From Bacteroidota bacterium (GTDB lineage Bacteria; Bacteroidota; Bacteroidia; M30B66), in assembly GCA_027490225.1 (NCBI GenBank), contig JAIXYK010000037.1, positions 1 to 64,000 of the forward strand: 64,000 bases of DNA, given 5' to 3'. Of this stretch, positions 1-64,000 are shown one piece after another. The first letter of the stretch is position 1. Every line of letters starts with the position of its first letter. The position numbers and the translations under genes are program-made. Below the pieces are notes generated by a model. That model was not told where the DNA came from. It ran no database searches and worked only from the letters and a program-made list of their open reading frames with translations.

Positions 1-70
1 AGTTTCCATTTTCTGCATTTCCCGAAAGGCAGGCTATGGCAATTGTAAATAGTAAAGTAATTTTTTTCAT
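1..70 (-). CDS. Secreted protein, N-terminal fragment (runs off the window)
   Basis: Only the first 23 codons lie in the window, starting with ATG at 70 and reading leftward. They encode a lysine pair, a hydrophobic stretch and a Cys-Leu-Ser-Gly-Asn-Ala end, which looks like a signal peptide (possibly lipoprotein) for the general secretory pathway. Nothing can be said about function. The 70 bp between this start and the end of the next minus-strand gene are AT-rich and hold no recognisable feature. Confidence 0.5.
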   Translation of the reverse strand, partial: MKKITLLFTIAIACLSGNAENGN

Positions 71-140
71 GATGGTTTTATTTAAGGCGAATTTAATAAA
101 AAACGACTTTGTAAAACCTAACAAATCAGAACTTTATTAT

Positions 141-932
141 TCAAATTTTAACACTTTCTTCTATTTGTTTTGACTTTACAAAAGGTCTTCCTTTTAAAGC
201 CTGCATTAAAGTTAAAAGTGAAAGCAAAAAATAAATGACTGCAACGATAAAAACTGCCTTAGTATTTTTGAATAAATAATATGAAACCAAAGGCAAAACC
301 TGCAAAGCGTGCATGCCAATAAAATGAGCAACCCTCGGATCACCGAATTTAGTGCTCCAATGTAAAAGCGGAATTCCTGGGCCTCCATCAGGACCACCAA
401 TGGTATGCGTCAGTTTTGAGCCCATCACAAAACCTTCAAAGGAGAAAATTACAAAGATGAGGATGCCTAAACGAATGCTCCAAACATAATAATCAGGTAA
501 ATCGGGAAAGCTATTGCTGAAAAAAAGGATTCCAACATAAGCTGTATAAATTGTTACCAAAGTCGCTGCCAATGCCATTAAAGAATACAAAACCGAATAC
601 ATGGGTGTGCTTAAATTGAAATGCGACAATTGTCCTTTACTTGCCTGAAAAGCAATGTAAACAATCTCAAAGCCCAGCAGAATAATGGTAGACCAATTGA
701 ATAATTGAATATTAAAATTTGGCAAATACGCGCAATACCATGCCATTGCCCAGCAATACAAAAATGTAGAAAAAGAAAATTTAAATGGTTTAATCCATGC
801 GCTTACTCCAAAAACTTCAGTTGAAGTTAGTTTTGAAAGCAAAAGACATAACATGGCAAATGCAAAGCAAATCAAGCCGAAGTAAAAAAGGGTTTCGTTT
901 TTTTGTTTGAGAGACTCTATGAAATGAAGCAT
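141..932 (-). CDS. Multi-pass membrane protein of unknown function
   Basis: This is a 263-residue protein with about seven hydrophobic segments, so it should sit in the inner membrane. A glycine-rich loop (GGPDGGPGIPLLHW, about residues 178-191) followed by a His-containing segment (VAHFIGMHALQ) is the most distinctive part and could be a functional site. I do not recognise the family. It has no same-strand partner except the truncated secreted gene at the window edge, and it is divergent from the phosphoesterase operon. The start at 932 is the first ATG and leads directly into a charged N-terminus and the first membrane span. Confidence 0.7.
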   Translation of the reverse strand: MLHFIESLKQKNETLFYFGLICFAFAMLCLLLSKLTSTEVFGVSAWIKPFKFSFSTFLYCWAMAWYCAYLPNFNIQLFNWSTIILLGFEIVYIAFQASKGQLSHFNLSTPMYSVLYSLMALAATLVTIYTAYVGILFFSNSFPDLPDYYVWSIRLGILIFVIFSFEGFVMGSKLTHTIGGPDGGPGIPLLHWSTKFGDPRVAHFIGMHALQVLPLVSYYLFKNTKAVFIVAVIYFLLSLLTLMQALKGRPFVKSKQIEESVKI

Positions 933-1076
933 AGTTTTAACTTTATTTTAAGTGTTAATTATTGGATAAAATAACGGACATTTCATCAACATAAAAAAAA
1001 ATTTGATTGAAATTAAACTTTATTTTAAAGTGTTGGTCTTTTGCTTTTTGTTGTGACCAATGCAATCTATTTTCCT

Positions 1077-2705
1077 ATGATTAAACACTGCTTATTCATT
1101 TATATTTTAGTTTTTGCTTTAAAATTAAATGCGCAAACAAAATCTATCATTCTAGGGCGACCTACTAACAATTCAATCACAGCAAGTGTTTTGTTTGATC
1201 AAAACATGCAATTCTATTTTGAATATGGATTGCAATCTGGTGTTTATCCCAATCAAACTGGCATATTTTCAAATAGCGCAAATACACCAGATGAAATAGA
1301 GCTTAGTAACTTACTTCCTAACGCTCAGTATTTCTATAGAATGCATTTTAAAACTTTAGCAGCAAATGCTTATTCATTTACTCCAGAATATACGTTTCAA
1401 ACCCAAAGAGTTGCAGGAAGCACATTTACGTTTACCATAGAATCAGATGAACATTTATATGATAAGAAGGGCGTGAAAAGTTTATATAATGTCACCCTAG
1501 CAAACCAAGCTGAAGATCATCCTGACTTTATGCTATCGCTGGGTGATATTTTTGGCGATGACCATAATCCTTTCGAAATTACTTCAGGAGCTGTAGATTC
1601 TCTGCATAAAGATTATATTCCACATTTAGCAAATGTTTGTCATTCAATTCCTTTTTATGTCTGTCTTGGAAATCATGAAGGCGAAAATGATTTTTATTTA
1701 GCGCAAAATCCTCCCAACAATTTATGTGTTTGGGCAACTAACTGGAGAAAATTCTATTATCCTAATCCATTTCCTAACGATTTTTATTCTGGTAATACAG
1801 ATAATGAACCTTTCGGTATTGGAAATCCTGAAAACTACTACTCTTGGACTTGGGGTGATGCCTTATTTGTGGTTTTAGACGTTTACAGAGATCAAAATGA
1901 CACAACAGCAAAACCTAAAAACTGGGATTGGTCTCTTGGCCTTCCGCAATACAATTGGCTAAAAAACACCCTTGAAAACAGTACTTCTAATTTTAAGTTC
2001 GTTTTTGCACATCATGTTCGAGGGCAGGGAAGAGGAGGAATAACCAACGCTAGACTTTTCGAATGGGGCGGGTATGAACAAAATGGCACCAATTACACCT
2101 TTACTGCAAACAGACCTAATATGGAAAAACCAATCCATCAGTTGTTTGTAGACAATGGTGTGAACATCTTTTTCCAAGGGCATGATCATGTATTTGCACA
2201 CGAAATTTTAGATAGTGTTACTTATCAAGCAGTACCAATGGCAGCGGATTCAACGTATGAAATAGGAATGCTTGCAAATGCTGATGCATATGTTTCTGAT
2301 ACTGTAGATGGAACGGGTCATATAAAAGTTACTGTGTCTGCAAGTTGTGTTCAGGTAGATTATATAAAGGCATTTTTACCAGCTGATACGCTTGGAGGAA
2401 TTAATCATAACCGGGAAATTGCATTTTCTTATACAATAGGTAATTGTGAGACTTCTGGTATAAACAAAACATTGGAGCAAAATAACTGGAAAGTATTTCC
2501 AAATCCAGCGAAGGATTTTATCCAAGTTTATGCTGAAAAAAATGATGTAACTCCGAAAATTACATTATTAAATGCTTTGGGGGAAGTAATGTATATATCA
2601 AGTTCGCAAATTATGGATGTTACTCAATTTTCAAATGGCATATATATCATTAAAATAGAAACTGATTCAGAAACGACTATTAGTAAGTTAATTATTAATC
2701 ATTGA
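1077..2705 (+). CDS. Secreted metallophosphoesterase with T9SS C-terminal domain
   Basis: This is a predicted calcineurin-like metallophosphatase exported by Sec and then by T9SS. The ATG at 1077 was chosen over an upstream TTG at 1041 because it gives a clean signal peptide ending LKLNAQ. An N-terminal Fn3-like domain as in purple acid phosphatases (about residues 20-110) precedes the metal-binding motifs: DEH (about 124), GD (about 155), GNHEG (about 197), AHH (about 310) and GHDH (about 367). The last ~75 residues (PNPAKDF through SNGIYIIKIE) are a type A sorting domain. It is the first gene of a four-gene same-strand run; the next starts 3 bp after its stop and is a paralogue. Substrate is unknown. 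Confidence 0.88.
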   Translation: MIKHCLFIYILVFALKLNAQTKSIILGRPTNNSITASVLFDQNMQFYFEYGLQSGVYPNQTGIFSNSANTPDEIELSNLLPNAQYFYRMHFKTLAANAYSFTPEYTFQTQRVAGSTFTFTIESDEHLYDKKGVKSLYNVTLANQAEDHPDFMLSLGDIFGDDHNPFEITSGAVDSLHKDYIPHLANVCHSIPFYVCLGNHEGENDFYLAQNPPNNLCVWATNWRKFYYPNPFPNDFYSGNTDNEPFGIGNPENYYSWTWGDALFVVLDVYRDQNDTTAKPKNWDWSLGLPQYNWLKNTLENSTSNFKFVFAHHVRGQGRGGITNARLFEWGGYEQNGTNYTFTANRPNMEKPIHQLFVDNGVNIFFQGHDHVFAHEILDSVTYQAVPMAADSTYEIGMLANADAYVSDTVDGTGHIKVTVSASCVQVDYIKAFLPADTLGGINHNREIAFSYTIGNCETSGINKTLEQNNWKVFPNPAKDFIQVYAEKNDVTPKITLLNALGEVMYISSSQIMDVTQFSNGIYIIKIETDSETTISKLIINH

Positions 2706-2708
2706 CAT

Positions 2709-4424
2709 ATGATAAAAAGATACATTTTATTTCTCACGTTTTTCTTAGCATTATCATGTATAAAAGCGCAAGAAATGTTGCGCAAAGAATTACTTGGAAG
2801 ACCCACCAATAATAGCATTACAGTTCAAACAATTTTCTCAGATTCTGTTGCTATAAGTATTCAATATGGAATTTCTTCCGGAGTTTATGATAACCAAACA
2901 AACTGGCAATTATTCGCTGGAAATGAATCAGCAGAAGTTTTAATTCCCAATTTACTTTCTAATACAAAATACTTTTACCGATTATCTTGGAAAAACCCTA
3001 ATGCTACATTAGTAAACATAAGACCAGAATACTCATTCCAAACTGCAAGAGCAGAAAACAGTTCATTTACTTTTGTAGTGCAAGCAGATCCGCACTTAGA
3101 TATACAATCTGATACTGCGATTTATAACCGATGTTTACAAAATCAATTAGAAGATAATCCCGATTTTATGATTGATTTAGGTGATTTTTTAATGACAGAT
3201 AAGTTAAAAAATGCCTCTAATATAATTCCGCGAGATACAATTACTTATAGATGCAATTTGTTAAGAGAATACTATGAAAAAATTGGCCACTCTGTGCCAT
3301 TATTTATTGCGCTAGGAAACCATGAAGGAGAAGCAGGCTGGAACTTAAGCAATACAGCAAATAATATTGCTGTTTGGGGAACATTAGATAGAAAAGAATT
3401 TTTTCTAAATCCATTTCCAAACGACTTTTATTCAGGAGATACAACATCATACCAATACGTGGGTCAAAGGGCTAGTTACTATTCATGGAATTGGGGCGAT
3501 GCGCAATTTATAGTGCTGGATCCATATTGGTTTACAGAAACTAAACCAGATTCATTGCATGGCTGGCGATGGACACTTGGTTTAGTTCAATATAATTGGC
3601 TAAAAAGTACGTTAGAAAATAGCAATGCTAAGTATAAATTTGTGTTCGCTCACCAATTAGTAGGTGGCGACCCTGATGGAAGAGGAGGAGTAGAGTTTGC
3701 AGACTTTTATGAATGGGGAGGAAAAAACTTAGACGGAAGTGAAGGTTTTTCTGAAAATCGGCCAGGCTGGTACAAACCCATAAAAGATTTATTGACCGAA
3801 AATAGAGTCAATATTTTTTTTCATGGCCACGATCATTTCTTTGGTAAACAAGAAAAAGACTGCATGATTTATCAAGAAACGCCACAGCCAAGTCACCCAA
3901 ATTTTTCAAATACCAATCTTGCAACTGACTATGGCTACTTAAATGGACAGTTTTTACCAAATTCAGGACATATTCGGGTTAATGTAAATGGTGAGAATAT
4001 AAAAGTTGAATATGTTCGGGCGTATAAAGCAGAGGATGAGTCACCTACACGACAAAATAAAGATGTTTCTGCAACATTTTTTATCAATCTTGTAAATTGT
4101 TATGATTCTCTAAATACTGGTGTTCCAACTTTATGGAATGCTAATTATTCTAATGAAATTGCTTTCCCAAATCCTTTTAGTGAGCAAATTAAAATAGAGT
4201 TTTCATTGAAATTGCAGGAAAGATTATGGATAGACATCCGCGACGAAAACGGTAAAATTGTAAGAAATTTGGTAAACGGAAATATTGTCCCGAAAGGGAA
4301 CTTTCATATTTTTTGGGATGGCACTTCTTCTCACAATACGAAGCTTAATAGTGGGAAATACTATTATAAGATATCAGGTTCTATTTCAGGTAATAGAACT
4401 GGAATTATACTGCTAAATAAATAA
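2709..4424 (+). CDS. Secreted metallophosphoesterase, paralogue of the upstream gene
   Basis: This 571-residue paralogue of the preceding protein has the same order: signal peptide (ALSCIKAQ), Fn3-like domain sharing the phrase GRPTNNSIT, then the phosphatase motifs ADPH (about 125), GD (about 156), GNHEG (about 203), AHQ in place of AHH, and HGHDH (about 371). The C-terminus differs: it ends in a FlgD-like Ig fold (IVPKGNFHIFWDGT) of the kind also used as a T9SS cargo tail, instead of the shorter type A domain. The pair probably arose by tandem duplication followed by exchange or divergence of the export tail. The AHH-to-AHQ change at a metal-binding motif could alter metal use or activity. 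Confidence 0.87.
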   Translation: MIKRYILFLTFFLALSCIKAQEMLRKELLGRPTNNSITVQTIFSDSVAISIQYGISSGVYDNQTNWQLFAGNESAEVLIPNLLSNTKYFYRLSWKNPNATLVNIRPEYSFQTARAENSSFTFVVQADPHLDIQSDTAIYNRCLQNQLEDNPDFMIDLGDFLMTDKLKNASNIIPRDTITYRCNLLREYYEKIGHSVPLFIALGNHEGEAGWNLSNTANNIAVWGTLDRKEFFLNPFPNDFYSGDTTSYQYVGQRASYYSWNWGDAQFIVLDPYWFTETKPDSLHGWRWTLGLVQYNWLKSTLENSNAKYKFVFAHQLVGGDPDGRGGVEFADFYEWGGKNLDGSEGFSENRPGWYKPIKDLLTENRVNIFFHGHDHFFGKQEKDCMIYQETPQPSHPNFSNTNLATDYGYLNGQFLPNSGHIRVNVNGENIKVEYVRAYKAEDESPTRQNKDVSATFFINLVNCYDSLNTGVPTLWNANYSNEIAFPNPFSEQIKIEFSLKLQERLWIDIRDENGKIVRNLVNGNIVPKGNFHIFWDGTSSHNTKLNSGKYYYKISGSISGNRTGIILLNK

Positions 4425-4434
4425 TTTGAATAAC

Positions 4435-6057
4435 ATGAAAAAACTACTTTACATTTTTCTATTGCTCATCAGTGCACAAGCTTTAGCGCATGATGCGCAT
4501 TATGAAAAGAGCTTGGAAAGAAATTGGAAAATTATTCCCGAAAATAAAATAGTAAAAGGCTCTTTTTATTTATATAAAGATGGAAATGTATATTTAGAGA
4601 ATAGTAAACATGAAATTTTCAGTTTCCCAATAAGTGAGTTTTCCAAACAAGACCAACTATTTGTAAGAAAAAAAATAAATCAACTTCATTATTTAAATCA
4701 AAAAGTTCTTTCACATGAAAAAACAATTATGAAATCAAATAAATTAGAAACAAATAATTTATTGGTGCTAATCTGGTTTTTTATTTCTTTGGGATGTTTG
4801 ATCTTGTTTACAAAAGGGAAAAATTATCTAAAGTATTGTCTGCCAATTTTGTTTATTGGAATAAGTTTTACCGTTTTTAGTGTTTCTCAAAACTCTATAA
4901 AATCAATTCAAACTACAACTTCCCCTGAATTTATTGATACAGCTTTTGCCCCTTTCAGACCTCAAATAAATACTTATTGGAACGACACCTACTTTTATGT
5001 TGAATCAAAAGGTATTCCCGTTACTCACCCAATGATGGTAGGGATTTCTAATCATGGCTGGCAACAACAAGTGCCTATTCCTCAATGTTACATCGGAACG
5101 AATGCTTGGCCAATTCCATTGAACCCAGTAATTTCTAGCAATCCAATACCTGTCGACGAAACACATTTTACAAGAGGAGCCATTGCACTTGCAGTAAATG
5201 GTGTTCCTATTTTTAATTACCACACAAATACCGGAGTAGATTCATATCTCGATGGGCAATTAGATAATTTTGGAGGTCACTGTGGTCGTGCTGATGATTA
5301 TCACTACCATATTGCACCCTTGCATTTATATGATTTTACAACCGCCAATCAACCAATTGCATTTGGCTTAGATGGTTTTGCAGTTTATGGAAATACAGAA
5401 CCAGATGGAACACCAATGTTAGTGCTTGATTCTTACCATGGACATCTTTTTAATGGAACTTACCATTATCATGGAACTGCTTCTGCACCTTACATGATTG
5501 GTAGCATGGTAGGTGAAGTAACAGAAGACGCGACACATCAACTTATTCCTCAAGCAAGCGCTCAACCAGTGAGACCAAGTTTAACTCCTCTCAATGGTGC
5601 TTTAATAACTAATTGTATTCCGAATGCTACAAATAATGGTTACACATTATCCTATACATTAAGTGGGCAAACAGATTCCATCGTATATAATTGGACTCCT
5701 TCTGGTAATTACACATTCAATTTTTACACACTGGGTAACGGAACTAGTTCTTCTCAAAATTATAATGGATTTATTCAGTGCAATGTACCTACATCTCTAA
5801 GCAGCTTAACTGCTTATGAAGCTCAATTTTCAATTTTTCCAAATCCAAGTAATGGTATTTTCTTTCTTAATGTAAAAGACGAAGGAATTAAAAAATCAAT
5901 TCAGTATTTGATTGTGTATGATATTTTTGGAAAGCAGTTGATTAAATTGAATAAATATCATTCAATTATTGACTTACAATCATTTTCTAAAGGCGTTTAT
6001 TTCATTAAAGTTAAGAGTGATTCGAATGAATTTTTAAGAAAAATAATTATTCAATAA
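4435..6057 (+). CDS. YHYH-domain protein with N-terminal membrane hairpin and T9SS tail
   Basis: The ATG at 4435 is preferred over a TTG at 4426 because it directly precedes a signal peptide (LLISAQALA). Residues ~35-80 resemble an SHD1-like module (basic, then SFPISEFSKQDQLFV). Two strong hydrophobic segments follow (about 110-127 and 133-152), then a YHYH domain with DDYHYH (about 286), FGLDGFAVYG and GTYHYH (about 341), histidine-rich motifs suggestive of metal binding. A T9SS type A domain closes the protein. An internal membrane hairpin upstream of a T9SS tail is odd, since T9SS cargo is normally released into the periplasm. It lies 10 bp downstream of the phosphoesterase pair, probably in the same transcript. 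Its biochemical role is unknown. Confidence 0.82.
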   Translation: MKKLLYIFLLLISAQALAHDAHYEKSLERNWKIIPENKIVKGSFYLYKDGNVYLENSKHEIFSFPISEFSKQDQLFVRKKINQLHYLNQKVLSHEKTIMKSNKLETNNLLVLIWFFISLGCLILFTKGKNYLKYCLPILFIGISFTVFSVSQNSIKSIQTTTSPEFIDTAFAPFRPQINTYWNDTYFYVESKGIPVTHPMMVGISNHGWQQQVPIPQCYIGTNAWPIPLNPVISSNPIPVDETHFTRGAIALAVNGVPIFNYHTNTGVDSYLDGQLDNFGGHCGRADDYHYHIAPLHLYDFTTANQPIAFGLDGFAVYGNTEPDGTPMLVLDSYHGHLFNGTYHYHGTASAPYMIGSMVGEVTEDATHQLIPQASAQPVRPSLTPLNGALITNCIPNATNNGYTLSYTLSGQTDSIVYNWTPSGNYTFNFYTLGNGTSSSQNYNGFIQCNVPTSLSSLTAYEAQFSIFPNPSNGIFFLNVKDEGIKKSIQYLIVYDIFGKQLIKLNKYHSIIDLQSFSKGVYFIKVKSDSNEFLRKIIIQ

Positions 6058-6062
6058 AAAAA

Positions 6063-7277
6063 ATGAGGTTTCTTCTTTTAATAAGTTTTTCAATTTCTCT
6101 TTCAATAACTAAATGTCAAAGCATCATTAAAACGATGCAAAGGTTACCAGACACAGGACAAAATGGTAGTTTTACAAACACTTTTGGAGAAGATAGCGAT
6201 TATGTAATTAATGCTCCCTATTTTACTATAAATGGAAATGGTACTGTAACAGATACAATTACAGGATTAATGTGGCAACAAACGGATGGAGGGGAAATGA
6301 CCATTGAAAATGCAATTACTTATTGCGACAGTTTTAATTTAGCAGGTTTTGATAATTGGAGATTACCAACTGCCCACGAAGCATTTAGTATTTTGAATTT
6401 GCAAAATGCCAATCCAGCATTGAATACTGCTGTATTTACAAATAGTTTAGCCGAGTATTGGTGGACATCTAATAGGCAAGCCAATGATAATTCAAAAGTG
6501 TGGGCAACAAATGCAGGTGGAGGAATTGGTAATCATCCTAAATCAGAAACAATTAGTGCTGGTGGTAACAAGAAATTCCATGTGAGGGCAGTTAGAGATG
6601 TTAATTTACCCGAAGTTATTCCGAATCATTTCTCCGATAATAACAATGGAACAACTATAGATAATCTTACAAATTTGGTTTGGCAGAAATCTCCAACTTC
6701 AGATTCTTTAACTTGGGAAGAGGCATTATCTTATTCGGATACTTTAACATTTGCTGGAATTAATAATTGGCGATTGCCTAACATTAAGGAACTGCAATCC
6801 ATAAATGATGAAAGTTTAATAAATCCATCCATCAACACAGTTTCGTTTTCTGTTAATTCTGCTAATAAATATTGGTCTTCTTCCTCCCTTCCAAACCAAA
6901 CAAGTAAAGCCTGGTATTTGAATACACAATTTGGAATTACAACTTATGATGATAAAACTAATAAGCATCCATTAATTTGTGTAAGCGACAATGAGCAGCA
7001 GTCAACGGGACTGTCAATGAGTGGATTAAAGCCAGACATTATATTATTCCCAAATCCATCCAATGAAAAAATAGCTGTTAAATTTAGCGATGAAATAACG
7101 CATTTAATAAGTATTGAAATTTATAATTATGCAAATGAAAAAGTGTTTAGTAACTTTAATTTAAAAGTGAAAGGGTTAATTAGAATAGAAACTATTAAAT
7201 TTGAAAATGGGAAATATAATATTATAATTAAAGAGGGCAACTTAAATTTTAATAAGAGCTTTTTAATTATACATTAA
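6063..7277 (+). CDS. Secreted double DUF1566 (Lcl C-terminal-like) protein with T9SS tail
   Basis: This is a 404-residue exported protein with a signal peptide ending near TKCQS. Two DUF1566 units follow, recognised by the repeated pattern GLMWQQ / AGFDNWRLPT / YWWTSN (about residues 60-175) and LVWQKS / AGINNWRLPN / YWSSSS (about 195-310). The family is a C-type-lectin-like fold often found in surface proteins. The end (FPNPSNEKIAVKF onward) is a T9SS type A sorting domain. It starts 5 bp after the YHYH gene and is the last of the four-gene secreted run. A ligand-binding or surface structural role is inferred from the family only. Confidence 0.83.
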   Translation: MRFLLLISFSISLSITKCQSIIKTMQRLPDTGQNGSFTNTFGEDSDYVINAPYFTINGNGTVTDTITGLMWQQTDGGEMTIENAITYCDSFNLAGFDNWRLPTAHEAFSILNLQNANPALNTAVFTNSLAEYWWTSNRQANDNSKVWATNAGGGIGNHPKSETISAGGNKKFHVRAVRDVNLPEVIPNHFSDNNNGTTIDNLTNLVWQKSPTSDSLTWEEALSYSDTLTFAGINNWRLPNIKELQSINDESLINPSINTVSFSVNSANKYWSSSSLPNQTSKAWYLNTQFGITTYDDKTNKHPLICVSDNEQQSTGLSMSGLKPDIILFPNPSNEKIAVKFSDEITHLISIEIYNYANEKVFSNFNLKVKGLIRIETIKFENGKYNIIIKEGNLNFNKSFLIIH

Positions 7278-7365
7278 GGTAAATTATTATTTTATTAAAA
7301 ATAGATTCTAATTCGTTTAAATAAAATGATGTTGAACAAAACCTGCTAATTAGAGTTTACTTTTT

Positions 7366-7373
7366 TAAATTTG
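7366..7373 (+). promoter_or_regulatory. -7 promoter element TAAATTTG for the DUF2141 gene
   Basis: This is a perfect match to the Bacteroidota -7 consensus TAnnTTTG with exactly four bases before the ATG at 7378. By comparison with the SRP RNA gene in this window, transcription would start at the ATG itself. I see no convincing -33 TTG. Confidence 0.5.
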
Positions 7374-7377
7374 TTAA

Positions 7378-7839
7378 ATGAATCTGCCCTTTTATTTTTT
7401 AAATACCTGCCTTTTTGCTTTTGTATGTTTATTCACCAGTAACAATTCCAAAAATACATCTATCCCAGTTTCAATTTCCGTAACCATCAAGGACATCAAA
7501 ACTCCCAAAGGTCAAATTTTAATGGGCATTTATAAAGATGATGTATCATTTGACAAAGAAATCCCCTACAAAAAAGTACAGGCGTTTAAAACTAAAATTT
7601 CAAATGGAGTGCTTCAAGTAGAAGTGAAACTTGAGCCAGGTAAATATGGTATTTCTTTAATGGATGATGAGAATTTTAATGGGAAAATGGATTACAATTT
7701 TATTGGAATTCCAAAAGAAGGTTTTGGGTTTTCAAATTATTACCATACGGGACTTACAAAACCAAAGCTAAAAGTGTTCGAATTTGAAGTTTTAGCTAAC
7801 AAGGTACCTAAGGTAGAAGTAACAATGAAATACATGTGA
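7378..7839 (+). CDS. DUF2141 domain-containing exported protein
   Basis: This 153-residue protein has a hydrophobic N-terminal signal and a DUF2141 domain filling the rest: VTIKDIKTPKGQILMGIY, a central VEVKLEPGKYGISLMDDENFNGKMD-type acidic stretch, and FGFSNY near the C-terminus. The family is a periplasmic or surface beta-sandwich of unknown function common in Bacteroidota. It follows the secreted operon by 100 bp but has its own -7 element, so it is probably a separate unit. A strong hairpin terminator follows it. Confidence 0.85.
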   Translation: MNLPFYFLNTCLFAFVCLFTSNNSKNTSIPVSISVTIKDIKTPKGQILMGIYKDDVSFDKEIPYKKVQAFKTKISNGVLQVEVKLEPGKYGISLMDDENFNGKMDYNFIGIPKEGFGFSNYYHTGLTKPKLKVFEFEVLANKVPKVEVTMKYM

Positions 7840-7848
7840 TATAAAAGA

Positions 7849-7881
7849 AAAAGCTCCGATTGTTAACCAAACGGAGCTTTT
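7849..7881. terminator. Bidirectional rho-independent terminator
   Basis: The stem AAAAGCTCCG (7849-7858) pairs perfectly with CGGAGCTTTT (7872-7881) around a 13-base loop. It lies between the convergent DUF2141 gene and the small lipoprotein gene, and U-rich sequence follows on both strands, so it can serve both. Confidence 0.85.
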
Positions 7882-7928
7882 AAAATTGTTTCTTCTTTAA
7901 CAAAATAAAAAAGAAATCTAATTAGGTA

Positions 7929-8153
7929 TTAATCTTGAGCCCAAGTGCAAGTGTAATCACTAAAACCTCCATTACCTAGTGTACAAGCAGTTTCTTGAAC
8001 ATCAGCTTCTGTATTAGATAAACCACTGTAATTTGCAGTAGTTGTTGGTAATAATGGTTCAACACCTGAAGTGTCAACACAAGTACAAGTGTAATCTTTT
8101 TTGCAAGAAGCTAAGAAAGCCACAACTGCAACAGCTAGTAATACTTTTTTCAT
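7929..8153 (-). CDS. Small lipoprotein of unknown function
   Basis: This 74-residue protein begins MKKVLLAVAVVAFLASCKK, a signal peptide with lipobox LASC, so it should be lipid-modified. The mature part of ~58 residues has four further cysteines (YTCTC, ETAC, YTCTW) that could form disulfides. No family was recognised. A -7-like TATATTCG (8177-8184 on the minus strand) lies 24 bp upstream and differs from consensus at one base. It is convergent with DUF2141 and divergent from the Crp-like regulator. Confidence 0.75.
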   Translation of the reverse strand: MKKVLLAVAVVAFLASCKKDYTCTCVDTSGVEPLLPTTTANYSGLSNTEADVQETACTLGNGGFSDYTCTWAQD

Positions 8154-8324
8154 GTTAATTTTTAGATTAATTTGCGCGAATATAGTTAAATATGGAATTA
8201 TCTAAACAAAATTTTCAATATTTATTTTAAACTTAGTAACTTGATTTCTAAATTTTCAATTTAATATTTTACAATTCTATTAACTAAAAGTGTTATTGAA
8301 TAATTTTTATGATAAATCTAGCAA

Positions 8325-8894
8325 ATGTCAGAACTTGAAAATTACATTCAATCTTATTTTGGAGTTTCAAAAGAAGAAGTTTCTGCTATTAGTTCTATGT
8401 TTCAAAAAGTAAACTTAGAAAAAGGAGAGTTTTTTTTAAAAACAGGACGTTATTCTGAAAGATTAGGTTTTGTTCAAGCTGGAGTTATCAGAGAGTTTGT
8501 AATTATAAACGACAAAGAAGTAACGAAGTGGATTTCCACAAAGGGCTATTTCGTTGTAGACTTGTCGAGCTTTATTTTCAAACAAACAGCACGGTGGAAT
8601 ATTCAAGCGCTTACAGATTGCGAATTGTTTGTTATTAATATTGATAATTACAAGGAAATAGGGAAAACAATTCCACGCTGGGCTGAATTGGAAAAGTTAT
8701 TTATTGCTAAGTGTTTTACTGTTTTAGAAGATAGGGTTCTTACGCATTTAGCCATGACTGCTGAAGAAAGATATCTGCACCTTTTAGCTTTTAACAAAGA
8801 GTTATTTCAATTTGTTCCTTTACAATATTTAGCATCAATGTTGGGAATGACGCCTGAAACTTTAAGCAGATTGCGGAAAAAATCAGTTCAGTAA
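8325..8894 (+). CDS. Crp/Fnr-family transcriptional regulator
   Basis: This 189-residue protein has a cyclic-nucleotide-binding-like beta-barrel (about residues 20-120, including LEKGEFFLKTGRYSERLGFV and GVIREF) and a C-terminal winged-helix with recognition region LQYLASMLGMTPETLSRLRK (about 165-185). The standard cAMP-contacting residues are not evident, which is usual in Bacteroidota members of this family. It precedes an SRPBCC gene (now broken) and a DoxX-like gene; such regulators often control small stress or solvent-response genes beside them, but that link is inference. Confidence 0.85.
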   Translation: MSELENYIQSYFGVSKEEVSAISSMFQKVNLEKGEFFLKTGRYSERLGFVQAGVIREFVIINDKEVTKWISTKGYFVVDLSSFIFKQTARWNIQALTDCELFVINIDNYKEIGKTIPRWAELEKLFIAKCFTVLEDRVLTHLAMTAEERYLHLLAFNKELFQFVPLQYLASMLGMTPETLSRLRKKSVQ

Positions 8895-8988
8895 TATTTT
8901 AATTTCCATGTTTTCATTTCTTGATATTTATCAAGAGGACGGTTTTTGATTGGTGCAACTTTTGTGTTATTAAATTAACAAAATAAAA

Positions 8989-9510
8989 ATGCACACTAAA
9001 TCAATTTTAACCACAGTATTTCAACTTGTATTATTTACAAATTTTAATGCTCAAAACAACTCAACTATGAAAACAATTAATGAAAATGCCCCAGTAAAAT
9101 GCAGTAAATCAATATCTATTAATGCCCAACCAGAAAAAGTTTGGAGAATATTAACAGATATCAATAATTGGTCTTCCTGGCAAACGGATATTAGCAATCC
9201 TAAATTAACTGGTAATTTAACTCCTAATTCAACTTTTAAATGGAAAACAGGTGGTGCGAAAATTAATTCAACTATACATACAGTTAATTATTTAAATCAA
9301 TTCGGATGGACAGGAAAAACATTCGGAATGTTAGCTGTTCACAACTGGACAATAGCTCAATAAGACAATCTAACCATCGTAACAGTTAATGAAAGCATGG
9401 AAGGGTTTTTAGCAAAATTGCTTAGAAAATCTTTTAACATTAATCTTGAAAAAGGTATGCTGAAATGGCTGGAGTTGTTGAAGGCGGAATCGGAGGAAAT
9501 CAAAATTTAA
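8989..9510 (+). pseudogene. SRPBCC (START/polyketide-cyclase-like) protein, interrupted by in-frame TAA
   Basis: The reading frame from ATG 8989 (or the internal ATG at 9067) encodes a signal-like N-terminus and an SRPBCC start (SKSISINAQPEKVWRILTDI, about residues 38-57). It stops at TAA 9361-9363 after NWTIAQ. Translation beyond the stop, in the same frame with no indel, gives DNLTIVTVNESMEGFLAKLL and ends at 9510 with LEKGMLKWLELLKAE. This is the C-terminal strand and long helix expected for the family. A single nonsense change has therefore split a ~173-residue protein. It may be a genuine pseudogene, a sequencing error or, less likely, stop readthrough. The 186 bp after it hold no recognisable gene. 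Confidence 0.8.
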
Positions 9511-9696
9511 TTGATTTTCCACCTGTATTAAAAAGTATTTTTAAATAGTTATTAGTATTTCTGTAGTTTAATTATTTTGGAAAATGCACTTGATAAAAAA
9601 TAACTAAGTTTGTTGAGAACTAAGCGAATTGTCAAGAATAATTATAATTGATTAAAGTCTTTGAAATTCAAACAGTTAAATTTCATTAACTTATAA

Positions 9697-10083
9697 ATGA
9701 CAACCAATAAATTAAAAAACACGCTCACTCAATTTTTCGGAATATTTATGATTTTAGGTGGAATTATTCATTTCATTACTCCAGAAATGTACTTCCCTTT
9801 TTTCCCTGAAGCTTTTCCAAGAGCTATGATTATTTATGCATCGGGAGTGCTTGAAGTTGCTATTGGTGTGGGCGTTTTTATTAAAAGTTGGAGAACGTAT
9901 GCGATAAAAGCAATTTTAATATTGATGATTATTCTTTTGCCATTGCATATAATTGATGTGTTTAAAGAAAATCCTGCAATTGGTAGTAAATTATTGGCAT
10001 ATATTAGATTACCACTTCAATTTGTTTTAATTTATTGGGCTTATTTTATTCAAGAGAAAAAACGCGCAAACTTTTATAAGTAA
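9697..10083 (+). CDS. DoxX-like four-helix membrane protein
   Basis: This 128-residue protein has four membrane spans and the DoxX-like features GIIHFITPEMY and SGVLEVAIGVGVF in the first half. The family occurs in the inner membrane, sometimes linked to redox or quinone chemistry, but no specific role can be assigned. It sits 26 bp upstream of the aldehyde dehydrogenase start on the same strand, so the two may be co-transcribed. Confidence 0.8.
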   Translation: MTTNKLKNTLTQFFGIFMILGGIIHFITPEMYFPFFPEAFPRAMIIYASGVLEVAIGVGVFIKSWRTYAIKAILILMIILLPLHIIDVFKENPAIGSKLLAYIRLPLQFVLIYWAYFIQEKKRANFYK

Positions 10084-10109
10084 AATTATTTTTATTATTC
10101 ATTTTGTTC

Positions 10110-11492
10110 ATGAAAATTTCTAACGCCCTCGAAACCTTAATCAAACAAAAAGTATTTTTTGATTCAGGTGCAACCAAGTCTTACGCATTTAGAATTGAAC
10201 AGCTTAAGAAATTGCTAAAAGCGCTGCATGATTTTGAGAAAGAAATTTTAGCTGCATTGAAAGCCGATTTAAATAAACACGAGATGGAGGCGTATGCGAG
10301 TGAAATAGGTTTATTGAAACTAGAAATTAAACATACTTTAAAAAACCTGGCCGAATGGATGGAAACTGAATATGTTCCCACTCCAATATTTCACTGGCCT
10401 TCCAGCAGTTTTATTCAAAAAGATCCTTTAGGTGTGGTGCTAATTATTGGTCCGTGGAATTATCCATTTATGCTTTTAATAGGTCCATTAATCAGCGCAT
10501 TAGCTGCTGGAAATTGCGCTTGCATAAAACCTTCAAACCAAGCTCCCAATACTGCAGAAGTAACAGAAAAACTAATTCGTTCGATATTTCCGGAAGAGCT
10601 TGTTAGTGTGGTGCAAGGCTCTGGTGCACTTGTTGGTCCTGAGTTGATTCAAAAATTTAGATTCGATCACATCTTTTTCACTGGAAGCGTTGAAGTTGGT
10701 AAGCAAATAATGCACTTGGCAGCTGACGAATTGGTTCCTGTAACCCTAGAATTGGGCGGGAAAAGTCCTTGCGTAATCGATGAGCATATTCCTTTAAAAA
10801 TTGCAGCCAAACGTGTAGTGTGGAGTAAATTCTGGAACGCCGGACAAACTTGCGTCGGACCAGATTACCTGCTGTTAAATGAAAGTATTGCAGACAATTT
10901 TATTGTTGAATTAATCAAAGAAATAAAAGTTTTGTTTGGCGAAAATCCAGAAAATAGCGAGAGTTATGGAAGGGTTATAAATGATAAAAGGTTTGAAAAA
11001 TTGCTTTCTTATTTAAATGAAGGGAAAATCATTAGTGGTGGAGAAAGCAATAAATCAACGCGATATTTAGCACCTACATTAATTGATAACTTAAAAAAAT
11101 CAGCAGCTGTAATGCAGGAAGAAATATTTGGACCAATACTTCCAATATTTCGATATAAAACAAATGAGGAAGCGCTTGCATTTATTAAGAAACACCCATT
11201 TCCACTTTCATTTTATTTATATACGAAGAACAAGAAAACAGAAAAATTCTTTTTACAAAACCTGCAATTTGGTGGTGGAGGAATCAACATCGCGCTTGGA
11301 TATCTAGCCAATCCCGACTTACCTTTTGGAGGTGTTGGCTATAGTGGAATGGGAAGTTACCATGGAAAATATGGTTTCGATACTTTTACACATAGAAAAT
11401 CTATGATGAAAACACCATTTTTTCCAGATGTATTTATCAGGTATCAACCTTTTAAAAACAAGTTAAAATGGATAAAGTGGTTTATGGGTTAG
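10110..11492 (+). CDS. NAD(P)-dependent aldehyde dehydrogenase (class 3-like)
   Basis: This 460-residue enzyme should oxidise aldehydes to acids. The ATG at 10110 was preferred to a TTG two codons upstream. The catalytic base is Glu214 in LELGGKSP and the nucleophile Cys248 in GQTCVGP. The cofactor-binding FTGSVEVGK lies between the WNYPF segment and Glu214. The length, the N-terminus and a hydrophobic C-terminus (about residues 420-460) resemble the ALDH3/fatty-aldehyde group, which often associates with membranes. It ends 26 bp before the convergent RNase R stop, with no clear terminator. Confidence 0.92.
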   Translation: MKISNALETLIKQKVFFDSGATKSYAFRIEQLKKLLKALHDFEKEILAALKADLNKHEMEAYASEIGLLKLEIKHTLKNLAEWMETEYVPTPIFHWPSSSFIQKDPLGVVLIIGPWNYPFMLLIGPLISALAAGNCACIKPSNQAPNTAEVTEKLIRSIFPEELVSVVQGSGALVGPELIQKFRFDHIFFTGSVEVGKQIMHLAADELVPVTLELGGKSPCVIDEHIPLKIAAKRVVWSKFWNAGQTCVGPDYLLLNESIADNFIVELIKEIKVLFGENPENSESYGRVINDKRFEKLLSYLNEGKIISGGESNKSTRYLAPTLIDNLKKSAAVMQEEIFGPILPIFRYKTNEEALAFIKKHPFPLSFYLYTKNKKTEKFFLQNLQFGGGGINIALGYLANPDLPFGGVGYSGMGSYHGKYGFDTFTHRKSMMKTPFFPDVFIRYQPFKNKLKWIKWFMG

Positions 11493-11517
11493 TTTCGAAT
11501 TTCTGAGTAAATCATAA

Positions 11518-13800
11518 TTACCTTCTCTTTTTCCCTTTTCCTTTATCAAATGGCCTTCTTTCGTTTTTATTTCTTTTTTCCCGTTCCTTATTTACATCAA
11601 AATTTCTTTTAGGGCGGGCTTCAAAATTAACCTCTTCGAATACGGCAAAGTCCAATTGTTTTTTAACCAAATCAGCTTTTTTAACTGTAATAATAATTTC
11701 ATCACCTAAGCGAAATCTGCGTTTACTTGCTTTGCCTACAACGCTGTAGCTTTCCTCATCGAAAATATAAAAATCACCTGGAATATCGCGCAATCTAATC
11801 AAGCCTTCACATTTGTTTTCCAGTATTTCAACAAACATTCCCCATTCTGTAACTCCAGAAATTACACCGTTAAATGTTTCTCCAATTTTATCTTTTAAAA
11901 ATTCTACTTGTTTATATTTAACTGATTGTCTTTCTGCATCTGCTGCACGTTTCTCTAAATCTGATGAATATTTGCACCTTAATTCTAATTCGCTTTCGGT
12001 TTCCCAAGATTTACCATTCATATAGGCTTCAATCAGCCTATGCACCATAACGTCCGGATATCTTCTAATTGGTGAAGTAAAATGCGTATAAAATTTAAAT
12101 GCCAAACCATAATGTCCAATATTCTTGGTCGAATAAATAGCTTTAGCCATGGTTCTAATGGCCAATGTTTCAATTACATTTTCTTCTCCTTTGCCTTTTA
12201 TTTCACTCATTAATTGATTGAGCTGTAAACTGATAGTATTTTCGTTTTGAAAATTTGTTCGGTAACCAAATTGAGCAACGAATTTTGAAAATTCAGTTAA
12301 TTTATCAGGGTCGGGTCTATCGTGAATTCTGTAAACCATTGGTTTTCTTGGTGCATTTGCATACTGGTCTCTTTTCGCACCTGGATTTTTACCCATGTTG
12401 GAAACAAATTCTGCTACACTTTTATTTGCCAGCAGCATGAAATCTTCAATCAACTGATTGGCCTCTTTTTGCACTTTAAAAAATACACCCAGCGGTTTTC
12501 CGTTTTTATCTAAATTGAATTTTACTTCCACCTTATCAAAAGCGATAGAACCATTTTTGAAACGTTTTTCTCTTAATTTTTGAGCAAGCGTATGCATGGT
12601 AAGGATTTCATCCTTCAATTCTCCTTCTTTCGTTTCAATTACTTTTTGCGCATCTTCATAAGCAAATCTTCTAATAGAACGAATCACTGTTCTGCCAAAC
12701 CATTGGTTCAAAACTTCCGCATCCTCATTCATTTCAAAAACTGCAGAGTAGGTGAGTTTATCTTCATCTGGCCTTAGAGAACAAACGCCATTGCTTAAAT
12801 GTTCGGGCAACATCGGAACAACTCTATCTACCAAATAAACAGAAGTAGCACGCTTATAAGCTTCTTCTTCTAAAATAGAACCTGGTGTAACATAATGTGA
12901 AACATCAGCAATGTGCACACCTATTTCCCAATTTCCATTTTCTAATTTTTGAATGGAAAGTGCATCATCAAAGTCTTTTGCATCAACCGGGTCGATTGTA
13001 AATGTAGTAATACCTCTGAAATCGCGCCTTTTTTTAATCTCCGCTTCTGGAATTTCCATAGGAATGGCCTGGGCCGCAGCTTCCACTGTATCAGGAAATT
13101 CCATGGGTAAATTAAAGTCAATCATAATGGCGTTCATTTCCACATTGTTGTCTCCGGGTTTACCTAAAACTTTTACTACACTTCCAAATGGATTCTTCGC
13201 TCCTTGGGGCCAGTCGAGCATTTTTACAACGACTTTATCTCCGTCTTTGGCACCTTTTAATTCATGCAGGGCCACAAAAATATCAATCGGCATTTTATTA
13301 CTATCGGGCACTACAAAAGCAAACTTAGGACTCATTTGCACGATGCCTACAAATTCTGTTTTTGCCCTTTTTAAAATTTCAACTACCTCGCCCTCTAGTT
13401 TTTTACCTTTTCTTCTTGCGAATAAATGTACGCGCACTTTATCACCATTCAAGGCATTCATTAAATAATCTTCTCTTACTAGAATGTCAGATGTACCATC
13501 TTCTGGAATTACATATCCTGAACCATTAGAAGTTAAATCTACTAATCCATCTACATAGCTGCTTCCAAGACTGGTATATCGAAATTTTCCAGTTTCAGGT
13601 TCGTTCAATTGCCCGTTTGCAACCAAGCTTTCCAGCACTTCCATCACTTGAATTCTTTCTATAGGATCTGAAAATCCTAATGCATCGCACACATCTTTAT
13701 AGTGATGAACGGCACTTGGAGCTGCTTGAAAATATTTTAGGACATCCTCTAGCAATAACTTCGCAAGGACCTTGGAGTTTTTTTTATGTTTTTTCGCCAT
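11518..13800 (-). CDS. rnr: Ribonuclease R
   Basis: This is a 3'-5' exoribonuclease of 760 residues that degrades structured RNA. The start MAKKHKKNSK at 13800 was chosen because the upstream extension to 13866 has no family resemblance and would run through a promoter-like TATCTTTC. In order it has an N-terminal HTH-like region, cold-shock domains, the RNB catalytic domain (ITTFTIDPVDAKDFDDALSI with its aspartates), HFTSPIRRYPD, a C-terminal S1 domain (NGVISGVTEWGMFVEI) and a lysine/arginine-rich tail. It is convergent with the aldehyde dehydrogenase gene and downstream of the outer-membrane barrel gene on the same strand. Confidence 0.95.
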   Translation of the reverse strand: MAKKHKKNSKVLAKLLLEDVLKYFQAAPSAVHHYKDVCDALGFSDPIERIQVMEVLESLVANGQLNEPETGKFRYTSLGSSYVDGLVDLTSNGSGYVIPEDGTSDILVREDYLMNALNGDKVRVHLFARRKGKKLEGEVVEILKRAKTEFVGIVQMSPKFAFVVPDSNKMPIDIFVALHELKGAKDGDKVVVKMLDWPQGAKNPFGSVVKVLGKPGDNNVEMNAIMIDFNLPMEFPDTVEAAAQAIPMEIPEAEIKKRRDFRGITTFTIDPVDAKDFDDALSIQKLENGNWEIGVHIADVSHYVTPGSILEEEAYKRATSVYLVDRVVPMLPEHLSNGVCSLRPDEDKLTYSAVFEMNEDAEVLNQWFGRTVIRSIRRFAYEDAQKVIETKEGELKDEILTMHTLAQKLREKRFKNGSIAFDKVEVKFNLDKNGKPLGVFFKVQKEANQLIEDFMLLANKSVAEFVSNMGKNPGAKRDQYANAPRKPMVYRIHDRPDPDKLTEFSKFVAQFGYRTNFQNENTISLQLNQLMSEIKGKGEENVIETLAIRTMAKAIYSTKNIGHYGLAFKFYTHFTSPIRRYPDVMVHRLIEAYMNGKSWETESELELRCKYSSDLEKRAADAERQSVKYKQVEFLKDKIGETFNGVISGVTEWGMFVEILENKCEGLIRLRDIPGDFYIFDEESYSVVGKASKRRFRLGDEIIITVKKADLVKKQLDFAVFEEVNFEARPKRNFDVNKEREKRNKNERRPFDKGKGKKRR

Positions 13801-13888
13801 AAAGCAATTTATTGGGCGAAAGATACGTACTAGAATCGGTCGATTTACTTGTAACCAAACGAACAATTCACCGATTTACACACAGTTA

Positions 13889-14626
13889 TTAACGCATTTT
13901 TGGGGGACCAGCCATTTCAGGTCCGCCAATGAGGTAATAAAAACTAACACCAATACCAACTACAGCGTTTCTGGTTGGTTTTCTTGTTAAAGGCGATTTT
14001 ACTTTTTCTACGTCTTGCAAAGAATAATTGAAATTCAATAGGGCATTCATGTGCCATTTTTTGCTAAAACGTGCTGTTAAACCTAAACCAAGGTGCGCTG
14101 AAACATCCATAGAATTGTAAAGTGATTTTGCATCTTTAATTGGCTCTATAGATTCTTTTAAAATTTTAGGAGTTGCAGAAGTATCTTTTCGTTGTAAAAA
14201 TGTTCCATTTGCAGATTGCAAAAATCCAAATTGAGGTCCAACAGTTAATAGGAAAGCAGAATTTGCAATACTTAAATCTCCGTTATACCTGTATAATAAA
14301 GGAACTTGAATGTATTCAGTTAAAGTTTGATACTGCGCTTTTGGGAGTTCCAAAAATTCCTCAGAAGTTATATATTTTTGACCTTGTTGAGAAAAATAAA
14401 TTCCTGTTCTTATGCCATGTCGAGGTGCAAATCCGTAACTAGTGGTAAAGCCGTAAGCAATTTGCATTGTGTTTTTGTAATCTAAATCTGCACCTTTGTC
14501 CATATCTTCCGAGTTGATTAACCAAGAACTTTGATACTGGAAATCAGGGCCAAACTCAAAGCCTTTCTGGGCAAAAGTTAAAGTACTAAAAAGAAAAAAT
14601 AATATCGTAGCGTAGAATGTTTTCAT
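13889..14626 (-). CDS. PorT-like outer-membrane beta-barrel protein
   Basis: This 245-residue protein has a signal peptide (FFLFSTLTFAQ) and a body of alternating amphipathic strands (for example GIRTGIYFSQQGQKY, LQVPLLYRYN-type and GLGLTARFSKKW). It ends in a strand typical of eight-stranded outer-membrane barrels of the PorT family. The start at 14626 is favoured because the only upstream ATG (14647) falls inside the promoter element at 14645-14652. It is 88 bp upstream of rnr on the same strand. Whether it is T9SS-related PorT itself or one of the many paralogues cannot be decided here. Confidence 0.75.
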   Translation of the reverse strand: MKTFYATILFFLFSTLTFAQKGFEFGPDFQYQSSWLINSEDMDKGADLDYKNTMQIAYGFTTSYGFAPRHGIRTGIYFSQQGQKYITSEEFLELPKAQYQTLTEYIQVPLLYRYNGDLSIANSAFLLTVGPQFGFLQSANGTFLQRKDTSATPKILKESIEPIKDAKSLYNSMDVSAHLGLGLTARFSKKWHMNALLNFNYSLQDVEKVKSPLTRKPTRNAVVGIGVSFYYLIGGPEMAGPPKMR

Positions 14627-14644
14627 AAATTTCAGATTAGGGTA

Positions 14645-14652
14645 CAAAACTA
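14645..14652 (-). promoter_or_regulatory. -7 promoter element TAGTTTTG for the barrel-protein gene
   Basis: This is a perfect TAnnTTTG match on the minus strand, with its last base 19 bp from the ATG at 14626. It supports the shorter start for that gene. Confidence 0.5.
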
Positions 14653-14708
14653 GGATAAATAATATTATTGGGTAAACAGAAATCGATGTGCTATGTTAAA
14701 TTTATAAT

Positions 14709-16361
14709 ATGAATTCATTTTCAAGCAAAAGCAGAAATCAGTTATTATCATTCGCTAGAAATGAGAAGTTCGATTTAATTGTTATTGGAGGAGGAATTAC
14801 AGGGGCCGGAATTGCATTAGATGCAGCAAGTAGGGGTATGAAAGTTATTCTAATTGAGAAAGATGATTTTGCCTCTGGAACAAGCAGTAAATCTACCAAA
14901 TTGATTCATGGAGGCTTGCGGTATTTAAAACAACTAGATTTTAAATTGGTGAGAGAAGTAGGGCAGGAGCGTGCCATTGTGCATAGAAATGCCCCACACT
15001 TGGTTTATCCCGAACCTATGTTATTACCTGTAATAAAGGGTGGAAGTTTAGGGAAAACGAGTACTGCTATTGCTTTGTGGTTATACGAAACTTTAGCAGG
15101 GGTTAAATCTTCAGAAAAAAGAAAAATGTTGAGTAAAGAAGCAACATTGTTATTAGAACCACTATTAAATGATGAGATTTTAAAAGGAGCCGCATTATAT
15201 ACCGAATACAGGACAGACGATGCCAGATTGACCATAGAAATCTGCAAGACTGCAGTATCTTATGGAGCTATTTGCCTAAATTATTTGAAGGTTAATGAGA
15301 TATTAAAAGAAAATGAGAAGGTAATTGGAGTGTCTGTTTCTGATGGGTTAAATAACGATATGTTTAATTTCTATGCTACTTATGTTATAAATGCTGCAGG
15401 TCCTTGGGTAGATGAATTAAGAGAAGTTGATAATAGTAGAAAAGGAAAGTTTTTGCACCTCACAAAAGGCATTCATTTAGTATTTCAACGAAGCAGATTT
15501 CCTTTGAAACAAGCTGTATATTTTGATCATCCTGATGGAAGAATGATTTTTGCAATTCCAAGGGAGAATTCAGTATATATTGGAACCACCGACACGAATT
15601 ATAAAGAAGATAAAGAAGTGTTGGAAGTTACAAATGAAGAAGCTCAATATTTGTTGAATGGAACGAATTTGATGTTTCCTTTGTTGAAACTACAAATTTC
15701 AGATATAAAATCATCATGGGCAGGATTGAGACCTCTTATTCACCAGGAAGGAAAATCTCCATCTGAATTATCCAGGAAAGATGAGTTGTTTATTTCAGAA
15801 TCGGGATTGATTTCAATTGCAGGGGGTAAACTTACTGGTTATCGAAAAATGGCGGAAAAGTCAGTAGACTTTGTTGTAAAACGTTTTAAGAAAGAATTCA
15901 AGAAAGATTTTGGAAATTGTAAAACAGAGAACATTGTATTAAGCGGTGGAGATTTTCAAGGAATAGCAGAAGTGGCAAACTTCATTGAACAGCAAACAGG
16001 AGAATCAAAACAAGTTGGAGGGACTTTTCAGTTAATAAGGAAGCTAGTTTTGAAATATGGAAAAAACACAGAAAAGATTATTGCCCTTGCTTATGAGCTA
16101 TGGCCCCAAACAGAGAATAAAGATTCTGTATTGCAGCTTGCAGAAATTAAATATTGCGAAGAAAATGAAATGGTAATTTTTCCTGCAGATTTTTGGATAA
16201 GGAGAACTGGCGCTTTGTATTTCGAATATGAGGGTTTAATTGAAAAAATTGAAAGGTTTCAAGATTCTTTTCATGTTAATCTGAATAAAACGCATTCAGA
16301 ATTACGAGAAAAGCACTATTCATTATTAAAAGAACTAGATAAATCAGTAAATTTTAAATGA
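14709..16361 (+). CDS. glpD: Glycerol-3-phosphate dehydrogenase/oxidase
   Basis: This 550-residue FAD enzyme oxidises sn-glycerol 3-phosphate to dihydroxyacetone phosphate at the membrane. The FAD-binding VIGGGITGAGIALDAASRG (about residues 25-43) is followed by the family signature STKLIHGGLRYLKQLDFKLV. Further conserved parts are YIGTTDTNYKED and IAGGKLTGYRKMAEK, and the C-terminal DAO_C region is present. No glycerol kinase or transporter lies nearby, so in this window it stands alone. The downstream gene starts 27 bp later with its own promoter-like element. Confidence 0.93.
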   Translation: MNSFSSKSRNQLLSFARNEKFDLIVIGGGITGAGIALDAASRGMKVILIEKDDFASGTSSKSTKLIHGGLRYLKQLDFKLVREVGQERAIVHRNAPHLVYPEPMLLPVIKGGSLGKTSTAIALWLYETLAGVKSSEKRKMLSKEATLLLEPLLNDEILKGAALYTEYRTDDARLTIEICKTAVSYGAICLNYLKVNEILKENEKVIGVSVSDGLNNDMFNFYATYVINAAGPWVDELREVDNSRKGKFLHLTKGIHLVFQRSRFPLKQAVYFDHPDGRMIFAIPRENSVYIGTTDTNYKEDKEVLEVTNEEAQYLLNGTNLMFPLLKLQISDIKSSWAGLRPLIHQEGKSPSELSRKDELFISESGLISIAGGKLTGYRKMAEKSVDFVVKRFKKEFKKDFGNCKTENIVLSGGDFQGIAEVANFIEQQTGESKQVGGTFQLIRKLVLKYGKNTEKIIALAYELWPQTENKDSVLQLAEIKYCEENEMVIFPADFWIRRTGALYFEYEGLIEKIERFQDSFHVNLNKTHSELREKHYSLLKELDKSVNFK

Positions 16362-16375
16362 GAGTTTAAAATTGT

Positions 16376-16383
16376 TATTTTTG
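16376..16383 (+). promoter_or_regulatory. -7 promoter element TATTTTTG before the sterol desaturase gene
   Basis: This is a perfect TAnnTTTG match with exactly four bases (CGGC) before the TTG start at 16388. The sequence TATTTTTGCG is identical to that of the SRP RNA promoter at 63184, so transcription is predicted to begin at or next to the TTG. Confidence 0.55.
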
Positions 16384-16387
16384 CGGC

Positions 16388-17308
16388 TTGGAAACGATTT
16401 TACTCGCATTGTCAACACCATTAATGGTGATACTTATAGTTTTTGAATTGCTATATAGCCATTATGCCAAAAAGGAATTATATGCAACAGGAGATACAAT
16501 TATAAACCTGATATGTACTTCTTGGAACTTTCTGAATGATTTGTTATTCAGGGTTGTAACATTATTTATTTTGACATGTGCTGGAACTTTTTCAATAGTC
16601 CACTTTGGAGAAAAAGGCATCATTTATTGGGTATTGTTGTTTCTAGCTGAAGATATTGCTTATTATGTTTTGCATTGTGCTGACCATTATATTCGAATAT
16701 TTTGGGCCTCTCATGTAACACATCATTCAAGCGAGAAATTCAATCTTACGGTTGCTATAAGGTCTTCAGTGTTTCAACCTTATTACAGGTTCATATTTTA
16801 TTTGCCACTTGCTTTGTTGGGTTTTGAGGCATTAGATATTGTTTTTATGTACGCTGCTTGCCAGGTATATGGTTTTTGGGTACATACAGAAACTATCGGT
16901 AAAATGCCAGCTTGGTTTGAATACATTTTTGTAACTCCTTCTCACCACAGAGTTCATCATGGTTCAAATGCAATATATTTGGACAAGAATATGGGGATGG
17001 CATTAATTATCTGGGATAGAATATTTGGAACATTTCAGGAGGAATTGAAAGAGGAGCCGGTGAAGTTTGGACTTACTACCAATGTGAAAAGTTATCATCC
17101 AATTAAGGTAGTTTTTTTTGAATGGAAGCAAATTATTTCAGATTTGAAGGATACTGAAAAAAGAAAATATGCTTTCAAATATCTATTTGGTCCTCCTGGT
17201 TGGAGTCATGATGGTAGTCGAAAAACTTCAACAGAACTGAGAGCCGAACTGAAAAATAATTTAGACAAAAGTCATGCAAGTGTTGTAGAGTATAGTGTTG
17301 ATGTTTAG
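16388..17308 (+). CDS. Sterol desaturase/fatty acid hydroxylase family membrane protein
   Basis: This 306-residue integral membrane di-iron enzyme family member has histidine clusters HCADHYIRIF, SHVTHHSS and SHHRVHHGSN, plus a further YLDKNMG motif typical of the family. These ligate two irons for O2-dependent hydroxylation of a lipid, but the substrate cannot be named. The start is uncertain: TTG at 16388 gives the usual N-terminal helix length, while the next in-frame ATG (16424) would give a protein 12 residues shorter. The predicted transcription start coincides with the TTG. It lies downstream of glpD and upstream of the exosortase pair. Confidence 0.85.
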   Translation: METILLALSTPLMVILIVFELLYSHYAKKELYATGDTIINLICTSWNFLNDLLFRVVTLFILTCAGTFSIVHFGEKGIIYWVLLFLAEDIAYYVLHCADHYIRIFWASHVTHHSSEKFNLTVAIRSSVFQPYYRFIFYLPLALLGFEALDIVFMYAACQVYGFWVHTETIGKMPAWFEYIFVTPSHHRVHHGSNAIYLDKNMGMALIIWDRIFGTFQEELKEEPVKFGLTTNVKSYHPIKVVFFEWKQIISDLKDTEKRKYAFKYLFGPPGWSHDGSRKTSTELRAELKNNLDKSHASVVEYSVDV

Positions 17309-17409
17309 TAGTTGTTTATACTATGTAAGATTGCATGTAAGTAAAATATGTTTTTTATAACATTTTGAAAAAATAACTCAGAAAGATTTGTATTTTCATT
17401 TGTATGTTA

Positions 17410-17417
17410 TATATTTG
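17410..17417 (+). promoter_or_regulatory. -7 promoter element TATATTTG for the exosortase substrate gene
   Basis: This perfect TAnnTTTG match predicts a start near 17422 and a 32-base leader before the ATG at 17454. It rules out the longer reading frame that would begin at 17388. Confidence 0.5.
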
Positions 17418-17453
17418 CGAAGACAAAGTGAACAAGCCCCTAAATCTCAACAC

Positions 17454-17654
17454 ATGAACAAAAGTACATTTTTAACACTCGGAGTAATATTAGTTTCATC
17501 AGCTTTTAGCGCACTTTTAGCAACTCCACTTCCTCCAGACCCTTCTTTAATTCCGATTGACGGTGGTGTTTCTTTGCTAGTAGCTGCATGCGTTGGTTAC
17601 GGCGTTAAAAAGATTTACGATTCTAGAAAAGATACAAATACTCCATCTAAGTAA
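17454..17654 (+). CDS. Minimal PID-CTERM-type exosortase substrate
   Basis: This 66-residue protein has a signal peptide (about 1-23, ending ALLATP), a short proline-rich linker of ~10 residues, the motif PIDGG at 34-38, a hydrophobic span (about 39-50) and a basic tail (KKIYDSRK). Motif, membrane span and basic tail form a C-terminal sorting signal of the exosortase/archaeosortase type, here matching the PID-CTERM class known from Bacteroidota. After removal of both signals almost nothing would be left, so the processed product may be a peptide or lipid-like anchor. The next gene, 14 bp downstream, is the probable exosortase. Confidence 0.75.
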   Translation: MNKSTFLTLGVILVSSAFSALLATPLPPDPSLIPIDGGVSLLVAACVGYGVKKIYDSRKDTNTPSK

Positions 17655-17663
17655 GATAAAATT

Positions 17664-17671
17664 TAGTTTTG
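17664..17671 (+). promoter_or_regulatory. Possible -7 element TAGTTTTG overlapping the exosortase start
   Basis: This perfect TAnnTTTG match contains the TTG start codon of the exosortase gene. If it is active, the transcript would begin about five bases after 17671 and lack that start codon. It may therefore be a chance match or may make a truncated product. Confidence 0.25.
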
Positions 17672-18220
17672 GAGGGGTTTAAATCCATTAATATATTTTT
17701 ATTAAAAGTATTTGGATTTTATTTATTCTGGTTTATAAGTGATGAATATCTGAGTCATAACTTTATATTCTACAATAAAGTTTGGACCTTTTTCTACCAC
17801 ATTTTGATTGTTTCAGCCAATCATTTATCCGTTTTTTTTCTCGATTTAGTTGGTTACGATGTAGTTCATAACTACAGATCTATTGCTGTTGTTGGTTCCT
17901 TTGGTGTTACAATAGGAAATTATTGTGCTGGTTTTGGATTAATGTATGGATGTTTTGCTTTGTTTACTTCATATCCTGCTCCAATAAAAAAGAAATTATG
18001 GTTTGTACCGCTTTCTGTTTTTTTGGTTTTTTTGTTTAATATAGGAAGAGTTATATTCCTAACATTAAATGCCTATTATTCGCCAAAAGAAACGTTTAAT
18101 GACCAGCATGATTTCTTTAACAACATCATTTACATTCTAGTATTTGTTCTTTGGGTGATTTGGATTAAATTCATTATTCCGACCAAAGAAGTCAAAGAAT
18201 CTAAATTATCAGTTAATTAG
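17669..18220 (+). CDS. Exosortase/archaeosortase-family protein
   Basis: This is a 183-residue multi-pass membrane transpeptidase-like protein. The three conserved residues of the family are visible: Cys86 in GNYCAGFGL, Arg127 in FNIGRVIFL and His147 in DQHDFFNN, each at the edge of a membrane span. The family cleaves C-terminal sorting signals in the inner membrane and probably attaches the product to a carrier. It lies 14 bp after a small gene with a matching signal, so the two are most likely enzyme and dedicated substrate. The start is TTG at 17669; no ATG or GTG lies within the first 30 codons. No polysaccharide cluster is adjacent, unlike many exosortase loci. Confidence 0.8.
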   Translation: MEGFKSINIFLLKVFGFYLFWFISDEYLSHNFIFYNKVWTFFYHILIVSANHLSVFFLDLVGYDVVHNYRSIAVVGSFGVTIGNYCAGFGLMYGCFALFTSYPAPIKKKLWFVPLSVFLVFLFNIGRVIFLTLNAYYSPKETFNDQHDFFNNIIYILVFVLWVIWIKFIIPTKEVKESKLSVN

Positions 18221-18246
18221 TTTATACAACACTGACGCATCACGTT

Positions 18247-19344
18247 TTAGTCAGTGAGTTCATTGCCTTCAAGCCTTGCGCTGTAATACGTTTTCCATTT
18301 TTTCAATACTTCCACAAAGTCGGTAGGTAAATCTGAATCGAACATCATATCTACATTCTTTACTGGGTGCAAAAAACCAAGTGATTTGGCGTGTAACGCG
18401 TGCCTTGGTATAATTTTAAAGCAGTTTTCAATAAATTGTCTGTAGGAATTAAAAGTCGTGCCTTTCAGCACCTTGTTTCCTCCATAAGTATCATCGTTAA
18501 ACAATGTATGCCCAATGTATTTCATGTGCACGCGAATTTGATGCGTTCTGCCTGTTTCTAGTTTACATTGAATTAGCGTAACATATCCAAATCTCTCCAA
18601 AACTTTGTAATGCGTTACAGCATGACGCCCGTTATCTCCATTAGGAAACACAGTAAACAACTTTCTTTCTTTTAAATCGCGCCCAATATGGCCAGTAACA
18701 GTTCCTTCATCTAACTTAACATCACCCCAAACCAAAGCTATATAGGTGCGTTTGGATGTACGTTCGAAAAACTGACGGGCTAGGTGTGAAAGTGAAAATT
18801 CCGTTTTAGCTATTACCATTATCCCGGAAGTGTTTTTATCAATTCGGTGCACTAATCCCGGGCGAGGCGTGTTTTGTTGAAACAATGAAAGATGTTGAAA
18901 ATGATACAAAAGTGCATTTACCAAAGTCCCTTTATAGTTTCCAAATCCTGGATGTACAACCATTCCTGGATTTTTGTTTACAATACAAATATCCTCATCC
19001 TCATAAACAATGTTAATTGGAATATTCTCTGCCTTAAGCTCTTTATCTCTCGGAGGAAAAGAAAAAACCACCGCAATAACATCTCCTGGTTTTACCCTGT
19101 AATTTGACTTTACAGGTTTTCCATTAACATGAATATTTCCAGAGTCTGCGGCAGCTTGAATCTTACTTCTGGATATATTTTCAATTCGATTTTGAAGAAA
19201 TTTATCTACCCTTAAAAGTATTTGTTTTTTATCAGCAGCAAATTTAAAATGTTCAAATAGTTCTTGATCTTGATCTTCATCAGCATCTTCTTCTATTGGT
19301 GCCGAAAATGCATCCTCCTCTTCCCAAACTTCGTTTTCTTCCAT
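18247..19344 (-). CDS. rluD: RluD-type 23S rRNA pseudouridine synthase
   Basis: This 365-residue RluA-family pseudouridine synthase has an acidic N-terminal extension (about 1-35), an S4 RNA-binding domain (about 43-95) and a catalytic domain with Asp169 in HRIDKNTSG. The conserved KPxGMVVHP segment reads NKNPGMVVHP. It probably modifies 23S rRNA helix 69, by analogy with RluD, although RluA-family target choice cannot be certain from sequence. It starts 2 bp after the stop of the upstream T9SS gene and is the last gene of the ddl operon. It converges with the exosortase gene over a short inverted repeat. Confidence 0.88.
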   Translation of the reverse strand: MEENEVWEEEDAFSAPIEEDADEDQDQELFEHFKFAADKKQILLRVDKFLQNRIENISRSKIQAAADSGNIHVNGKPVKSNYRVKPGDVIAVVFSFPPRDKELKAENIPINIVYEDEDICIVNKNPGMVVHPGFGNYKGTLVNALLYHFQHLSLFQQNTPRPGLVHRIDKNTSGIMVIAKTEFSLSHLARQFFERTSKRTYIALVWGDVKLDEGTVTGHIGRDLKERKLFTVFPNGDNGRHAVTHYKVLERFGYVTLIQCKLETGRTHQIRVHMKYIGHTLFNDDTYGGNKVLKGTTFNSYRQFIENCFKIIPRHALHAKSLGFLHPVKNVDMMFDSDLPTDFVEVLKKWKTYYSARLEGNELTD

Positions 19345-19346
19345 TT

Positions 19347-21215
19347 TTAATGTTGAATCAGTAATCGCTTAAATTCTTGTTTATTCAACTTATCATTATT
19401 CAATTTCAACAAATAAATTCCGTTGCTTAAATTACTAGTATTCACTACATTAATTCCTTTGTTCAAATCGTTTTTAAGAATAAATTTACCCGTTAAATCA
19501 TAATATTCAACCGTTGTATATTCAGTTTGAAGATTGTTAATGGTAAAATACTGGTCAGCAGGATTTGGGTAAATCGATGCTTCATTTGTTTCTGAGTTTT
19601 CTGTTTTTTCAATTGCAGTGTACAATGTTTCTGATGTTCCAAACATTGGTCTAATCATCAATGTTCCAGCTTGTGCAGTATAGTTATTCCATGCACCTGA
19701 TTGATTATAAAAAATCCTGTCGTTATTGTTGAGGTTTCTATCAAAACCGAGGTTCAGATTAAAATTTCCTGTTTGCGCCCAGCCAAAGTAGTATGTACCG
19801 GCATTTAAAAATTGAGGCTCATCTAATTCGTACGTGTAAAATTTATTTACTCCGTCATATTGAGGATATAGTAAGCCCTGTGTGTAAATATTCTGTCCGG
19901 GAACATTGCTACCTGCCGACCATATCATTAAAAAGAAAGGCCCTTGAGAAACTGAATCAACTTTGTTAAAATAGAACTGCACAGCTTTTAAGGTGTCTGA
20001 TTTTAAGGTTTCAAATCTTTGGGCTACAAAACCCCCACCCTGGTTTTCTAAACCAATTCTTTCTTCAGCAGTTCCGTCATCAAGTGCGTAATAGTTGCAT
20101 AGAATCTGTTCGTAATAAGCTGTGTCGTTTGTGACAATATTATCGGAATTATCTAAAAGAAAATGTTTCAATTGATAAATAGCACAATCGTTTCCCTGGT
20201 CTTCAAAAGTATATTTGATAACTGATGAAAAAGTAAATTCTTGTCTATACACAATTGGACCTTGAGGTGCCGAACTAATTGAATCTCTAATTTCACCTAA
20301 ATCATTTTCAAAATAATATTTATACAGTTTATTAGTGCTTCCTGTGGCGTTGTTGGTTAAAGAGAGCGTATAATTAAGACCCATGTTATCATCTGCGTTT
20401 ATCAAAAAATGACTTAATGGAACTGATGTGTATTCTTTTAACAAACTACCACCTCTGTACATATAAGCAACATCTTGATAAGCAGTATCATTTCTGTTTC
20501 TTAACCTGTCGAGCCTAACATAATCTAAGTGCCAATGGTCCCAACTTCCATTTAACTGTGCATAGTTCCTAAATCTAAATTGAAAGCCATTTTTCAAAAA
20601 TGCAGTATCAGTAATTGGAATCATTGCTCTTTTAAAGTCAATGTTTGTTTGGGGGAAATCTTCACCAGGCACGCTCCATGCGTATGTCCAAACACTATCA
20701 TTGGGATTTTTAAATTCAACTTGAAATGTATCAACATACTCTGGATAATTTCCTAATCCCTTAGGCTGATAATAAAAGCTCAGGTAAATAGAATCTGATG
20801 GCGGGTAATCTAAATTTATAGGCAAAGAAGTAAGTGTATCTGCAGAACCATGCGAAATTGTTGCCCTGTAAGGAAAACCGTCTCTGTTTAATCCATCAAA
20901 AGTAGCAACACCCCAACTAGGCGGTTTTACAGGGTAATCGGTATTTATAAAAACAGAATTATTCAACCATTTTGCTGGATCTGGTTTTATCCACATAGAA
21001 GAAAAGTCTTCAAAAAATGGTAACTCTAATGTATCTGGAAAATCTCTGGAAGCGCTGGTTGAAATATTTTGCGAGGTAGCTGCTTGTTCTTTGGTATTAG
21101 AACCAAGTGGCTGAACAATTAGTTGAGCAAACGTTAAATTTATTCCTGAATACATCAGGGAAATCAACAAAAAGAATTTAATCCAATGTATCTGCTGCAG
21201 TTTTTTCATTTTCAA
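19347..21215 (-). CDS. T9SS type A cargo protein of the ddl-rluD operon
   Basis: This 622-residue secreted protein has a signal peptide (LMYSGINLTFAQ), a large beta-rich region with a MAM/laminin-G-like first half (LPFFEDFSSMW; HWHLDYVRLD near 210) and a C-terminal sorting domain (YPNPADQYF through SNGIYLLKLN). No catalytic motif was recognised. The first codons overlap the end of the PASTA gene by 38 bp, pointing to translational coupling. The start could be Met1 (21215) or Met3 (21209). Its position between PASTA and RluD genes suggests a link to the cell envelope, but no function can be given. Confidence 0.8.
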   Translation of the reverse strand: MKMKKLQQIHWIKFFLLISLMYSGINLTFAQLIVQPLGSNTKEQAATSQNISTSASRDFPDTLELPFFEDFSSMWIKPDPAKWLNNSVFINTDYPVKPPSWGVATFDGLNRDGFPYRATISHGSADTLTSLPINLDYPPSDSIYLSFYYQPKGLGNYPEYVDTFQVEFKNPNDSVWTYAWSVPGEDFPQTNIDFKRAMIPITDTAFLKNGFQFRFRNYAQLNGSWDHWHLDYVRLDRLRNRNDTAYQDVAYMYRGGSLLKEYTSVPLSHFLINADDNMGLNYTLSLTNNATGSTNKLYKYYFENDLGEIRDSISSAPQGPIVYRQEFTFSSVIKYTFEDQGNDCAIYQLKHFLLDNSDNIVTNDTAYYEQILCNYYALDDGTAEERIGLENQGGGFVAQRFETLKSDTLKAVQFYFNKVDSVSQGPFFLMIWSAGSNVPGQNIYTQGLLYPQYDGVNKFYTYELDEPQFLNAGTYYFGWAQTGNFNLNLGFDRNLNNNDRIFYNQSGAWNNYTAQAGTLMIRPMFGTSETLYTAIEKTENSETNEASIYPNPADQYFTINNLQTEYTTVEYYDLTGKFILKNDLNKGINVVNTSNLSNGIYLLKLNNDKLNKQEFKRLLIQH

Positions 21216-21975
21216 GTACTTCTTCAGAACCGGTAATTAATACGTCGATACTGGCACCTGAGTACAAGCCTTCTTCGTTTATTCCAGGCGTTTGTTTGTA
21301 AATTTTAGCTATTGTTGTGTCTTGGCCAGTTGCATCGGGTAAAAATGAACCTAGAATTAAGTTACTACTGGATAGTATTTTCCTAGCTTCAGTAATGGTT
21401 AAACCAAATAAATCGGGCACAGGTATTAATCCTCTTCCGCCGCCTCTTCCAACTACCAAGTCTATTTCTGAACCTTTATCTATCATTGTACCTGGAACAA
21501 TTTTTTGCCCTTTGTATAATTGTTCTATCACTGGCGGCAAACCTTCTACATAACGCAACATTCCCACTTTTAGTCCATACGTTTCTAATAAAGATGTAGA
21601 TTGACGTAAAGATAAATCTACCAGGTTCGGCATGGCGACTTTTTGAGATAAAATTGCATTCACGGTTAAGTAAACGGTTCGTCCATGTTTAACAGTAGCG
21701 CCTGGTAAAGGATCTTGATCAATCACCGTTCCTTTGGTTAGTTTTAGGTTGTAAATAGAATCTACTACTTCATATTGCAAATCGTGACCTTCAACAAATT
21801 TATCTAAGTCTTTTGCGTAAATACCTTGGAAATTTGGCACTTCTACATGTTCGTTATGCAATGTATACATATCGAGAAAAAATGCACAGCCCCAAAGAAA
21901 TAGCAATACAGAGGTTGTTGCCACTAAAAAATGGCGCCAGAATAATTTAGATTTCAGAAATTCCTTCAAATTCAT
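21178..21975 (-). CDS. PASTA-domain membrane protein
   Basis: From the ATG at 21975 this is a 265-residue protein with one N-terminal membrane span (FLVATTSVLLFLWGCAFFL) and three PASTA repeats: VPNFQGIYAKDLDKFVEG, MPNLVDLSLRQSTSLLET and VPDLFGLTITEARKIL. PASTA domains bind muropeptide or beta-lactam-like ligands in other bacteria, but no kinase domain is attached here. The start was chosen because the upstream extension (to 22020) overlaps the end of the Ddl gene. Neighbouring ddl on one side and a secreted protein on the other supports a cell-wall role. Confidence 0.85.
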   Translation of the reverse strand: MNLKEFLKSKLFWRHFLVATTSVLLFLWGCAFFLDMYTLHNEHVEVPNFQGIYAKDLDKFVEGHDLQYEVVDSIYNLKLTKGTVIDQDPLPGATVKHGRTVYLTVNAILSQKVAMPNLVDLSLRQSTSLLETYGLKVGMLRYVEGLPPVIEQLYKGQKIVPGTMIDKGSEIDLVVGRGGGRGLIPVPDLFGLTITEARKILSSSNLILGSFLPDATGQDTTIAKIYKQTPGINEEGLYSGASIDVLITGSEEVLENEKTAADTLD

Positions 21976-21979
21976 TGTT

Positions 21980-24676
21980 TCAAAAAGCCATTTTTTCGGA
22001 CGACATATTTGCTTCGGCAAAAGTCATTATTTTTTCTATAAAATCGTAAGGTTTATACCCATTGATTGCACTTTGATGGAAAATACAAGTTGCAGGTGTC
22101 ATTCCGGGTAGCGAATTTACTTCAATAAATATTACTTCCACCTTGTTATCGTTGAATATTCTTACAAATGCATCAATTCTGCAATACCCGCGAACATTGA
22201 GAATTCGAGCAGCTTTTTCTAATTGATTTTTCACAATTTGAGAAACTTCATTTCTTCTCTTCGCATCTTTTGAATAACGGGCCGGTGTAATATTTTGGCC
22301 TTGTCCAGCTAAGAATTTTTCTTCTAAAGACAAAACTTCACCTTCCGACAAAGCTTCAGAAGCTTCAAAAACCTCGTACCTGATATTTCCGTTTTCTTCT
22401 AGATGGGTAAGCATTCCACCAGTAATTTCTAAAAAAGTAGGGGCTCCATTTGCAGTTATTAAGGCCTCCACCAAAAATTGTCGCTTCATAGGAAACTCCT
22501 CTTTCGGCTTTATTTTTAGCTGGGCAGATGCAGCACTATCGAAAGTTTCTTCTTTCCTGAAAATTAATTTGGCAAATGCTTTTAAGTCAGCATCGTTGTG
22601 CAGTTTTTTTACTGCAGAGCTGCAACCATCGTCAACTGGTTTTGCTATAAGCGGATAGCCTACGCGGTTAGCATGTGCTATAATTTGGTCTTCGTTGAGC
22701 TGCCATTCTTCTTCTTTCACTACAAAATGCTCCGCAACCAGCAATCCATTTTCTTTGAGCAATTCGTTGGTACGGAATTTATCGATTGTAATGCTAGAAG
22801 AATCTGCATCAGAACCATTGTGAGGCAGGTGAATGCGATTTAAAATGCGTTGAAGTGCGCCATCTTCACCCGGACGGCCATGCAAGGCAATAAATACTTC
22901 TTCTACTTCAATGGCCAATTGCTCGTAGCTGAGCTGTTTAGGCGCTTGTAAATTTTTAGTATTTCCAAATTTCACCGTTAATGCCTTGCACTCTTCAATT
23001 ATTTTGTGAATGATTGGATGCACTGAAAAATGCTTAATTTTTTCATAGATATCATCTGCATTGTCTTTCAACATCAAATTGATTGGAATAGAATAGAGTT
23101 CATGTTGCTCATCGTTTCCACTCAAAAAGACTGGTATAGGCTCGAATACGGCTGAGGAACTTAGTTTTTCGTATACATTGCGACCACTTTCTACAGAGAT
23201 ATGTCTTTCTGAGGAATAGCCGCCAAAAATCACTGCGATTTTTTTCTTTGCAATTACGTTTCCTCCTGTTTCATTCAGCTTTTTTTCTAATAGTTCTAAC
23301 AAATGCTCCGGCGTTCCATTGTACTTAAATTCTGCAATGCGCTTGCGCAAAGAAGTGTAGATGATATAGGTTATAAATTGAGAAGGATTGAAACCAATTT
23401 CTGCTGCCTGGTGGAAAAAGAACGAAGAAGGCATCATGCCCGAAGTGGTGTTTGGGTCGTTCAAGAAAACTGTTCCAGCATCGTTTATAAAACCATCGAT
23501 ACGCGCATACACGCCAAAATCTAAAGCTGTATAAAGGTTTTTGCAGGCTTCGCGAATGGCTTCAATTTGCTGGTCGGGCAATTGTATGGGCGTAATTTTT
23601 CTCGACAGACCTGGTAAGTACTTAGAACGATAATCAAAGATTTCTTTTCCTTTTCTAATTTCTGTGGGAGGAAGACAAATTGGTTCACCATTTAGGCCTT
23701 CAATAACGATGGATGAGAATTCTTTTCCTTCAATGAATCCTTCAATTAAAATTTCACTTTCTGCATCCAGCGATTCTAAACACAATTCCAAAGCATGCGG
23801 ATGGGCAAAATGTTGCGTAACGCGCTCCAAAACAGCGTCAGGATGGTAATACACCACATGATGAATCCGCAATGGAATACCAATTCCTTCTCTGATATCG
23901 CAGCAATTGCGCACCCATTCAATTTTTTGTGTAGCACTTAGTTTTTCCCAATCTTGTTGGTTGATGCGTTTGATAAAGAAACTACGGTCGATGGCTTGTT
24001 TTAAGGTTGCTGAATTGGCTTCTTTTATTACACTCACACCAATGGAAGAACCTTGAGTAGGAGATTTTACCACGCAAGGATAGTGGATGTGTTGCGCAAT
24101 TTGTTGTTCAATTTCATTTACATTTTGCTGTGCAATCCATTGTTGTCTGCTGATGGTAAAGAAATCTGGACTAGGAAAACCATGCAGCTTCATTAATTTT
24201 TTCTGAACAATTTTGTTGATGCCTATGCCGCTGGCGAGAATTCCAGAGCCGGTATATGGTATATCGAGGTGTTCAAACAAACCTTGAATTCTTCCGTCTT
24301 CACCAAACGGACCGTGAAGGCATAAAAAAGCGAGGTCAATTTGTTTTTTAAGTTCTTCGGCTGGAATGATTTTCCCAATGGTTTGAAGCAAAGATTGCTG
24401 GTGAGATTTTTCGAATGCACCTAAAGATTCTGCATAAATTTGGAAATCGTTGGGCGAAGCGGGAATGTCTTGCGCTGCAGGATAGAAGTCGCGAATACTA
24501 CCTTTGTAAATATATTGCCAATCGAGGAGTACAAAGTTGTTGAAGCTATCTACAAAAATAGGTACAGCTTCGAAGAGGCTTTTATTAAGATTATCGTATA
24601 CGGTGCGGCCTCCTGCAAAAGAGATTTCACGTTCTTTAGAGCGACCGCCAAAAATAATTCCGATTTTAAGTTTCAT
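21980..24676 (-). CDS. Tandem (double-length) D-alanine-D-alanine ligase-like protein
   Basis: This 898-residue protein contains two full-length Ddl-like ATP-grasp units; normal Ddl is ~310-370 residues. Unit 1 (about 1-470) has IGIIFGGRSKEREISFAGG, LHGPFGEDGRIQG, VVKSPTQGSSIGV, EGFIEGKEFSS and ARIDGFINDAG, but the metal-binding ExN becomes DPN and PGM becomes SGM. Unit 2 (about 480-898) has IAVIFGGYSSERHISVESG, LHGRPGEDGALQ and canonical FIEVNSLPGMTPAT, but lacks the ExxxGxE motif (VEALITANGAPTFLE). Each half is thus impaired at a different motif. It heads an operon with PASTA, T9SS and rluD genes. It may be the cell's only Ddl or a ligase with altered specificity; no other ddl is in the window. 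ATG at 24676 is preferred to 24715. Confidence 0.85.
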   Translation of the reverse strand: MKLKIGIIFGGRSKEREISFAGGRTVYDNLNKSLFEAVPIFVDSFNNFVLLDWQYIYKGSIRDFYPAAQDIPASPNDFQIYAESLGAFEKSHQQSLLQTIGKIIPAEELKKQIDLAFLCLHGPFGEDGRIQGLFEHLDIPYTGSGILASGIGINKIVQKKLMKLHGFPSPDFFTISRQQWIAQQNVNEIEQQIAQHIHYPCVVKSPTQGSSIGVSVIKEANSATLKQAIDRSFFIKRINQQDWEKLSATQKIEWVRNCCDIREGIGIPLRIHHVVYYHPDAVLERVTQHFAHPHALELCLESLDAESEILIEGFIEGKEFSSIVIEGLNGEPICLPPTEIRKGKEIFDYRSKYLPGLSRKITPIQLPDQQIEAIREACKNLYTALDFGVYARIDGFINDAGTVFLNDPNTTSGMMPSSFFFHQAAEIGFNPSQFITYIIYTSLRKRIAEFKYNGTPEHLLELLEKKLNETGGNVIAKKKIAVIFGGYSSERHISVESGRNVYEKLSSSAVFEPIPVFLSGNDEQHELYSIPINLMLKDNADDIYEKIKHFSVHPIIHKIIEECKALTVKFGNTKNLQAPKQLSYEQLAIEVEEVFIALHGRPGEDGALQRILNRIHLPHNGSDADSSSITIDKFRTNELLKENGLLVAEHFVVKEEEWQLNEDQIIAHANRVGYPLIAKPVDDGCSSAVKKLHNDADLKAFAKLIFRKEETFDSAASAQLKIKPKEEFPMKRQFLVEALITANGAPTFLEITGGMLTHLEENGNIRYEVFEASEALSEGEVLSLEEKFLAGQGQNITPARYSKDAKRRNEVSQIVKNQLEKAARILNVRGYCRIDAFVRIFNDNKVEVIFIEVNSLPGMTPATCIFHQSAINGYKPYDFIEKIMTFAEANMSSEKMAF

Positions 24677-24755
24677 TGTGTTATAGATGCACGTAAACGG
24701 TAAAACTACACCCAAATTATAGCAAATAGAATCTGTGTAGAATTATTTATTAACG

Positions 24756-24969
24756 CTTAATAATTAATAATTAAAAATGAATAATTAATGATTGGCGCTG
24801 TATTAATGAATAATTAAAAATGAATAATTAATAATTGGGCTTTGGTATTGGGTGGGCATTTGTTTTTTGATGATATTTTATTGAATTATTTAATTGGTGG
24901 CATGATTTGCCATGGGTTTTAACCCATGGATTTAAAAATTTGACAAATTCCCATTGGGTTTTAACCCAA
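24756..24969. repeat. AT-rich intergenic repeat module, copy A
   Basis: The 495 bp between the ddl start and the next gene contain two copies of a ~40 bp unit (AATGAATAATTAAAAATGAA and neighbours), then GGGCATTTGTTTTTTG. The perfect hairpin palindrome CCATGGGTTTTAACCCATGG follows at 24910-24929, and a second hairpin TTGGGTTTTAACCCAA lies at 24954-24969. The same elements in the same order recur at 26510-26682 beyond the next gene. No coding potential is seen; reading frames across it are artefacts of the repeat. Confidence 0.75.
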
Positions 24970-25171
24970 ATTTTAGCCTCTTTCAATATTTTGATTAATT
25001 TTACAGAAAATAAATGATAGTAATGTTTTACACAAACATTGATTTGAAAATAAGTGAGCAAAATATTCAAAACTTGCCATTTACTTTATTGCGATGCAAC
25101 ATGCTAAAGGACTTTATTTTGTGAATGTAGCAGAAGTAATAGCAAGCTATGTTAAAAAACTATGTTCGTTT

Positions 25172-26479
25172 ATGAAATATAAACTAGTATTGTTTTTCAT
25201 TGTGTTTTCAAACATCACAAATGCACAATCAAATCTAATTCAAAATCCTAGCTTTGAAGAGCTTGATTATTGCTTAAATGAATGTAATGGTATTGTAAAT
25301 GGCGATCCAATTCAAGCACATTATTGGTTTACCCCAGATTACTTTGGCACACCTGATAATTTCTCACCTTGTAATTTTCCATTAGATACTATTTACCAAG
25401 ATGATCCATCATGTTTAACAAGTTATGCACCAAATAGTGCTGGCGGTTTTCAATTTGCTCGAACAGGACAAAATTATGCAGGTTTTTTGTGTGATTATTT
25501 TTATAGAAGTACAAAAAGACCCTTTCAAGGTGATTTGTTGCGTGAGTTTTTATCTTCTAATTTTGAAAGTTTAGTTAAAAATAGAAGATATTGTTTTTCA
25601 AGTTTTGTTAATACCCCTTCAGGTTTTTTTACTTACGATTCATTAAATTATTATTACATTTATACAGCAACAAAAGAGTTGGGCGTTTTTTTTTCGACTC
25701 AAAAACCTTCCTTTAGCACAGAATCTGATTTAATGTTACCTGTCCCAAATCCAACATTAACCTTAACCATGGAAGATTCTAATGAATATATTGCAGATAC
25801 AATAAATTGGATTAAGCTAGAGCAATCTTTTGTTGCCGATTCGGCCTATCAATACCTTAGCATAGGCAAGTTTACACCACGTAGTGCGAGTATTTATAAT
25901 ATTTTCTCTAATTATCCAGATATTAATACGGATCCAACTTTCGAGATTACAACATCTTATTATTTCTTAGAAGACGTTTCACTCTACGAAATTACCGACA
26001 TTTCCATCAGCACCGTCCAAACTCAAATTTACCCCAAGCAAAGTGTCTGGCTCAATACAAACAATAAAACCGATGCTCTAGAATGGTTTGCCAATGACAC
26101 TTTAACATCAATTGGTAAAACAGATAGCATATTGGTGCAACCCCAGCAAACAACTACTTATTATATAAAATCACTGCAATGCCGCTACACCAGTTGGGAT
26201 ACAATCACCATAGAAGTTTTGCCGGAGCCGCTAATTCCAGTAAATGTAAAAGTGTTAAATAACTTAAGTTCAGATTATTTCAACATACAATACACTGGAG
26301 ATTTTAAACCAACACTTACTGCTGAACTTTACAACTCTGTTGGACAACTCATTGGTAAATTTACATTTATGGAAAGCACGCTGGTTCCCATTTCTCAACT
26401 CTCAGCTGGCGTGTATTATTGCAGAATTAATGTTCAGGGAATTCCGGTGGTGAGTGAAAGGATTGTGAAGGTGAATTGA
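25172..26479 (+). CDS. Secreted T9SS type A cargo protein flanked by repeats
   Basis: From the ATG at 25172 (435 residues) this protein has a signal peptide ending NITNAQ, then a domain beginning NLIQNPSFEELDYC with paired cysteines. That opening is found in many Bacteroidota surface proteins with a carbohydrate-binding-like fold. An Ig-like segment (about 280-350) and a C-terminal sorting domain (ending SAGVYYCRINVQG and IVKVN) follow. The upstream in-frame ATG at 25094 gives no signal peptide and was rejected. The gene stands alone between two copies of the same intergenic repeat. Function unknown. Confidence 0.78.
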   Translation: MKYKLVLFFIVFSNITNAQSNLIQNPSFEELDYCLNECNGIVNGDPIQAHYWFTPDYFGTPDNFSPCNFPLDTIYQDDPSCLTSYAPNSAGGFQFARTGQNYAGFLCDYFYRSTKRPFQGDLLREFLSSNFESLVKNRRYCFSSFVNTPSGFFTYDSLNYYYIYTATKELGVFFSTQKPSFSTESDLMLPVPNPTLTLTMEDSNEYIADTINWIKLEQSFVADSAYQYLSIGKFTPRSASIYNIFSNYPDINTDPTFEITTSYYFLEDVSLYEITDISISTVQTQIYPKQSVWLNTNNKTDALEWFANDTLTSIGKTDSILVQPQQTTTYYIKSLQCRYTSWDTITIEVLPEPLIPVNVKVLNNLSSDYFNIQYTGDFKPTLTAELYNSVGQLIGKFTFMESTLVPISQLSAGVYYCRINVQGIPVVSERIVKVN

Positions 26480-26509
26480 GAAATTGACTGTTGATAATGG
26501 ACAATTGAT

Positions 26510-26682
26510 AATTGGGCTGTTTTAATGAATAATTAAAAATGAATAATGAATAATTGGGCTGTGTTAATGAATAATTAACAATGAATAATGAATAATTGGA
26601 ATTTTGTTGGGCATTTGTTTTTTGGTTTTTTATTGGAATCATTCAATTGTTGGTATACAAAGCCATGGGTTTTAACCTATGG
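26510..26682. repeat. AT-rich intergenic repeat module, copy B
   Basis: Two or three copies of the ~40 bp unit (AATGAATAATTAAAAATGAA, then AATTGGGCT) are followed by GGGCATTTGTTTTTTG near 26610 and a slightly imperfect hairpin CCATGGGTTTTAACCTATGG at 26663-26682. Order and spacing match copy A about 1.75 kb upstream. The remaining part of this 398 bp gap is the GC-rich element described separately. Confidence 0.75.
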
Positions 26683-26699
26683 ATTAATATGAATTACAC

Positions 26700-26862
26700 G
26701 CATCAATGTTACCTAAATGCCCGCGTGAGTGGGCGAGGCAAGTAGCGCCGCAATGCTTTGCGGCGTTAAAAGTCCATTGTAATGCATCGCGTTTCAAAGC
26801 AACGCATTGCGGCCTACGGCCAAGCACACGACCTGAAAGGGCACGCCCAAAAAGCGAATTTT
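26700..26862. repeat. GC-rich intergenic hairpin element
   Basis: This is a GC-rich patch in an AT-rich genome. It contains a perfect hairpin CGCCGCAA (26746-26753), loop TGCT, TTGCGGCG (26758-26765), and a second small palindrome GGCCTACGGCC near 26810. It has no open reading frame of note. Similar GC-rich patches occur at 29436, 48210 and 58035, suggesting a dispersed family. Confidence 0.5.
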
Positions 26863-26877
26863 GAAATATTTGTTTGT

Positions 26878-27711
26878 TTAATTTTCGGGGAACTGGTATA
26901 CCGATAAACTATCGTTGTGAAGCAGGTAAAGTCTTGATTTCTCTATGCGTAAATCGCTGTAATTGCTGATGGGTAAATTGATGGTGCTTTCTTGTAATGT
27001 TTTGATGCTGTAAGCGTTGAGTACTCCTGGTGTGTTGCTGTAATATAAAATGTTGTTGAATACCTGAAATTTGGTAAGTCCTTTTATGGGAATGGTTTTG
27101 ATGTATGTGCCAAAAATATCGAACTGAAAAATGCCTATTTCGGGAATGCTCATGTAAAGGTAGTTTTCATGCTCCATCATAAAAACTGGTTGCAGCGCGA
27201 GGTTGAGTATTTGGTTGAGGTTTTTGATTTGTGTGGTTACCTGCAACTGCTGGTTGAGGCGAATGAGGTTGAACTGCACTTGGTCGAAAAGCCAAATGCC
27301 ATTGTCGTAAGAGGCACAAACGAGTGATGTTTGCTCCCATTCACGGTCCTGCAATTGTATGGGAAATCCGTTTTCGGTAACGGTATTGTCGAGAAAAACT
27401 ACTTTTGAAAAATCCTGGTAAAAAACCACAATTTTGAGTGGATTTAGGGCATCGATGCTCGTAATTGTGCCCAATCCTTTGTTGCTGTAGGTTCTAAAGA
27501 GTGTTCCGTTTTCACGGTATTTGGTGAGCTGGTCTTTGTTGAGCAGAAAACTATTGCCCAAATTGTCGGTAAAGAGCTTATTGCCTTTGATGGGAATGCT
27601 CCAGATTTTTTCCCATTTTATGTCTTGCAAATTTGGTGTAAACGAATAGAAGCTTGCGAATGCTATTAACAGGCCGCAAAAAAGCGCATATGATTTTTTA
27701 AAAGGCATCAT
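26878..27711 (-). CDS. Secreted beta-propeller-like protein coupled to the GH3 gene
   Basis: This 277-residue protein has an N-terminal signal sequence (ALFCGLLIAFASFYSF) and a body of short repeated strands (for example GIWLFDQVQFNLIRLNQQ and YLYMSIPEIGIFQFDI) that suggest a beta-propeller. I cannot name the family. Its ATG overlaps the stop codon of the GH3 gene (ATGA at 27708-27711), so translation of the two is probably coupled and their functions linked. It is the last gene of that two-gene unit. Confidence 0.7.
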   Translation of the reverse strand: MMPFKKSYALFCGLLIAFASFYSFTPNLQDIKWEKIWSIPIKGNKLFTDNLGNSFLLNKDQLTKYRENGTLFRTYSNKGLGTITSIDALNPLKIVVFYQDFSKVVFLDNTVTENGFPIQLQDREWEQTSLVCASYDNGIWLFDQVQFNLIRLNQQLQVTTQIKNLNQILNLALQPVFMMEHENYLYMSIPEIGIFQFDIFGTYIKTIPIKGLTKFQVFNNILYYSNTPGVLNAYSIKTLQESTINLPISNYSDLRIEKSRLYLLHNDSLSVYQFPEN

Positions 27712-29231
27712 TGGGCGTGTGCTGGCGCTAGAGAGAGAATTTCGTCGAGGTATTTACGGTTGTTGGCCAATCGTGGTATTTTATTTTGTCCGCCAAGTTT
27801 GCCTTTTGCTTTTAACCAATTGTAGAACGTTCCTTTTGCTACTGCGCGTATCAATGGCATGCGCAAAGTAATGTTTTTGTATCTTTTAGCCTCATAATCA
27901 GAGTTTAAAGATTTAAGCGCATTGTCGAGCACCTCAGTAAAGTAACCCAAGCTTTCGGGTTTTTGTTGAAATTCTATGAGCCATTCGTGCGCGCCGTTGG
28001 TGTCGAATTCCATAAAAACAGGACCTGCAGTGTATTCTGAAATAATGGCTCCCGATTTTTCGCAGGCTATTGCCAATGCTTTTTCGGCATTTTCAATTAC
28101 CAGCTCTTCGCCAAATGTATTGATGTAATGTTTGGTGCGTCCAGAAATTTTGAATCTATAAGGTCGTATGGAAGTAAACTGCACTACATCGCCAATTTTG
28201 TAGCGCCACAAACCACCGTTTGTTGTGATGAGCATTTCGTAGCTTTTATTGAGCTCTACATCGCTGAGCCATAACACATTTGGATTATCTTGATTGGTTT
28301 CTTCAATGGGAATAAACTCATAGAAAATACCATAATCGAGCATGAGCAGCATTTCGTCGGAGTTTGTTTGGTCTTGAATGCCAAAAAAGCCTTCGGAAGC
28401 ATTATAGATTTCGAGGTAATTCATAGCTCCACTCGGAATCATTTTTTTATACTGCTCGCGGTAAGGAATAAAACTCACACCGCCGTGCATAAACAATTCT
28501 AAATTTGGCCAAACTTCGAGAATGTTTTTAGCGCCTTTTAGTTCAATAACACGCTGTAATAATATTAACATCCAACTTGGTACCCCAGCAAGATTGGTAA
28601 CGTCTTCGTCTACGGTTGCGTGTATGATTCTTTCGAGTTTGCTTTCCCATTCGCTCATCAATGCGATATTCAAATCGGGCGTGCGGATGTATTCCACCCA
28701 AACTGGTAGATTTTCCATAATAATGGCGCTGAGGTCGCCAGAATATGTGCTTCCTGATTTTTGATTCAACTGATGCGATCCACCAAGCGTAAGTCCTTTA
28801 CCAGAAAATAGGCGTGTTTCAGGATAGTTGTTGCAATAAATTGAAAGCATGTCTTTACCACCTTTAAAGTGACAATCTTCCATGGCTTCCTGACTGAGGG
28901 GAATGAATTTGCTTTTGTCGTTGGTAGTTCCAGATGATTTGGCAAACCAGATAACTTCAGATGGCCAGAGAATGTTTTGTTCTCCCAGCATCATGCGTTC
29001 TATGTTTGGCTTAAGGGCTTCGTAATCGTGAGCAGGAACTCTATTTTTGTACGTTTGGTAGTTGTTAATACTTTTGAAATCGTATTTCTCGCCAAACTCT
29101 GTGTTTTGGGCTTGTGTAATCAACTTTTTAAGCCATTCTTGCTGTACTTCATCGGGGTATTTCATAAACAGTTCAATTTGATGAATCCGTTTTTTCATTA
29201 CCCAGGAAAGAATAGAGTTGATGATTGACAT
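27708..29231 (-). CDS. GH3 auxin-responsive-promoter-family acyl-adenylate-forming protein
   Basis: This 507-residue protein belongs to the GH3 family, which in plants conjugates jasmonate or auxin to amino acids through an acyl-adenylate. The nucleotide-binding motif FAKSSGTTNDKSKFIPLS (about residues 95-112) is intact, and the later WRYKIGDVVQFTSIRPYRFK (about 335-355) and the C-terminal domain are present. Bacterial members are widespread in Bacteroidota and their substrates are mostly unknown. The predicted promoter ends four bases before the ATG, implying a leaderless message. The downstream secreted protein overlaps it by 4 bp. Confidence 0.9.
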   Translation of the reverse strand: MSIINSILSWVMKKRIHQIELFMKYPDEVQQEWLKKLITQAQNTEFGEKYDFKSINNYQTYKNRVPAHDYEALKPNIERMMLGEQNILWPSEVIWFAKSSGTTNDKSKFIPLSQEAMEDCHFKGGKDMLSIYCNNYPETRLFSGKGLTLGGSHQLNQKSGSTYSGDLSAIIMENLPVWVEYIRTPDLNIALMSEWESKLERIIHATVDEDVTNLAGVPSWMLILLQRVIELKGAKNILEVWPNLELFMHGGVSFIPYREQYKKMIPSGAMNYLEIYNASEGFFGIQDQTNSDEMLLMLDYGIFYEFIPIEETNQDNPNVLWLSDVELNKSYEMLITTNGGLWRYKIGDVVQFTSIRPYRFKISGRTKHYINTFGEELVIENAEKALAIACEKSGAIISEYTAGPVFMEFDTNGAHEWLIEFQQKPESLGYFTEVLDNALKSLNSDYEAKRYKNITLRMPLIRAVAKGTFYNWLKAKGKLGGQNKIPRLANNRKYLDEILSLAPAHAQ

Positions 29232-29235
29232 GGGA

Positions 29236-29243
29236 CAAACTTA
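29236..29243 (-). promoter_or_regulatory. -7 promoter element TAAGTTTG for the GH3 gene
   Basis: This is a perfect TAnnTTTG match on the minus strand with four bases (TCCC) before the ATG at 29231, the same geometry as at 7366, 16376 and 33103. Confidence 0.55.
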
Positions 29244-29254
29244 GTGAAAAGTAA

Positions 29255-29310
29255 GTTGAAAGTATAAAGTTGAAAGTATAAAGTTAAAAGTATAAAGTTA
29301 AAAGTTGAAA
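29255..29310. repeat. Tandem repeat, four units of 14 bp
   Basis: The unit GTTGAAAGTATAAA occurs at 29255 and 29269, followed by GTTAAAAGTATAAA at 29283 and GTTAAAAGTTGAAA at 29297, then decays into A-rich purine sequence. It lies just upstream of the GH3 promoter, within the 426 bp gap before polX. Confidence 0.8.
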
Positions 29311-29435
29311 GGTGAAAGGGAAAAGGGAAAATTGAAAAGCAGCATAAGTCGTAATATCAACAAATAAAAACCACGAAGTGGTGAAATTATAAAAGTTGAA
29401 AATTAAGTTTTACGTATAGTAAGGTGTTTTAATTT

Positions 29436-29655
29436 AGGCGCTACCCGCGTTTGCATTTGTTTTCATAGCCATTTTTTAGGTGCGGGTCAGGTCTTCGGCT
29501 ATAGTTGCAGGGGCAATTTTACAATTTATTGCCCCTGCAAGCTATTTGCCTCAGCCCTTAGCGCGGGCAAAGCATAATGCCACGCCCCTGATAGAGCCAA
29601 ATACCGCCTGAGGAACGAAGGCAGTATGGGCGATAGCAGGAAAAGGCGCCCAAAA
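29436..29655. repeat. GC-rich intergenic element with long hairpin
   Basis: This GC-rich patch holds a 13 bp perfect inverted repeat, TTGCAGGGGCAAT (29505-29517) with ATTGCCCCTGCAA (29528-29540), and further words such as GGGCGATAGCAGG. It has no coding potential. It resembles the other GC-rich gaps in this window and the dispersed intergenic repeats seen in many Bacteroidota genomes. Confidence 0.55.
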
Positions 29656-29657
29656 AA

Positions 29658-31298
29658 CTATTTACTACTCAACCAAATTTTAAATTCTTCAGTTGTTTTG
29701 CCATTTAACATGAAATCTTTGGTGAGTCCACCTTTGCGGGCTACGTTTATGCCGTAATGCATGTCGAGAAAACCTGATTTTTTGTGTGCATCGGGATTGA
29801 TGGAAATGAGTACATTTTTTTTCATGCAATATGGAATAAAACGCCAGTCAATGTCCAAACGATATGGATGTGCGTTCAACTCAATTACAACATTGTTGGC
29901 TGCGCAAGCATCAATCACCTTATGATGGTCGATGGGGTAACCTTTGCGGGAAAGCAAAAGCCTGCCGGTTGGGTGACCCAAAATACGCGTGTATGGATTT
30001 TCGATGGCTTTGATGAGGCGTTGCGTGGCGCGCTCTTCATCCATTTTTAACACGGAATGCACGGAAGCAACAATAAAATCGAAGGTTTTGAGGATTTCTT
30101 CGGGGTAATCGAGTGAGCCATCTACCAAAATATCTGATTCAATGCCTTTGAAAATGGTGAAATCTGTAATTTTTGCGTTGAGTTGGGCAATTTCCTGGTG
30201 TTGCTGTAATACGCGCTCAATGCTTAATCCGCCTGCATAACCGGCAGATTTACTGTGGTCGCAAATGCCCAAATAATCGAGTTTCAATTCCTTGCAGGCC
30301 AAGGCCATTTCTTCTAAAGTGTTGGCGCCATCGCTCCATGTGCTGTGGTTATGCAAACTGCCTTTAATATCTTCCCAAGTGACCAGTTGCTCAATATCTA
30401 TTTTGCTTGCTTGGTCAATGTCTGAATCGCGCAATTCTGGAATTATAAACGGAAAACCGCGTTCTTCGTAAAAATTAGCTTCGCTATTGATTGGTTCTTC
30501 CAAATCAAAATCGAGCTGCAGTAAGTGTTCGGCAGGACCAGTGGTAAATAAAAGGTCTTTTTCGAAATCGTAGGAAGGAATAAAATGGATGTTGTATTTC
30601 TCTAAGTACTTCGCTGCAAAGAAGGTTTCATTATCTGTAACTTCAGAAAACTGCGGTAATGTTGGCAATAAGGCAAAAAATTGGTCTTCGTCGTTTTGCA
30701 CTAAAATCTCAATATCATCCACTGTTTCCATTTTCCGGCGAATGGAACCAGTGGCTTCTATTTGCAGTTCAAATCCAGCTTTTTGAATTACTTTAATGGC
30801 TTCATGCGCCACCATTTCTGCTTCTGCAAAATGCAATTTGCCTTGGTTTGCCAAACGGTATTCTAAAGCTTGAAGAATAGAAGCCTGGGTTTTCGCCCCA
30901 AAGCCTTTTAGTTCTACCAATCGGTTTTCGTTGCAGGCGTAGAGTAATTCACCGGGTGTTTCAATATCCAGTTCTCGCCACAATTGCGCGACTTTTTTCG
31001 GACCAATTCCTTTTATATTCAGCAATTCTATGATTCCTTGCGGAGTAATAGAAACGTAATGTGTTAATTCTTCAGTAGTTCCCGTTTGTTCCAATTCCAG
31101 AATTTTAAGGGCTATGCCTTTTCCAATTCCAGGAATTTGAAGGAGTTCTTCTAATGATTTGCCTTCTAAAACAACATCTGAACGGTCAATTTGAAATGCA
31201 GCATTGGTGAGCGATTTTAGCTTGAACGGATTTTCATCGTGCAATTCACCCAATGCCGCTGTTAATTTCAGCGCGCGCGATATTTCCTTATTGGTCAT
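29658..31298 (-). CDS. polX: PolX-family protein: degenerate polymerase X palm plus PHP domain
   Basis: This 546-residue protein has helix-hairpin-helix motifs (LLQIPGIGKGIALKIL about 52-67; LLNIKGIGPKKV about 92-103), an X-family nucleotidyltransferase palm (GSIRRKMETVDDIEILV, 184-200) and a C-terminal PHP domain. In PHP, LHNHSTWSDG (315-324), CDHS (346-349) and NPDAH are intact, so a Mn-dependent 3'-5' exonuclease or AP-endonuclease activity is likely. In the palm, the expected DxD reads D195-I-E197 and the third Asp appears replaced around His238, so polymerisation is doubtful. It lies 7 bp downstream of sppA on the same strand. Confidence 0.88.
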   Translation of the reverse strand: MTNKEISRALKLTAALGELHDENPFKLKSLTNAAFQIDRSDVVLEGKSLEELLQIPGIGKGIALKILELEQTGTTEELTHYVSITPQGIIELLNIKGIGPKKVAQLWRELDIETPGELLYACNENRLVELKGFGAKTQASILQALEYRLANQGKLHFAEAEMVAHEAIKVIQKAGFELQIEATGSIRRKMETVDDIEILVQNDEDQFFALLPTLPQFSEVTDNETFFAAKYLEKYNIHFIPSYDFEKDLLFTTGPAEHLLQLDFDLEEPINSEANFYEERGFPFIIPELRDSDIDQASKIDIEQLVTWEDIKGSLHNHSTWSDGANTLEEMALACKELKLDYLGICDHSKSAGYAGGLSIERVLQQHQEIAQLNAKITDFTIFKGIESDILVDGSLDYPEEILKTFDFIVASVHSVLKMDEERATQRLIKAIENPYTRILGHPTGRLLLSRKGYPIDHHKVIDACAANNVVIELNAHPYRLDIDWRFIPYCMKKNVLISINPDAHKKSGFLDMHYGINVARKGGLTKDFMLNGKTTEEFKIWLSSK

Positions 31299-31305
31299 TT
31301 ACGCT

Positions 31306-33054
31306 TTAATACACTTCAATTTGGTACGGCATGCGCGTTTGGTAAGACTTCATGCGCATCAAGTGATTCATTTGGTTGTAGTATTTGTAAGAATCTCCCA
31401 ATGCTTTTTCTAACACTTTAGTCTCTGTTTCTCCGCTCATTTTCTTAAAGAATTTCTCAATAGGATTTTCTTGAAATGGCAAAGGTAGAATTACATAATT
31501 ATCCAATTTCGCTTTTTTGGCAGCAATGGCTACTGCTGTTTCTAATCCTCCAAAAACATCCACTAAACCTAATCTTTTTGCATCTGCACCTGTCCAAACG
31601 CGACCTTGTGCAATAGAATCTACATCTGCCTTACTCATTTTACGACCTTCGGCCACACGGGTAATGAAGTTGTCGTAAATGCGCTCAATTTCGCGTTGAA
31701 TAATTTCTCTTTCTTGCGCAGTTACTGCTCTTGAACCAGTTCCTATGTCGGCAAATTTGTTGGTTTTAACTGTGTCAACAGTCACACCAAGGTTGTTTAC
31801 CAATTTTTGTCCGTTGAAAAACAAACCAAACACACCAATAGAACCTGTAATTGTATTTGGACTTGCAACAATTGTATCGGCAGGAGCTGCAATGTAATAA
31901 CCACCAGAAGCAGCCAAATTACCCATAGAAACTATAACAGGTTTTACTTTTTTGGTTAACACTACTTCTCTGTAAATAGTTTCAGAAGCTAAAGCAGAAC
32001 CTCCAGGAGAGTTAACACGCAATACTACAGCTTTTACTTTATCATCTAATCTTGCTTTTCTCAAGGCTTTTGAAAATTCTACAGAACCAACTTCTCCTTC
32101 TTTTCCTTCACCGTCTACTATATCACCTTCAGCAAAAATAATCGCAATTTTATCTTTCGATTTTTCTTTGTCTTCTTTCACATCAATGAGCTCAGTGATG
32201 CTGGTGAATTCAATTTTATCAATTGCCTCAGCTTTTGCTTTTGCTTTCAGGATTTCTAAAACTTCATCGCGGTACAAAAGATCATCTACCAGTTTTTGTT
32301 CTTTGGCTGAAACAGAACTTGTAACCAAAGCATTATCAGCAATACTTAAAATTTGCGCAGGAGTAAGTTTTCTTTCTTTGGCTATGCCTTCAACCATATG
32401 ATTCCAAATTGAGAAAATAAAAGTTCTGATTTGTTCACGGTTGGCATCGCTCAATTTATCTTGAATAAAAGGTTCTACAGCACTTTTAAATTTACCATGT
32501 CTAAAAACTTGTGGTTCTACACCAATTTTATCTAGCACACCTTTAAAGAAAAGAATTTCAGAACGTAAGCCTTTCAATTCAGACATACCAGTAGGGTGAA
32601 GGTAAATTTTATCGGCCACAGTTGCTAGATAATATGCTGGTTGCGCATAATTTTCACTGTATGCGTAGATGAATTTTTTTGATTTTTTAAATTCAATTAA
32701 CTCATTTCTAATTTCTTCTATACTCGCAATACCAGATGGAATCGCTGAGATATCTAAGAAAATACCGATGATGTTCTCGTTTTTTGCAGCTTTTCGAATA
32801 TTGTGTAAAATATCATTCAATCCAGGAGTTTGTTCTCCAAAGCTACCACCGGAAATACCAGCAAATGGATTTTCATTGGTTCTATCTGAAATTGGTTGAT
32901 CTAAGGTTAAATGAAGGATTGTATTTTCTTCTAGTTTCACCACTTTTTTACTGCTGCTAGTAGCAACACCAACAATGATGAATAAGAAAAGTAGCACAAA
33001 CGATAAAATGAAGCCCATCATGGAGGCGAACATTATCTTGAAAAATGATTTCAT
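31306..33054 (-). CDS. sppA: Signal peptide peptidase SppA (long form)
   Basis: This 582-residue inner-membrane protease has one N-terminal membrane span (about 8-30) and duplicated ClpP-like domains. The catalytic dyad of the long SppA form is visible: Lys190 in GKFKSAVEPF and Ser383 in LAASGGYYIA. It degrades cleaved signal peptides in the cytoplasmic membrane. It is divergent from folK, an arrangement common in Bacteroidota, and probably shares a transcript with polX downstream. Confidence 0.93.
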   Translation of the reverse strand: MKSFFKIMFASMMGFILSFVLLFLFIIVGVATSSSKKVVKLEENTILHLTLDQPISDRTNENPFAGISGGSFGEQTPGLNDILHNIRKAAKNENIIGIFLDISAIPSGIASIEEIRNELIEFKKSKKFIYAYSENYAQPAYYLATVADKIYLHPTGMSELKGLRSEILFFKGVLDKIGVEPQVFRHGKFKSAVEPFIQDKLSDANREQIRTFIFSIWNHMVEGIAKERKLTPAQILSIADNALVTSSVSAKEQKLVDDLLYRDEVLEILKAKAKAEAIDKIEFTSITELIDVKEDKEKSKDKIAIIFAEGDIVDGEGKEGEVGSVEFSKALRKARLDDKVKAVVLRVNSPGGSALASETIYREVVLTKKVKPVIVSMGNLAASGGYYIAAPADTIVASPNTITGSIGVFGLFFNGQKLVNNLGVTVDTVKTNKFADIGTGSRAVTAQEREIIQREIERIYDNFITRVAEGRKMSKADVDSIAQGRVWTGADAKRLGLVDVFGGLETAVAIAAKKAKLDNYVILPLPFQENPIEKFFKKMSGETETKVLEKALGDSYKYYNQMNHLMRMKSYQTRMPYQIEVY

Positions 33055-33071
33055 GTTATAGAATTAGGTTG

Positions 33072-33079
33072 CAAAATTA
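33072..33079 (-). promoter_or_regulatory. -7 promoter element TAATTTTG for sppA
   Basis: This is a perfect TAnnTTTG match on the minus strand, with its last base 18 bp from the sppA ATG at 33054. It forms a divergent pair with the folK element at 33103. Confidence 0.5.
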
Positions 33080-33102
33080 CTTATTTCGAGCAATTAAATG
33101 AT

Positions 33103-33110
33103 TAATTTTG
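33103..33110 (+). promoter_or_regulatory. -7 promoter element TAATTTTG for folK
   Basis: This is a perfect TAnnTTTG match with four bases (AAAA) before the ATG at 33115, predicting a leaderless folK transcript. Confidence 0.5.
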
Positions 33111-33114
33111 AAAA

Positions 33115-33573
33115 ATGATTCAAGTGGCAATTTCTTTAGGTAGTAATTTGGGAAATGGGGAAGAAAATATATTAAAATCCATTGAATTATTGAATCAGAA
33201 TGGCATTGAAATTCTAGCTATTTCAAGCTTTTACAAAACCATACCCGAAGGATTTTTATCCGAAAATTTGTTTACCAATGCTGCAGCAATTGCGCAAACA
33301 AATTTAGATGCAGACGGTCTAGTAAAATTGATTTTGAGTATTGAAATTCAGCTCGGTAGAACAAGAAATACAGATGTTTATGAAGATAGGGTTATTGATT
33401 TGGATGTTTTATTATTTGGGAATGAGGTAATTGAAACGGAAATAGCGATTATTCCACACCCAAGAATGCATTTGAGGAGGTTTGTGTTAGAACCACTTTC
33501 AGAAATAGCTCCAAATTGGGAGCACCCAATTCTAAAAAGTAATATTATTGATATTTTAAAGCATCTAAATTGA
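33115..33573 (+). CDS. folK: 2-amino-4-hydroxy-6-hydroxymethyldihydropteridine pyrophosphokinase
   Basis: This 152-residue HPPK transfers pyrophosphate from ATP to hydroxymethyldihydropterin in folate synthesis. It shows SLGSNLGNGEENI near the N-terminus, LGRTRNTDVYEDRVIDLDVLLF (about 81-102, carrying the metal-binding DxD) and IPHPRMHLRRFVLEPLSEIAP. It is full length for the family. It stands alone downstream of its promoter; no other folate gene is in the window. Confidence 0.95.
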   Translation: MIQVAISLGSNLGNGEENILKSIELLNQNGIEILAISSFYKTIPEGFLSENLFTNAAAIAQTNLDADGLVKLILSIEIQLGRTRNTDVYEDRVIDLDVLLFGNEVIETEIAIIPHPRMHLRRFVLEPLSEIAPNWEHPILKSNIIDILKHLN

Positions 33574-33680
33574 TTAAATGTTATTGATTAATTTGACATT
33601 CATTTCTTACATCACATAGTTTATGAGCATAGATTTGAGTTTAAAATGTTGATAATCAGTGTTAATATTAAATTTACAAA

Positions 33681-33713
33681 TTGTTAGGAATGTAACTTGA
33701 ATTGGTATTTTTG
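33681..33713 (+). promoter_or_regulatory. Promoter for the TPR lipoprotein gene
   Basis: TTG at 33681 (-33 position) and TATTTTTG at 33706-33713 are separated by 22 bp, matching the Bacteroidota housekeeping promoter. The predicted start near 33718 gives a leader of about 27 bases before the ATG at 33745, and it excludes the longer reading frame from 33697. Confidence 0.6.
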
Positions 33714-33744
33714 CGCCACTAAAAAGAAACCTAATAATAGAATT

Positions 33745-35463
33745 ATGATAATGAATACAAAATTGGGAATTGCTGCTGTTTTGGCTTTTACATTTTTGAT
33801 TACTGAAAGTTGTGGTATTAAAAAGATGGTAAAAAATGCAAAAGATATTTCTTACGAAACAACGCCCAATCCATTAGAATTACATGGCGATAGCGTGAAG
33901 ATTACTGTGAATGGAAATTTCCCTGAGAAATATTTTCATAAAAAAGCAACAGTTTTGGTTACTCCTGTGGTGAAGTTTAATGGTGGAGAAAAACTGTTAA
34001 AGAACATTACTTTAAAAGGTGATAAAATTGAAGGCAGTGGGCAAAGTATTTCTTACACTGCGGGCGGAAAATTCACGGTAAAAGACCAGTTTTTGTATCA
34101 AGCCGGAATGGAGAAATCTGATATTATTCTTCGTGCTACTATCATATATAAAGGTAAAAACACAGAATTGCCAGAATTGAAAATTGCTGATGGAACAATT
34201 GTAACTCCATTATTGCTGCAGCCAGACTACAAGGCGATTGCAGTTGGAGATAAATTTGACAAAAATCCTACTGTAACTCAGAAGTCCAATATCTATTTCT
34301 TGGTTGATTCATGGGAAGTTAGAAACATTGAATTGAACAGCGATGAAATGAGCAACTTATATCGATTTATTGATAAAGGTGCAAAAGATAGTTCAGAGTT
34401 TACAAGTCTTGATATTTATGGATTCGCATCACCAGAAGGTGAGTTAACTAGAAATTCAAAGCTTTCTGAGAATCGTGCTGATGAAGCATTTAAAGTGATG
34501 CAAAATCGTTTCAACAAAGCGAAGATGAAAGATTTAGCGAAACGCGAAGGTTTCTATAAAAAGACTACAACCAATTTTGAAGATTGGGATGGCTTAAAGG
34601 GCATGTTGCAATCTTCTTCTGTTGAAGGAAAAGATCAGGCTATCAATATTATTAACACTATTGGGGATCCAGAAGCAAGAGAAGCTGAGTTTAGAAAAAT
34701 GGCGAGTTTCGATCCTATTTATGAGGCATATTTTCCAAAATTACGCCGTGCCGAAATTAACTTGGTGGCTAAACTGAAAACAAGAACTGATGCTCAGATT
34801 AGCGCTTTAGCTGCTTCTGCACCAGATTCATTGGGTTACGAAGAGTTAATGTATGCTGCAGGTTTAACTACAGAATTGAATCAAAAAATGGCAATTTACA
34901 ACGCTTTTGCTCGTCGTTTCCCTGAAGATTACAGAGGATTCAATAACATGGGTTATATATACGTATTGCAAGGTAAAGTAAACGAGGCGCAAGCTGAATT
35001 TGAAAAAGCAAACAGAATTAGCGCTAACAACCCAGTTATTCAGAATAATCTTGGAGCAGTTGCTGCAATGAAAGGTGATAAAAAAGGTGCTGCTACTTTA
35101 TTTAACAATGCGGGTGCTGCACCTGAAGTTTCTTACAACAAAGGTAATTTGGCTGTTGCCAATGGAAAATATAGTGAAGCAAGCGCTGCATATGGAAGTA
35201 CTTGTTCATTCAATGCTGCACTTGCAAAATTATTAGCAGGTAATCCATCAGGTGCAAATCAAACTTTAGATTGCAGTACAGAAAAAGAAACAGCTGCAGC
35301 TTCTTATTTGAAAGCAGTAATTGCAGCAAGAAATTCTGATAAAGAAGGTGTAGTTTCAAATTTAACAAAAGCTATTTCTGCTGATAAGAAATGGAAAGAA
35401 AAAGCAAAAACTGATTTAGAATTTAGAAAGTTTACTACTGAACTTGGTTCAATTTTGAACTAA
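33745..35463 (+). CDS. Lipoprotein with OmpA-like and TPR regions
   Basis: From the ATG at 33745 this is a 572-residue exported protein with a signal sequence ending TESCG, a plausible but non-canonical lipobox. The first ~170 residues are beta-rich. An OmpA-like peptidoglycan-binding segment follows, with SLDIYGFASPEGELTRN and LSENRADEAFKVMQNR. The C-terminal third is alanine-rich helical TPR-like repeats (YIYVLQGKVNEAQAEFEKAN). Similar lipoproteins are common and highly expressed in Bacteroidota and probably link the outer membrane to peptidoglycan. It is followed by a strong terminator and then the giant SprB-repeat gene. An ATG at 33751 is an equally possible start. Confidence 0.78.
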   Translation: MIMNTKLGIAAVLAFTFLITESCGIKKMVKNAKDISYETTPNPLELHGDSVKITVNGNFPEKYFHKKATVLVTPVVKFNGGEKLLKNITLKGDKIEGSGQSISYTAGGKFTVKDQFLYQAGMEKSDIILRATIIYKGKNTELPELKIADGTIVTPLLLQPDYKAIAVGDKFDKNPTVTQKSNIYFLVDSWEVRNIELNSDEMSNLYRFIDKGAKDSSEFTSLDIYGFASPEGELTRNSKLSENRADEAFKVMQNRFNKAKMKDLAKREGFYKKTTTNFEDWDGLKGMLQSSSVEGKDQAINIINTIGDPEAREAEFRKMASFDPIYEAYFPKLRRAEINLVAKLKTRTDAQISALAASAPDSLGYEELMYAAGLTTELNQKMAIYNAFARRFPEDYRGFNNMGYIYVLQGKVNEAQAEFEKANRISANNPVIQNNLGAVAAMKGDKKGAATLFNNAGAAPEVSYNKGNLAVANGKYSEASAAYGSTCSFNAALAKLLAGNPSGANQTLDCSTEKETAAASYLKAVIAARNSDKEGVVSNLTKAISADKKWKEKAKTDLEFRKFTTELGSILN

Positions 35464-35483
35464 TCATTTTTTAATATTTTTAG

Positions 35484-35514
35484 AAAGGCGCATGTAAGTT
35501 ACATGCGCCTTTTT
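35484..35514 (+). terminator. Rho-independent terminator after the TPR lipoprotein gene
   Basis: AAAGGCGCATGTA (35484-35496) pairs with TACATGCGCCTTT (35500-35512) around a 3-base loop, followed by more T residues. It is one of the strongest hairpins in the window. Confidence 0.9.
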
Positions 35515-35557
35515 GCGTTTATATGCCTTATTCATGTAAGAAAAGGGCCTTTATTAG

Positions 35558-35590
35558 TTGCAAGTGAAAATATGTATTGACTTACATTTG
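35558..35590 (+). promoter_or_regulatory. Candidate promoter of the giant SprB-repeat gene
   Basis: TTG at 35558-35560 and TACATTTG at 35583-35590 are 22 bp apart, a good -33/-7 pair. The leader would be about 150 bases and includes the short reading frame at 35713-35751. Confidence 0.45.
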
Positions 35591-35712
35591 GGTTCAATAA
35601 TTCTGAAGGAAATTATACAAAAAACCGCTAGAAATATTGAATGTAACCTAACCTAATCAATTACCGTTTACACACAAAAGTTTTTCGATATGCTTTTTCT
35701 TTTGGAAATGAT

Positions 35713-35751
35713 ATGAATTACATGTTAAAACGGACATCTGTCAGAATTTGA
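35713..35751 (+). CDS. Possible 12-codon leader peptide overlapping the giant gene's TTG start
   Basis: ATG at 35713 opens a 12-residue frame (MNYMLKRTSVRI) whose TGA stop (35749-35751) overlaps the TTG start of the giant gene (35748-35750) as TTGA. This could couple translation and allow use of the weak TTG. Alternatively a one-base indel has split the original N-terminus. It is too short to prove by sequence alone. Confidence 0.35.
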   Translation: MNYMLKRTSVRI

Positions 35752-38700
35752 AAAGTTTTTACAATTTTTTATTTAATATAATTTTGCAAAAGAGTAAAGT
35801 TTCTCTTTTGGTGTTTATTTGTTTAATAAACTCATCCATAGCACTAGCTCAGGGAGAAACAAATAATTGGTTTTTTGGAGGAAATGCAGGTGTTACTTTT
35901 AGCGGAGGAGCACCGGTGAGTTTGCCTAATGGTGCATTGATTTCTGGGGAAGGTGTATCGTCTATTTCTAATGCTGCCGGAAATCTATTGATTTATACTG
36001 ATGGAACAACTGTATATGATAGAAACGATAACATTATGCCCAATGGAAATGGCTTGTTTGGTGGAAATTCCTCAAGTCAATCTGCAGTAATAATTAGAAG
36101 ACCAGGAAGTAATACCATTTATTATGTATTTACAGTTGCTCAAGCTGCATTAGCAGAAGGCATTTGTTATTCAACAGTTAACATGACGTTAAATGGTGGT
36201 TTTGGTGACATTGTTAACGCCACCAAAAATACCCCATTAATAAGTCCAAGTACCGAAAAGCTCTCGGCTGTAAAGCATTGTAATGGAAGAGATGTTTGGG
36301 TCATCGGGCATGGTTATAACAATTCAACTTTCCACGCTTGGCTAGTTACGCCTGCAGGTGTGAATGCTGTTCCTGTAAATAGTGTTTCAGGCTCTGACCA
36401 TGGTACATCGGTAATTGGATGTTTAAAAGTATCACCTGATGGCAAAAGATTGGCTCTTGCAGTTTATGAAGTTGGAGGAACACAATATATTGAAGTTTTT
36501 GATTTTAATAATAACACAGGAGTAGTTTCAAACCCACGCAGATTTAACTACGGAGACGATTGTTACGGTATTGAGTTTTCTCCCAATAGTGAATTATTGT
36601 ATTACACCGCTTCAGCTAATACCAGCGCATCTGATATTAAAGTTTATCAAATGGATGTTTGTGAAACCACTCAAGCAAATATGGCAGCTTCAGCACAAAT
36701 TATTGGCGCCTCAAGTGCAGGCTTTATACGCTCTCTGCAATTAGGGCCAGACGGCAAATTATATTTCACAAGGTTTGGTCAAAGTTGGATAGGAGTGATT
36801 CCTTCGCCGAATACTCCAGGAATTGGCTGCGGTTTTAATGTAAATGGAGTTGCTCTGAGTCCAGGAACTACCTGCAGAGCTGGTTTGCCGAACTTTAATC
36901 AAAGCTTGTTCGAGGTTGAAGAAGATTTTACATATACTCAGAATTGCTTAAATGCAACTTTTTCTTCTCAAATAATTATTGATGAAGCAACTTGTAATGA
37001 CCCAGTAGTTCAAACACTTTGGAATTTTGGTGAGCCTTCATCAGGCGCAGCTAATACTTCTACAAGTAATAATCCATCCCATACCTACGCTAATCCTGGA
37101 ACTTACACTGTAAGACTCATATTGAATTACTCCTGCAAAAAAGACACTTTGTATGAAGTTTTAAATGTGAATTGTGGTCCTCAAGTTACACTAAATGATA
37201 CTGCAATTTGTTCTGGAACTTGTGGGACAATAAATTCATCAGTTATAGGTGGAACTCCTGGTTATACCTATTCTTGGTCGCCTAATATTGGAAGTGGACC
37301 AGGTCCGTTTTCTGTTTGCCCTTTGGCTACAACAAACTATATAGTTACAGTTACTGATGCAACGGGTCTTATCGATAGAGATACAGCCACTGTTACGGTT
37401 TCTTCTGTTCCTGTTCCAACATTTACATACGATCATGTAAATTGTTTCGGAGGCACAGATGGAGATGTAACAGCTCTTGCTACTGGTGCAGGAGGCCCAT
37501 TTAATTATTCATGGAACACCACTCCAGTTACCAATAATGCAGCGCTTATAAATGTGGCAGCCGGAACTTATCAGGTTACGGTCAGAAATGCAGCCAATTG
37601 CACCAGAACAGCAAATGCTACAATTACGCAACCAACTGCGTTAACCTTAACAGTTAACAAAACTAATACAGGTTGTGGAGTTCCTACAGGAACCGCAACT
37701 GCCTCTCCTTCAGGTGGAACTGCACCATATGTTGTTACTTGGAATTCTACTCCAGCTCAAACCGGACTAACTGCAAATGCACTTCCTGCCGGTAATTTTA
37801 TTGCAACAGTAACAGATGCAAATGGATGCATTCAAACACAAGCATTTACCATAAATTCAAGTAGCGGTCCAACATTAAACCTAACAGCTTCAACAAATGT
37901 AACTTGTAACGGAGGAACAAATGGAACAGCTACCGTTGTAGCAAGTGCAGGCGCAACACCATACACGTACAGTTGGAGCACTGGACAAACAACTTCTGCA
38001 GTAAATAACCTTCCAGCTGGAAACCATACCGCAACGGTTACAGATAATAATGGATGTTCCACTTCAGTACCGGTAGTAATTACTTCACCAGCAGCCATTC
38101 AAATTCAAACATCTATTACCACTGCAAGTTGTGGATTGGCAAATGGTTCGGCAACGGCATTGGCCAGCGGCGGTGCACCAACTTATACTTATTCCTGGAA
38201 CACGACACCAGTTCAAAATACAGCAACTGCCAATAATATTATTGCTGGAAATTATACAGTCACTGCAACAGATGCTAACGGTTGTTCTTCAACTGCAACC
38301 GCAATAGTTACAGGTACATCCAATCCAACCATTACCATTTCAAAAACAGATGTTACTTGTTTTGGAGGCAACAATGGAACCGCAACTGCCACAATAGGAG
38401 CGGGAACAGCACCATATTCAGTTACATGGAGCAATGCTGCAACAGGATTAACAGTTAGCAATTTAATTGCAGGAAATTATTCTGCTACAGTTACAGATGT
38501 GGCTGGGTGTTCAGCAACAGCCAATTTTACCATTACCCAACCAACAGCAATAAGTTTAGCAACTTCAAGCACGGCTGCAACTTGTGGAAGTAGTAATGGA
38601 AGTGCTACAGTTGTAATTAGTGGAGGAACAGGCCCATTTTCAACACAATGGAATACATCACCAGTAAGCAGCGGTCTTTCTATCAACAACATTCCAGCAG

Positions 38701-41700
38701 GTACATACATATTAACTGTTTCTGATAATAATAGCTGTACTGCAAATACAACAGTTGCTGTGAGCAATAGCAGTGGACCAACATTAAACCTAACAGCTTC
38801 AACAAGTGTAACTTGTAATGGAGGAACAAATGGAACAGCTACCGTTGTAGCAAGTGCAGGTGCAACACCATACACATACAGTTGGAGCACTGGACAAACC
38901 ACAGCAACAGTCAATAACCTTCCAGCTGGAAACCATACAGCAACGGTTACAGATAATAATGGTTGTTCCACTTCAGTTCCAGTGGTAATTACTTCACCGG
39001 CAGCCATTCAAATTCAAACATCTATTACCACTGCAAGTTGTGGACTGGCAAATGGTTCGGCAACAGCATTGGCCAGCGGCGGTGCACCAACTTATACTTA
39101 TTCCTGGAACACTACACCAGTTCAAAATACAGCAACTGCCAATAATATTATTGCTGGAAATTATACAGTTACAGCAACAGATGCCAACGGTTGTTCAGAA
39201 ACAGCAACGGCAACAGTTACAGGTACATCTAATCCAACCATTACCATTTCAAAAACAGATGTTACTTGTTTTGGAGGCAACAATGGCACCGCATCAGCCA
39301 CAATAGGAGCGGGCACAGCACCATTTACAGTAACATGGAGCAATGCTGCAACAGGATTAGCAGTTAGCAATTTAACTGCAGGAAATTATTCTGCTACAGT
39401 TACAGATGCGACAGGTTGTTCAGCAAACGATTTAGCTGTTATTGCTGAACCTAATCAGATTACAACACAAGTTAACATTACTGATGCTGCATGCGGAACT
39501 GCAACAGGAAGAGCTGATTTGATAATCAATGGTGGCACAGCCCCTTATGCTATTTCTTGGAACAGTTTGCCAATTCAAAATGGAATAAGTTTAACAAATG
39601 TTCAAGCAGGATTATACACTGCTCAAATTACAGATGCAAATGCGTGCACTTTGAATGTAAATGCACAAGTGAATAACCTTTCAGGCCCTCAGTTAACATT
39701 AGTTTCCAATAATAATGTAAGTTGTTTTGGAGGAAATGATGGCGCAATTGAGGTAAGTGTTTCGGGAGGTCAAGCTCCATTGTCTTTATCTTGGAACTCA
39801 GGACAAAATTCAACAAGCATTTCATCTCTAATTGCTGGAACATATACAGCTACACTAACTGATGCCATTGGTTGTAGTACTAGTTTATCTATCATTTTAA
39901 GTGAACCAATAGCATTACAAGCTGCAGTTTCAACTACACCAACTACTTGTGGAAATAACAATGGTACTGCCAATGCACAAATTACGGGTGGCGTTATTCC
40001 ATATATGTATAATTGGAATAATACAGGAATTGGTAGTTCATCAGTTTCTAATTTGGCTGCAGGAAATCAACAATTAGTGATTTCAGATGCCAATGGTTGC
40101 TCTATAAATGAAAATTTCACAATTTCTGCTTTGGTTCCACCAAGCGTAAACATTTCAATAGACAATAATATTAGTTGTCCGGGTGGAAGTAATGGTTCAT
40201 TGAGTGCAACAGTTATTCAAGGAGAAGCACCCTTTATTTATAATTGGTCAAATGGAAATTCTAATACAGTTATATTAAATTTAAATCAGGGTAATTATTC
40301 AGTGTCTGTAACTGATAATAATGGTTGTATTGCAAATGATGCAGTTCAATTGAATGCACCATCACCTTGGTCAAATTTCATCATTCCTCAGGCATCCACT
40401 TGCGGAAACAACAATGGTTCTGCATTATTGCTGTTAAATGGAGCTACATCACCTTATTCTGTGGTTTGGAGTAACGGACAAACATTGCCAAACGCAATAA
40501 ATCTCGCTGCTGGAAATTATTCTGTTGCAATTACAGATGCAAATGGTTGCACCAAAAATGAACAAACAACAATTTTTGATATTGGCGGATTAAGTGTTGT
40601 ACTAAACCAAACGCAACAAATAAGTTGTTTTGGATTTAATGATGCAGAAATATCAGCTACAGGGAATGGAGGAGTTCCTCCTTATAGTTATTCTTGGTCT
40701 AATGGGCAAAATTCTAACATCGCCACAAGTATTTCTGCTGGAAACATTTCATGTACAATTACAGATGCAAATGGATGTTCAACAACTTCATCTATTTCAA
40801 TTTCAGAACCTCAAGCTATATCAGCTACTTTTAATACACAACATACAAGCTGTAATCTTAACAATGGCGCTACTACAATCAATGTTTCAGGTGGAACCGC
40901 ACCTTATTTTTACAACTGGCAAAATGGAAATGCTACAAATACATTATTTTCTCTAGCACCTGGCCAAGTAACTTGCGTAGTTTCTGATATAAATGGATGT
41001 AGCACAAATTTCACAGAAAATATAAATGCTAGTACTGGAATTTCAGCAAGTTTAAATATAGACCAAGCCATATCATGTTTTCAGGGCTCAAATGGAATTG
41101 TTTCGGTAATTGGAAACAATACGCTTTCCGCATTATGGTCCAATGGAACAACAGGATTGGTTAACAATAACCTGAGTTCAGGAAATTACAATGTGAGATT
41201 AACAGATGCAAATGCTTGTATCGATACTTTATACATAGTTCTAAACGAACCTGCTGCAATTTCGACATCATTCACAAATTCAGCTGCTGTTTGTTTACTC
41301 AGCAATGGGTCTTCAATTCTAACCATTTCTGGAGGAACATCTCCATATACTTCTGTTTGGAACAATGGTATATCTGGATTGGTAAATAACAGTCTTTTAC
41401 CTGGAAATCAATCAGTATTGATAACAGATGCCAACGGATGTACTTTAAATGCTACAACTTCAATCCCTCAAGTGTTTCCGTTAAATATTGATTCTGTTCA
41501 GGTTACACCTTCAAATTGCTTTGGTGAAGCAAATGGAATTGCAACAACAATTGTTTCAGGTAATACAGGAAATGTTCAATGGAATTGGAGCAATGGTGCA
41601 GAAAATTTAGCCATAAACGACAGCTTAATGGCTGGAAATTACTCTGTTAGCATTTCTGATGAAGCAGGTTGTAACGATACGCAATCATTTATAATCACAC

Positions 41701-43856
41701 AACCGTTAGCCTTACAAAATACAATTCAAACTACTGATGTTCGTTGTTTTGGTGAGAACTCAGGTTCTGCTATTGCTAATGTTTCTGGAGGAACAGCTCC
41801 TTATTATTACACTTGGAACCAAATACCTGGCAACGATACATTAAATTTTATACAAACAGGAAATTACACAATTACTGTTTTAGATGCTTTTGGATGCAGT
41901 AGAACAGATTCTTTTGCTATTCAGCAACCAACATTATTGCAAGCATCTATTAATAAGACCAATGCAACTTGTGGATTGTCAAATGGAGTAATGCAAGTGT
42001 TTGTAAATGGAGGAATTGCTCCATATCAATTCGTTTGGAGCAACGGAATTCAGTTTAACCAAATAAACAATTTGCTTGCAGGAAATTATTCAGTTGAAAT
42101 ATCAGATGTAAATAATTGTTTGGTTTCTTTAAGTGATACAATAGTAGATCCGGGACCTCCATTAATCGATACCCTTAGTATTCAGAATGTTGATTGCTTT
42201 GGGAATTCAACTGGATCTGTACAAGTTTTAGCTACTGGTGGAATTGGTAATAAATCCTTTACTTGGAATAATGGAGTAAATTCAAGCATTTTAATCAATC
42301 AGATTGCTGGTGTTTATACAGTAATTGCGCAAGACCAGATAGGCTGCAGAGATACTTTGAGCATTGAATTAACTGAACCTTCTAAACTAGAAACAATAAC
42401 TTCAACTGCAATGTCTAATTGCTTTGGAAGTGCAACAGGACAAGCAAATGTGGAAGCCTTCGGTGGAACCGCACCATACACATATTATTGGAATCAAAAT
42501 CAAAATCAACAATCATTTTTAACCCAGATTATCGCTGGATTGTACACCGTATCTGTAACAGATGCCAATGGTTGTTACACAATTGATACTGCAATTGTAA
42601 ACCAGCCGCCTGTTTTACAATTAGATTTAACAACAAGTCCTGCAATCTGTTATGGGCAAGCTTCAGGAACAGCTAATGCAGTAGTTTCAGGAGGTATTCC
42701 ACCTTATATTTTGAGCTGGAACAATGGAAATGTAAATCCATATATTGACAATTTGCTTGCTGGAAACTACAATATAGTGGCATCAGATTCAAATGGATGT
42801 ACTATAAGCCAAGCTGTTGAAGTGACCCAACCTTTACCACTTAATGGACTTGTTTCTGGCGATGTTGCAGCTTGTAAAGGTAATTCTATTCAACTTTTAG
42901 TTTCTGGCGAAGGAGGAACATATCCATATTCTTACTTATGGGAAAACGGTGATGTTAATTCAAACACGATTATTACTCCAGATAGTTCTGGTTTTGCGAT
43001 GGTTATTACTACAGATGCCAACGGATGCATAGATACAAGTAGCAGACAGTACCGTATTTTTGAATTGCCAATAGTTGAAATTGTTTCTCAAGACACTTCA
43101 TTGTGCGCAGGTCAATGTATCAACTTAAGAGCTGCAGATGTATCTGGAGGTCAATTTTCATGGGAGTTCTTAAATAATGGAAGTATTATCGGTCAAACAG
43201 CTGAATTTTGCAGCAATACCGTAGGTAATTATGATATTTATATAGAGGTAACAGATATCAATAGTTGTTTTAACAGTCTCTTGCTACCAGGTTACATTCA
43301 AGTAAACCCTAATCCAATTGTTGATTTTGAGCCAGACAAAAGAACAGTTCCTTTGTTAGATGCGTTTATAAAATTTGATAATAATTCAATTGGAGCTTCA
43401 ACTTATTTGTGGGATTTAGATCCAGATGTTTCTGGAGATGAATCAACACTTCAATATCCAAATCACCAGTACGTAGAAGTAGGTTCTTATGAAGTTACTT
43501 TAACTGGTACAAATGAATTTGGCTGTAGTGCAACAATTTCAAGATTTGTTGATGTACTTGCAGATTTTGCAGTGTATATTCCAAATGCATTTACACCGAA
43601 TGGAGACGGATTAAATGATACATTTCAACCAAACGGTGTGGGAATCGACCCTTCCGATTATCTCATGCAGATTTATGACCGTTGGGGAAAACTGCTGTTC
43701 GAAACAGATATCTATTCTAAAGGTTGGGACGGAACAATTGAAAATGCTTACGGTGAATCTGAGCAGTCAGGAAATGTTTATGTTTACAAGATGCGCATAA
43801 AAGACTTCAGAGGCGATTACCATAAATTTAATGGAACTGCTACTCTGGTGCGTTAA
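35748..43856 (+). CDS. Giant SprB-repeat surface protein with gliding-associated C-terminal (T9SS type B) domain
   Basis: This 2702-residue protein has a signal peptide (1-35, ending SSIALAQ), a beta-propeller-like N-terminal domain (about 36-390), a PKD domain (about 395-475) and ~24 SprB-type repeats of ~75 residues (about 490-2370). Each repeat has the pattern CxGGxNGT, GGxxPYxYSW and VTDANGC. Another PKD-like segment (about 2480-2590) and a C-terminal FTPNGDGLND...YDRWGKLLFE domain (about 2600-2702) complete it. The tail directs T9SS export and surface attachment; SprB itself is the gliding adhesin of Flavobacterium. Two 659 bp stretches inside are near-identical. The start must be TTG 35748 to keep the signal peptide. 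Role: a large surface adhesin, not necessarily gliding, as no gld/spr genes are near. Confidence 0.88.
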   Translation: MKSFYNFLFNIILQKSKVSLLVFICLINSSIALAQGETNNWFFGGNAGVTFSGGAPVSLPNGALISGEGVSSISNAAGNLLIYTDGTTVYDRNDNIMPNGNGLFGGNSSSQSAVIIRRPGSNTIYYVFTVAQAALAEGICYSTVNMTLNGGFGDIVNATKNTPLISPSTEKLSAVKHCNGRDVWVIGHGYNNSTFHAWLVTPAGVNAVPVNSVSGSDHGTSVIGCLKVSPDGKRLALAVYEVGGTQYIEVFDFNNNTGVVSNPRRFNYGDDCYGIEFSPNSELLYYTASANTSASDIKVYQMDVCETTQANMAASAQIIGASSAGFIRSLQLGPDGKLYFTRFGQSWIGVIPSPNTPGIGCGFNVNGVALSPGTTCRAGLPNFNQSLFEVEEDFTYTQNCLNATFSSQIIIDEATCNDPVVQTLWNFGEPSSGAANTSTSNNPSHTYANPGTYTVRLILNYSCKKDTLYEVLNVNCGPQVTLNDTAICSGTCGTINSSVIGGTPGYTYSWSPNIGSGPGPFSVCPLATTNYIVTVTDATGLIDRDTATVTVSSVPVPTFTYDHVNCFGGTDGDVTALATGAGGPFNYSWNTTPVTNNAALINVAAGTYQVTVRNAANCTRTANATITQPTALTLTVNKTNTGCGVPTGTATASPSGGTAPYVVTWNSTPAQTGLTANALPAGNFIATVTDANGCIQTQAFTINSSSGPTLNLTASTNVTCNGGTNGTATVVASAGATPYTYSWSTGQTTSAVNNLPAGNHTATVTDNNGCSTSVPVVITSPAAIQIQTSITTASCGLANGSATALASGGAPTYTYSWNTTPVQNTATANNIIAGNYTVTATDANGCSSTATAIVTGTSNPTITISKTDVTCFGGNNGTATATIGAGTAPYSVTWSNAATGLTVSNLIAGNYSATVTDVAGCSATANFTITQPTAISLATSSTAATCGSSNGSATVVISGGTGPFSTQWNTSPVSSGLSINNIPAGTYILTVSDNNSCTANTTVAVSNSSGPTLNLTASTSVTCNGGTNGTATVVASAGATPYTYSWSTGQTTATVNNLPAGNHTATVTDNNGCSTSVPVVITSPAAIQIQTSITTASCGLANGSATALASGGAPTYTYSWNTTPVQNTATANNIIAGNYTVTATDANGCSETATATVTGTSNPTITISKTDVTCFGGNNGTASATIGAGTAPFTVTWSNAATGLAVSNLTAGNYSATVTDATGCSANDLAVIAEPNQITTQVNITDAACGTATGRADLIINGGTAPYAISWNSLPIQNGISLTNVQAGLYTAQITDANACTLNVNAQVNNLSGPQLTLVSNNNVSCFGGNDGAIEVSVSGGQAPLSLSWNSGQNSTSISSLIAGTYTATLTDAIGCSTSLSIILSEPIALQAAVSTTPTTCGNNNGTANAQITGGVIPYMYNWNNTGIGSSSVSNLAAGNQQLVISDANGCSINENFTISALVPPSVNISIDNNISCPGGSNGSLSATVIQGEAPFIYNWSNGNSNTVILNLNQGNYSVSVTDNNGCIANDAVQLNAPSPWSNFIIPQASTCGNNNGSALLLLNGATSPYSVVWSNGQTLPNAINLAAGNYSVAITDANGCTKNEQTTIFDIGGLSVVLNQTQQISCFGFNDAEISATGNGGVPPYSYSWSNGQNSNIATSISAGNISCTITDANGCSTTSSISISEPQAISATFNTQHTSCNLNNGATTINVSGGTAPYFYNWQNGNATNTLFSLAPGQVTCVVSDINGCSTNFTENINASTGISASLNIDQAISCFQGSNGIVSVIGNNTLSALWSNGTTGLVNNNLSSGNYNVRLTDANACIDTLYIVLNEPAAISTSFTNSAAVCLLSNGSSILTISGGTSPYTSVWNNGISGLVNNSLLPGNQSVLITDANGCTLNATTSIPQVFPLNIDSVQVTPSNCFGEANGIATTIVSGNTGNVQWNWSNGAENLAINDSLMAGNYSVSISDEAGCNDTQSFIITQPLALQNTIQTTDVRCFGENSGSAIANVSGGTAPYYYTWNQIPGNDTLNFIQTGNYTITVLDAFGCSRTDSFAIQQPTLLQASINKTNATCGLSNGVMQVFVNGGIAPYQFVWSNGIQFNQINNLLAGNYSVEISDVNNCLVSLSDTIVDPGPPLIDTLSIQNVDCFGNSTGSVQVLATGGIGNKSFTWNNGVNSSILINQIAGVYTVIAQDQIGCRDTLSIELTEPSKLETITSTAMSNCFGSATGQANVEAFGGTAPYTYYWNQNQNQQSFLTQIIAGLYTVSVTDANGCYTIDTAIVNQPPVLQLDLTTSPAICYGQASGTANAVVSGGIPPYILSWNNGNVNPYIDNLLAGNYNIVASDSNGCTISQAVEVTQPLPLNGLVSGDVAACKGNSIQLLVSGEGGTYPYSYLWENGDVNSNTIITPDSSGFAMVITTDANGCIDTSSRQYRIFELPIVEIVSQDTSLCAGQCINLRAADVSGGQFSWEFLNNGSIIGQTAEFCSNTVGNYDIYIEVTDINSCFNSLLLPGYIQVNPNPIVDFEPDKRTVPLLDAFIKFDNNSIGASTYLWDLDPDVSGDESTLQYPNHQYVEVGSYEVTLTGTNEFGCSATISRFVDVLADFAVYIPNAFTPNGDGLNDTFQPNGVGIDPSDYLMQIYDRWGKLLFETDIYSKGWDGTIENAYGESEQSGNVYVYKMRIKDFRGDYHKFNGTATLVR
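37860..38518 (+). repeat. Near-identical internal repeat in the SprB-repeat gene, copy 1
   Basis: This 659 bp segment encodes about three SprB repeats (residues ~705-923). It is almost identical at DNA level to 38769-39427, including synonymous sites, so it reflects recent duplication or gene conversion. Confidence 0.85.
38769..39427 (+). repeat. Near-identical internal repeat in the SprB-repeat gene, copy 2
   Basis: This is the partner of 37860-38518 at an offset of exactly 909 bp (303 codons). A diverged ~250 bp spacer encoding about one repeat separates the copies. Confidence 0.85.
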
Positions 43857-44376
43857 TGTATTGCTGATTTAAAGCATACATCACAATACCAGCACATACA
43901 GAAATATTAAACGAATGCTTGGTTCCAAATTGCGGTATTTCTAAAGCAACATTGCTATAAGGTAAAACTTCTTCGCTCACCCCTTTAACTTCATTTCCAA
44001 AAACTAAAACGATTGGCTCATCGGGATATATAAACTGGTTCAAAGGAATACTATTGCTAGTTTGCTCTATAATCACAATTTTATATCCTTCAGAAATCGA
44101 AGCTTTTATAGCCTCTTCAACTTTTGCAAAATATTTCCAGCTAACAGTTTCTGTGGCTCCTAATGCTGTTTTATGGATTTCAGGATGAGGAGGTTGTGCC
44201 GAAATACCACATAAACAGATTTCTTCCACTAAAAAGGCATCAGCTGTTCTAAAAACCGAACCTATGTTGTGTAAGCTGCGCACATTATCTAATAAAATAC
44301 GGACAGGCCATTTTTTACTCGATTTAAATTCTTCGATGTGCTTTCGGTTTAATTCTGTAATGTGTAACTTTCGCAT
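43840..44376 (-). CDS. TrmH/SpoU-family RNA methyltransferase
   Basis: From the ATG at 44376 this is a 178-residue SPOUT methyltransferase using S-adenosylmethionine to 2'-O-methylate tRNA or rRNA. The three family motifs are present: LDNVRSLHNIGSVFRTADAF, VLVFGNEVKGVSEEVL and HSFNISVCAGIVMYAL. The target cannot be assigned. The upstream extension to 44478 runs into the mutS coding region and was rejected. Its 3' end overlaps the last 17 bp of the giant SprB-repeat gene (convergent), and its start is 34 bp from the divergent mutS start. Confidence 0.88.
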   Translation of the reverse strand: MRKLHITELNRKHIEEFKSSKKWPVRILLDNVRSLHNIGSVFRTADAFLVEEICLCGISAQPPHPEIHKTALGATETVSWKYFAKVEEAIKASISEGYKIVIIEQTSNSIPLNQFIYPDEPIVLVFGNEVKGVSEEVLPYSNVALEIPQFGTKHSFNISVCAGIVMYALNQQYINAPE

Positions 44377-44410
44377 GGTAAAATTTGAGCCAAAATAATC
44401 TAAAATTGTA

Positions 44411-47035
44411 TTGAAAGCAGCAAAACCAATAGTAAATAATGTGGTGGAAACACCATTAATGAAACAGTATAACACCATTAAGGCAAAGTATCCGGATGCT
44501 TTACTCTTGTTTCGTGTCGGAGATTTTTATGAAACCTTTGGTGAAGACGCCATCAAAGCGGCAGGCATTTTAGGAATTGTCCTTACCCGCAGAGCTAATG
44601 GTGCAGCAGCTTATATAGAACTCGCAGGTTTCCCTCATCACTCACTCGATAATTATTTACCAAAACTAGTAAGAGCTGGCTACAGAGTTGCCATTTGCGA
44701 CCAATTAGAAGATCCTAAATTAACCAAAACAATTGTAAAACGTGGTGTCACAGAGTTAGTTACTCCAGGTCTTTCTTCTACCGATAAACTGCTGGACCAC
44801 AAAAGCAATAACTTTCTGGCTGCTTTGCATATTCAGCAAGACCAAGCTGGAATAGCTTTTTTAGACCATTCAACTGGCGAATTTTTAGTGGCACAAGGAA
44901 GTTTAAATTATGCTGAAAAACTCATTCAAAACTTTCAACCCGGAGAAATCTTAATAGCTAAAAGTCAGTTAAAAGAATTCAACGAAAAATTAGGCGAACG
45001 TTTTTTTACCTATGCTTTAGATGAATGGATTTTCCAGAATGATTTTGCTGAAGATCTCCTCAACAAACAATTTGATACCCGTTCATTAAAAGGTTTTGGA
45101 ATTGAAAAACTAAACCATGCAATTATTGCTGCAGGCGCATGTTTGCATTATTTAAACGAAACCAACCACAATAAAACCGCTCATATTACTGCCATTTCTC
45201 GAATTGAAGAAGATCGCTTTATGTGGCTCGATGGTTTTAGTGTGCGCAATTTAGAGCTGTTTCAAAATACAGGAGAACAAGGAATCACCTTATTTGATGT
45301 GCTCAACAAAACGCTCACTCCAATGGGCGCAAGAACATTAAAACGTTGGCTAGCATTACCGCTCAAAGATTTAAGAACTATTCAAGAACGCATTCATCTG
45401 GTTGCACTATTAAAAGAAACACCAGAACTTTCAGCAGCGCTTTCAGAACAACTCAAAATTATTGGCGATTTAGAAAGGTTGATAGCCAAAGTTGCAGTTC
45501 AACGCATCAATCCGCGTGAATTATTCCAATTAAAACGTGCCCTTTTTGCCATTGCACCGGTCAAAGAAATGTGCCTTGCTTCTTCTAACAGAATGATGCA
45601 AACCATTGGAGAACAACTCAATCCTTGTAATCTAATTAGCAGCCGAATTGAAAAAGAACTGAGTGCTGATCCTCCAAATCAATTGCAAAAAGGTGATGTT
45701 ATAGCACGAGGTGTAGACGCTGAATTAGACGAACTTCGAGATATTAAAAATGTTGGGAAAGAATATCTAATCAGCATTCAACAAAGAGAAACAGAAATTA
45801 CAGGAATATCTTCCCTGAAAGTTGGTTTCAATAACGTATTTGGATATTACCTAGAAGTAACCAATGCCCATAAAGATAAGGTTCCCCAAGAATGGATTCG
45901 AAAACAAACGCTGGTTAACGCTGAAAGATACATTACGCCTGAAATAAAAGTTTTTGAAGAGAAAATTCTAGGAGCGGAAGACAAAATTGCATCCATTGAA
46001 TTCAGACTGTATTCTGAACTGGTTGCTGGACTTAACGATTATATTGTTGCCATTCAGCTAAATGCAGCTTTACTTGCCCAACTCGATTGTTTGTTGGGCT
46101 TTTCAGCAGTTGCTCAACAAAATAATTATTGTCAGCCATCTGTAAACGAAGGGTTTATTATCAATATCAAAGGTGGTCGTCATCCTGTTATTGAAAAACA
46201 ACTCAAAAACGGCGAGGAATATGTGAGCAACGATGTGCTACTAGACCCCGACGAAACTCAAATTATGATGATTACCGGACCAAATATGTCTGGAAAATCG
46301 GCTTTGCTCCGTCAAACCGCGCTCATCACAATTATGGCTCAAATTGGCTCTTTTGTTCCAGCCCAATCGGCAGAAATTGGGGTGGTTGATAAGATATTTA
46401 CACGTGTTGGCGCTTCCGACAATATTAGCAGTGGAGAATCTACATTCATGGTAGAAATGAATGAGACCTCTTCTATCATGAATAATCTTAGCAACCGAAG
46501 CCTTATTCTGCTCGACGAAATTGGTCGTGGCACCAGCACCTACGACGGCATTTCCATTGCATGGGCAATCGCTGAATTTTTACACGAACAGCCCGTAAAT
46601 AAAGCCAAAACGCTATTTGCAACGCATTATCATGAGCTCAACGATATGTCTGCAAAGTTTCCACACATTCGCAATTTCAACGTATCTGTCAAAGAAATCA
46701 ACCAAAAAGTAATTTTCCTAAGAAAACTTAAAGAAGGAGGTTCTAACCACAGTTTTGGAATTCACGTAGCTAAAATGGCAGGAATGCCTAAAAGAATTGT
46801 CGACAGAGCAACAGAAATTCTCAAAGAACTTGAAGTTTTACATCGTCAGGAAGGCGCAAATTCTTATGCTGTTCCCGAATCTGTTCAGAAAAATGTGCAG
46901 TTAAGCTTTTTCCAGCTCGATGATCCAACACTTTCGCAGATAAAGCTTCAGTTAGAACAAACAGATGTTAACAATTTAACACCTGTTGAAGCACTTATCA
47001 AACTCAATGAAATTAAAAGACTCCTTGGAAAATAA
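44411..47035 (+). CDS. mutS: DNA mismatch repair protein MutS
   Basis: This 874-residue mismatch-recognition ATPase has the mismatch-binding motif [11 protein letters not shown] near the N-terminus, Walker [14 protein letters not shown] (about 622-634), Walker [15 protein letters not shown] and FATHYHEL. It is full length. The TTG at 44411 was chosen because residues ETPLMKQYN, usual at MutS N-termini, lie downstream of it; the first ATG (44459) would cut into this segment. It is divergent from the methyltransferase gene. No mutL is in the window. Confidence 0.95.
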
Positions 47036-47052
47036 TTTTTTTTCAAAAATAT

Positions 47053-47082
47053 TTTGATGACTAAAAATTTATGTTACTTTTG
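47053..47082 (+). promoter_or_regulatory. Promoter of tRNA-Gly
   Basis: TTTG at 47053-47056 and TACTTTTG at 47075-47082, 18 bp apart, match the -33/-7 consensus and lie 18 bp upstream of the tRNA 5' end. Confidence 0.65.
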
Positions 47083-47100
47083 CTGCCCTCTTAAAACAAT

Positions 47101-47173
<73 letters not shown>

Positions 47174-47181
47174 CATAAATG

Positions 47182-47209
47182 AAGCAGTCTCCAAAGGGCT
47201 GCTTTTTTT
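47182..47209 (+). terminator. Terminator after tRNA-Gly
   Basis: AAGCAG (47182-47187) pairs with CTGCTT (47199-47204), extended by a G-T and a C-G pair, and is followed by a run of T to 47209. Confidence 0.75.
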
Positions 47210-47393
47210 GTTCCCATAATTTTTTCTTCAACTTTAATTAGTTTATAAAAAAAATATGAATCTTCTGAAAACATTGTTATATTTGATGTGCAGCTAGTTT
47301 TGTTGATTGTACAGTTTGTTAAAAAATATACAATTTTCAAGACAAGTAGTTTATTACATTCAATTTTCGATAAATAGTAGAACTCAAAGTTAA

Positions 47394-48194
47394 ATGCAAC
47401 ACATCGATTACAGCGAAGAAATCTGGAAAGAGCTGAACTTTCCTTTCGAGCATATCAACAAAATTAAAGTTGAAGTTTCCAATTTTGGAAGAGTAAAAAC
47501 ATATACCAAATTTTGCCCCGAAGGCGGAATTGTAAATGGTTCCTTAGTTGGTGGTTACCCTGTAGTTAGGTTGAAATTTTTTAAAGAAAGAGATCCCGAA
47601 CTAACCAAGAAGTTCAAGTACCTGCGCAATCAAATTACAACCCTGGTGGCTTCCATCAATAGAATGAAAAAGCAGTTAGCAGCACTCCCGCAGCGCAACC
47701 AGGAATATTATGAGTTAAAAAAACAATATACCGAAGCCGATAGTCTAAGGCAAAGTATGGAAAAAAGCTACAAAAAAGAATACCGCGCTGATGAACTTAA
47801 AAGGACCTATAATTATGGAGGGCTCGTTCACCGTATGGTTGCTTTAAGTTTCGTAGAACCTGCATCAGAGTTGCATAACCTTGTATCACACAAAGACCAT
47901 GATAAAAGAAATAATCATGTTTCTAATTTGATCTGGTTGACCCGCGAAGAAAGTGCCATTCATCAAAAGAAAAGTCCAAACGTAATCCACGAAAAAGAGC
48001 AAAGAAAGTTTAAAGAGCGCAACGAAAATACCAAGGTATATAAGCTCACATCTACTAAAGTAATGCTCATTAAAAAGAAAATAAACCAAGGCATTTCTTT
48101 GCGTCAACTATCCAAAACATTCAAAGTTACCGAAACGCAACTGCTCAGAATAAAACGAGGCGAAAACTGGGGGCACGTTCCCGCAGCAACTTAG
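47394..48194 (+). CDS. Free-standing HNH endonuclease with NUMOD4-like domain
   Basis: This 266-residue protein starts with a NUMOD4-like segment (EIWKEL, VEVSNFGRVKTY). A coiled-coil insertion follows (about 65-130, KKQLAALPQRNQEYYELKKQ). The HNH nuclease core is GLVHRMVALSFV then LVSHKDHDKRNNHVSNLIWL (about 162-181), and a C-terminal helix-turn-helix reads ISLRQLSKTFKVTETQLLRI. The layout matches HNH homing-type nucleases of phages and bacterial genomes. The first His of the usual VNHxD is retained (VSHKDHD). It lies 220 bp after tRNA-Gly with no recognisable intron or phage genes around it. It may be a mobile nuclease or a domesticated one. Confidence 0.75.
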   Translation: MQHIDYSEEIWKELNFPFEHINKIKVEVSNFGRVKTYTKFCPEGGIVNGSLVGGYPVVRLKFFKERDPELTKKFKYLRNQITTLVASINRMKKQLAALPQRNQEYYELKKQYTEADSLRQSMEKSYKKEYRADELKRTYNYGGLVHRMVALSFVEPASELHNLVSHKDHDKRNNHVSNLIWLTREESAIHQKKSPNVIHEKEQRKFKERNENTKVYKLTSTKVMLIKKKINQGISLRQLSKTFKVTETQLLRIKRGENWGHVPAAT

Positions 48195-48199
48195 GAAGC

Positions 48200-48300
48200 T
48201 ATTCTAATTTTTTTATTGGGGCGCATGCCTTCCTACGGTCGGCACCAGGTTTTTCGCGCCACATGGTGGCTGCTTCAACCCTTTGCGCGGCTTCGCGTTA
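48200..48300. repeat. GC-rich intergenic patch
   Basis: A GC-rich stretch after the HNH gene contains words such as GGGGCGCATGCC, GGTCGGCACC and GCGCGGCTTCGCG (a small palindrome). It has no coding potential and is similar in character to the patches at 26700, 29436 and 58035. Confidence 0.4.
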
Positions 48301-48340
48301 ACAGGATTCTTTTAACTTTCAAGTAATATCCTTCAAAAAG

Positions 48341-48408
48341 AGGGTGTTTTTCACGTACATCTATGTGAAAAATATACTTTTTATTCAAATCGGCTTCGTT
48401 CATTTTTG
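48341..48408 (+). promoter_or_regulatory. Operator-promoter module, copy 1
   Basis: GGGTGTTTTTCACG is followed by a perfect inverted repeat, TTTTTCAC (48347-48354) and GTGAAAAA (48365-48372), spacer 10 bp. TATACTTTTT (48373-48382) follows, and after 18 bp a -7-like CATTTTTG (48401-48408). It precedes the small lipoprotein gene at 48421. The inverted repeat sits directly upstream of the -33 position, as expected for an activator site. Confidence 0.6.
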
Positions 48409-48420
48409 TTGGTTTATAAA

Positions 48421-48663
48421 ATGAAAGTCATGAAAGTAAATCTTATACATTATTCCTGCTTATTTTTTGCTATTACACTCTTGTTTGCATGTGGAGGTAG
48501 CGAAGGAAACTTCAAAAAAAACCGAGTAGACAGCACTTATGTCGACAGTGTTTCAAAGGCAAGAATGTCGGAATTGCCTATTAAATATAGGGGAAATAAC
48601 ATTAAAGCTTTAAAAGGGGGTGTTTTTCACGGGACGGCCCAACGTGCAAAATATACTTTTTAG
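48421..48663 (+). CDS. Small lipoprotein of unknown function
   Basis: This 80-residue protein has a signal peptide with lipobox LLFACGG; starts at 48421 or 48430 are both possible. The mature part has a charged region (NFKKNRVDSTYVDSVSKARM) and ends GVFHGTAQRAKYTF, which is encoded by the second copy of the operator-like element upstream of the next gene. The real ancestral C-terminus may therefore have been replaced. No family recognised. Confidence 0.6.
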   Translation: MKVMKVNLIHYSCLFFAITLLFACGGSEGNFKKNRVDSTYVDSVSKARMSELPIKYRGNNIKALKGGVFHGTAQRAKYTF

Positions 48664-48688
48664 CTGTACACTTTTTGTTTCATCTTTG
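48616..48688 (+). promoter_or_regulatory. Operator-promoter module, copy 2
   Basis: GGGGTGTTTTTCACG, with half-site TTTTTCAC at 48623-48630, a 13 bp spacer, and degenerate half-site GTGCAAAA (48644-48651). TATACTTTTT (48652-48661) follows and, after 19 bp, -7-like CATCTTTG (48681-48688). It has the same architecture as copy 1 and lies upstream of the lipoprotein at 48713. GTTTCA/TGAAAC around the -7 forms another small inverted repeat. Confidence 0.6.
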
Positions 48689-48712
48689 TGAAACACTTTA
48701 ACCCTAAAAATT

Positions 48713-49657
48713 ATGAAAATCAAATTTAAACTACTTACCACCATTTTGATTGCAAGTCAATTGGTGTTTTTTATTGTGCTGGCAGGTTGTGGTGAAAAGG
48801 GAGGGCATCCTAAATGCAATATTGTTGATGTTGATGTTTCTGGTCACGCAATTCAAATTTCAGAATTTTTTGATCAATCTGAAGCTTTTCAAAAAAAAAT
48901 AACTTATAACGATACAGAGATTGAAAGTGAAGCTAGTTTTTTAACACCTCAATTAGATACACTCAATTCAAATGCAATAACTGATTTATTAAATAGGTAT
49001 GCTAGTAGTATTGATTATAAAAGCGGAATTATTGGATTAAGGGTGTTTTTTACTTTAGATATAATTGATAAAAAAATTAAATTATACTATACGCCTGACA
49101 ATACAGAAGGGGTAGATGATTTAGGAAAAGGAGTATATGGATTTGTTTTTGGAAATAGATATGATAATGTTTTAGATTGTATTCAGAAGAGAGTTTCAAT
49201 TTACGAAGCTGTTAACGGAACATTAGTCGATATTTCAGATGATCAGAATAAGTTGACTTTAGCTAGGTTAAATTGGAACAACTATAAAAGTCAAATAATA
49301 TTTGATAAACGTGGACCATTTGGGGCAGATAGACAATTCGATATAAACGATGATGCAACTTCAGTGTTTTTTCCTCAAGAAGAATTTGAAGCTATTCGTT
49401 TAGCTAATTCAAGTTCAAACAAGCTTTATGTTGCATCTGGTTTAAAACCTTTTAGTTCAACATATCGGCACACAATTAATTTCGGAACAATTCATCCTCC
49501 AGTTGATTCTAGTAATAAAGAATTAACGGAAGAAGAAATAAGAGCATTTGTTGGTATGGCTGGAAATTTAGGTCAATTATGTCCTAGTAAATGCAAAGGT
49601 ATTAAAGCTAATAGAATTCCAGAAAACTCTTGTACTTTTAAGATTATAAAAGATTAA
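48713..49657 (+). CDS. Lipoprotein of unknown function
   Basis: This 314-residue protein has a signal peptide with lipobox VLAGCG. The mature part has a mixed alpha/beta composition, an acidic central region and a C-terminal segment with two cysteine pairs (LGQLCPSKCKGIK; PENSCTF). No family was recognised. It lies between the operator modules and the two-component system, 46 bp upstream of the membrane-protein gene, and may be its target or a sensory partner. Confidence 0.7.
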   Translation: MKIKFKLLTTILIASQLVFFIVLAGCGEKGGHPKCNIVDVDVSGHAIQISEFFDQSEAFQKKITYNDTEIESEASFLTPQLDTLNSNAITDLLNRYASSIDYKSGIIGLRVFFTLDIIDKKIKLYYTPDNTEGVDDLGKGVYGFVFGNRYDNVLDCIQKRVSIYEAVNGTLVDISDDQNKLTLARLNWNNYKSQIIFDKRGPFGADRQFDINDDATSVFFPQEEFEAIRLANSSSNKLYVASGLKPFSSTYRHTINFGTIHPPVDSSNKELTEEEIRAFVGMAGNLGQLCPSKCKGIKANRIPENSCTFKIIKD

Positions 49658-49703
49658 AATTAGGAACAAACAGTTTATTTGAAGAACCCCAAAATTTAAC
49701 CCA

Positions 49704-50345
49704 ATGAAATTCTACCTTTTAAATTTTGGTCCTCAAATACTCACAATAATATTAGGATTAATAAGTATAAGGCGATTAACTTTACCGTATTGCCTTATAC
49801 TTTTCCAAATCTTATTCAGCGTTTTTACTGATTTTTTCGCCCTTCAATATTTAAATTTTCATGCATCAAATGAAATTGTCTATAACATTTATCTAATCAT
49901 CGAAACTGCTCTGTTAACCAGTGCTATATTTTATTCCATTCATTCAAATAATGTGAAGAAAATACTTGGAATAGCTTTAATTACTTATCTGTTTTCTGTG
50001 CTTTTGATATTCAGTAAATCTTCTTTCCTCCAAATAAATTACGAGTTATTAATTACTGGTTTTATCATCATTGCTTTTTCAAATCTATTTTACATCATCA
50101 ACCCCTCAACTGAAAAATCAATTTTAAAAAATCCATTTTTAATTTTTGCCATCTCTCATGTAATATATTTTTTAGGTGTAACTCCTTATTTCGTAGCACG
50201 CCAAATGATAATTACGGATAGTCCTGAAATGGAATATACTTTATTCAGTTACATCAATATGACATTAATGATAGTAAGATATTCCTTTTGTGCATTCGCC
50301 TTTTTTATTGTGCTGAGGAAAAACATTGCCCTTCAAGTATCATGA
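49704..50345 (+). CDS. Multi-pass membrane protein coupled to the histidine kinase
   Basis: This 213-residue protein has six to seven membrane spans and short loops (for example IYNIYLIIETALLTSAIFYS). Its stop codon overlaps the kinase start (ATGA, 50342-50345), so the two are translationally coupled. I do not recognise the family. Because the kinase has only a single membrane span and no sensor domain, this protein is a candidate signal-perceiving partner, which is inference from gene order. Confidence 0.72.
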   Translation: MKFYLLNFGPQILTIILGLISIRRLTLPYCLILFQILFSVFTDFFALQYLNFHASNEIVYNIYLIIETALLTSAIFYSIHSNNVKKILGIALITYLFSVLLIFSKSSFLQINYELLITGFIIIAFSNLFYIINPSTEKSILKNPFLIFAISHVIYFLGVTPYFVARQMIITDSPEMEYTLFSYINMTLMIVRYSFCAFAFFIVLRKNIALQVS

Positions 50346-51118
50346 ACCAACAAGCGCTTTTCATCGGTATCATTGTTACTACACTGGTTATACTCTTGTT
50401 AATTGCAAGCATTGTAATATCAGTGTTTATTGCCAGCCGACAGCGCTTACAGCAAGACATTAAGCTTTCTCAGATGGAATTGACCTATGAAAAAGAATTA
50501 CGTCAAACAGAATTGGAAGTAAAAGAACAACTTATGGCGCAAGTATCTCGAGAATTGCACGATCACGTTGGCCATACGCTCACCAACATGCGCCTAACCA
50601 TCGAAAATAAAAAAATTGATTACCCCGAAGTCGAAAACTTGTTCAAACCTGTAGAAATTCTGCTCGATGAGGCCGCATTGCAATTGCGTATGCTGAGTCG
50701 CTCTATGAATTCTGATTACCTCAATGGGCTTACTTTTCAAGATGCCATTCAGCAAGAAACAATCCGCTTGCAAGGTATTTCTAAAATGGAAATCGATTAC
50801 CGACCTGGAACACATATATATCCAACAGTTAATAAGGACCAATTACTGATGAGCTTTAGAATATTTCAGGAAATTCTCAATAACGCAATCAAACATTCAG
50901 GAGCTAAGAAATTATTAATCAGGAGCAACCATTCCGACTATTTACTCCAAGTGAGCGACGAGGGCAAAGGATTCGATTTGCAACAAACCATCGCTACGGG
51001 CAAAGCTTCAGGGCTAAATAATATGCAAAAAAGGGCGACCCTTGCAAAGCTCGATTTACAAATTATTACAGCACCACAAAAAGGAACTTCCATTACTTTA
51101 AAAGTGCAAAACACCTAA
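50342..51118 (+). CDS. NarL-type sensor histidine kinase (HisKA_3)
   Basis: This 258-residue kinase has one N-terminal membrane span (about 8-30), a short coiled coil, the dimerisation/phosphoacceptor motif SRELHDHVGHTL with His73, and a C-terminal ATPase domain (QEILNNAIKHSGAKKL, then SDEGKGFDL and SGLNNMQKRATLAKL). There is no periplasmic or PAS sensor domain. It should phosphorylate the LuxR-type regulator 12 bp downstream. Confidence 0.9.
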   Translation: MNQQALFIGIIVTTLVILLLIASIVISVFIASRQRLQQDIKLSQMELTYEKELRQTELEVKEQLMAQVSRELHDHVGHTLTNMRLTIENKKIDYPEVENLFKPVEILLDEAALQLRMLSRSMNSDYLNGLTFQDAIQQETIRLQGISKMEIDYRPGTHIYPTVNKDQLLMSFRIFQEILNNAIKHSGAKKLLIRSNHSDYLLQVSDEGKGFDLQQTIATGKASGLNNMQKRATLAKLDLQIITAPQKGTSITLKVQNT

Positions 51119-51130
51119 AAACCAATCACC

Positions 51131-51796
51131 ATGAAAGAAAAACAATCTATCATTTTAGTCGACGATCATGTGGTAGTGCGCAACGGTCTCAGAGAGCTTA
51201 TCGATAAATTAGGTAATTATAAAGTTACCAGCGAATACGATAGTGGAATAGATTTATTAGAAGCCTTAGAAAAAAAAGTAACCGCCGACTTAATTGTAAT
51301 GGACCTCTCAATGCCAGGAATGAATGGTGATGATGTGCTGGAAGAAATGAATAAACGCGGTGTAGAAACTCCCGTTTTGATTCTAACAGTGAATAGCGAA
51401 CCTGGGAAGCATGTTAAACTATTCCGTTTGGGTGCGCGTGGCTATATTCAAAAAAATTCTTCTGCGCTTATTCTTCGGGAAGCACTTGCTGATATTTTCA
51501 GTCGTGGTTATTACCACAACGATCTTTTGGCCGATGCACTTACATCTGTTTATAAAAAACAAGATAAAGACCCGCGCACAGTTATTTTGGAAAAGCTCAG
51601 CGAACGTGAAAAAGAATTTCTAAAATTGGTTTGTCACGAAGAAGAATATACTTACGAGCAAATTGCTGCCATGATGGGCGTGCATCGGCGAACCGTTGAT
51701 GGATACAGGGAATCGGTTTTCGATAAATTCGAAATTAAATCTAAAACGGGTTTGGTGCTTTTTCTTGTCAGAAACAATCTGCTAGAGCTGTTGTAA
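51131..51796 (+). CDS. LuxR/NarL-family response regulator
   Basis: This 221-residue regulator has a receiver domain (acidic pair Asp11-Asp12, phosphoacceptor Asp58 in VMDLSMPGMNG, Lys near YIQKNSSA) and a C-terminal GerE-type helix-turn-helix (LSEREKEFLKLVCHEE, IAAMMGVHRRTVDGYRESVF). It is the partner of the upstream kinase. The inverted repeats at 48347-48372 and 48623-48651 and the related sequence near 51876 are candidate binding sites. A strong terminator follows. Confidence 0.92.
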   Translation: MKEKQSIILVDDHVVVRNGLRELIDKLGNYKVTSEYDSGIDLLEALEKKVTADLIVMDLSMPGMNGDDVLEEMNKRGVETPVLILTVNSEPGKHVKLFRLGARGYIQKNSSALILREALADIFSRGYYHNDLLADALTSVYKKQDKDPRTVILEKLSEREKEFLKLVCHEEEYTYEQIAAMMGVHRRTVDGYRESVFDKFEIKSKTGLVLFLVRNNLLELL

Positions 51797-51817
51797 AACT
51801 TTCAATACTTTTTTTCT

Positions 51818-51856
51818 AAGGATTCATTATGTTATTTAATGAATCCTTTTTTTTTT
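51818..51856 (+). terminator. Rho-independent terminator after the response regulator gene
   Basis: AAGGATTCATTA (51818-51829) pairs perfectly with TAATGAATCCTT (51837-51848) around a 7-base loop and is followed by T residues to 51856. Confidence 0.9.
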
Positions 51857-51872
51857 GGAAAATAGGTCTGTC

Positions 51873-51968
51873 AATACGTGTAAAACCCCCTCCAAACGAT
51901 TGCACATTTTCTTGCCAAATAACTGAGCAAAATAGCCTGTTACAGGTCTTCTCATAGTTTCACATTTG
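51873..51968 (+). promoter_or_regulatory. Regulatory region of the 52024 gene
   Basis: TACGTGTAAAACCCCCTCC (from 51875) is a reverse-oriented relative of the GGGGGTGTTTTTCACG element. CCTGTTACAGG (51936-51946) is a palindrome, and CACATTTG (51961-51968) matches the CAnnTTTG form of -7 seen in the two lipoprotein promoters. The leader would be ~50 bases. Confidence 0.35.
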
Positions 51969-52023
51969 TATTCAAGATTGAAGCATTTCCTTGGCTTCGG
52001 TAAAACAATTAAAAAACAAAAAA

Positions 52024-52959
52024 ATGAAAACACTATGCTCAATTTTATTTTCTGCTACATTTTGTTTCGCGGCCTTACAAACGGCTTCTGCTAATGACAG
52101 CAAACAGAAAAAAAGTGTAAAATGTCAGAAACTCCTAAGTTCCGGAAATTATGTAATCGATCTAATTGCATTGGGAGCCTTAAACAAAGATACAGTTTAT
52201 GGTTCATCGTCAGCTCCGAGCCTTATCGAGTTAATGAGAGATTCTTATTCCGCTTCTTTTAGTTTCGAAAAGACAGATCCGATAATTACCGACACCATTG
52301 CTGTTAACAAGGTAGAAAAATCTGGTTTTTCAATTGGAAATGAAGGTGTCAGAAATAACGAGTTGCCATTGGTAGTGCAGCAAAAACTGAGGTTCTCAGC
52401 TATCTTATGCGTTATATTATTTGTATTTTTTGTCTTAGCAGGATATACTTCACCATTATTCCGAAAAGCATATGGATTTGCAATTTCAGAGTTAACACCC
52501 TTTAGCCTTTCAAGATGTATTTTGTTTTTATGGATTTTCTTCCTTTTGGGAACCACTTTTACAATTTTTGGAAGTACAGGTAATTTGCCTAATTACAGAA
52601 TCAGTATTCCTTATTTTGGAGGCTTAATATTCATTACTTTTTTATTCACTTTTTTTGTAGAAAAAATTGGATATCGAAATGATAAAAATGGCACTTTAAA
52701 AAGAAAAAGTAAGGGTATTATTAACGATTTATTAAGATTCCAAGGAAAGCTATGCCTGCCTCGCTTACAGTATTTGCTAGTTTCGTTAATTAACCTCGGA
52801 CTTGTTGTTTTACCAGCCTGGCAACAGCTATTTTTCAGCGATTTGCCTGGATTTCTTTTCGTTATTCAAACCCTCAGCAGTGCAATTTACATTGGCCATA
52901 AAGCCGCGCGTTTGCAAAATTTACACTCGTTTATTCTCAGAAAATCTATGCGCACTTAA
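52024..52959 (+). CDS. Exported membrane protein of unknown function
   Basis: From ATG 52024 this is a 311-residue protein with a signal peptide (ATFCFAALQTASA), an extracytoplasmic region of ~100 residues, then about five membrane spans (for example LCVILFVFFVLAGY and ISIPYFGGLIFITFLFTFF) separated by basic loops (RNDKNGTLKRKSKG). No family was recognised. The upstream start at 51991 would lose the signal peptide and was rejected. It follows the response regulator and shares promoter features with the upstream lipoproteins, so it may belong to the same regulon. Confidence 0.65.
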   Translation: MKTLCSILFSATFCFAALQTASANDSKQKKSVKCQKLLSSGNYVIDLIALGALNKDTVYGSSSAPSLIELMRDSYSASFSFEKTDPIITDTIAVNKVEKSGFSIGNEGVRNNELPLVVQQKLRFSAILCVILFVFFVLAGYTSPLFRKAYGFAISELTPFSLSRCILFLWIFFLLGTTFTIFGSTGNLPNYRISIPYFGGLIFITFLFTFFVEKIGYRNDKNGTLKRKSKGIINDLLRFQGKLCLPRLQYLLVSLINLGLVVLPAWQQLFFSDLPGFLFVIQTLSSAIYIGHKAARLQNLHSFILRKSMRT

Positions 52960-53101
52960 AGCATAAAAAAGCTTTCAATTCTTGAACATTATGAATTCAC
53001 ATTATTTTTTATTTATGTTTGTTAAAAAGAAACTTTAAAAATAGCACTCATTTTTATGGCCTTCATAATCGCTAACTCCTGTTTTTATAAATCAAAATAA
53101 A

Positions 53102-53692
53102 ATGAAGAAAATATCACTTATTGTCATCGCAGTTGTCGCCGTTCAAATCATGCTAAACACCAGTTCTTGCAACAATAATGTTGCAGAAACTGAAAACAAA
53201 AAGGAAACACCCAAACCCGAAGAGATAGTTGAAAAAGGAAAATACCTAGTTGGTATCATGGGCTGCAACGATTGCCATTCTCCTAAAAAAATGGGGCCAA
53301 ACGGACCAGAAATTATTCCTGAGTTAATGTTATCTGGATATCCCGCAAAAAGCGAAATTGTAAAATTCGACAGTAAAATGCTGAGTGCAGGTTTTTCTAT
53401 GTTCTATCCCGACCTTACTGCTGCAGCTGGTCCTTGGGGCGTTTCATTTGCAGGCAATTTAACTCCACACGAAACTGGTATTGGAAATTGGACCGAAGAA
53501 CAATTCAAAAAAGCCCTTACACAAGGAAAGTACAAAGGAATTGATGGCGCAAGAACACTTTTGCCACCTATGCCTTGGATGAATTACGTAAATCTAAAAG
53601 ACGATGATTTACATGCGATGTTTATGTATTTAAAAAGCATTCCAGCTGTAAACAATTTGGTGCCAGCGCCAATTGCACCCGATAAAATGTAG
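53102..53692 (+). CDS. c-type cytochrome lipoprotein
   Basis: This 196-residue protein has an N-terminal signal with Cys23 as a likely lipidated residue (NTSSCNN), then a single covalent heme site Cys55-x-x-Cys58-His59 (MGCNDCHS). Methionines in the C-terminal half (LLPPMPWMNY) are candidates for the axial ligand. It is similar to small cytochromes that act as electron carriers or fused partners of periplasmic dehydrogenases. It is monocistronic and convergent with the next gene. Confidence 0.85.
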   Translation: MKKISLIVIAVVAVQIMLNTSSCNNNVAETENKKETPKPEEIVEKGKYLVGIMGCNDCHSPKKMGPNGPEIIPELMLSGYPAKSEIVKFDSKMLSAGFSMFYPDLTAAAGPWGVSFAGNLTPHETGIGNWTEEQFKKALTQGKYKGIDGARTLLPPMPWMNYVNLKDDDLHAMFMYLKSIPAVNNLVPAPIAPDKM

Positions 53693-53702
53693 TTTTAACC
53701 GC

Positions 53703-54371
53703 TTATTGCTTTAGTAAATTCTTCACCTGCTCAAAAACATCATCGGCGGCATTTTTATAATAATAATTCAGCACACCAAAATATATTTTCTTCGAAAAAT
53801 CATAAGCAGTTCCGCTTTTTCCGCCGAAAATTAGACGCATTTCCTTATCGTAAACTTCCACATGGTAGCAAATCTGATGTGGGTAAAAACCCGGTGAATT
53901 AATGTCAAATCGGTTAATGAGAATTACGTAATCTAGTTTTTCAGCAACTATTACTTTTTTAATGGCATTCACTTCCTTGTTAGTCAGTACTCGACCGTAA
54001 TACAATTTTCTTATGTCCTTGTCTACAGCTGTTATTAACTTTTGAAATCCATCGCTGCTTGTTTCTCCAGTGTAGTAAAACGAAACAAAAGTTTCCATTA
54101 CCGCAACGCTATCTAATAAGAAATTAAGTTCTGGAAACTGATTACTCCATAAAATTTCACAACCAGTTAAGTTACTATTCAACCTACTTAATGCATGGTT
54201 AGTGATAATCTTTCTTGCAGAATCTTCGCTAACCCGATTTCGTTGCAATACCTTTTCACTTTTATGTTCAAAATAAATGTGTGAACCTTTCAAAGGGACT
54301 ACCAACACTTTGGCAACGGTTTGCGCAATGCAGCTTTGGGAAAGGAGGTGGAGGAAAAAAACTAACCGCAT
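53703..54371 (-). CDS. Secreted protein of unknown function
   Basis: This 222-residue protein has a short signal sequence (FFLHLLSQSCIAQ) and an alpha/beta body (for example KVIVAEKLDYVILINRF and YHVEVYDKEMRLIFGGKSGT) that suggests a periplasmic domain. No family recognised. Its start lies 8 bp from the terminator that follows tRNA-Leu, so its promoter must overlap that region. Confidence 0.6.
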   Translation of the reverse strand: MRLVFFLHLLSQSCIAQTVAKVLVVPLKGSHIYFEHKSEKVLQRNRVSEDSARKIITNHALSRLNSNLTGCEILWSNQFPELNFLLDSVAVMETFVSFYYTGETSSDGFQKLITAVDKDIRKLYYGRVLTNKEVNAIKKVIVAEKLDYVILINRFDINSPGFYPHQICYHVEVYDKEMRLIFGGKSGTAYDFSKKIYFGVLNYYYKNAADDVFEQVKNLLKQ

Positions 54372-54379
54372 AAAACAAG

Positions 54380-54405
54380 AAAAGCTGCGAACGTGCAGCT
54401 TTTTT
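54380..54405 (-). terminator. Terminator after tRNA-Leu
   Basis: AAAAGCTGC (54380-54388) pairs with GCAGCTTTT (54395-54403) around six bases; on the minus strand it follows the tRNA by a few bases and runs into U-rich sequence. Confidence 0.75.
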
Positions 54406-54406
54406 G

Positions 54407-54491
54407 TGCCCTAGACGGGAATCGAACCCGTACGACCGCAATGGTCACAGGATTTTAAGTCCTGCGTGTCTACCAGTTCCACCACCAAGGC
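54407..54491 (-). tRNA. tRNA-Leu (anticodon TAA)
   Basis: This is an 85-base class II tRNA. The acceptor GCCTTGG pairs with CTAGGGC, the anticodon arm CAGGA-CTTAAAA-TCCTG contains TAA, a long variable arm is present, and the T-arm contains GGGTTCGATTCCC. It lacks an encoded CCA. Confidence 0.95.
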
Positions 54492-54569
54492 CAGTGTGAG
54501 AGGTGCAAAAGTAAACATTGCAGCACATTTACCAAAAAAACAATTCATTTTCCATCATAAAAATTTCAT

Positions 54570-55826
54570 TCAGCTGATAGTTAGTAAATTATCCCATCGT
54601 GTAGTATAGCAAGGAGAGCGTTTTTCCTGCTTCAGGTGCCATGTTTTGCCAAAACCTTGAGCTGCAATCCGCAGTTTTTGGTTCCCAAACCGCGCATTTA
54701 AGGCATCTAACACCAATCCAACTTCTTTTTTTCTTGGGTTCAATGTTTCGAATAAATTACCTTGTACTGCATTTGCGGCGCTTAATTCACTTACAATAAT
54801 TCCAGCTTTCTTATAAGCATATCCTTTTACAAATATCTTCTTTAATCCCAGCAAAGCAGTATGAATTATTAAGCCCGCATCATTGCTTGGTTGTGGCAAT
54901 TGCATGCAGATATTACTACCATATTGTGGTAAGTCTTTCCTAAATCCATTGGTGTGAATAAATACCTGAATTACAGATGCCACCGTTTTTTGCGCCCTCA
55001 GTTTAGCACTGCAACTCGCCGCATGGTTAGAAACAGCTTCTGCTATTGTTTCGTAATCGTTGAGCATAGTGCCGAAACTCCTCGATGTACAAATGTTTTT
55101 CTTTGTCGGAACCAATGTTTCCAATTCTATGCAAGATTCTCCTTGTAATTCTCTCCAGGTGCGTTCTCCTGTAACAGTAAACTGTTTGCGCACATAGGGT
55201 AGGGGAAGTGCCACAAAATCTGCAGCTGTGTGCACCCCAATTCCATTCAGTTTTTTACTTGTTGCTCCACCCATTCCCCAAATATCTCCAATGCCAACCT
55301 CCTGCAAAGTAGTTTTTATTTGATTGCTATCATTTAAAACAAAGACACCGTTCTGAGCACTTTGTTTTTTTACGTATCTGTTGGCCACCTTTGCCAACGT
55401 TTTTGTTGCAGCTACGCCAATGCTCACAGGAATTCCAGTCCACTTTCTTATCTTTTGCCTTAAATCCATGCAAAAAGGCAAAAGTTCTTTTTCAGGAATC
55501 CCATCTAAATGCATAAATGCCTCATCTATGCTATAAATTTCTACTTCAGGCGCTGCTGCTTGTAATAAGTGCATCACCCGCGCACTCAAATCTCCGTACA
55601 ATGCGTAGTTTGAAGAAAACACGGAAACATGCTCGTTTGCAATCAATTCTTTAATCTCAAAAGCTGGAACACCCATGCGAATGCCCAAAGCCTTGGCTTC
55701 ATTGCTGCGCGCAATAACACAACCGTCATTGTTCGATAACACCACCACTGGTTTACCTATGAGTTGCGGTTGAAACAAGCGTTCACACGAAGCATAAAAG
55801 TTATTACAATCTACCAGCGCTATCAT
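54570..55826 (-). CDS. umuC: DNA polymerase V catalytic subunit-like protein (UmuC)
   Basis: This 418-residue Y-family polymerase has [20 protein letters not shown] at the N-terminus (first catalytic acid and steric gate region), [15 protein letters not shown], and [13 protein letters not shown] with the catalytic acidic pair. A little-finger domain and C-terminal region complete it. It performs error-prone translesion synthesis when activated by cleaved UmuD. The ATG at 55826 overlaps the umuD stop (TGATG), showing tight coupling. The longer frame to 55988 lies within umuD and was rejected. Confidence 0.92.
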
Positions 55827-56275
55827 CACCTGGCTTTTTTTATTATGTAGGTAACAATTCCCCAAACTACCATTTCCATCTCTATGGAAACCTCTATCGG
55901 CGCGAAATGGTCGTTGGCAGGCAGTAACCACAATGTCTTCCCTTTGTACGAAAGTCGCTTTATGGTAAATTCCCCATTCCAACAACACAATGCAATTTTG
56001 CCATCGTTCGGTTTTATAGCCCGGTCAATCAAAACCACATCTCCATCTTCCATACCGGCATCTTTCATAGAATGCCCTTTTATGCGCACAAAAAATGTAG
56101 CACTCGGGTGCGCAATCAATTCCTTGTTTAAATCTATATTTTGGTCTATGTAATCAGCAGCCGGACTTGGAAATCCAGCCCTAACCGCTCCAAAATAGGG
56201 TAGCGCCCAAACTTCCCAGTCAGGATTCAAAGCCTGTGGCGCACTTACTGAACAATCATCAGGATTTAAAAACAT
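55826..56275 (-). CDS. umuD: UmuD-like self-cleaving S24 peptidase
   Basis: This 149-residue protein has the Ala33-Gly34 cleavage site (VRAGFPSPA), Ser69 in GHSMKDAGM and Lys106 in GEFTIKRL. The Ser-Lys spacing of 37 equals that of E. coli UmuD (Ser60-Lys97). It is expected to self-cleave on RecA filaments and partner UmuC. A perfect 12 bp inverted repeat covers its start codon, suggesting repression by an S24/LexA- or HTH-type regulator. No lexA is in the window. Confidence 0.92.
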
Positions 56276-56298
56276 GACGCAATTTACGTCATGTTTTT
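56268..56298 (-). promoter_or_regulatory. Perfect inverted-repeat operator over the umuD start
   Basis: AAAAACATGACG (56268-56279) and CGTCATGTTTTT (56287-56298) are perfect reverse complements separated by 7 bp. On the minus strand the spacer reads TAAATTG, a near -7 element, followed by CGTC and then the ATG inside the distal arm. A bound dimer would block both promoter and start codon. Confidence 0.7.
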
Positions 56299-56340
56299 GA
56301 CTAAAAAAATGTCTAAATTATTATTGAAAAGAAAATTTGC

Positions 56341-57924
56341 TTAGTACCTCAATTTCAATTTCTTAAAATTATCGCTTTTCATTTGAACCAAAGCTTCTTT
56401 CACAATTGGATTCATTTCATTTATCAATTCGTAATATTCATTCGTTCCCCAAATATTATTGGCAATCAAAGCACGAATTTGTCGGCGAATAAATACGCCA
56501 GATTTTGCCAAGCCCTCTTCATCGCGTTTTATCTCATCAGCTTCAGCCGCAGCAATAAACTCGTTGAATATTGCGTCTGACGTTACAAAGTTGGCTTTAA
56601 ATGATTTAAAATCTGGATATTTAGCTTTAATGTCAGCTCTATTTTGGTCAACATATTTCAAGGTAAACTTGTTAAAAATTCCTTTTCTATAAACATCTGT
56701 TAAGTACTTAGAATTCTCAGTAGTGTCTAATCCTATAAAAATGTCAGGCATAATTCCCCCACCGCCATACACCAAACGCTTACCGCTTGTGTAAAACTTC
56801 AATGAATCGGCAAACTGAATGCTATCTCTGTTTGTAAATTCCCCATGCTTAAAACGCTTGTTCAAATCGTCGTAGTAATCATCCACTCCTTCTTCATAAG
56901 GTTTTTGAATGCAACGTCCACTTGGTGTGTAATAACGTGCAGTTGTTAAGCGCATCGCAGAACCATCAGGAAATGGAAATGAATTTTGTACCAAACCTTT
57001 TCCAAAAGAACGTCGGCCAATGATGAGTCCACGATCTAAATCTTGAACAGCGCCCGATACAATTTCCGATGCCGATGCCGAACCTTCGTCAATTAACACA
57101 ATCAATTTTCCTTTTTCAAAAAGTCCTTTTGAAGTAGAATTGTAAGGCACTTTTGAGCCTTCTGTGCGACCTTTTGTGTAAACTACTAAATTATTTTCAG
57201 TAAGAACATTGTCAGCAATATCAATGGCCGTTTGTAAATATCCTCCGCCATTTCCGGTTAGGTCAATAATCAGGTTTTTCATGCCTTTTTCCTTTAGTTT
57301 GGTAAGGCTTTCCACGAATTCAGTTCCCGATGTAGCACTAAAACGACTCAATTTTACGTATCCTGTTTCTGAATCAGCCATATACGTCGCATCGATACTT
57401 GTCAACGGAATTTTGTCTCTTGTAATTTTGTAATCAATCAGGTTTTTCACCCCTCTTCTGTGCACACTTACATTTACAACAGTACCTCTGTTGCCACGTA
57501 GTTTCCCAATTACATCCTTGTTTTTTATCTTGATTCCAGCAACCGATTCGCCTTCAATTTTAACCAGTTTATCGCCAGCCAGAATGCCCACTTTTTCAGA
57601 TGGACCGCCCACAATCGTGTTTACCACCACGATGGTATCTTCTAGAATGTTGAACTGAATTCCTACACCATCAAAATTCCCAACCAATGGCTCATCCATT
57701 TCTTTTAGTTCTTCTTTGGTCATGTAAACTGAATGCGGATCCAGATTTTTCAGCATCGCACGCATACCGTCTTCTACTAGCTGGTGCGTATTTACAGAAT
57801 CAACATAGTTGTTATTTAAAAAATATAGTAAATAATCAAATTTTTCGGTTTCCTTATTTGCATATCGTTGCCCAAATAGTGAGCAAGGAATCAAAAACAG
57901 CGCGGCAATCAGTCGTAAATACAT
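56341..57924 (-). CDS. S41-family C-terminal processing protease
   Basis: This 527-residue periplasmic protease has a signal peptide (ALFLIPCSLFGQ), an N-terminal helical domain, a PDZ domain (GVGIQFNILEDT through AGDKLVKIEG, about 87-125) and the catalytic domain with Ser284 in DEGSASASEI and Lys309 in RRSFGKGL. It cleaves C-terminal ends of envelope proteins. The ATG at 57924 is preferred to 57963 because it starts the signal peptide. It stands 65 bp upstream of the umuD operator region, with no shared transcript evident. Confidence 0.92.
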   Translation of the reverse strand: MYLRLIAALFLIPCSLFGQRYANKETEKFDYLLYFLNNNYVDSVNTHQLVEDGMRAMLKNLDPHSVYMTKEELKEMDEPLVGNFDGVGIQFNILEDTIVVVNTIVGGPSEKVGILAGDKLVKIEGESVAGIKIKNKDVIGKLRGNRGTVVNVSVHRRGVKNLIDYKITRDKIPLTSIDATYMADSETGYVKLSRFSATSGTEFVESLTKLKEKGMKNLIIDLTGNGGGYLQTAIDIADNVLTENNLVVYTKGRTEGSKVPYNSTSKGLFEKGKLIVLIDEGSASASEIVSGAVQDLDRGLIIGRRSFGKGLVQNSFPFPDGSAMRLTTARYYTPSGRCIQKPYEEGVDDYYDDLNKRFKHGEFTNRDSIQFADSLKFYTSGKRLVYGGGGIMPDIFIGLDTTENSKYLTDVYRKGIFNKFTLKYVDQNRADIKAKYPDFKSFKANFVTSDAIFNEFIAAAEADEIKRDEEGLAKSGVFIRRQIRALIANNIWGTNEYYELINEMNPIVKEALVQMKSDNFKKLKLRY

Positions 57925-58034
57925 AGTATAGTTGGAGTACACGCAAAGAAAAACAAAAAGCACATCACTACCAATAATTATTGCTAACCAAATTAAGGAA
58001 TCCTTTTGTTTATAAATCAGCTACTTCACAATAT

Positions 58035-58195
58035 TTTGGGCCTTCCCCTTGCCACTTCTAGGCAACATTAATCTTACTGGAAATGTGGCAAGGGTCGCGC
58101 TTTCCGCATTACTCCTTTTTCCCGCCCTCAAATGCCTGGACACAAAAGGGGTAATTTGCTCCAATCGCTAAGGCAACTTCACATGGTATCTAGTT
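58035..58195. repeat. GC-rich intergenic element with 10 bp inverted repeat
   Basis: The gap between the S41 protease and the helicase contains CCCTTGCCAC (58046-58055) and GTGGCAAGGG (58085-58094), a perfect inverted repeat spaced by 29 bp. GTCGCGCTTTCCGCATTACTCC follows in two pieces. Similar words occur in dispersed intergenic repeats of many Bacteroidota. No coding potential. Confidence 0.5.
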
Positions 58196-58199
58196 TTTA

Positions 58200-60104
58200 C
58201 TAATCTAACAATTCCCAGGCAGAAACATAGGCATTGCGTTTTTCAGCATGTTCAATCAATGCCTTGTAAAATGGGTCTTTTCCGAGTGTGGCACTATCGC
58301 CAATTAATACTAATTTCTTCTTGGCACGCGTCATTGCTACATTCATTCTTCGGTAATCTTGCAAAAAACCAATTTCAGAACGCTCATTACTTCTCACCAG
58401 CGAAACCATTATTACATCTCTTTCCTGCCCCTGAAAAGAATCTATGGTTTGTACTTCAACCAGTACATCGGCATTAAAATCAGCTTTCATTTCCTTCCAT
58501 TGATTCTCTAAATATGCCACTTGTTCCCGGTATGGAGAAATTATGCCTGCAGTAATTTGCGACAATGGTGCTAACTGCTCAGCAAGTAGCATCAGTCTTT
58601 TCCAAAGAAAATCCGCTTCTTCAGGGTTATACAAACTTCTTGTTTCAGGATTTTCTATTTCGCTCCAACCTAAGCCAGCCGTATCAATAAAAGTTAGTAC
58701 CTGTTCATTTTCTATTTGCCAATTGGCTACTTTCTCTGCCGATTCCAGTTTACCACCATAAAACCATTCGTTGCTAAATTCCATTATAGCGTTATGCATG
58801 CGATATTGTTTGGTCAACAAAGCAACATTATCGCCAGCTATGAGTTTTTCAATTAAGGTGGTGCTTAGTCCTTTTGCAGCAGCTTCCTGCGATTTAATAG
58901 TTGGTGGCAATTGAAATGGATCTCCTGCCAAAATAACTCTTTCAGCCCTAATTATTGGAATCCAGCAGGCTGGTTCAGGAGCTTGTGCTGCCTCATCAAT
59001 AAAAACAGTAGAAAAAGTCCTTTTTTCAAGCACATTATTAGTGGAACCAACCAAAGTACAAGTAATTACATCTGCTTGTTCTATTGCTAAGCCAATAATA
59101 TGCTGCTCCAATCTCCTTGCTTCAGCTCCAACTAGCCTGGCTTCTTGAAGAATTAATTTTCGTTGTTCTCTTTCAGCATGCCCGAAGTTTCGCTTGTATT
59201 TACTAGCCATTCTGCGCAGTTCATCACTTCGTTTGCGCATGCCTTTGATGTCTGAATATTGTGGATGATGCTGTAAAAATCCTTCAGGTGTATGTGACTC
59301 AAGTTCGGCATCTATTTTTGCTGGGTTTCCAATTCTTATTACCTTCAATCCGGCAGCAATGGCTTTATGACTCAACCAATCTGCTGCTGCATTACTGGGT
59401 GCACACATCATAACCTGTTCTCCATCAAAACATAATAAACGCGCCACCTCAACCAAAGTTGTAGTTTTGCCAGTTCCTGGAGGCCCGTGTAAAATGCTAA
59501 AATCTTTATTTCTTAGCATCAGTTCCACTGCATCTTTTTGAGAATCATTTAATAAAGACGATATAGCAGCATGGTCTATTTCGTCCTCCTCATAAAGTGT
59601 CGCAGGTTTGTTTTTTATTAAAATATCACGCAATTCAGCCAACCTGCAATTTTTTGCACCTGCTATTAACTGCATAGCTTTTTCAGTTTCCTGGTATGCA
59701 CCTTCATCAAACAATAACTGTACGCCAAGTTTTCCATAATCAAATACGTCTGGCAGCTCGTCACTTAAAAATACAATTTTCATTTGGTCAGCATTCACAA
59801 AAACGATAGAACCTTTGGCGGTATCATCACATTGTGGGTCGGCAGAAAACACCTGAACAGGTTTTCCTGAACCGAACTGATGTGCTTGTCCTTGTTGCCT
59901 TGTACGTTCTACAAGCGCAAATGGATATTCACCAAAACCATAACCGGTTTCAACTACTCTTAAGGGCTGCCAACAAACACCTAATTGTACTTTTTGCTGT
60001 ACAGAATTTGTTTTCGCCACCAGTTCAAACAAACGCTTATCTTCCTCTTTTTCAAGATGATGCAGCATTAATAAATGTTGGAAATACTCAGATGTTGAAG
60101 ACAT
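58200..60104 (-). CDS. SF1B (IGHMBP2/UPF1-like) helicase
   Basis: This 634-residue helicase has Walker A HGPPGTGKTTTLVEVARL (about 208-225), Walker B VFIDEAAQAPEPACW, motif III LAGDPFQLPPT, motif IV LTKQYRMHNAIMEFSNEWF, motif V TIDSFQGQERDVIMVSLVRS and motif VI DYRRMNVAMTRAKKKLVLIG. The N-terminal ~190 residues form a beta-barrel-like stalk region as in IGHMBP2. It unwinds DNA or RNA; its cellular substrate is unknown. No partner gene is apparent, and the acyltransferase gene is 29 bp upstream on the same strand. Confidence 0.92.
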   Translation of the reverse strand: MSSTSEYFQHLLMLHHLEKEEDKRLFELVAKTNSVQQKVQLGVCWQPLRVVETGYGFGEYPFALVERTRQQGQAHQFGSGKPVQVFSADPQCDDTAKGSIVFVNADQMKIVFLSDELPDVFDYGKLGVQLLFDEGAYQETEKAMQLIAGAKNCRLAELRDILIKNKPATLYEEDEIDHAAISSLLNDSQKDAVELMLRNKDFSILHGPPGTGKTTTLVEVARLLCFDGEQVMMCAPSNAAADWLSHKAIAAGLKVIRIGNPAKIDAELESHTPEGFLQHHPQYSDIKGMRKRSDELRRMASKYKRNFGHAEREQRKLILQEARLVGAEARRLEQHIIGLAIEQADVITCTLVGSTNNVLEKRTFSTVFIDEAAQAPEPACWIPIIRAERVILAGDPFQLPPTIKSQEAAAKGLSTTLIEKLIAGDNVALLTKQYRMHNAIMEFSNEWFYGGKLESAEKVANWQIENEQVLTFIDTAGLGWSEIENPETRSLYNPEEADFLWKRLMLLAEQLAPLSQITAGIISPYREQVAYLENQWKEMKADFNADVLVEVQTIDSFQGQERDVIMVSLVRSNERSEIGFLQDYRRMNVAMTRAKKKLVLIGDSATLGKDPFYKALIEHAEKRNAYVSAWELLD

Positions 60105-60133
60105 AAATTAATTCGAAGTTAAAACAACACTTA

Positions 60134-61405
60134 TCAAAGAGACAAGTTTTGTTTACTTCTAAATTTATCTCTCAACTTTAAAAAAGGGCCTTCTATAAAT
60201 CTATAACTTAAAACTGAAAGTCCAACAGTACCAAAGAAACAGAGTAGAATTTGAAACAAGAAAACCCAAGGATTGTCTACTTCTGGTTGTAAGTGAAATA
60301 CTTTGAAAATGAAAAATACAAACCAAATAACAACCAAATGCCATAAGTATAAGCCGTAAGAAAGTTTACCCCAAGCTGAAAGTAATTTTAATCTTCCAAA
60401 TTTGAAGAAAGATTCATCAGAGTAGTGTTGCTCACCAATAATAAATGCGAAAATGAAACTAAACAAAGCAGGTTCTACTGCATGCACCCATTGAATGATT
60501 GGATAAAATTGAAGACTGTATGTTTTTTCTCTAATCACAACCAAAACAATTGCAGCGATATAAGGTAATACGATTGATTTTCTTGGTAAGGTTTTGAAAT
60601 AATCTCGAATTTTTTGTGAATAAAATAAGCCATAGGCCAGCAAGGCGCCCATTGCAATATCTGATAGAATACTAAATGTATGAAAGCGAGTCACTGCTGT
60701 TGCACTTCTGCGCAAAAGATTAAATTCTTTAACTACCTCACCAGGATGGGGAACATCTGGATTACCCAAATCATATGTATTAAATAAATATGCAATCTGG
60801 TTCCATTGCATGAATCTAAACAAAGCTGCACCAATAAGAACAGCAAACAAAGAATAAATAAGATATTTTCTTGGTACAAATGAAATAATCAGTGGCCAAA
60901 AGATATAGAACTGTTCTTCTACCGATATCGACCAAAGCACCGCCAAAACTGGTATTGGGTATGAATTCCAAGTAATATCGAAGTTGACAAGAAAAGTAAA
61001 GTAGTATTTCAACCTGTCGTAAGGGATATATGAATATTCTGGAACAAGTGGATTTCCGTTAGGAACGAAATGTAATACAGCTGGAATTACCAAAAAACCA
61101 ACAATTATTATTACAAAGTATAAAGGCCAAATTCGCAAGAAACGACGGGCGTAGAAACTCTTAATACTAATTTTATTAGTGTCTTCTCTTTCTTGCAGCA
61201 ATATATTGGTTATTAAGAAACCGCTAAGTGTAAAAAAGAAATTTACCCCTAAATCGCCATTCAATGCTAAAGATTTTTCAATCCACTGGTACCAGCCTTC
61301 ACCGTTATAATACAAGCCAAAACTTGTAATATGTAGGCAAAATACTGAGAAAAAAGCGATAAATCGAAGCGTGTCTAATTGGTCAAAATGGCGCAGTGGT
61401 TTCAT
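60134..61405 (-). CDS. Acyltransferase 3 family membrane protein
   Basis: This 423-residue integral membrane O-acyltransferase has the N-terminal LDTLRFIAFFSVFCLHI with the conserved His, FFTLSGFLITNILLQE with the Arg/Glu region, and WSISVEEQFYIFWPL. About ten membrane spans are present. Family members acetylate surface polysaccharides or peptidoglycan. The neighbouring GT2 gene on the same strand (153 bp upstream) fits a surface glycan role, but the acceptor is unknown. Confidence 0.9.
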   Translation of the reverse strand: MKPLRHFDQLDTLRFIAFFSVFCLHITSFGLYYNGEGWYQWIEKSLALNGDLGVNFFFTLSGFLITNILLQEREDTNKISIKSFYARRFLRIWPLYFVIIIVGFLVIPAVLHFVPNGNPLVPEYSYIPYDRLKYYFTFLVNFDITWNSYPIPVLAVLWSISVEEQFYIFWPLIISFVPRKYLIYSLFAVLIGAALFRFMQWNQIAYLFNTYDLGNPDVPHPGEVVKEFNLLRRSATAVTRFHTFSILSDIAMGALLAYGLFYSQKIRDYFKTLPRKSIVLPYIAAIVLVVIREKTYSLQFYPIIQWVHAVEPALFSFIFAFIIGEQHYSDESFFKFGRLKLLSAWGKLSYGLYLWHLVVIWFVFFIFKVFHLQPEVDNPWVFLFQILLCFFGTVGLSVLSYRFIEGPFLKLRDKFRSKQNLSL

Positions 61406-61558
61406 TTGCGCAATCTATAAAATTATTGGAATTAAAAATTAACTGTTACAATTTAATTCTATTAGTTAATTCAGTTTAAACATTTTAAAACTAATTGCTG
61501 CTTTTAGTTTTTTATAGATTTATCCAAATAATTTATATCATTAAAATTCTTCTTTAAC

Positions 61559-62494
61559 TTAAATCCTTTCTTTCACATGATAATTATTCCTATCTGCACT
61601 TCCACGAGAAATTAATTCTCCTAAAAATCCAGCTAGAAATAGCTGTGTTCCTAGAACCATAAAGAATAATCCAAAGAAAAATAAAGGCCTATCTGTCATT
61701 TTATAGGCTTGCATTGCAAATTTTGCAAAGGCCAAATAAGCGGCAATTATGAATCCTAAGAAAAAGCTAATCGTACCCAACAAACCAAACAAATGCATGG
61801 GTCTTTTTCCAAATTTAGATACAAAAGTAATGCTGAGTAAATCTAGAAATCCATTTACAAATCTTTCCCATCCGAACTTGGTGGTTCCGTATTTTCTAGC
61901 TTGGTGTTGCACTACCTTTTCTCCAATTTTTTTAAATCCGGCCCATTTTGCCAAAACAGGAATGTATCTGTGCATTTCACCATATACTTCAACGTTCTTT
62001 ACTACTTCACTTTTATATGCTTTCAATCCACAATTAAAATCGTGCAAATAGATACCACTCATTTTGCGAGCAGCCCAGTTAAACAAACGAGTAGGAACTG
62101 TTTTGGTTATTGGGTCAAATCGTTTTTGTTTCCAACCTGAAATCAAGTCAAATCCTTCTTCAGTAATTAGTCTGTATAGTTCTGGAATTTCATCAGGGCT
62201 ATCTTGAAGGTCAGCATCCATAGTTATTACAACATTGCCGATAGCAGCCTCAAATCCAACATTCAGAGCAGCCGATTTTCCGTAGTTTCTTCTAAAACGT
62301 ATACCTCTAATCGATGAATTTTGTTTGTTTAAATTAGAAATTACATCCCACGATTTATCTGAACTTCCATCATCAATTAATAAAATTTCGTAGGTTTTGT
62401 TAAAATCTATTATAACCTTATCAATCCATTTGCACAATTCGGGCAAAGATTCTTCTTCATTGTATAGAGGTACTACTATGGAAATATCAATCAT
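61559..62494 (-). CDS. GT2 glycosyltransferase with two C-terminal membrane spans
   Basis: This 311-residue enzyme resembles GtrB/polyprenyl-phosphate sugar synthases: VPLYNEEESLPEL at the N-terminus, DDGSSDKSW, TMDADLQDSPDEIPELY with the metal-binding DAD, and QHQARKYGTTKFG. Two membrane spans near 230-290 anchor it. It likely transfers a sugar from UDP-sugar to a polyprenyl phosphate. Its start codon overlaps the stop of the DUF4199 gene by one base (TAATG), so they are coupled. Confidence 0.9.
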   Translation of the reverse strand: MIDISIVVPLYNEEESLPELCKWIDKVIIDFNKTYEILLIDDGSSDKSWDVISNLNKQNSSIRGIRFRRNYGKSAALNVGFEAAIGNVVITMDADLQDSPDEIPELYRLITEEGFDLISGWKQKRFDPITKTVPTRLFNWAARKMSGIYLHDFNCGLKAYKSEVVKNVEVYGEMHRYIPVLAKWAGFKKIGEKVVQHQARKYGTTKFGWERFVNGFLDLLSITFVSKFGKRPMHLFGLLGTISFFLGFIIAAYLAFAKFAMQAYKMTDRPLFFFGLFFMVLGTQLFLAGFLGELISRGSADRNNYHVKERI

Positions 62495-63036
62495 TAGATG
62501 GTGTCTTTTTCAAAAGAATTATCACTTGAATTACGTAAAAAGATTGCTGCTACCAAACTTACCAATAAGCCTCCAATTGCATATTGAATAATTGGTCCAT
62601 ATCCGAACGACCAAATGTTAATATTCTTGCGTTGCTCATCCATTATTTCTTCTAACTTTTCTCCTTCAAGACCCATTTGAGCGTATTTTTCTTCTAAGTC
62701 AAAAAGAAACTTTTCAATATAATCTTTATCAAAAAACTGAACTAAAATAAGCATGAATGCTCCAAGTAATATTCCCGCGAAAATGGATGAAAGTGTTCCT
62801 ACTTTTACTCCTTCACCATATTCTAACCATCCATTTAAATGTTCTTCTTTGTGGTGTTTAATAATAAATACGATAGCTACAATAGATAAAACTACTGTAA
62901 TTATTGAAAATAAAGGAGAAACCATCTGATCAGAAAGATATTGTATGGTTTGGATTAATACCAATCCAAGCCCCATAAATAAACCATAGGTGCTTGCAGA
63001 TTGTAAGGTAGTTGGACCGTTTTTTTCTGTTGACAT
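62494..63036 (-). CDS. DUF4199 membrane protein
   Basis: This 180-residue protein has four membrane spans and a charged loop between the third and fourth (EEKYAQMGLEGEKLEEIM) that is typical of the DUF4199 family, a Bacteroidota-specific group of unknown function. It is often found, as here, directly upstream of a GT2 gene, which suggests a partner role. ATG at 63036 is supported by the promoter element at 63051-63058, which lies inside the longer frame. Confidence 0.88.
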   Translation of the reverse strand: MSTEKNGPTTLQSASTYGLFMGLGLVLIQTIQYLSDQMVSPLFSIITVVLSIVAIVFIIKHHKEEHLNGWLEYGEGVKVGTLSSIFAGILLGAFMLILVQFFDKDYIEKFLFDLEEKYAQMGLEGEKLEEIMDEQRKNINIWSFGYGPIIQYAIGGLLVSLVAAIFLRNSSDNSFEKDTI

Positions 63037-63050
63037 CTTTAAATTTTCGG

Positions 63051-63058
63051 CAAAGATA
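63051..63058 (-). promoter_or_regulatory. -7 promoter element TATCTTTG for the DUF4199-GT2 pair
   Basis: This is a perfect TAnnTTTG match on the minus strand, with its last base 15 bp from the ATG at 63036. Confidence 0.5.
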
Positions 63059-63183
63059 AAATAAACCATTTCCTTTTATGAGAATAAATTGATTTACTAA
63101 TTTCTATAAATTATTAATAATTAAGATGTTATAGTTTCAATTAAAAAAACAGAAAGAATTCGAGCAAAATCAAAGGAATTTTC

Positions 63184-63191
63184 TATTTTTG
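63184..63191 (+). promoter_or_regulatory. -7 promoter element TATTTTTG of the SRP RNA gene
   Basis: It lies four bases before the first base of the terminal stem of the SRP RNA (63196), fixing the spacing between -7 and transcription start in this genome. Confidence 0.7.
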
Positions 63192-63195
63192 CGTC

Positions 63196-63291
63196 GGGTA
63201 AGTCTTGTGCGACCAGCTCCTGCTGAACCCCCCCAGGTCTGGAAGGAAGCAAGGGTAGGTGGTTGAGCGGTGCGACGCAAGTAACTTACCC
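63196..63291 (+). ncRNA. ffs: 4.5S signal recognition particle RNA (small bacterial form)
   Basis: The SRP core with CAGGTCTGGAAGGAAGCA and AGGGTAGG (the Ffh-binding tetraloop and asymmetric loop) is unmistakable. The ends GGGTAAGT (63196-63203) and ACTTACCC (63284-63291) are complementary and close a ~96-base hairpin, followed by a T-rich tail that should terminate transcription. The RNA pairs with Ffh protein to target membrane proteins. It lies between DUF4199 (divergent) and a second GT2 gene. Confidence 0.95.
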
Positions 63292-63307
63292 ATTTTTTAT
63301 TTTTAAG

Positions 63308-64000
63308 ATGCCTCAAACATTATCTATTGTAATTCCAGCTTATAACGAAGGAGCAACTATACATTTTATTTTAGATAAAATAAGAAAAGTTGTTCTTCCG
63401 GATAACATGCAAAAACAAGTTATTATAGTCAACGATTGTTCAAAAGACAATACCGAAGAAGCTATACAGCAATATATGCAACAATATCCTGAAACAGGAA
63501 TTGTTTATCATAAACATACTGTAAACGCTGGAAAAGGAGCTGCATTACATACAGGAATAAAACTCGCAACTGGCGATTATGTGATAATTCAGGATGCTGA
63601 TTTAGAATATGATCCGCAAGAATATTTATTGCTTCTTAAGCCGATTTTGGATGGATTTGCAGATGTTGTTTACGGTTCTAGGTTTATTGGAGGCAATCCA
63701 CATAGAATACTCTTTTTCTGGCATACAATAGGAAATAAATTTCTTACCTTTTTATCAAATATGTTTACCAATCTCAATTTAACTGATATGGAAACATGTT
63801 ATAAATTGTTTAGAAGAGAACTAATTCAATCTATTCATTTAAAGGAGAATAGGTTCGGATTTGAACCTGAAGTAACCTCAAAAATAGCCCGTATACCTAA
63901 AATCAGAATTTATGAAGTAGGTATTTCTTATTACGGAAGAACCTATGCTGAAGGAAAGAAAATTAATTGGAAAGATGGATTTAGAGCCATTTGGTGCATC
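63308..64000 (+). CDS. GT2 glycosyltransferase (DPM1-like), truncated by the window end
   Basis: ATG at 63308 opens a frame that runs to the end of the window (231 codons seen). It has IPAYNEGATIHFILDKIRK, VNDCSKDNTEE, NAGKGAALHTGIKLATGDYV, QDADLEYDPQEY and DMETCYKLFRRELI, the hallmarks of a dolichol/polyprenyl-phosphate-mannose-synthase-like GT2 enzyme. Any C-terminal membrane domain lies beyond the window. It follows the SRP RNA by 16 bp. Confidence 0.88.
   Translation, partial: MPQTLSIVIPAYNEGATIHFILDKIRKVVLPDNMQKQVIIVNDCSKDNTEEAIQQYMQQYPETGIVYHKHTVNAGKGAALHTGIKLATGDYVIIQDADLEYDPQEYLLLLKPILDGFADVVYGSRFIGGNPHRILFFWHTIGNKFLTFLSNMFTNLNLTDMETCYKLFRRELIQSIHLKENRFGFEPEVTSKIARIPKIRIYEVGISYYGRTYAEGKKINWKDGFRAIWCI

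Follow-up and report, generated by a model that had tools for sequence, protein, structure and literature searches.

The analysed window is the whole 64,000-nucleotide stretch of contig JAIXYK010000037.1 from a Bacteroidota bacterium. The locus under study carries a cassette of four genes, encoding in order a secreted CPxxC protein (lipoprotein 2), a 7-helix membrane protein, a short HisKA_3 kinase, and a LuxR/NarL-type response regulator (Table 1). Two modules, M1 (48342-48408) and M2 (48618-48688), precede it. M1 lies upstream of a small ORF (ORF1), which has no Pfam or NCBIfam match and no convincing relative among the sequences compared; M2 overlaps the 3' end of ORF1 and heads the regulator operon. 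Between the HNH-endonuclease gene (47394-48194) and M1, a GC-rich GCGCATGCCTTCCTACGGTCGGCACCAGG... stretch (48220-48300) looks inserted or REP-like, and no second copy of it was found among the sequences compared.

The proteins of the cassette differ in how far they can be named. Lipoprotein 2 has a 29% identical ortholog in G002 (MAG M30B66), a genome of another genus, referred to below as the sister genome (its locus is L154). No match to lipoprotein 2 was found in a 396-genome sample of the phylum, nor in Pfam or NCBIfam. The alignment of eight CPxxC family members is diverse, with only six invariant columns, and the predicted structure of lipoprotein 2 has a mean pLDDT of 35. The 7-helix protein was modelled with a mean pLDDT of 82.5; it has no Pfam or NCBIfam family, and its best match among solved structures (E 0.05) is not significant and shares only a GPCR-like topology. 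The kinase carries HisKA_3 and HATPase_c domains above cut-off and lies 12 bp before the regulator gene, and the pair is kept in other genomes. The 51131 regulator has Pfam matches to Response_reg (1.8e-23) and GerE (9.9e-08) that exceed the cut-offs, which makes it NarL/LuxR-type; its nearest solved full-length structure is NarL (1a04). The genes are separated by a 46-bp gap (48713/49704) and the 12-bp gap between kinase and regulator, and the 49704 and 50342 genes overlap. No terminator-like site was found on the operon's strand inside the operon. Since M2 heads an operon with small gaps, an overlap and a terminator at its end, it very probably drives the regulator gene, as judged from this layout.

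Table 1. Features of the locus. Positions refer to the window unless a locus is named; promoter positions are relative to inferred start sites.
Feature	Position	Strand	Remarks
M1 distal site GGGTGTTTTTCACGT	48342..48356	+	dyad GTG-N5-CAC, centre about -63/-64; GGGTGTTTTTCACG = 48342-48355
M1 arm-plus-TATACTTTTT block GTGAAAAATATACTTTTT	48365-48382		
M1 proximal site GTGAAAAATATAC	48365..48377	+	arm start -48; CAC-N10-GTG, inverted with respect to distal arm
M1 TATACTTTTT	48373..48382	+	3' part where a -33 element would be; M3/M4 carry CCTATTG there
M1 -7 element CATTTTTG	48401..48408	+	C instead of T(-12); inferred start site 48413; 18-bp gap
ORF1, 80-aa putative lipoprotein	48421..48663	+	downstream of M1; M2 overlaps its 3' end
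M2 distal site GGGTGTTTTTCACG	48618..48631	+	
M2 block GTGCAAAATATACTTTTT	48644-48661		
M2 proximal site GTGCAAAATATAC	48644..48656	+	starts at -49; CAC-N13-GTG
M2 -7 element CATCTTTG	48681..48688	+	inferred start site 48693; 19-bp gap
Lipoprotein 2	48713..49657	+	secreted family, C-terminal CPxxC; first gene of regulator operon
Membrane protein	49704..50345	+	7 predicted helices; 41% identical in sister genome
HisKA_3/HATPase_c histidine kinase	50342..51118	+	one hydrophobic N-terminal segment; 66% identical in sister genome
NarL/LuxR-type response regulator	51131..51796	+	proposed module binder; 81% identical in sister genome
Intrinsic terminator ending operon	51818..51848	+	12-bp stem and T tract
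Class-2 single site TACGTGTAAAACCCCC	51875..51890	+	arm in reverse orientation; same position in L154, two homologs
CCTGTT	51937..51942	+	-33 region; kept in three class-2 promoters
-7 element of 52024 gene, CACATTTG	51961..51968	+	86 bp after class-2 site start
Conserved membrane protein	52024..52959	+	homologs (two copies) after regulator in sister genome
Cassette copies	window 48713-51796; L154 1608-5666; L166 420-4605 (-); L167 7244-10170; L168 4804-7811 (-); L155 2473-5675, 6849-9992		

M1 and M2 have in common GGGTGTTTTTCACG, the inverted but imperfect arm GTGnAAAATATAC, TATACTTTTT, and a -7 element of the form CAnnTTTG. The original prediction had described this repeated operator-promoter module upstream of 48421 and 48713; all elements were located there, and the 18-19 bp gaps were confirmed. 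The modules share a 20-nt and a 19-nt block, each 95% identical, at spacings of 276 and 279; the 3-bp difference corresponds to the spacer between the arms.

The specificity of the motif was evaluated against reversed controls. The composite GTGTTTTTCACN{4,24}ATACTTTTT matched only M1 and M2 in the 3.77-Mb genome, and its reversed control gave 0 matches. A shorter composite ending in ATACTTT had no match in the 59 other genomes searched, and a longer one ending in AAATATACTTTTT was absent from 84,980 species genomes. Taken alone with 1-2 mismatches, the 11- and 14-mers GTGTTTTTCAC and GGGTGTTTTTCACG occurred at the background level of the reversed control; hence, the composite carries the significance. 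A large regulon was rejected on the same counts and on those of TTTTCACGT-N6-ACGTGAAAA with 3 mismatches, which equalled the reversed-control level. Exact GTGTTTTTCAC matches at C13:579, C54:42842, and C61:52275 were rejected because they lie within coding frames. The match at C55:13949 (GGGTATTTTTCACG) was left out, having neither the second arm nor the spacing, as were other CCTATTG...TAnnTTTG promoters, which have no operator.

The exact 14-mer GGGTGTTTTTCACG has one more copy in the genome (G000:C35:106044). The 840-bp gap that holds this copy, M3, precedes a TPR/SpoIIE-phosphatase gene, and the nearest ORF starts approximately 390 bp after M3 (L036 4117-4507, G000:C35). A sequence-only profile of M1-M3 returned these three from the genome and then M4, which had not been used to build it (G000:C35:109293-109355, E=0.007). 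M4 (GGGGGTACGTGTTTTTTCACGTGTAGATACGTGAAAATACCTATTGG...TATGTTTG) lies 3.2 kb from M3, and its inferred start site is 136 bp before a surface-type protein ORF of >2,160 codons. M1-M4 thus stand upstream of separate transcription units on two contigs, and class-2 sites (see below) add to them. The expectation that other genomic copies would occur upstream of genes was borne out by M3 and M4; the search suggested for finding them, TTTTTCAC-N10..13-GTG(A/C)AAAA, would as worded miss M3 and the copies in G002 and G006 described below. A fifth full module was not found by the profile in the same genome, where the weaker matches all scored <16 bits, and the regulon looks small, with four full modules. 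Transcription from M3 would give either an mRNA with a long leader or a small RNA of its own. Elsewhere in the window, a 2,702-codon repeat-rich surface-protein ORF (35748-43856) has no operator of the M1-M4 type upstream.

When the M1-M4 profile was run against 13 genomes, the best match outside the own genome was G002:C5:31137-31177 (E=0.04 genome-wide; 3.5e-4 over six loci), which is also the top match of the sister genome. It occupies the orthologous place, in front of homologs of lipoprotein 2, the membrane protein, the kinase, and the response regulator. The M1 15-mer GGGTGTTTTTCACGT has exact copies at G002:C5:31162 and at M3. In a third genus (G006), the previous gene is followed by a terminator-like hairpin, and GGGTCATTTACACGGTTAGATGGCGTGAAAAGCAACC and GATGTTTG come directly after it, ahead of the orthologous operon. 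These three genera are the only module carriers. The same gene order is found in G006, G008, and G016, and twice in tandem with an extra regulator in the Flavobacteriales genome MAG-317. G008 has a related cassette and a nearly identical recognition helix, with no module in front. The segment QIAxMMGVHRRTVDGYRES, which covers the recognition helix, is the same in the three module-bearing regulators. Across 60 genomes (roughly 200 Mb), exact GGGTGTTTTWCACGT had six occurrences: two in the own genome, three in the sister genome, and one in G024, where the exact 15-mer was rejected because it lies within a coding frame. All three sites of the sister genome fall within 20 kb around the regulator operon. 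The W in GGGTGTTTTWCACGT was allowed after the sister genome had been seen; the T-only version still keeps the orthologous-promoter site there.

Primary sigma promoters of Bacteroidota have a -33 TTTG and a -7 TAnnTTTG element (PMC6847099, PMC9723704). In Flavobacterium johnsoniae, the -7 consensus TAHHTTTG spans -12 to -5, T(-12) is nearly invariant, and G at -9 is virtually absent (PMC6847099). The six promoters that carry a full module share the A..TTTG core of the -7 element with this class. They differ from it in the added upstream double site, in a -33 TTG that is clear only in M3 and M4, and in lacking T(-12) or having G at -9 in all six cases. The -7 elements are CATTTTTG (M1), CATCTTTG (M2), TATGTTTG (M3 and M4), AATCTTTG (G002), and GATGTTTG (G006). 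TAnnTTTG is present in M3 and M4; T(-12) is replaced in the other four, one of which has G at -9, as do M3 and M4. Such departures from consensus fit activator dependence, as had been proposed from M1 and M2.

The distance from the proximal arm ([GA]TG[AC]A) to the.A..TTTG element is 36, 37, 38, 37, 36, and 36 bp in the six promoters. Counted from the inferred start sites, this arm begins between -48 and -50 in all six, abutting the -35/-33 region at a fixed phase, and the centre of the distal dyad falls near -64. This agrees with the class-II activator position assigned in the original prediction. The pattern TTTWCACG-N7..13-RTGMA-N31..33-NANNTTTG matches 6/6 promoters, whereas neither 48 Mb of simulated DNA nor 0.36 Mb from other loci yielded a match; like the class-2 pattern, it was written post hoc, and its counts describe specificity and are not an independent p-value.

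The arms had been taken for a single inverted repeat, and M1 and M4 do have the appearance of one long inverted repeat. Both arms are present, the second imperfect. Each arm is itself a dyad, GTG-N5-CAC (GTGTTTTACAC in the sister genome), single arms also occur alone, and the spacing between arms varies (CAC-N9 to N13-GTG). On these grounds, two neighbouring dimer sites, a strong distal and a weaker proximal one, appear to be a better reading than one palindrome. With a spacing that varies by 4 bp, two separate sites would need flexible cooperativity.

Class-2 promoters have a single site. Behind the operon terminator, such a site precedes the 52024 gene, and the sister genome has two more, TACGTGTAAAACACCC (L154:8328) and TACGTGTAAATGCACGTA (L154:5742), both with CCTGTT and CACCTTTG after them. 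The distance from the class-2 site to CAnnTTTG is 86, 84, and 85 bp in front of the three homologous genes, which belong to two genera. Ahead of a large VWA/DUF11 surface protein, the sister genome has a further single site, which stands 34 bp before GATATTTG. In that unit (L165 2850-3070 (-); G002:C5:44056), the operator and GATATTTG are followed within approximately 170 bp by a strong, terminator-like hairpin, CCGGGATTTTACAGTGTAAAATCCCGG, and a T tract before any long ORF, which could be a regulated small RNA or the leader of the VWA surface protein.

We are highly confident that the modules are real operator-promoters. They would also probably be tandem sites of the operon's own 51131 regulator, which would bind them and activate transcription; synteny, co-occurrence, and the identical recognition helix point to this regulator. 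A link to this LuxR-type protein had been suggested from its proximity. It is strengthened by the position of M2 at the head of the regulator's operon and by the co-occurrence of motif and operon across genera, and the choice of binder is still one that we infer. The modules, their geometry, their conservation across genera, the operon layout, and the conserved recognition helix can be read from the DNA itself; the binder, direction of control, phosphorylation, signal, and autoregulation are put forward as a model. In the model, the secreted CPxxC protein, the 7-helix membrane protein, and the HisKA_3 kinase would sense a surface or envelope signal. The phosphorylated regulator would bind the distal dyad GTGTTTTTCAC, a strong site centred at about -64, and would cooperatively occupy the weaker proximal one, GTGAAAAATAC, which starts at -48 to -50 and has its centre at about -43. 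The bound regulator would then contact RNA polymerase and offset the poor -7 element, as in class-II activation. Because M2 heads the operon that ends with the regulator gene, positive autoregulation is proposed; M1 would add a second promoter and a small lipoprotein.

The modules could instead be true operators of a different regulator, with the neighbouring response regulator merely one of its targets. Operators can outnumber a local regulon, M3 and M4 lie on another contig, response-regulator families are widespread, and a Crp/Fnr-like protein, named from sequence only, is encoded at 8325-8894 of the window. However, the three exact sites of the sister genome all cluster around the operon and occur nowhere else in that genome, the cassette-free genomes among the 60 have no exact site save the one inside a gene, and the recognition helix is conserved along with the motif. 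We consider a different regulator unlikely, with an appreciable residual chance. A role of the sites as repressor operators is improbable. Inverted arms in front of a promoter are typical of repressors too; however, each site begins 36-38 bp ahead of its -7 element, in constant phase and either touching the -33 region or lying directly upstream of it, and the off-consensus -7 elements (at T(-12), or with G at -9) are as expected for activator dependence.

Both window copies lie in one 350-bp stretch with nearly identical blocks, and M2 sits in the end of ORF1, as a recent local duplication without regulatory meaning would leave them. Against this, the module recurs on a second contig and, in two other genera, at the orthologous operon, where the upstream DNA is otherwise unalike while the geometry is kept; M1 and M2 also have different arm spacers. 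Judged by this distribution, the modules are not a local duplication; the strong form of that reading is refuted, and overall it has very little probability. One of the two, M1 or M2, may have arisen from the other by duplication, which is compatible with function.

The proposed activation by the operon's own regulator has a parallel in the DevR/DosR promoters of Mycobacterium tuberculosis, where a NarL-type regulator cooperatively binds at least two closely packed sites, the start-proximal site overlaps -35, and the regulator is autoregulated (PMC3029386). A NarL/LuxR-type response regulator, tandem packed sites, and a proximal site by -35/-33 are common to both; autoregulation and cooperative binding are proposed here. 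The two differ in phylum, sensor, operator sequence, and promoter type (here the Bacteroidota -33/-7 type), and binding is predicted in the present case. The likeness is one of site arrangement and not of membership. The domain make-up of kinase and regulator is that of NarL-, VraR-, and UhpA-type systems with HisKA_3 kinases. In contrast to those systems, the NCBIfam equivalog matches listed are far below their cut-offs, and the operon has the 7-helix and CPxxC proteins in addition. The literature searched yielded no published site that matches the operator and nothing relevant on a LuxR site in Bacteroidetes.

The regulon is small, lineage-limited, and new; the kind of system is known. A bolder and rather doubtful extension is that the CPxxC protein, the 7-helix protein, and the short kinase form one receptor of an undescribed Bacteroidia signalling system, driving a few surface-protein genes per species through the LuxR-type regulator and tandem operator. 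Few LuxR/NarL-type response-regulator operators are known in Bacteroidota. The present operator was readable from sequence alone, with cross-genus support, a fixed promoter geometry, and named target genes, and this makes the regulator, operator, and regulon directly testable. The module also marks a four-gene cassette, two of whose families have no Pfam or NCBIfam name.
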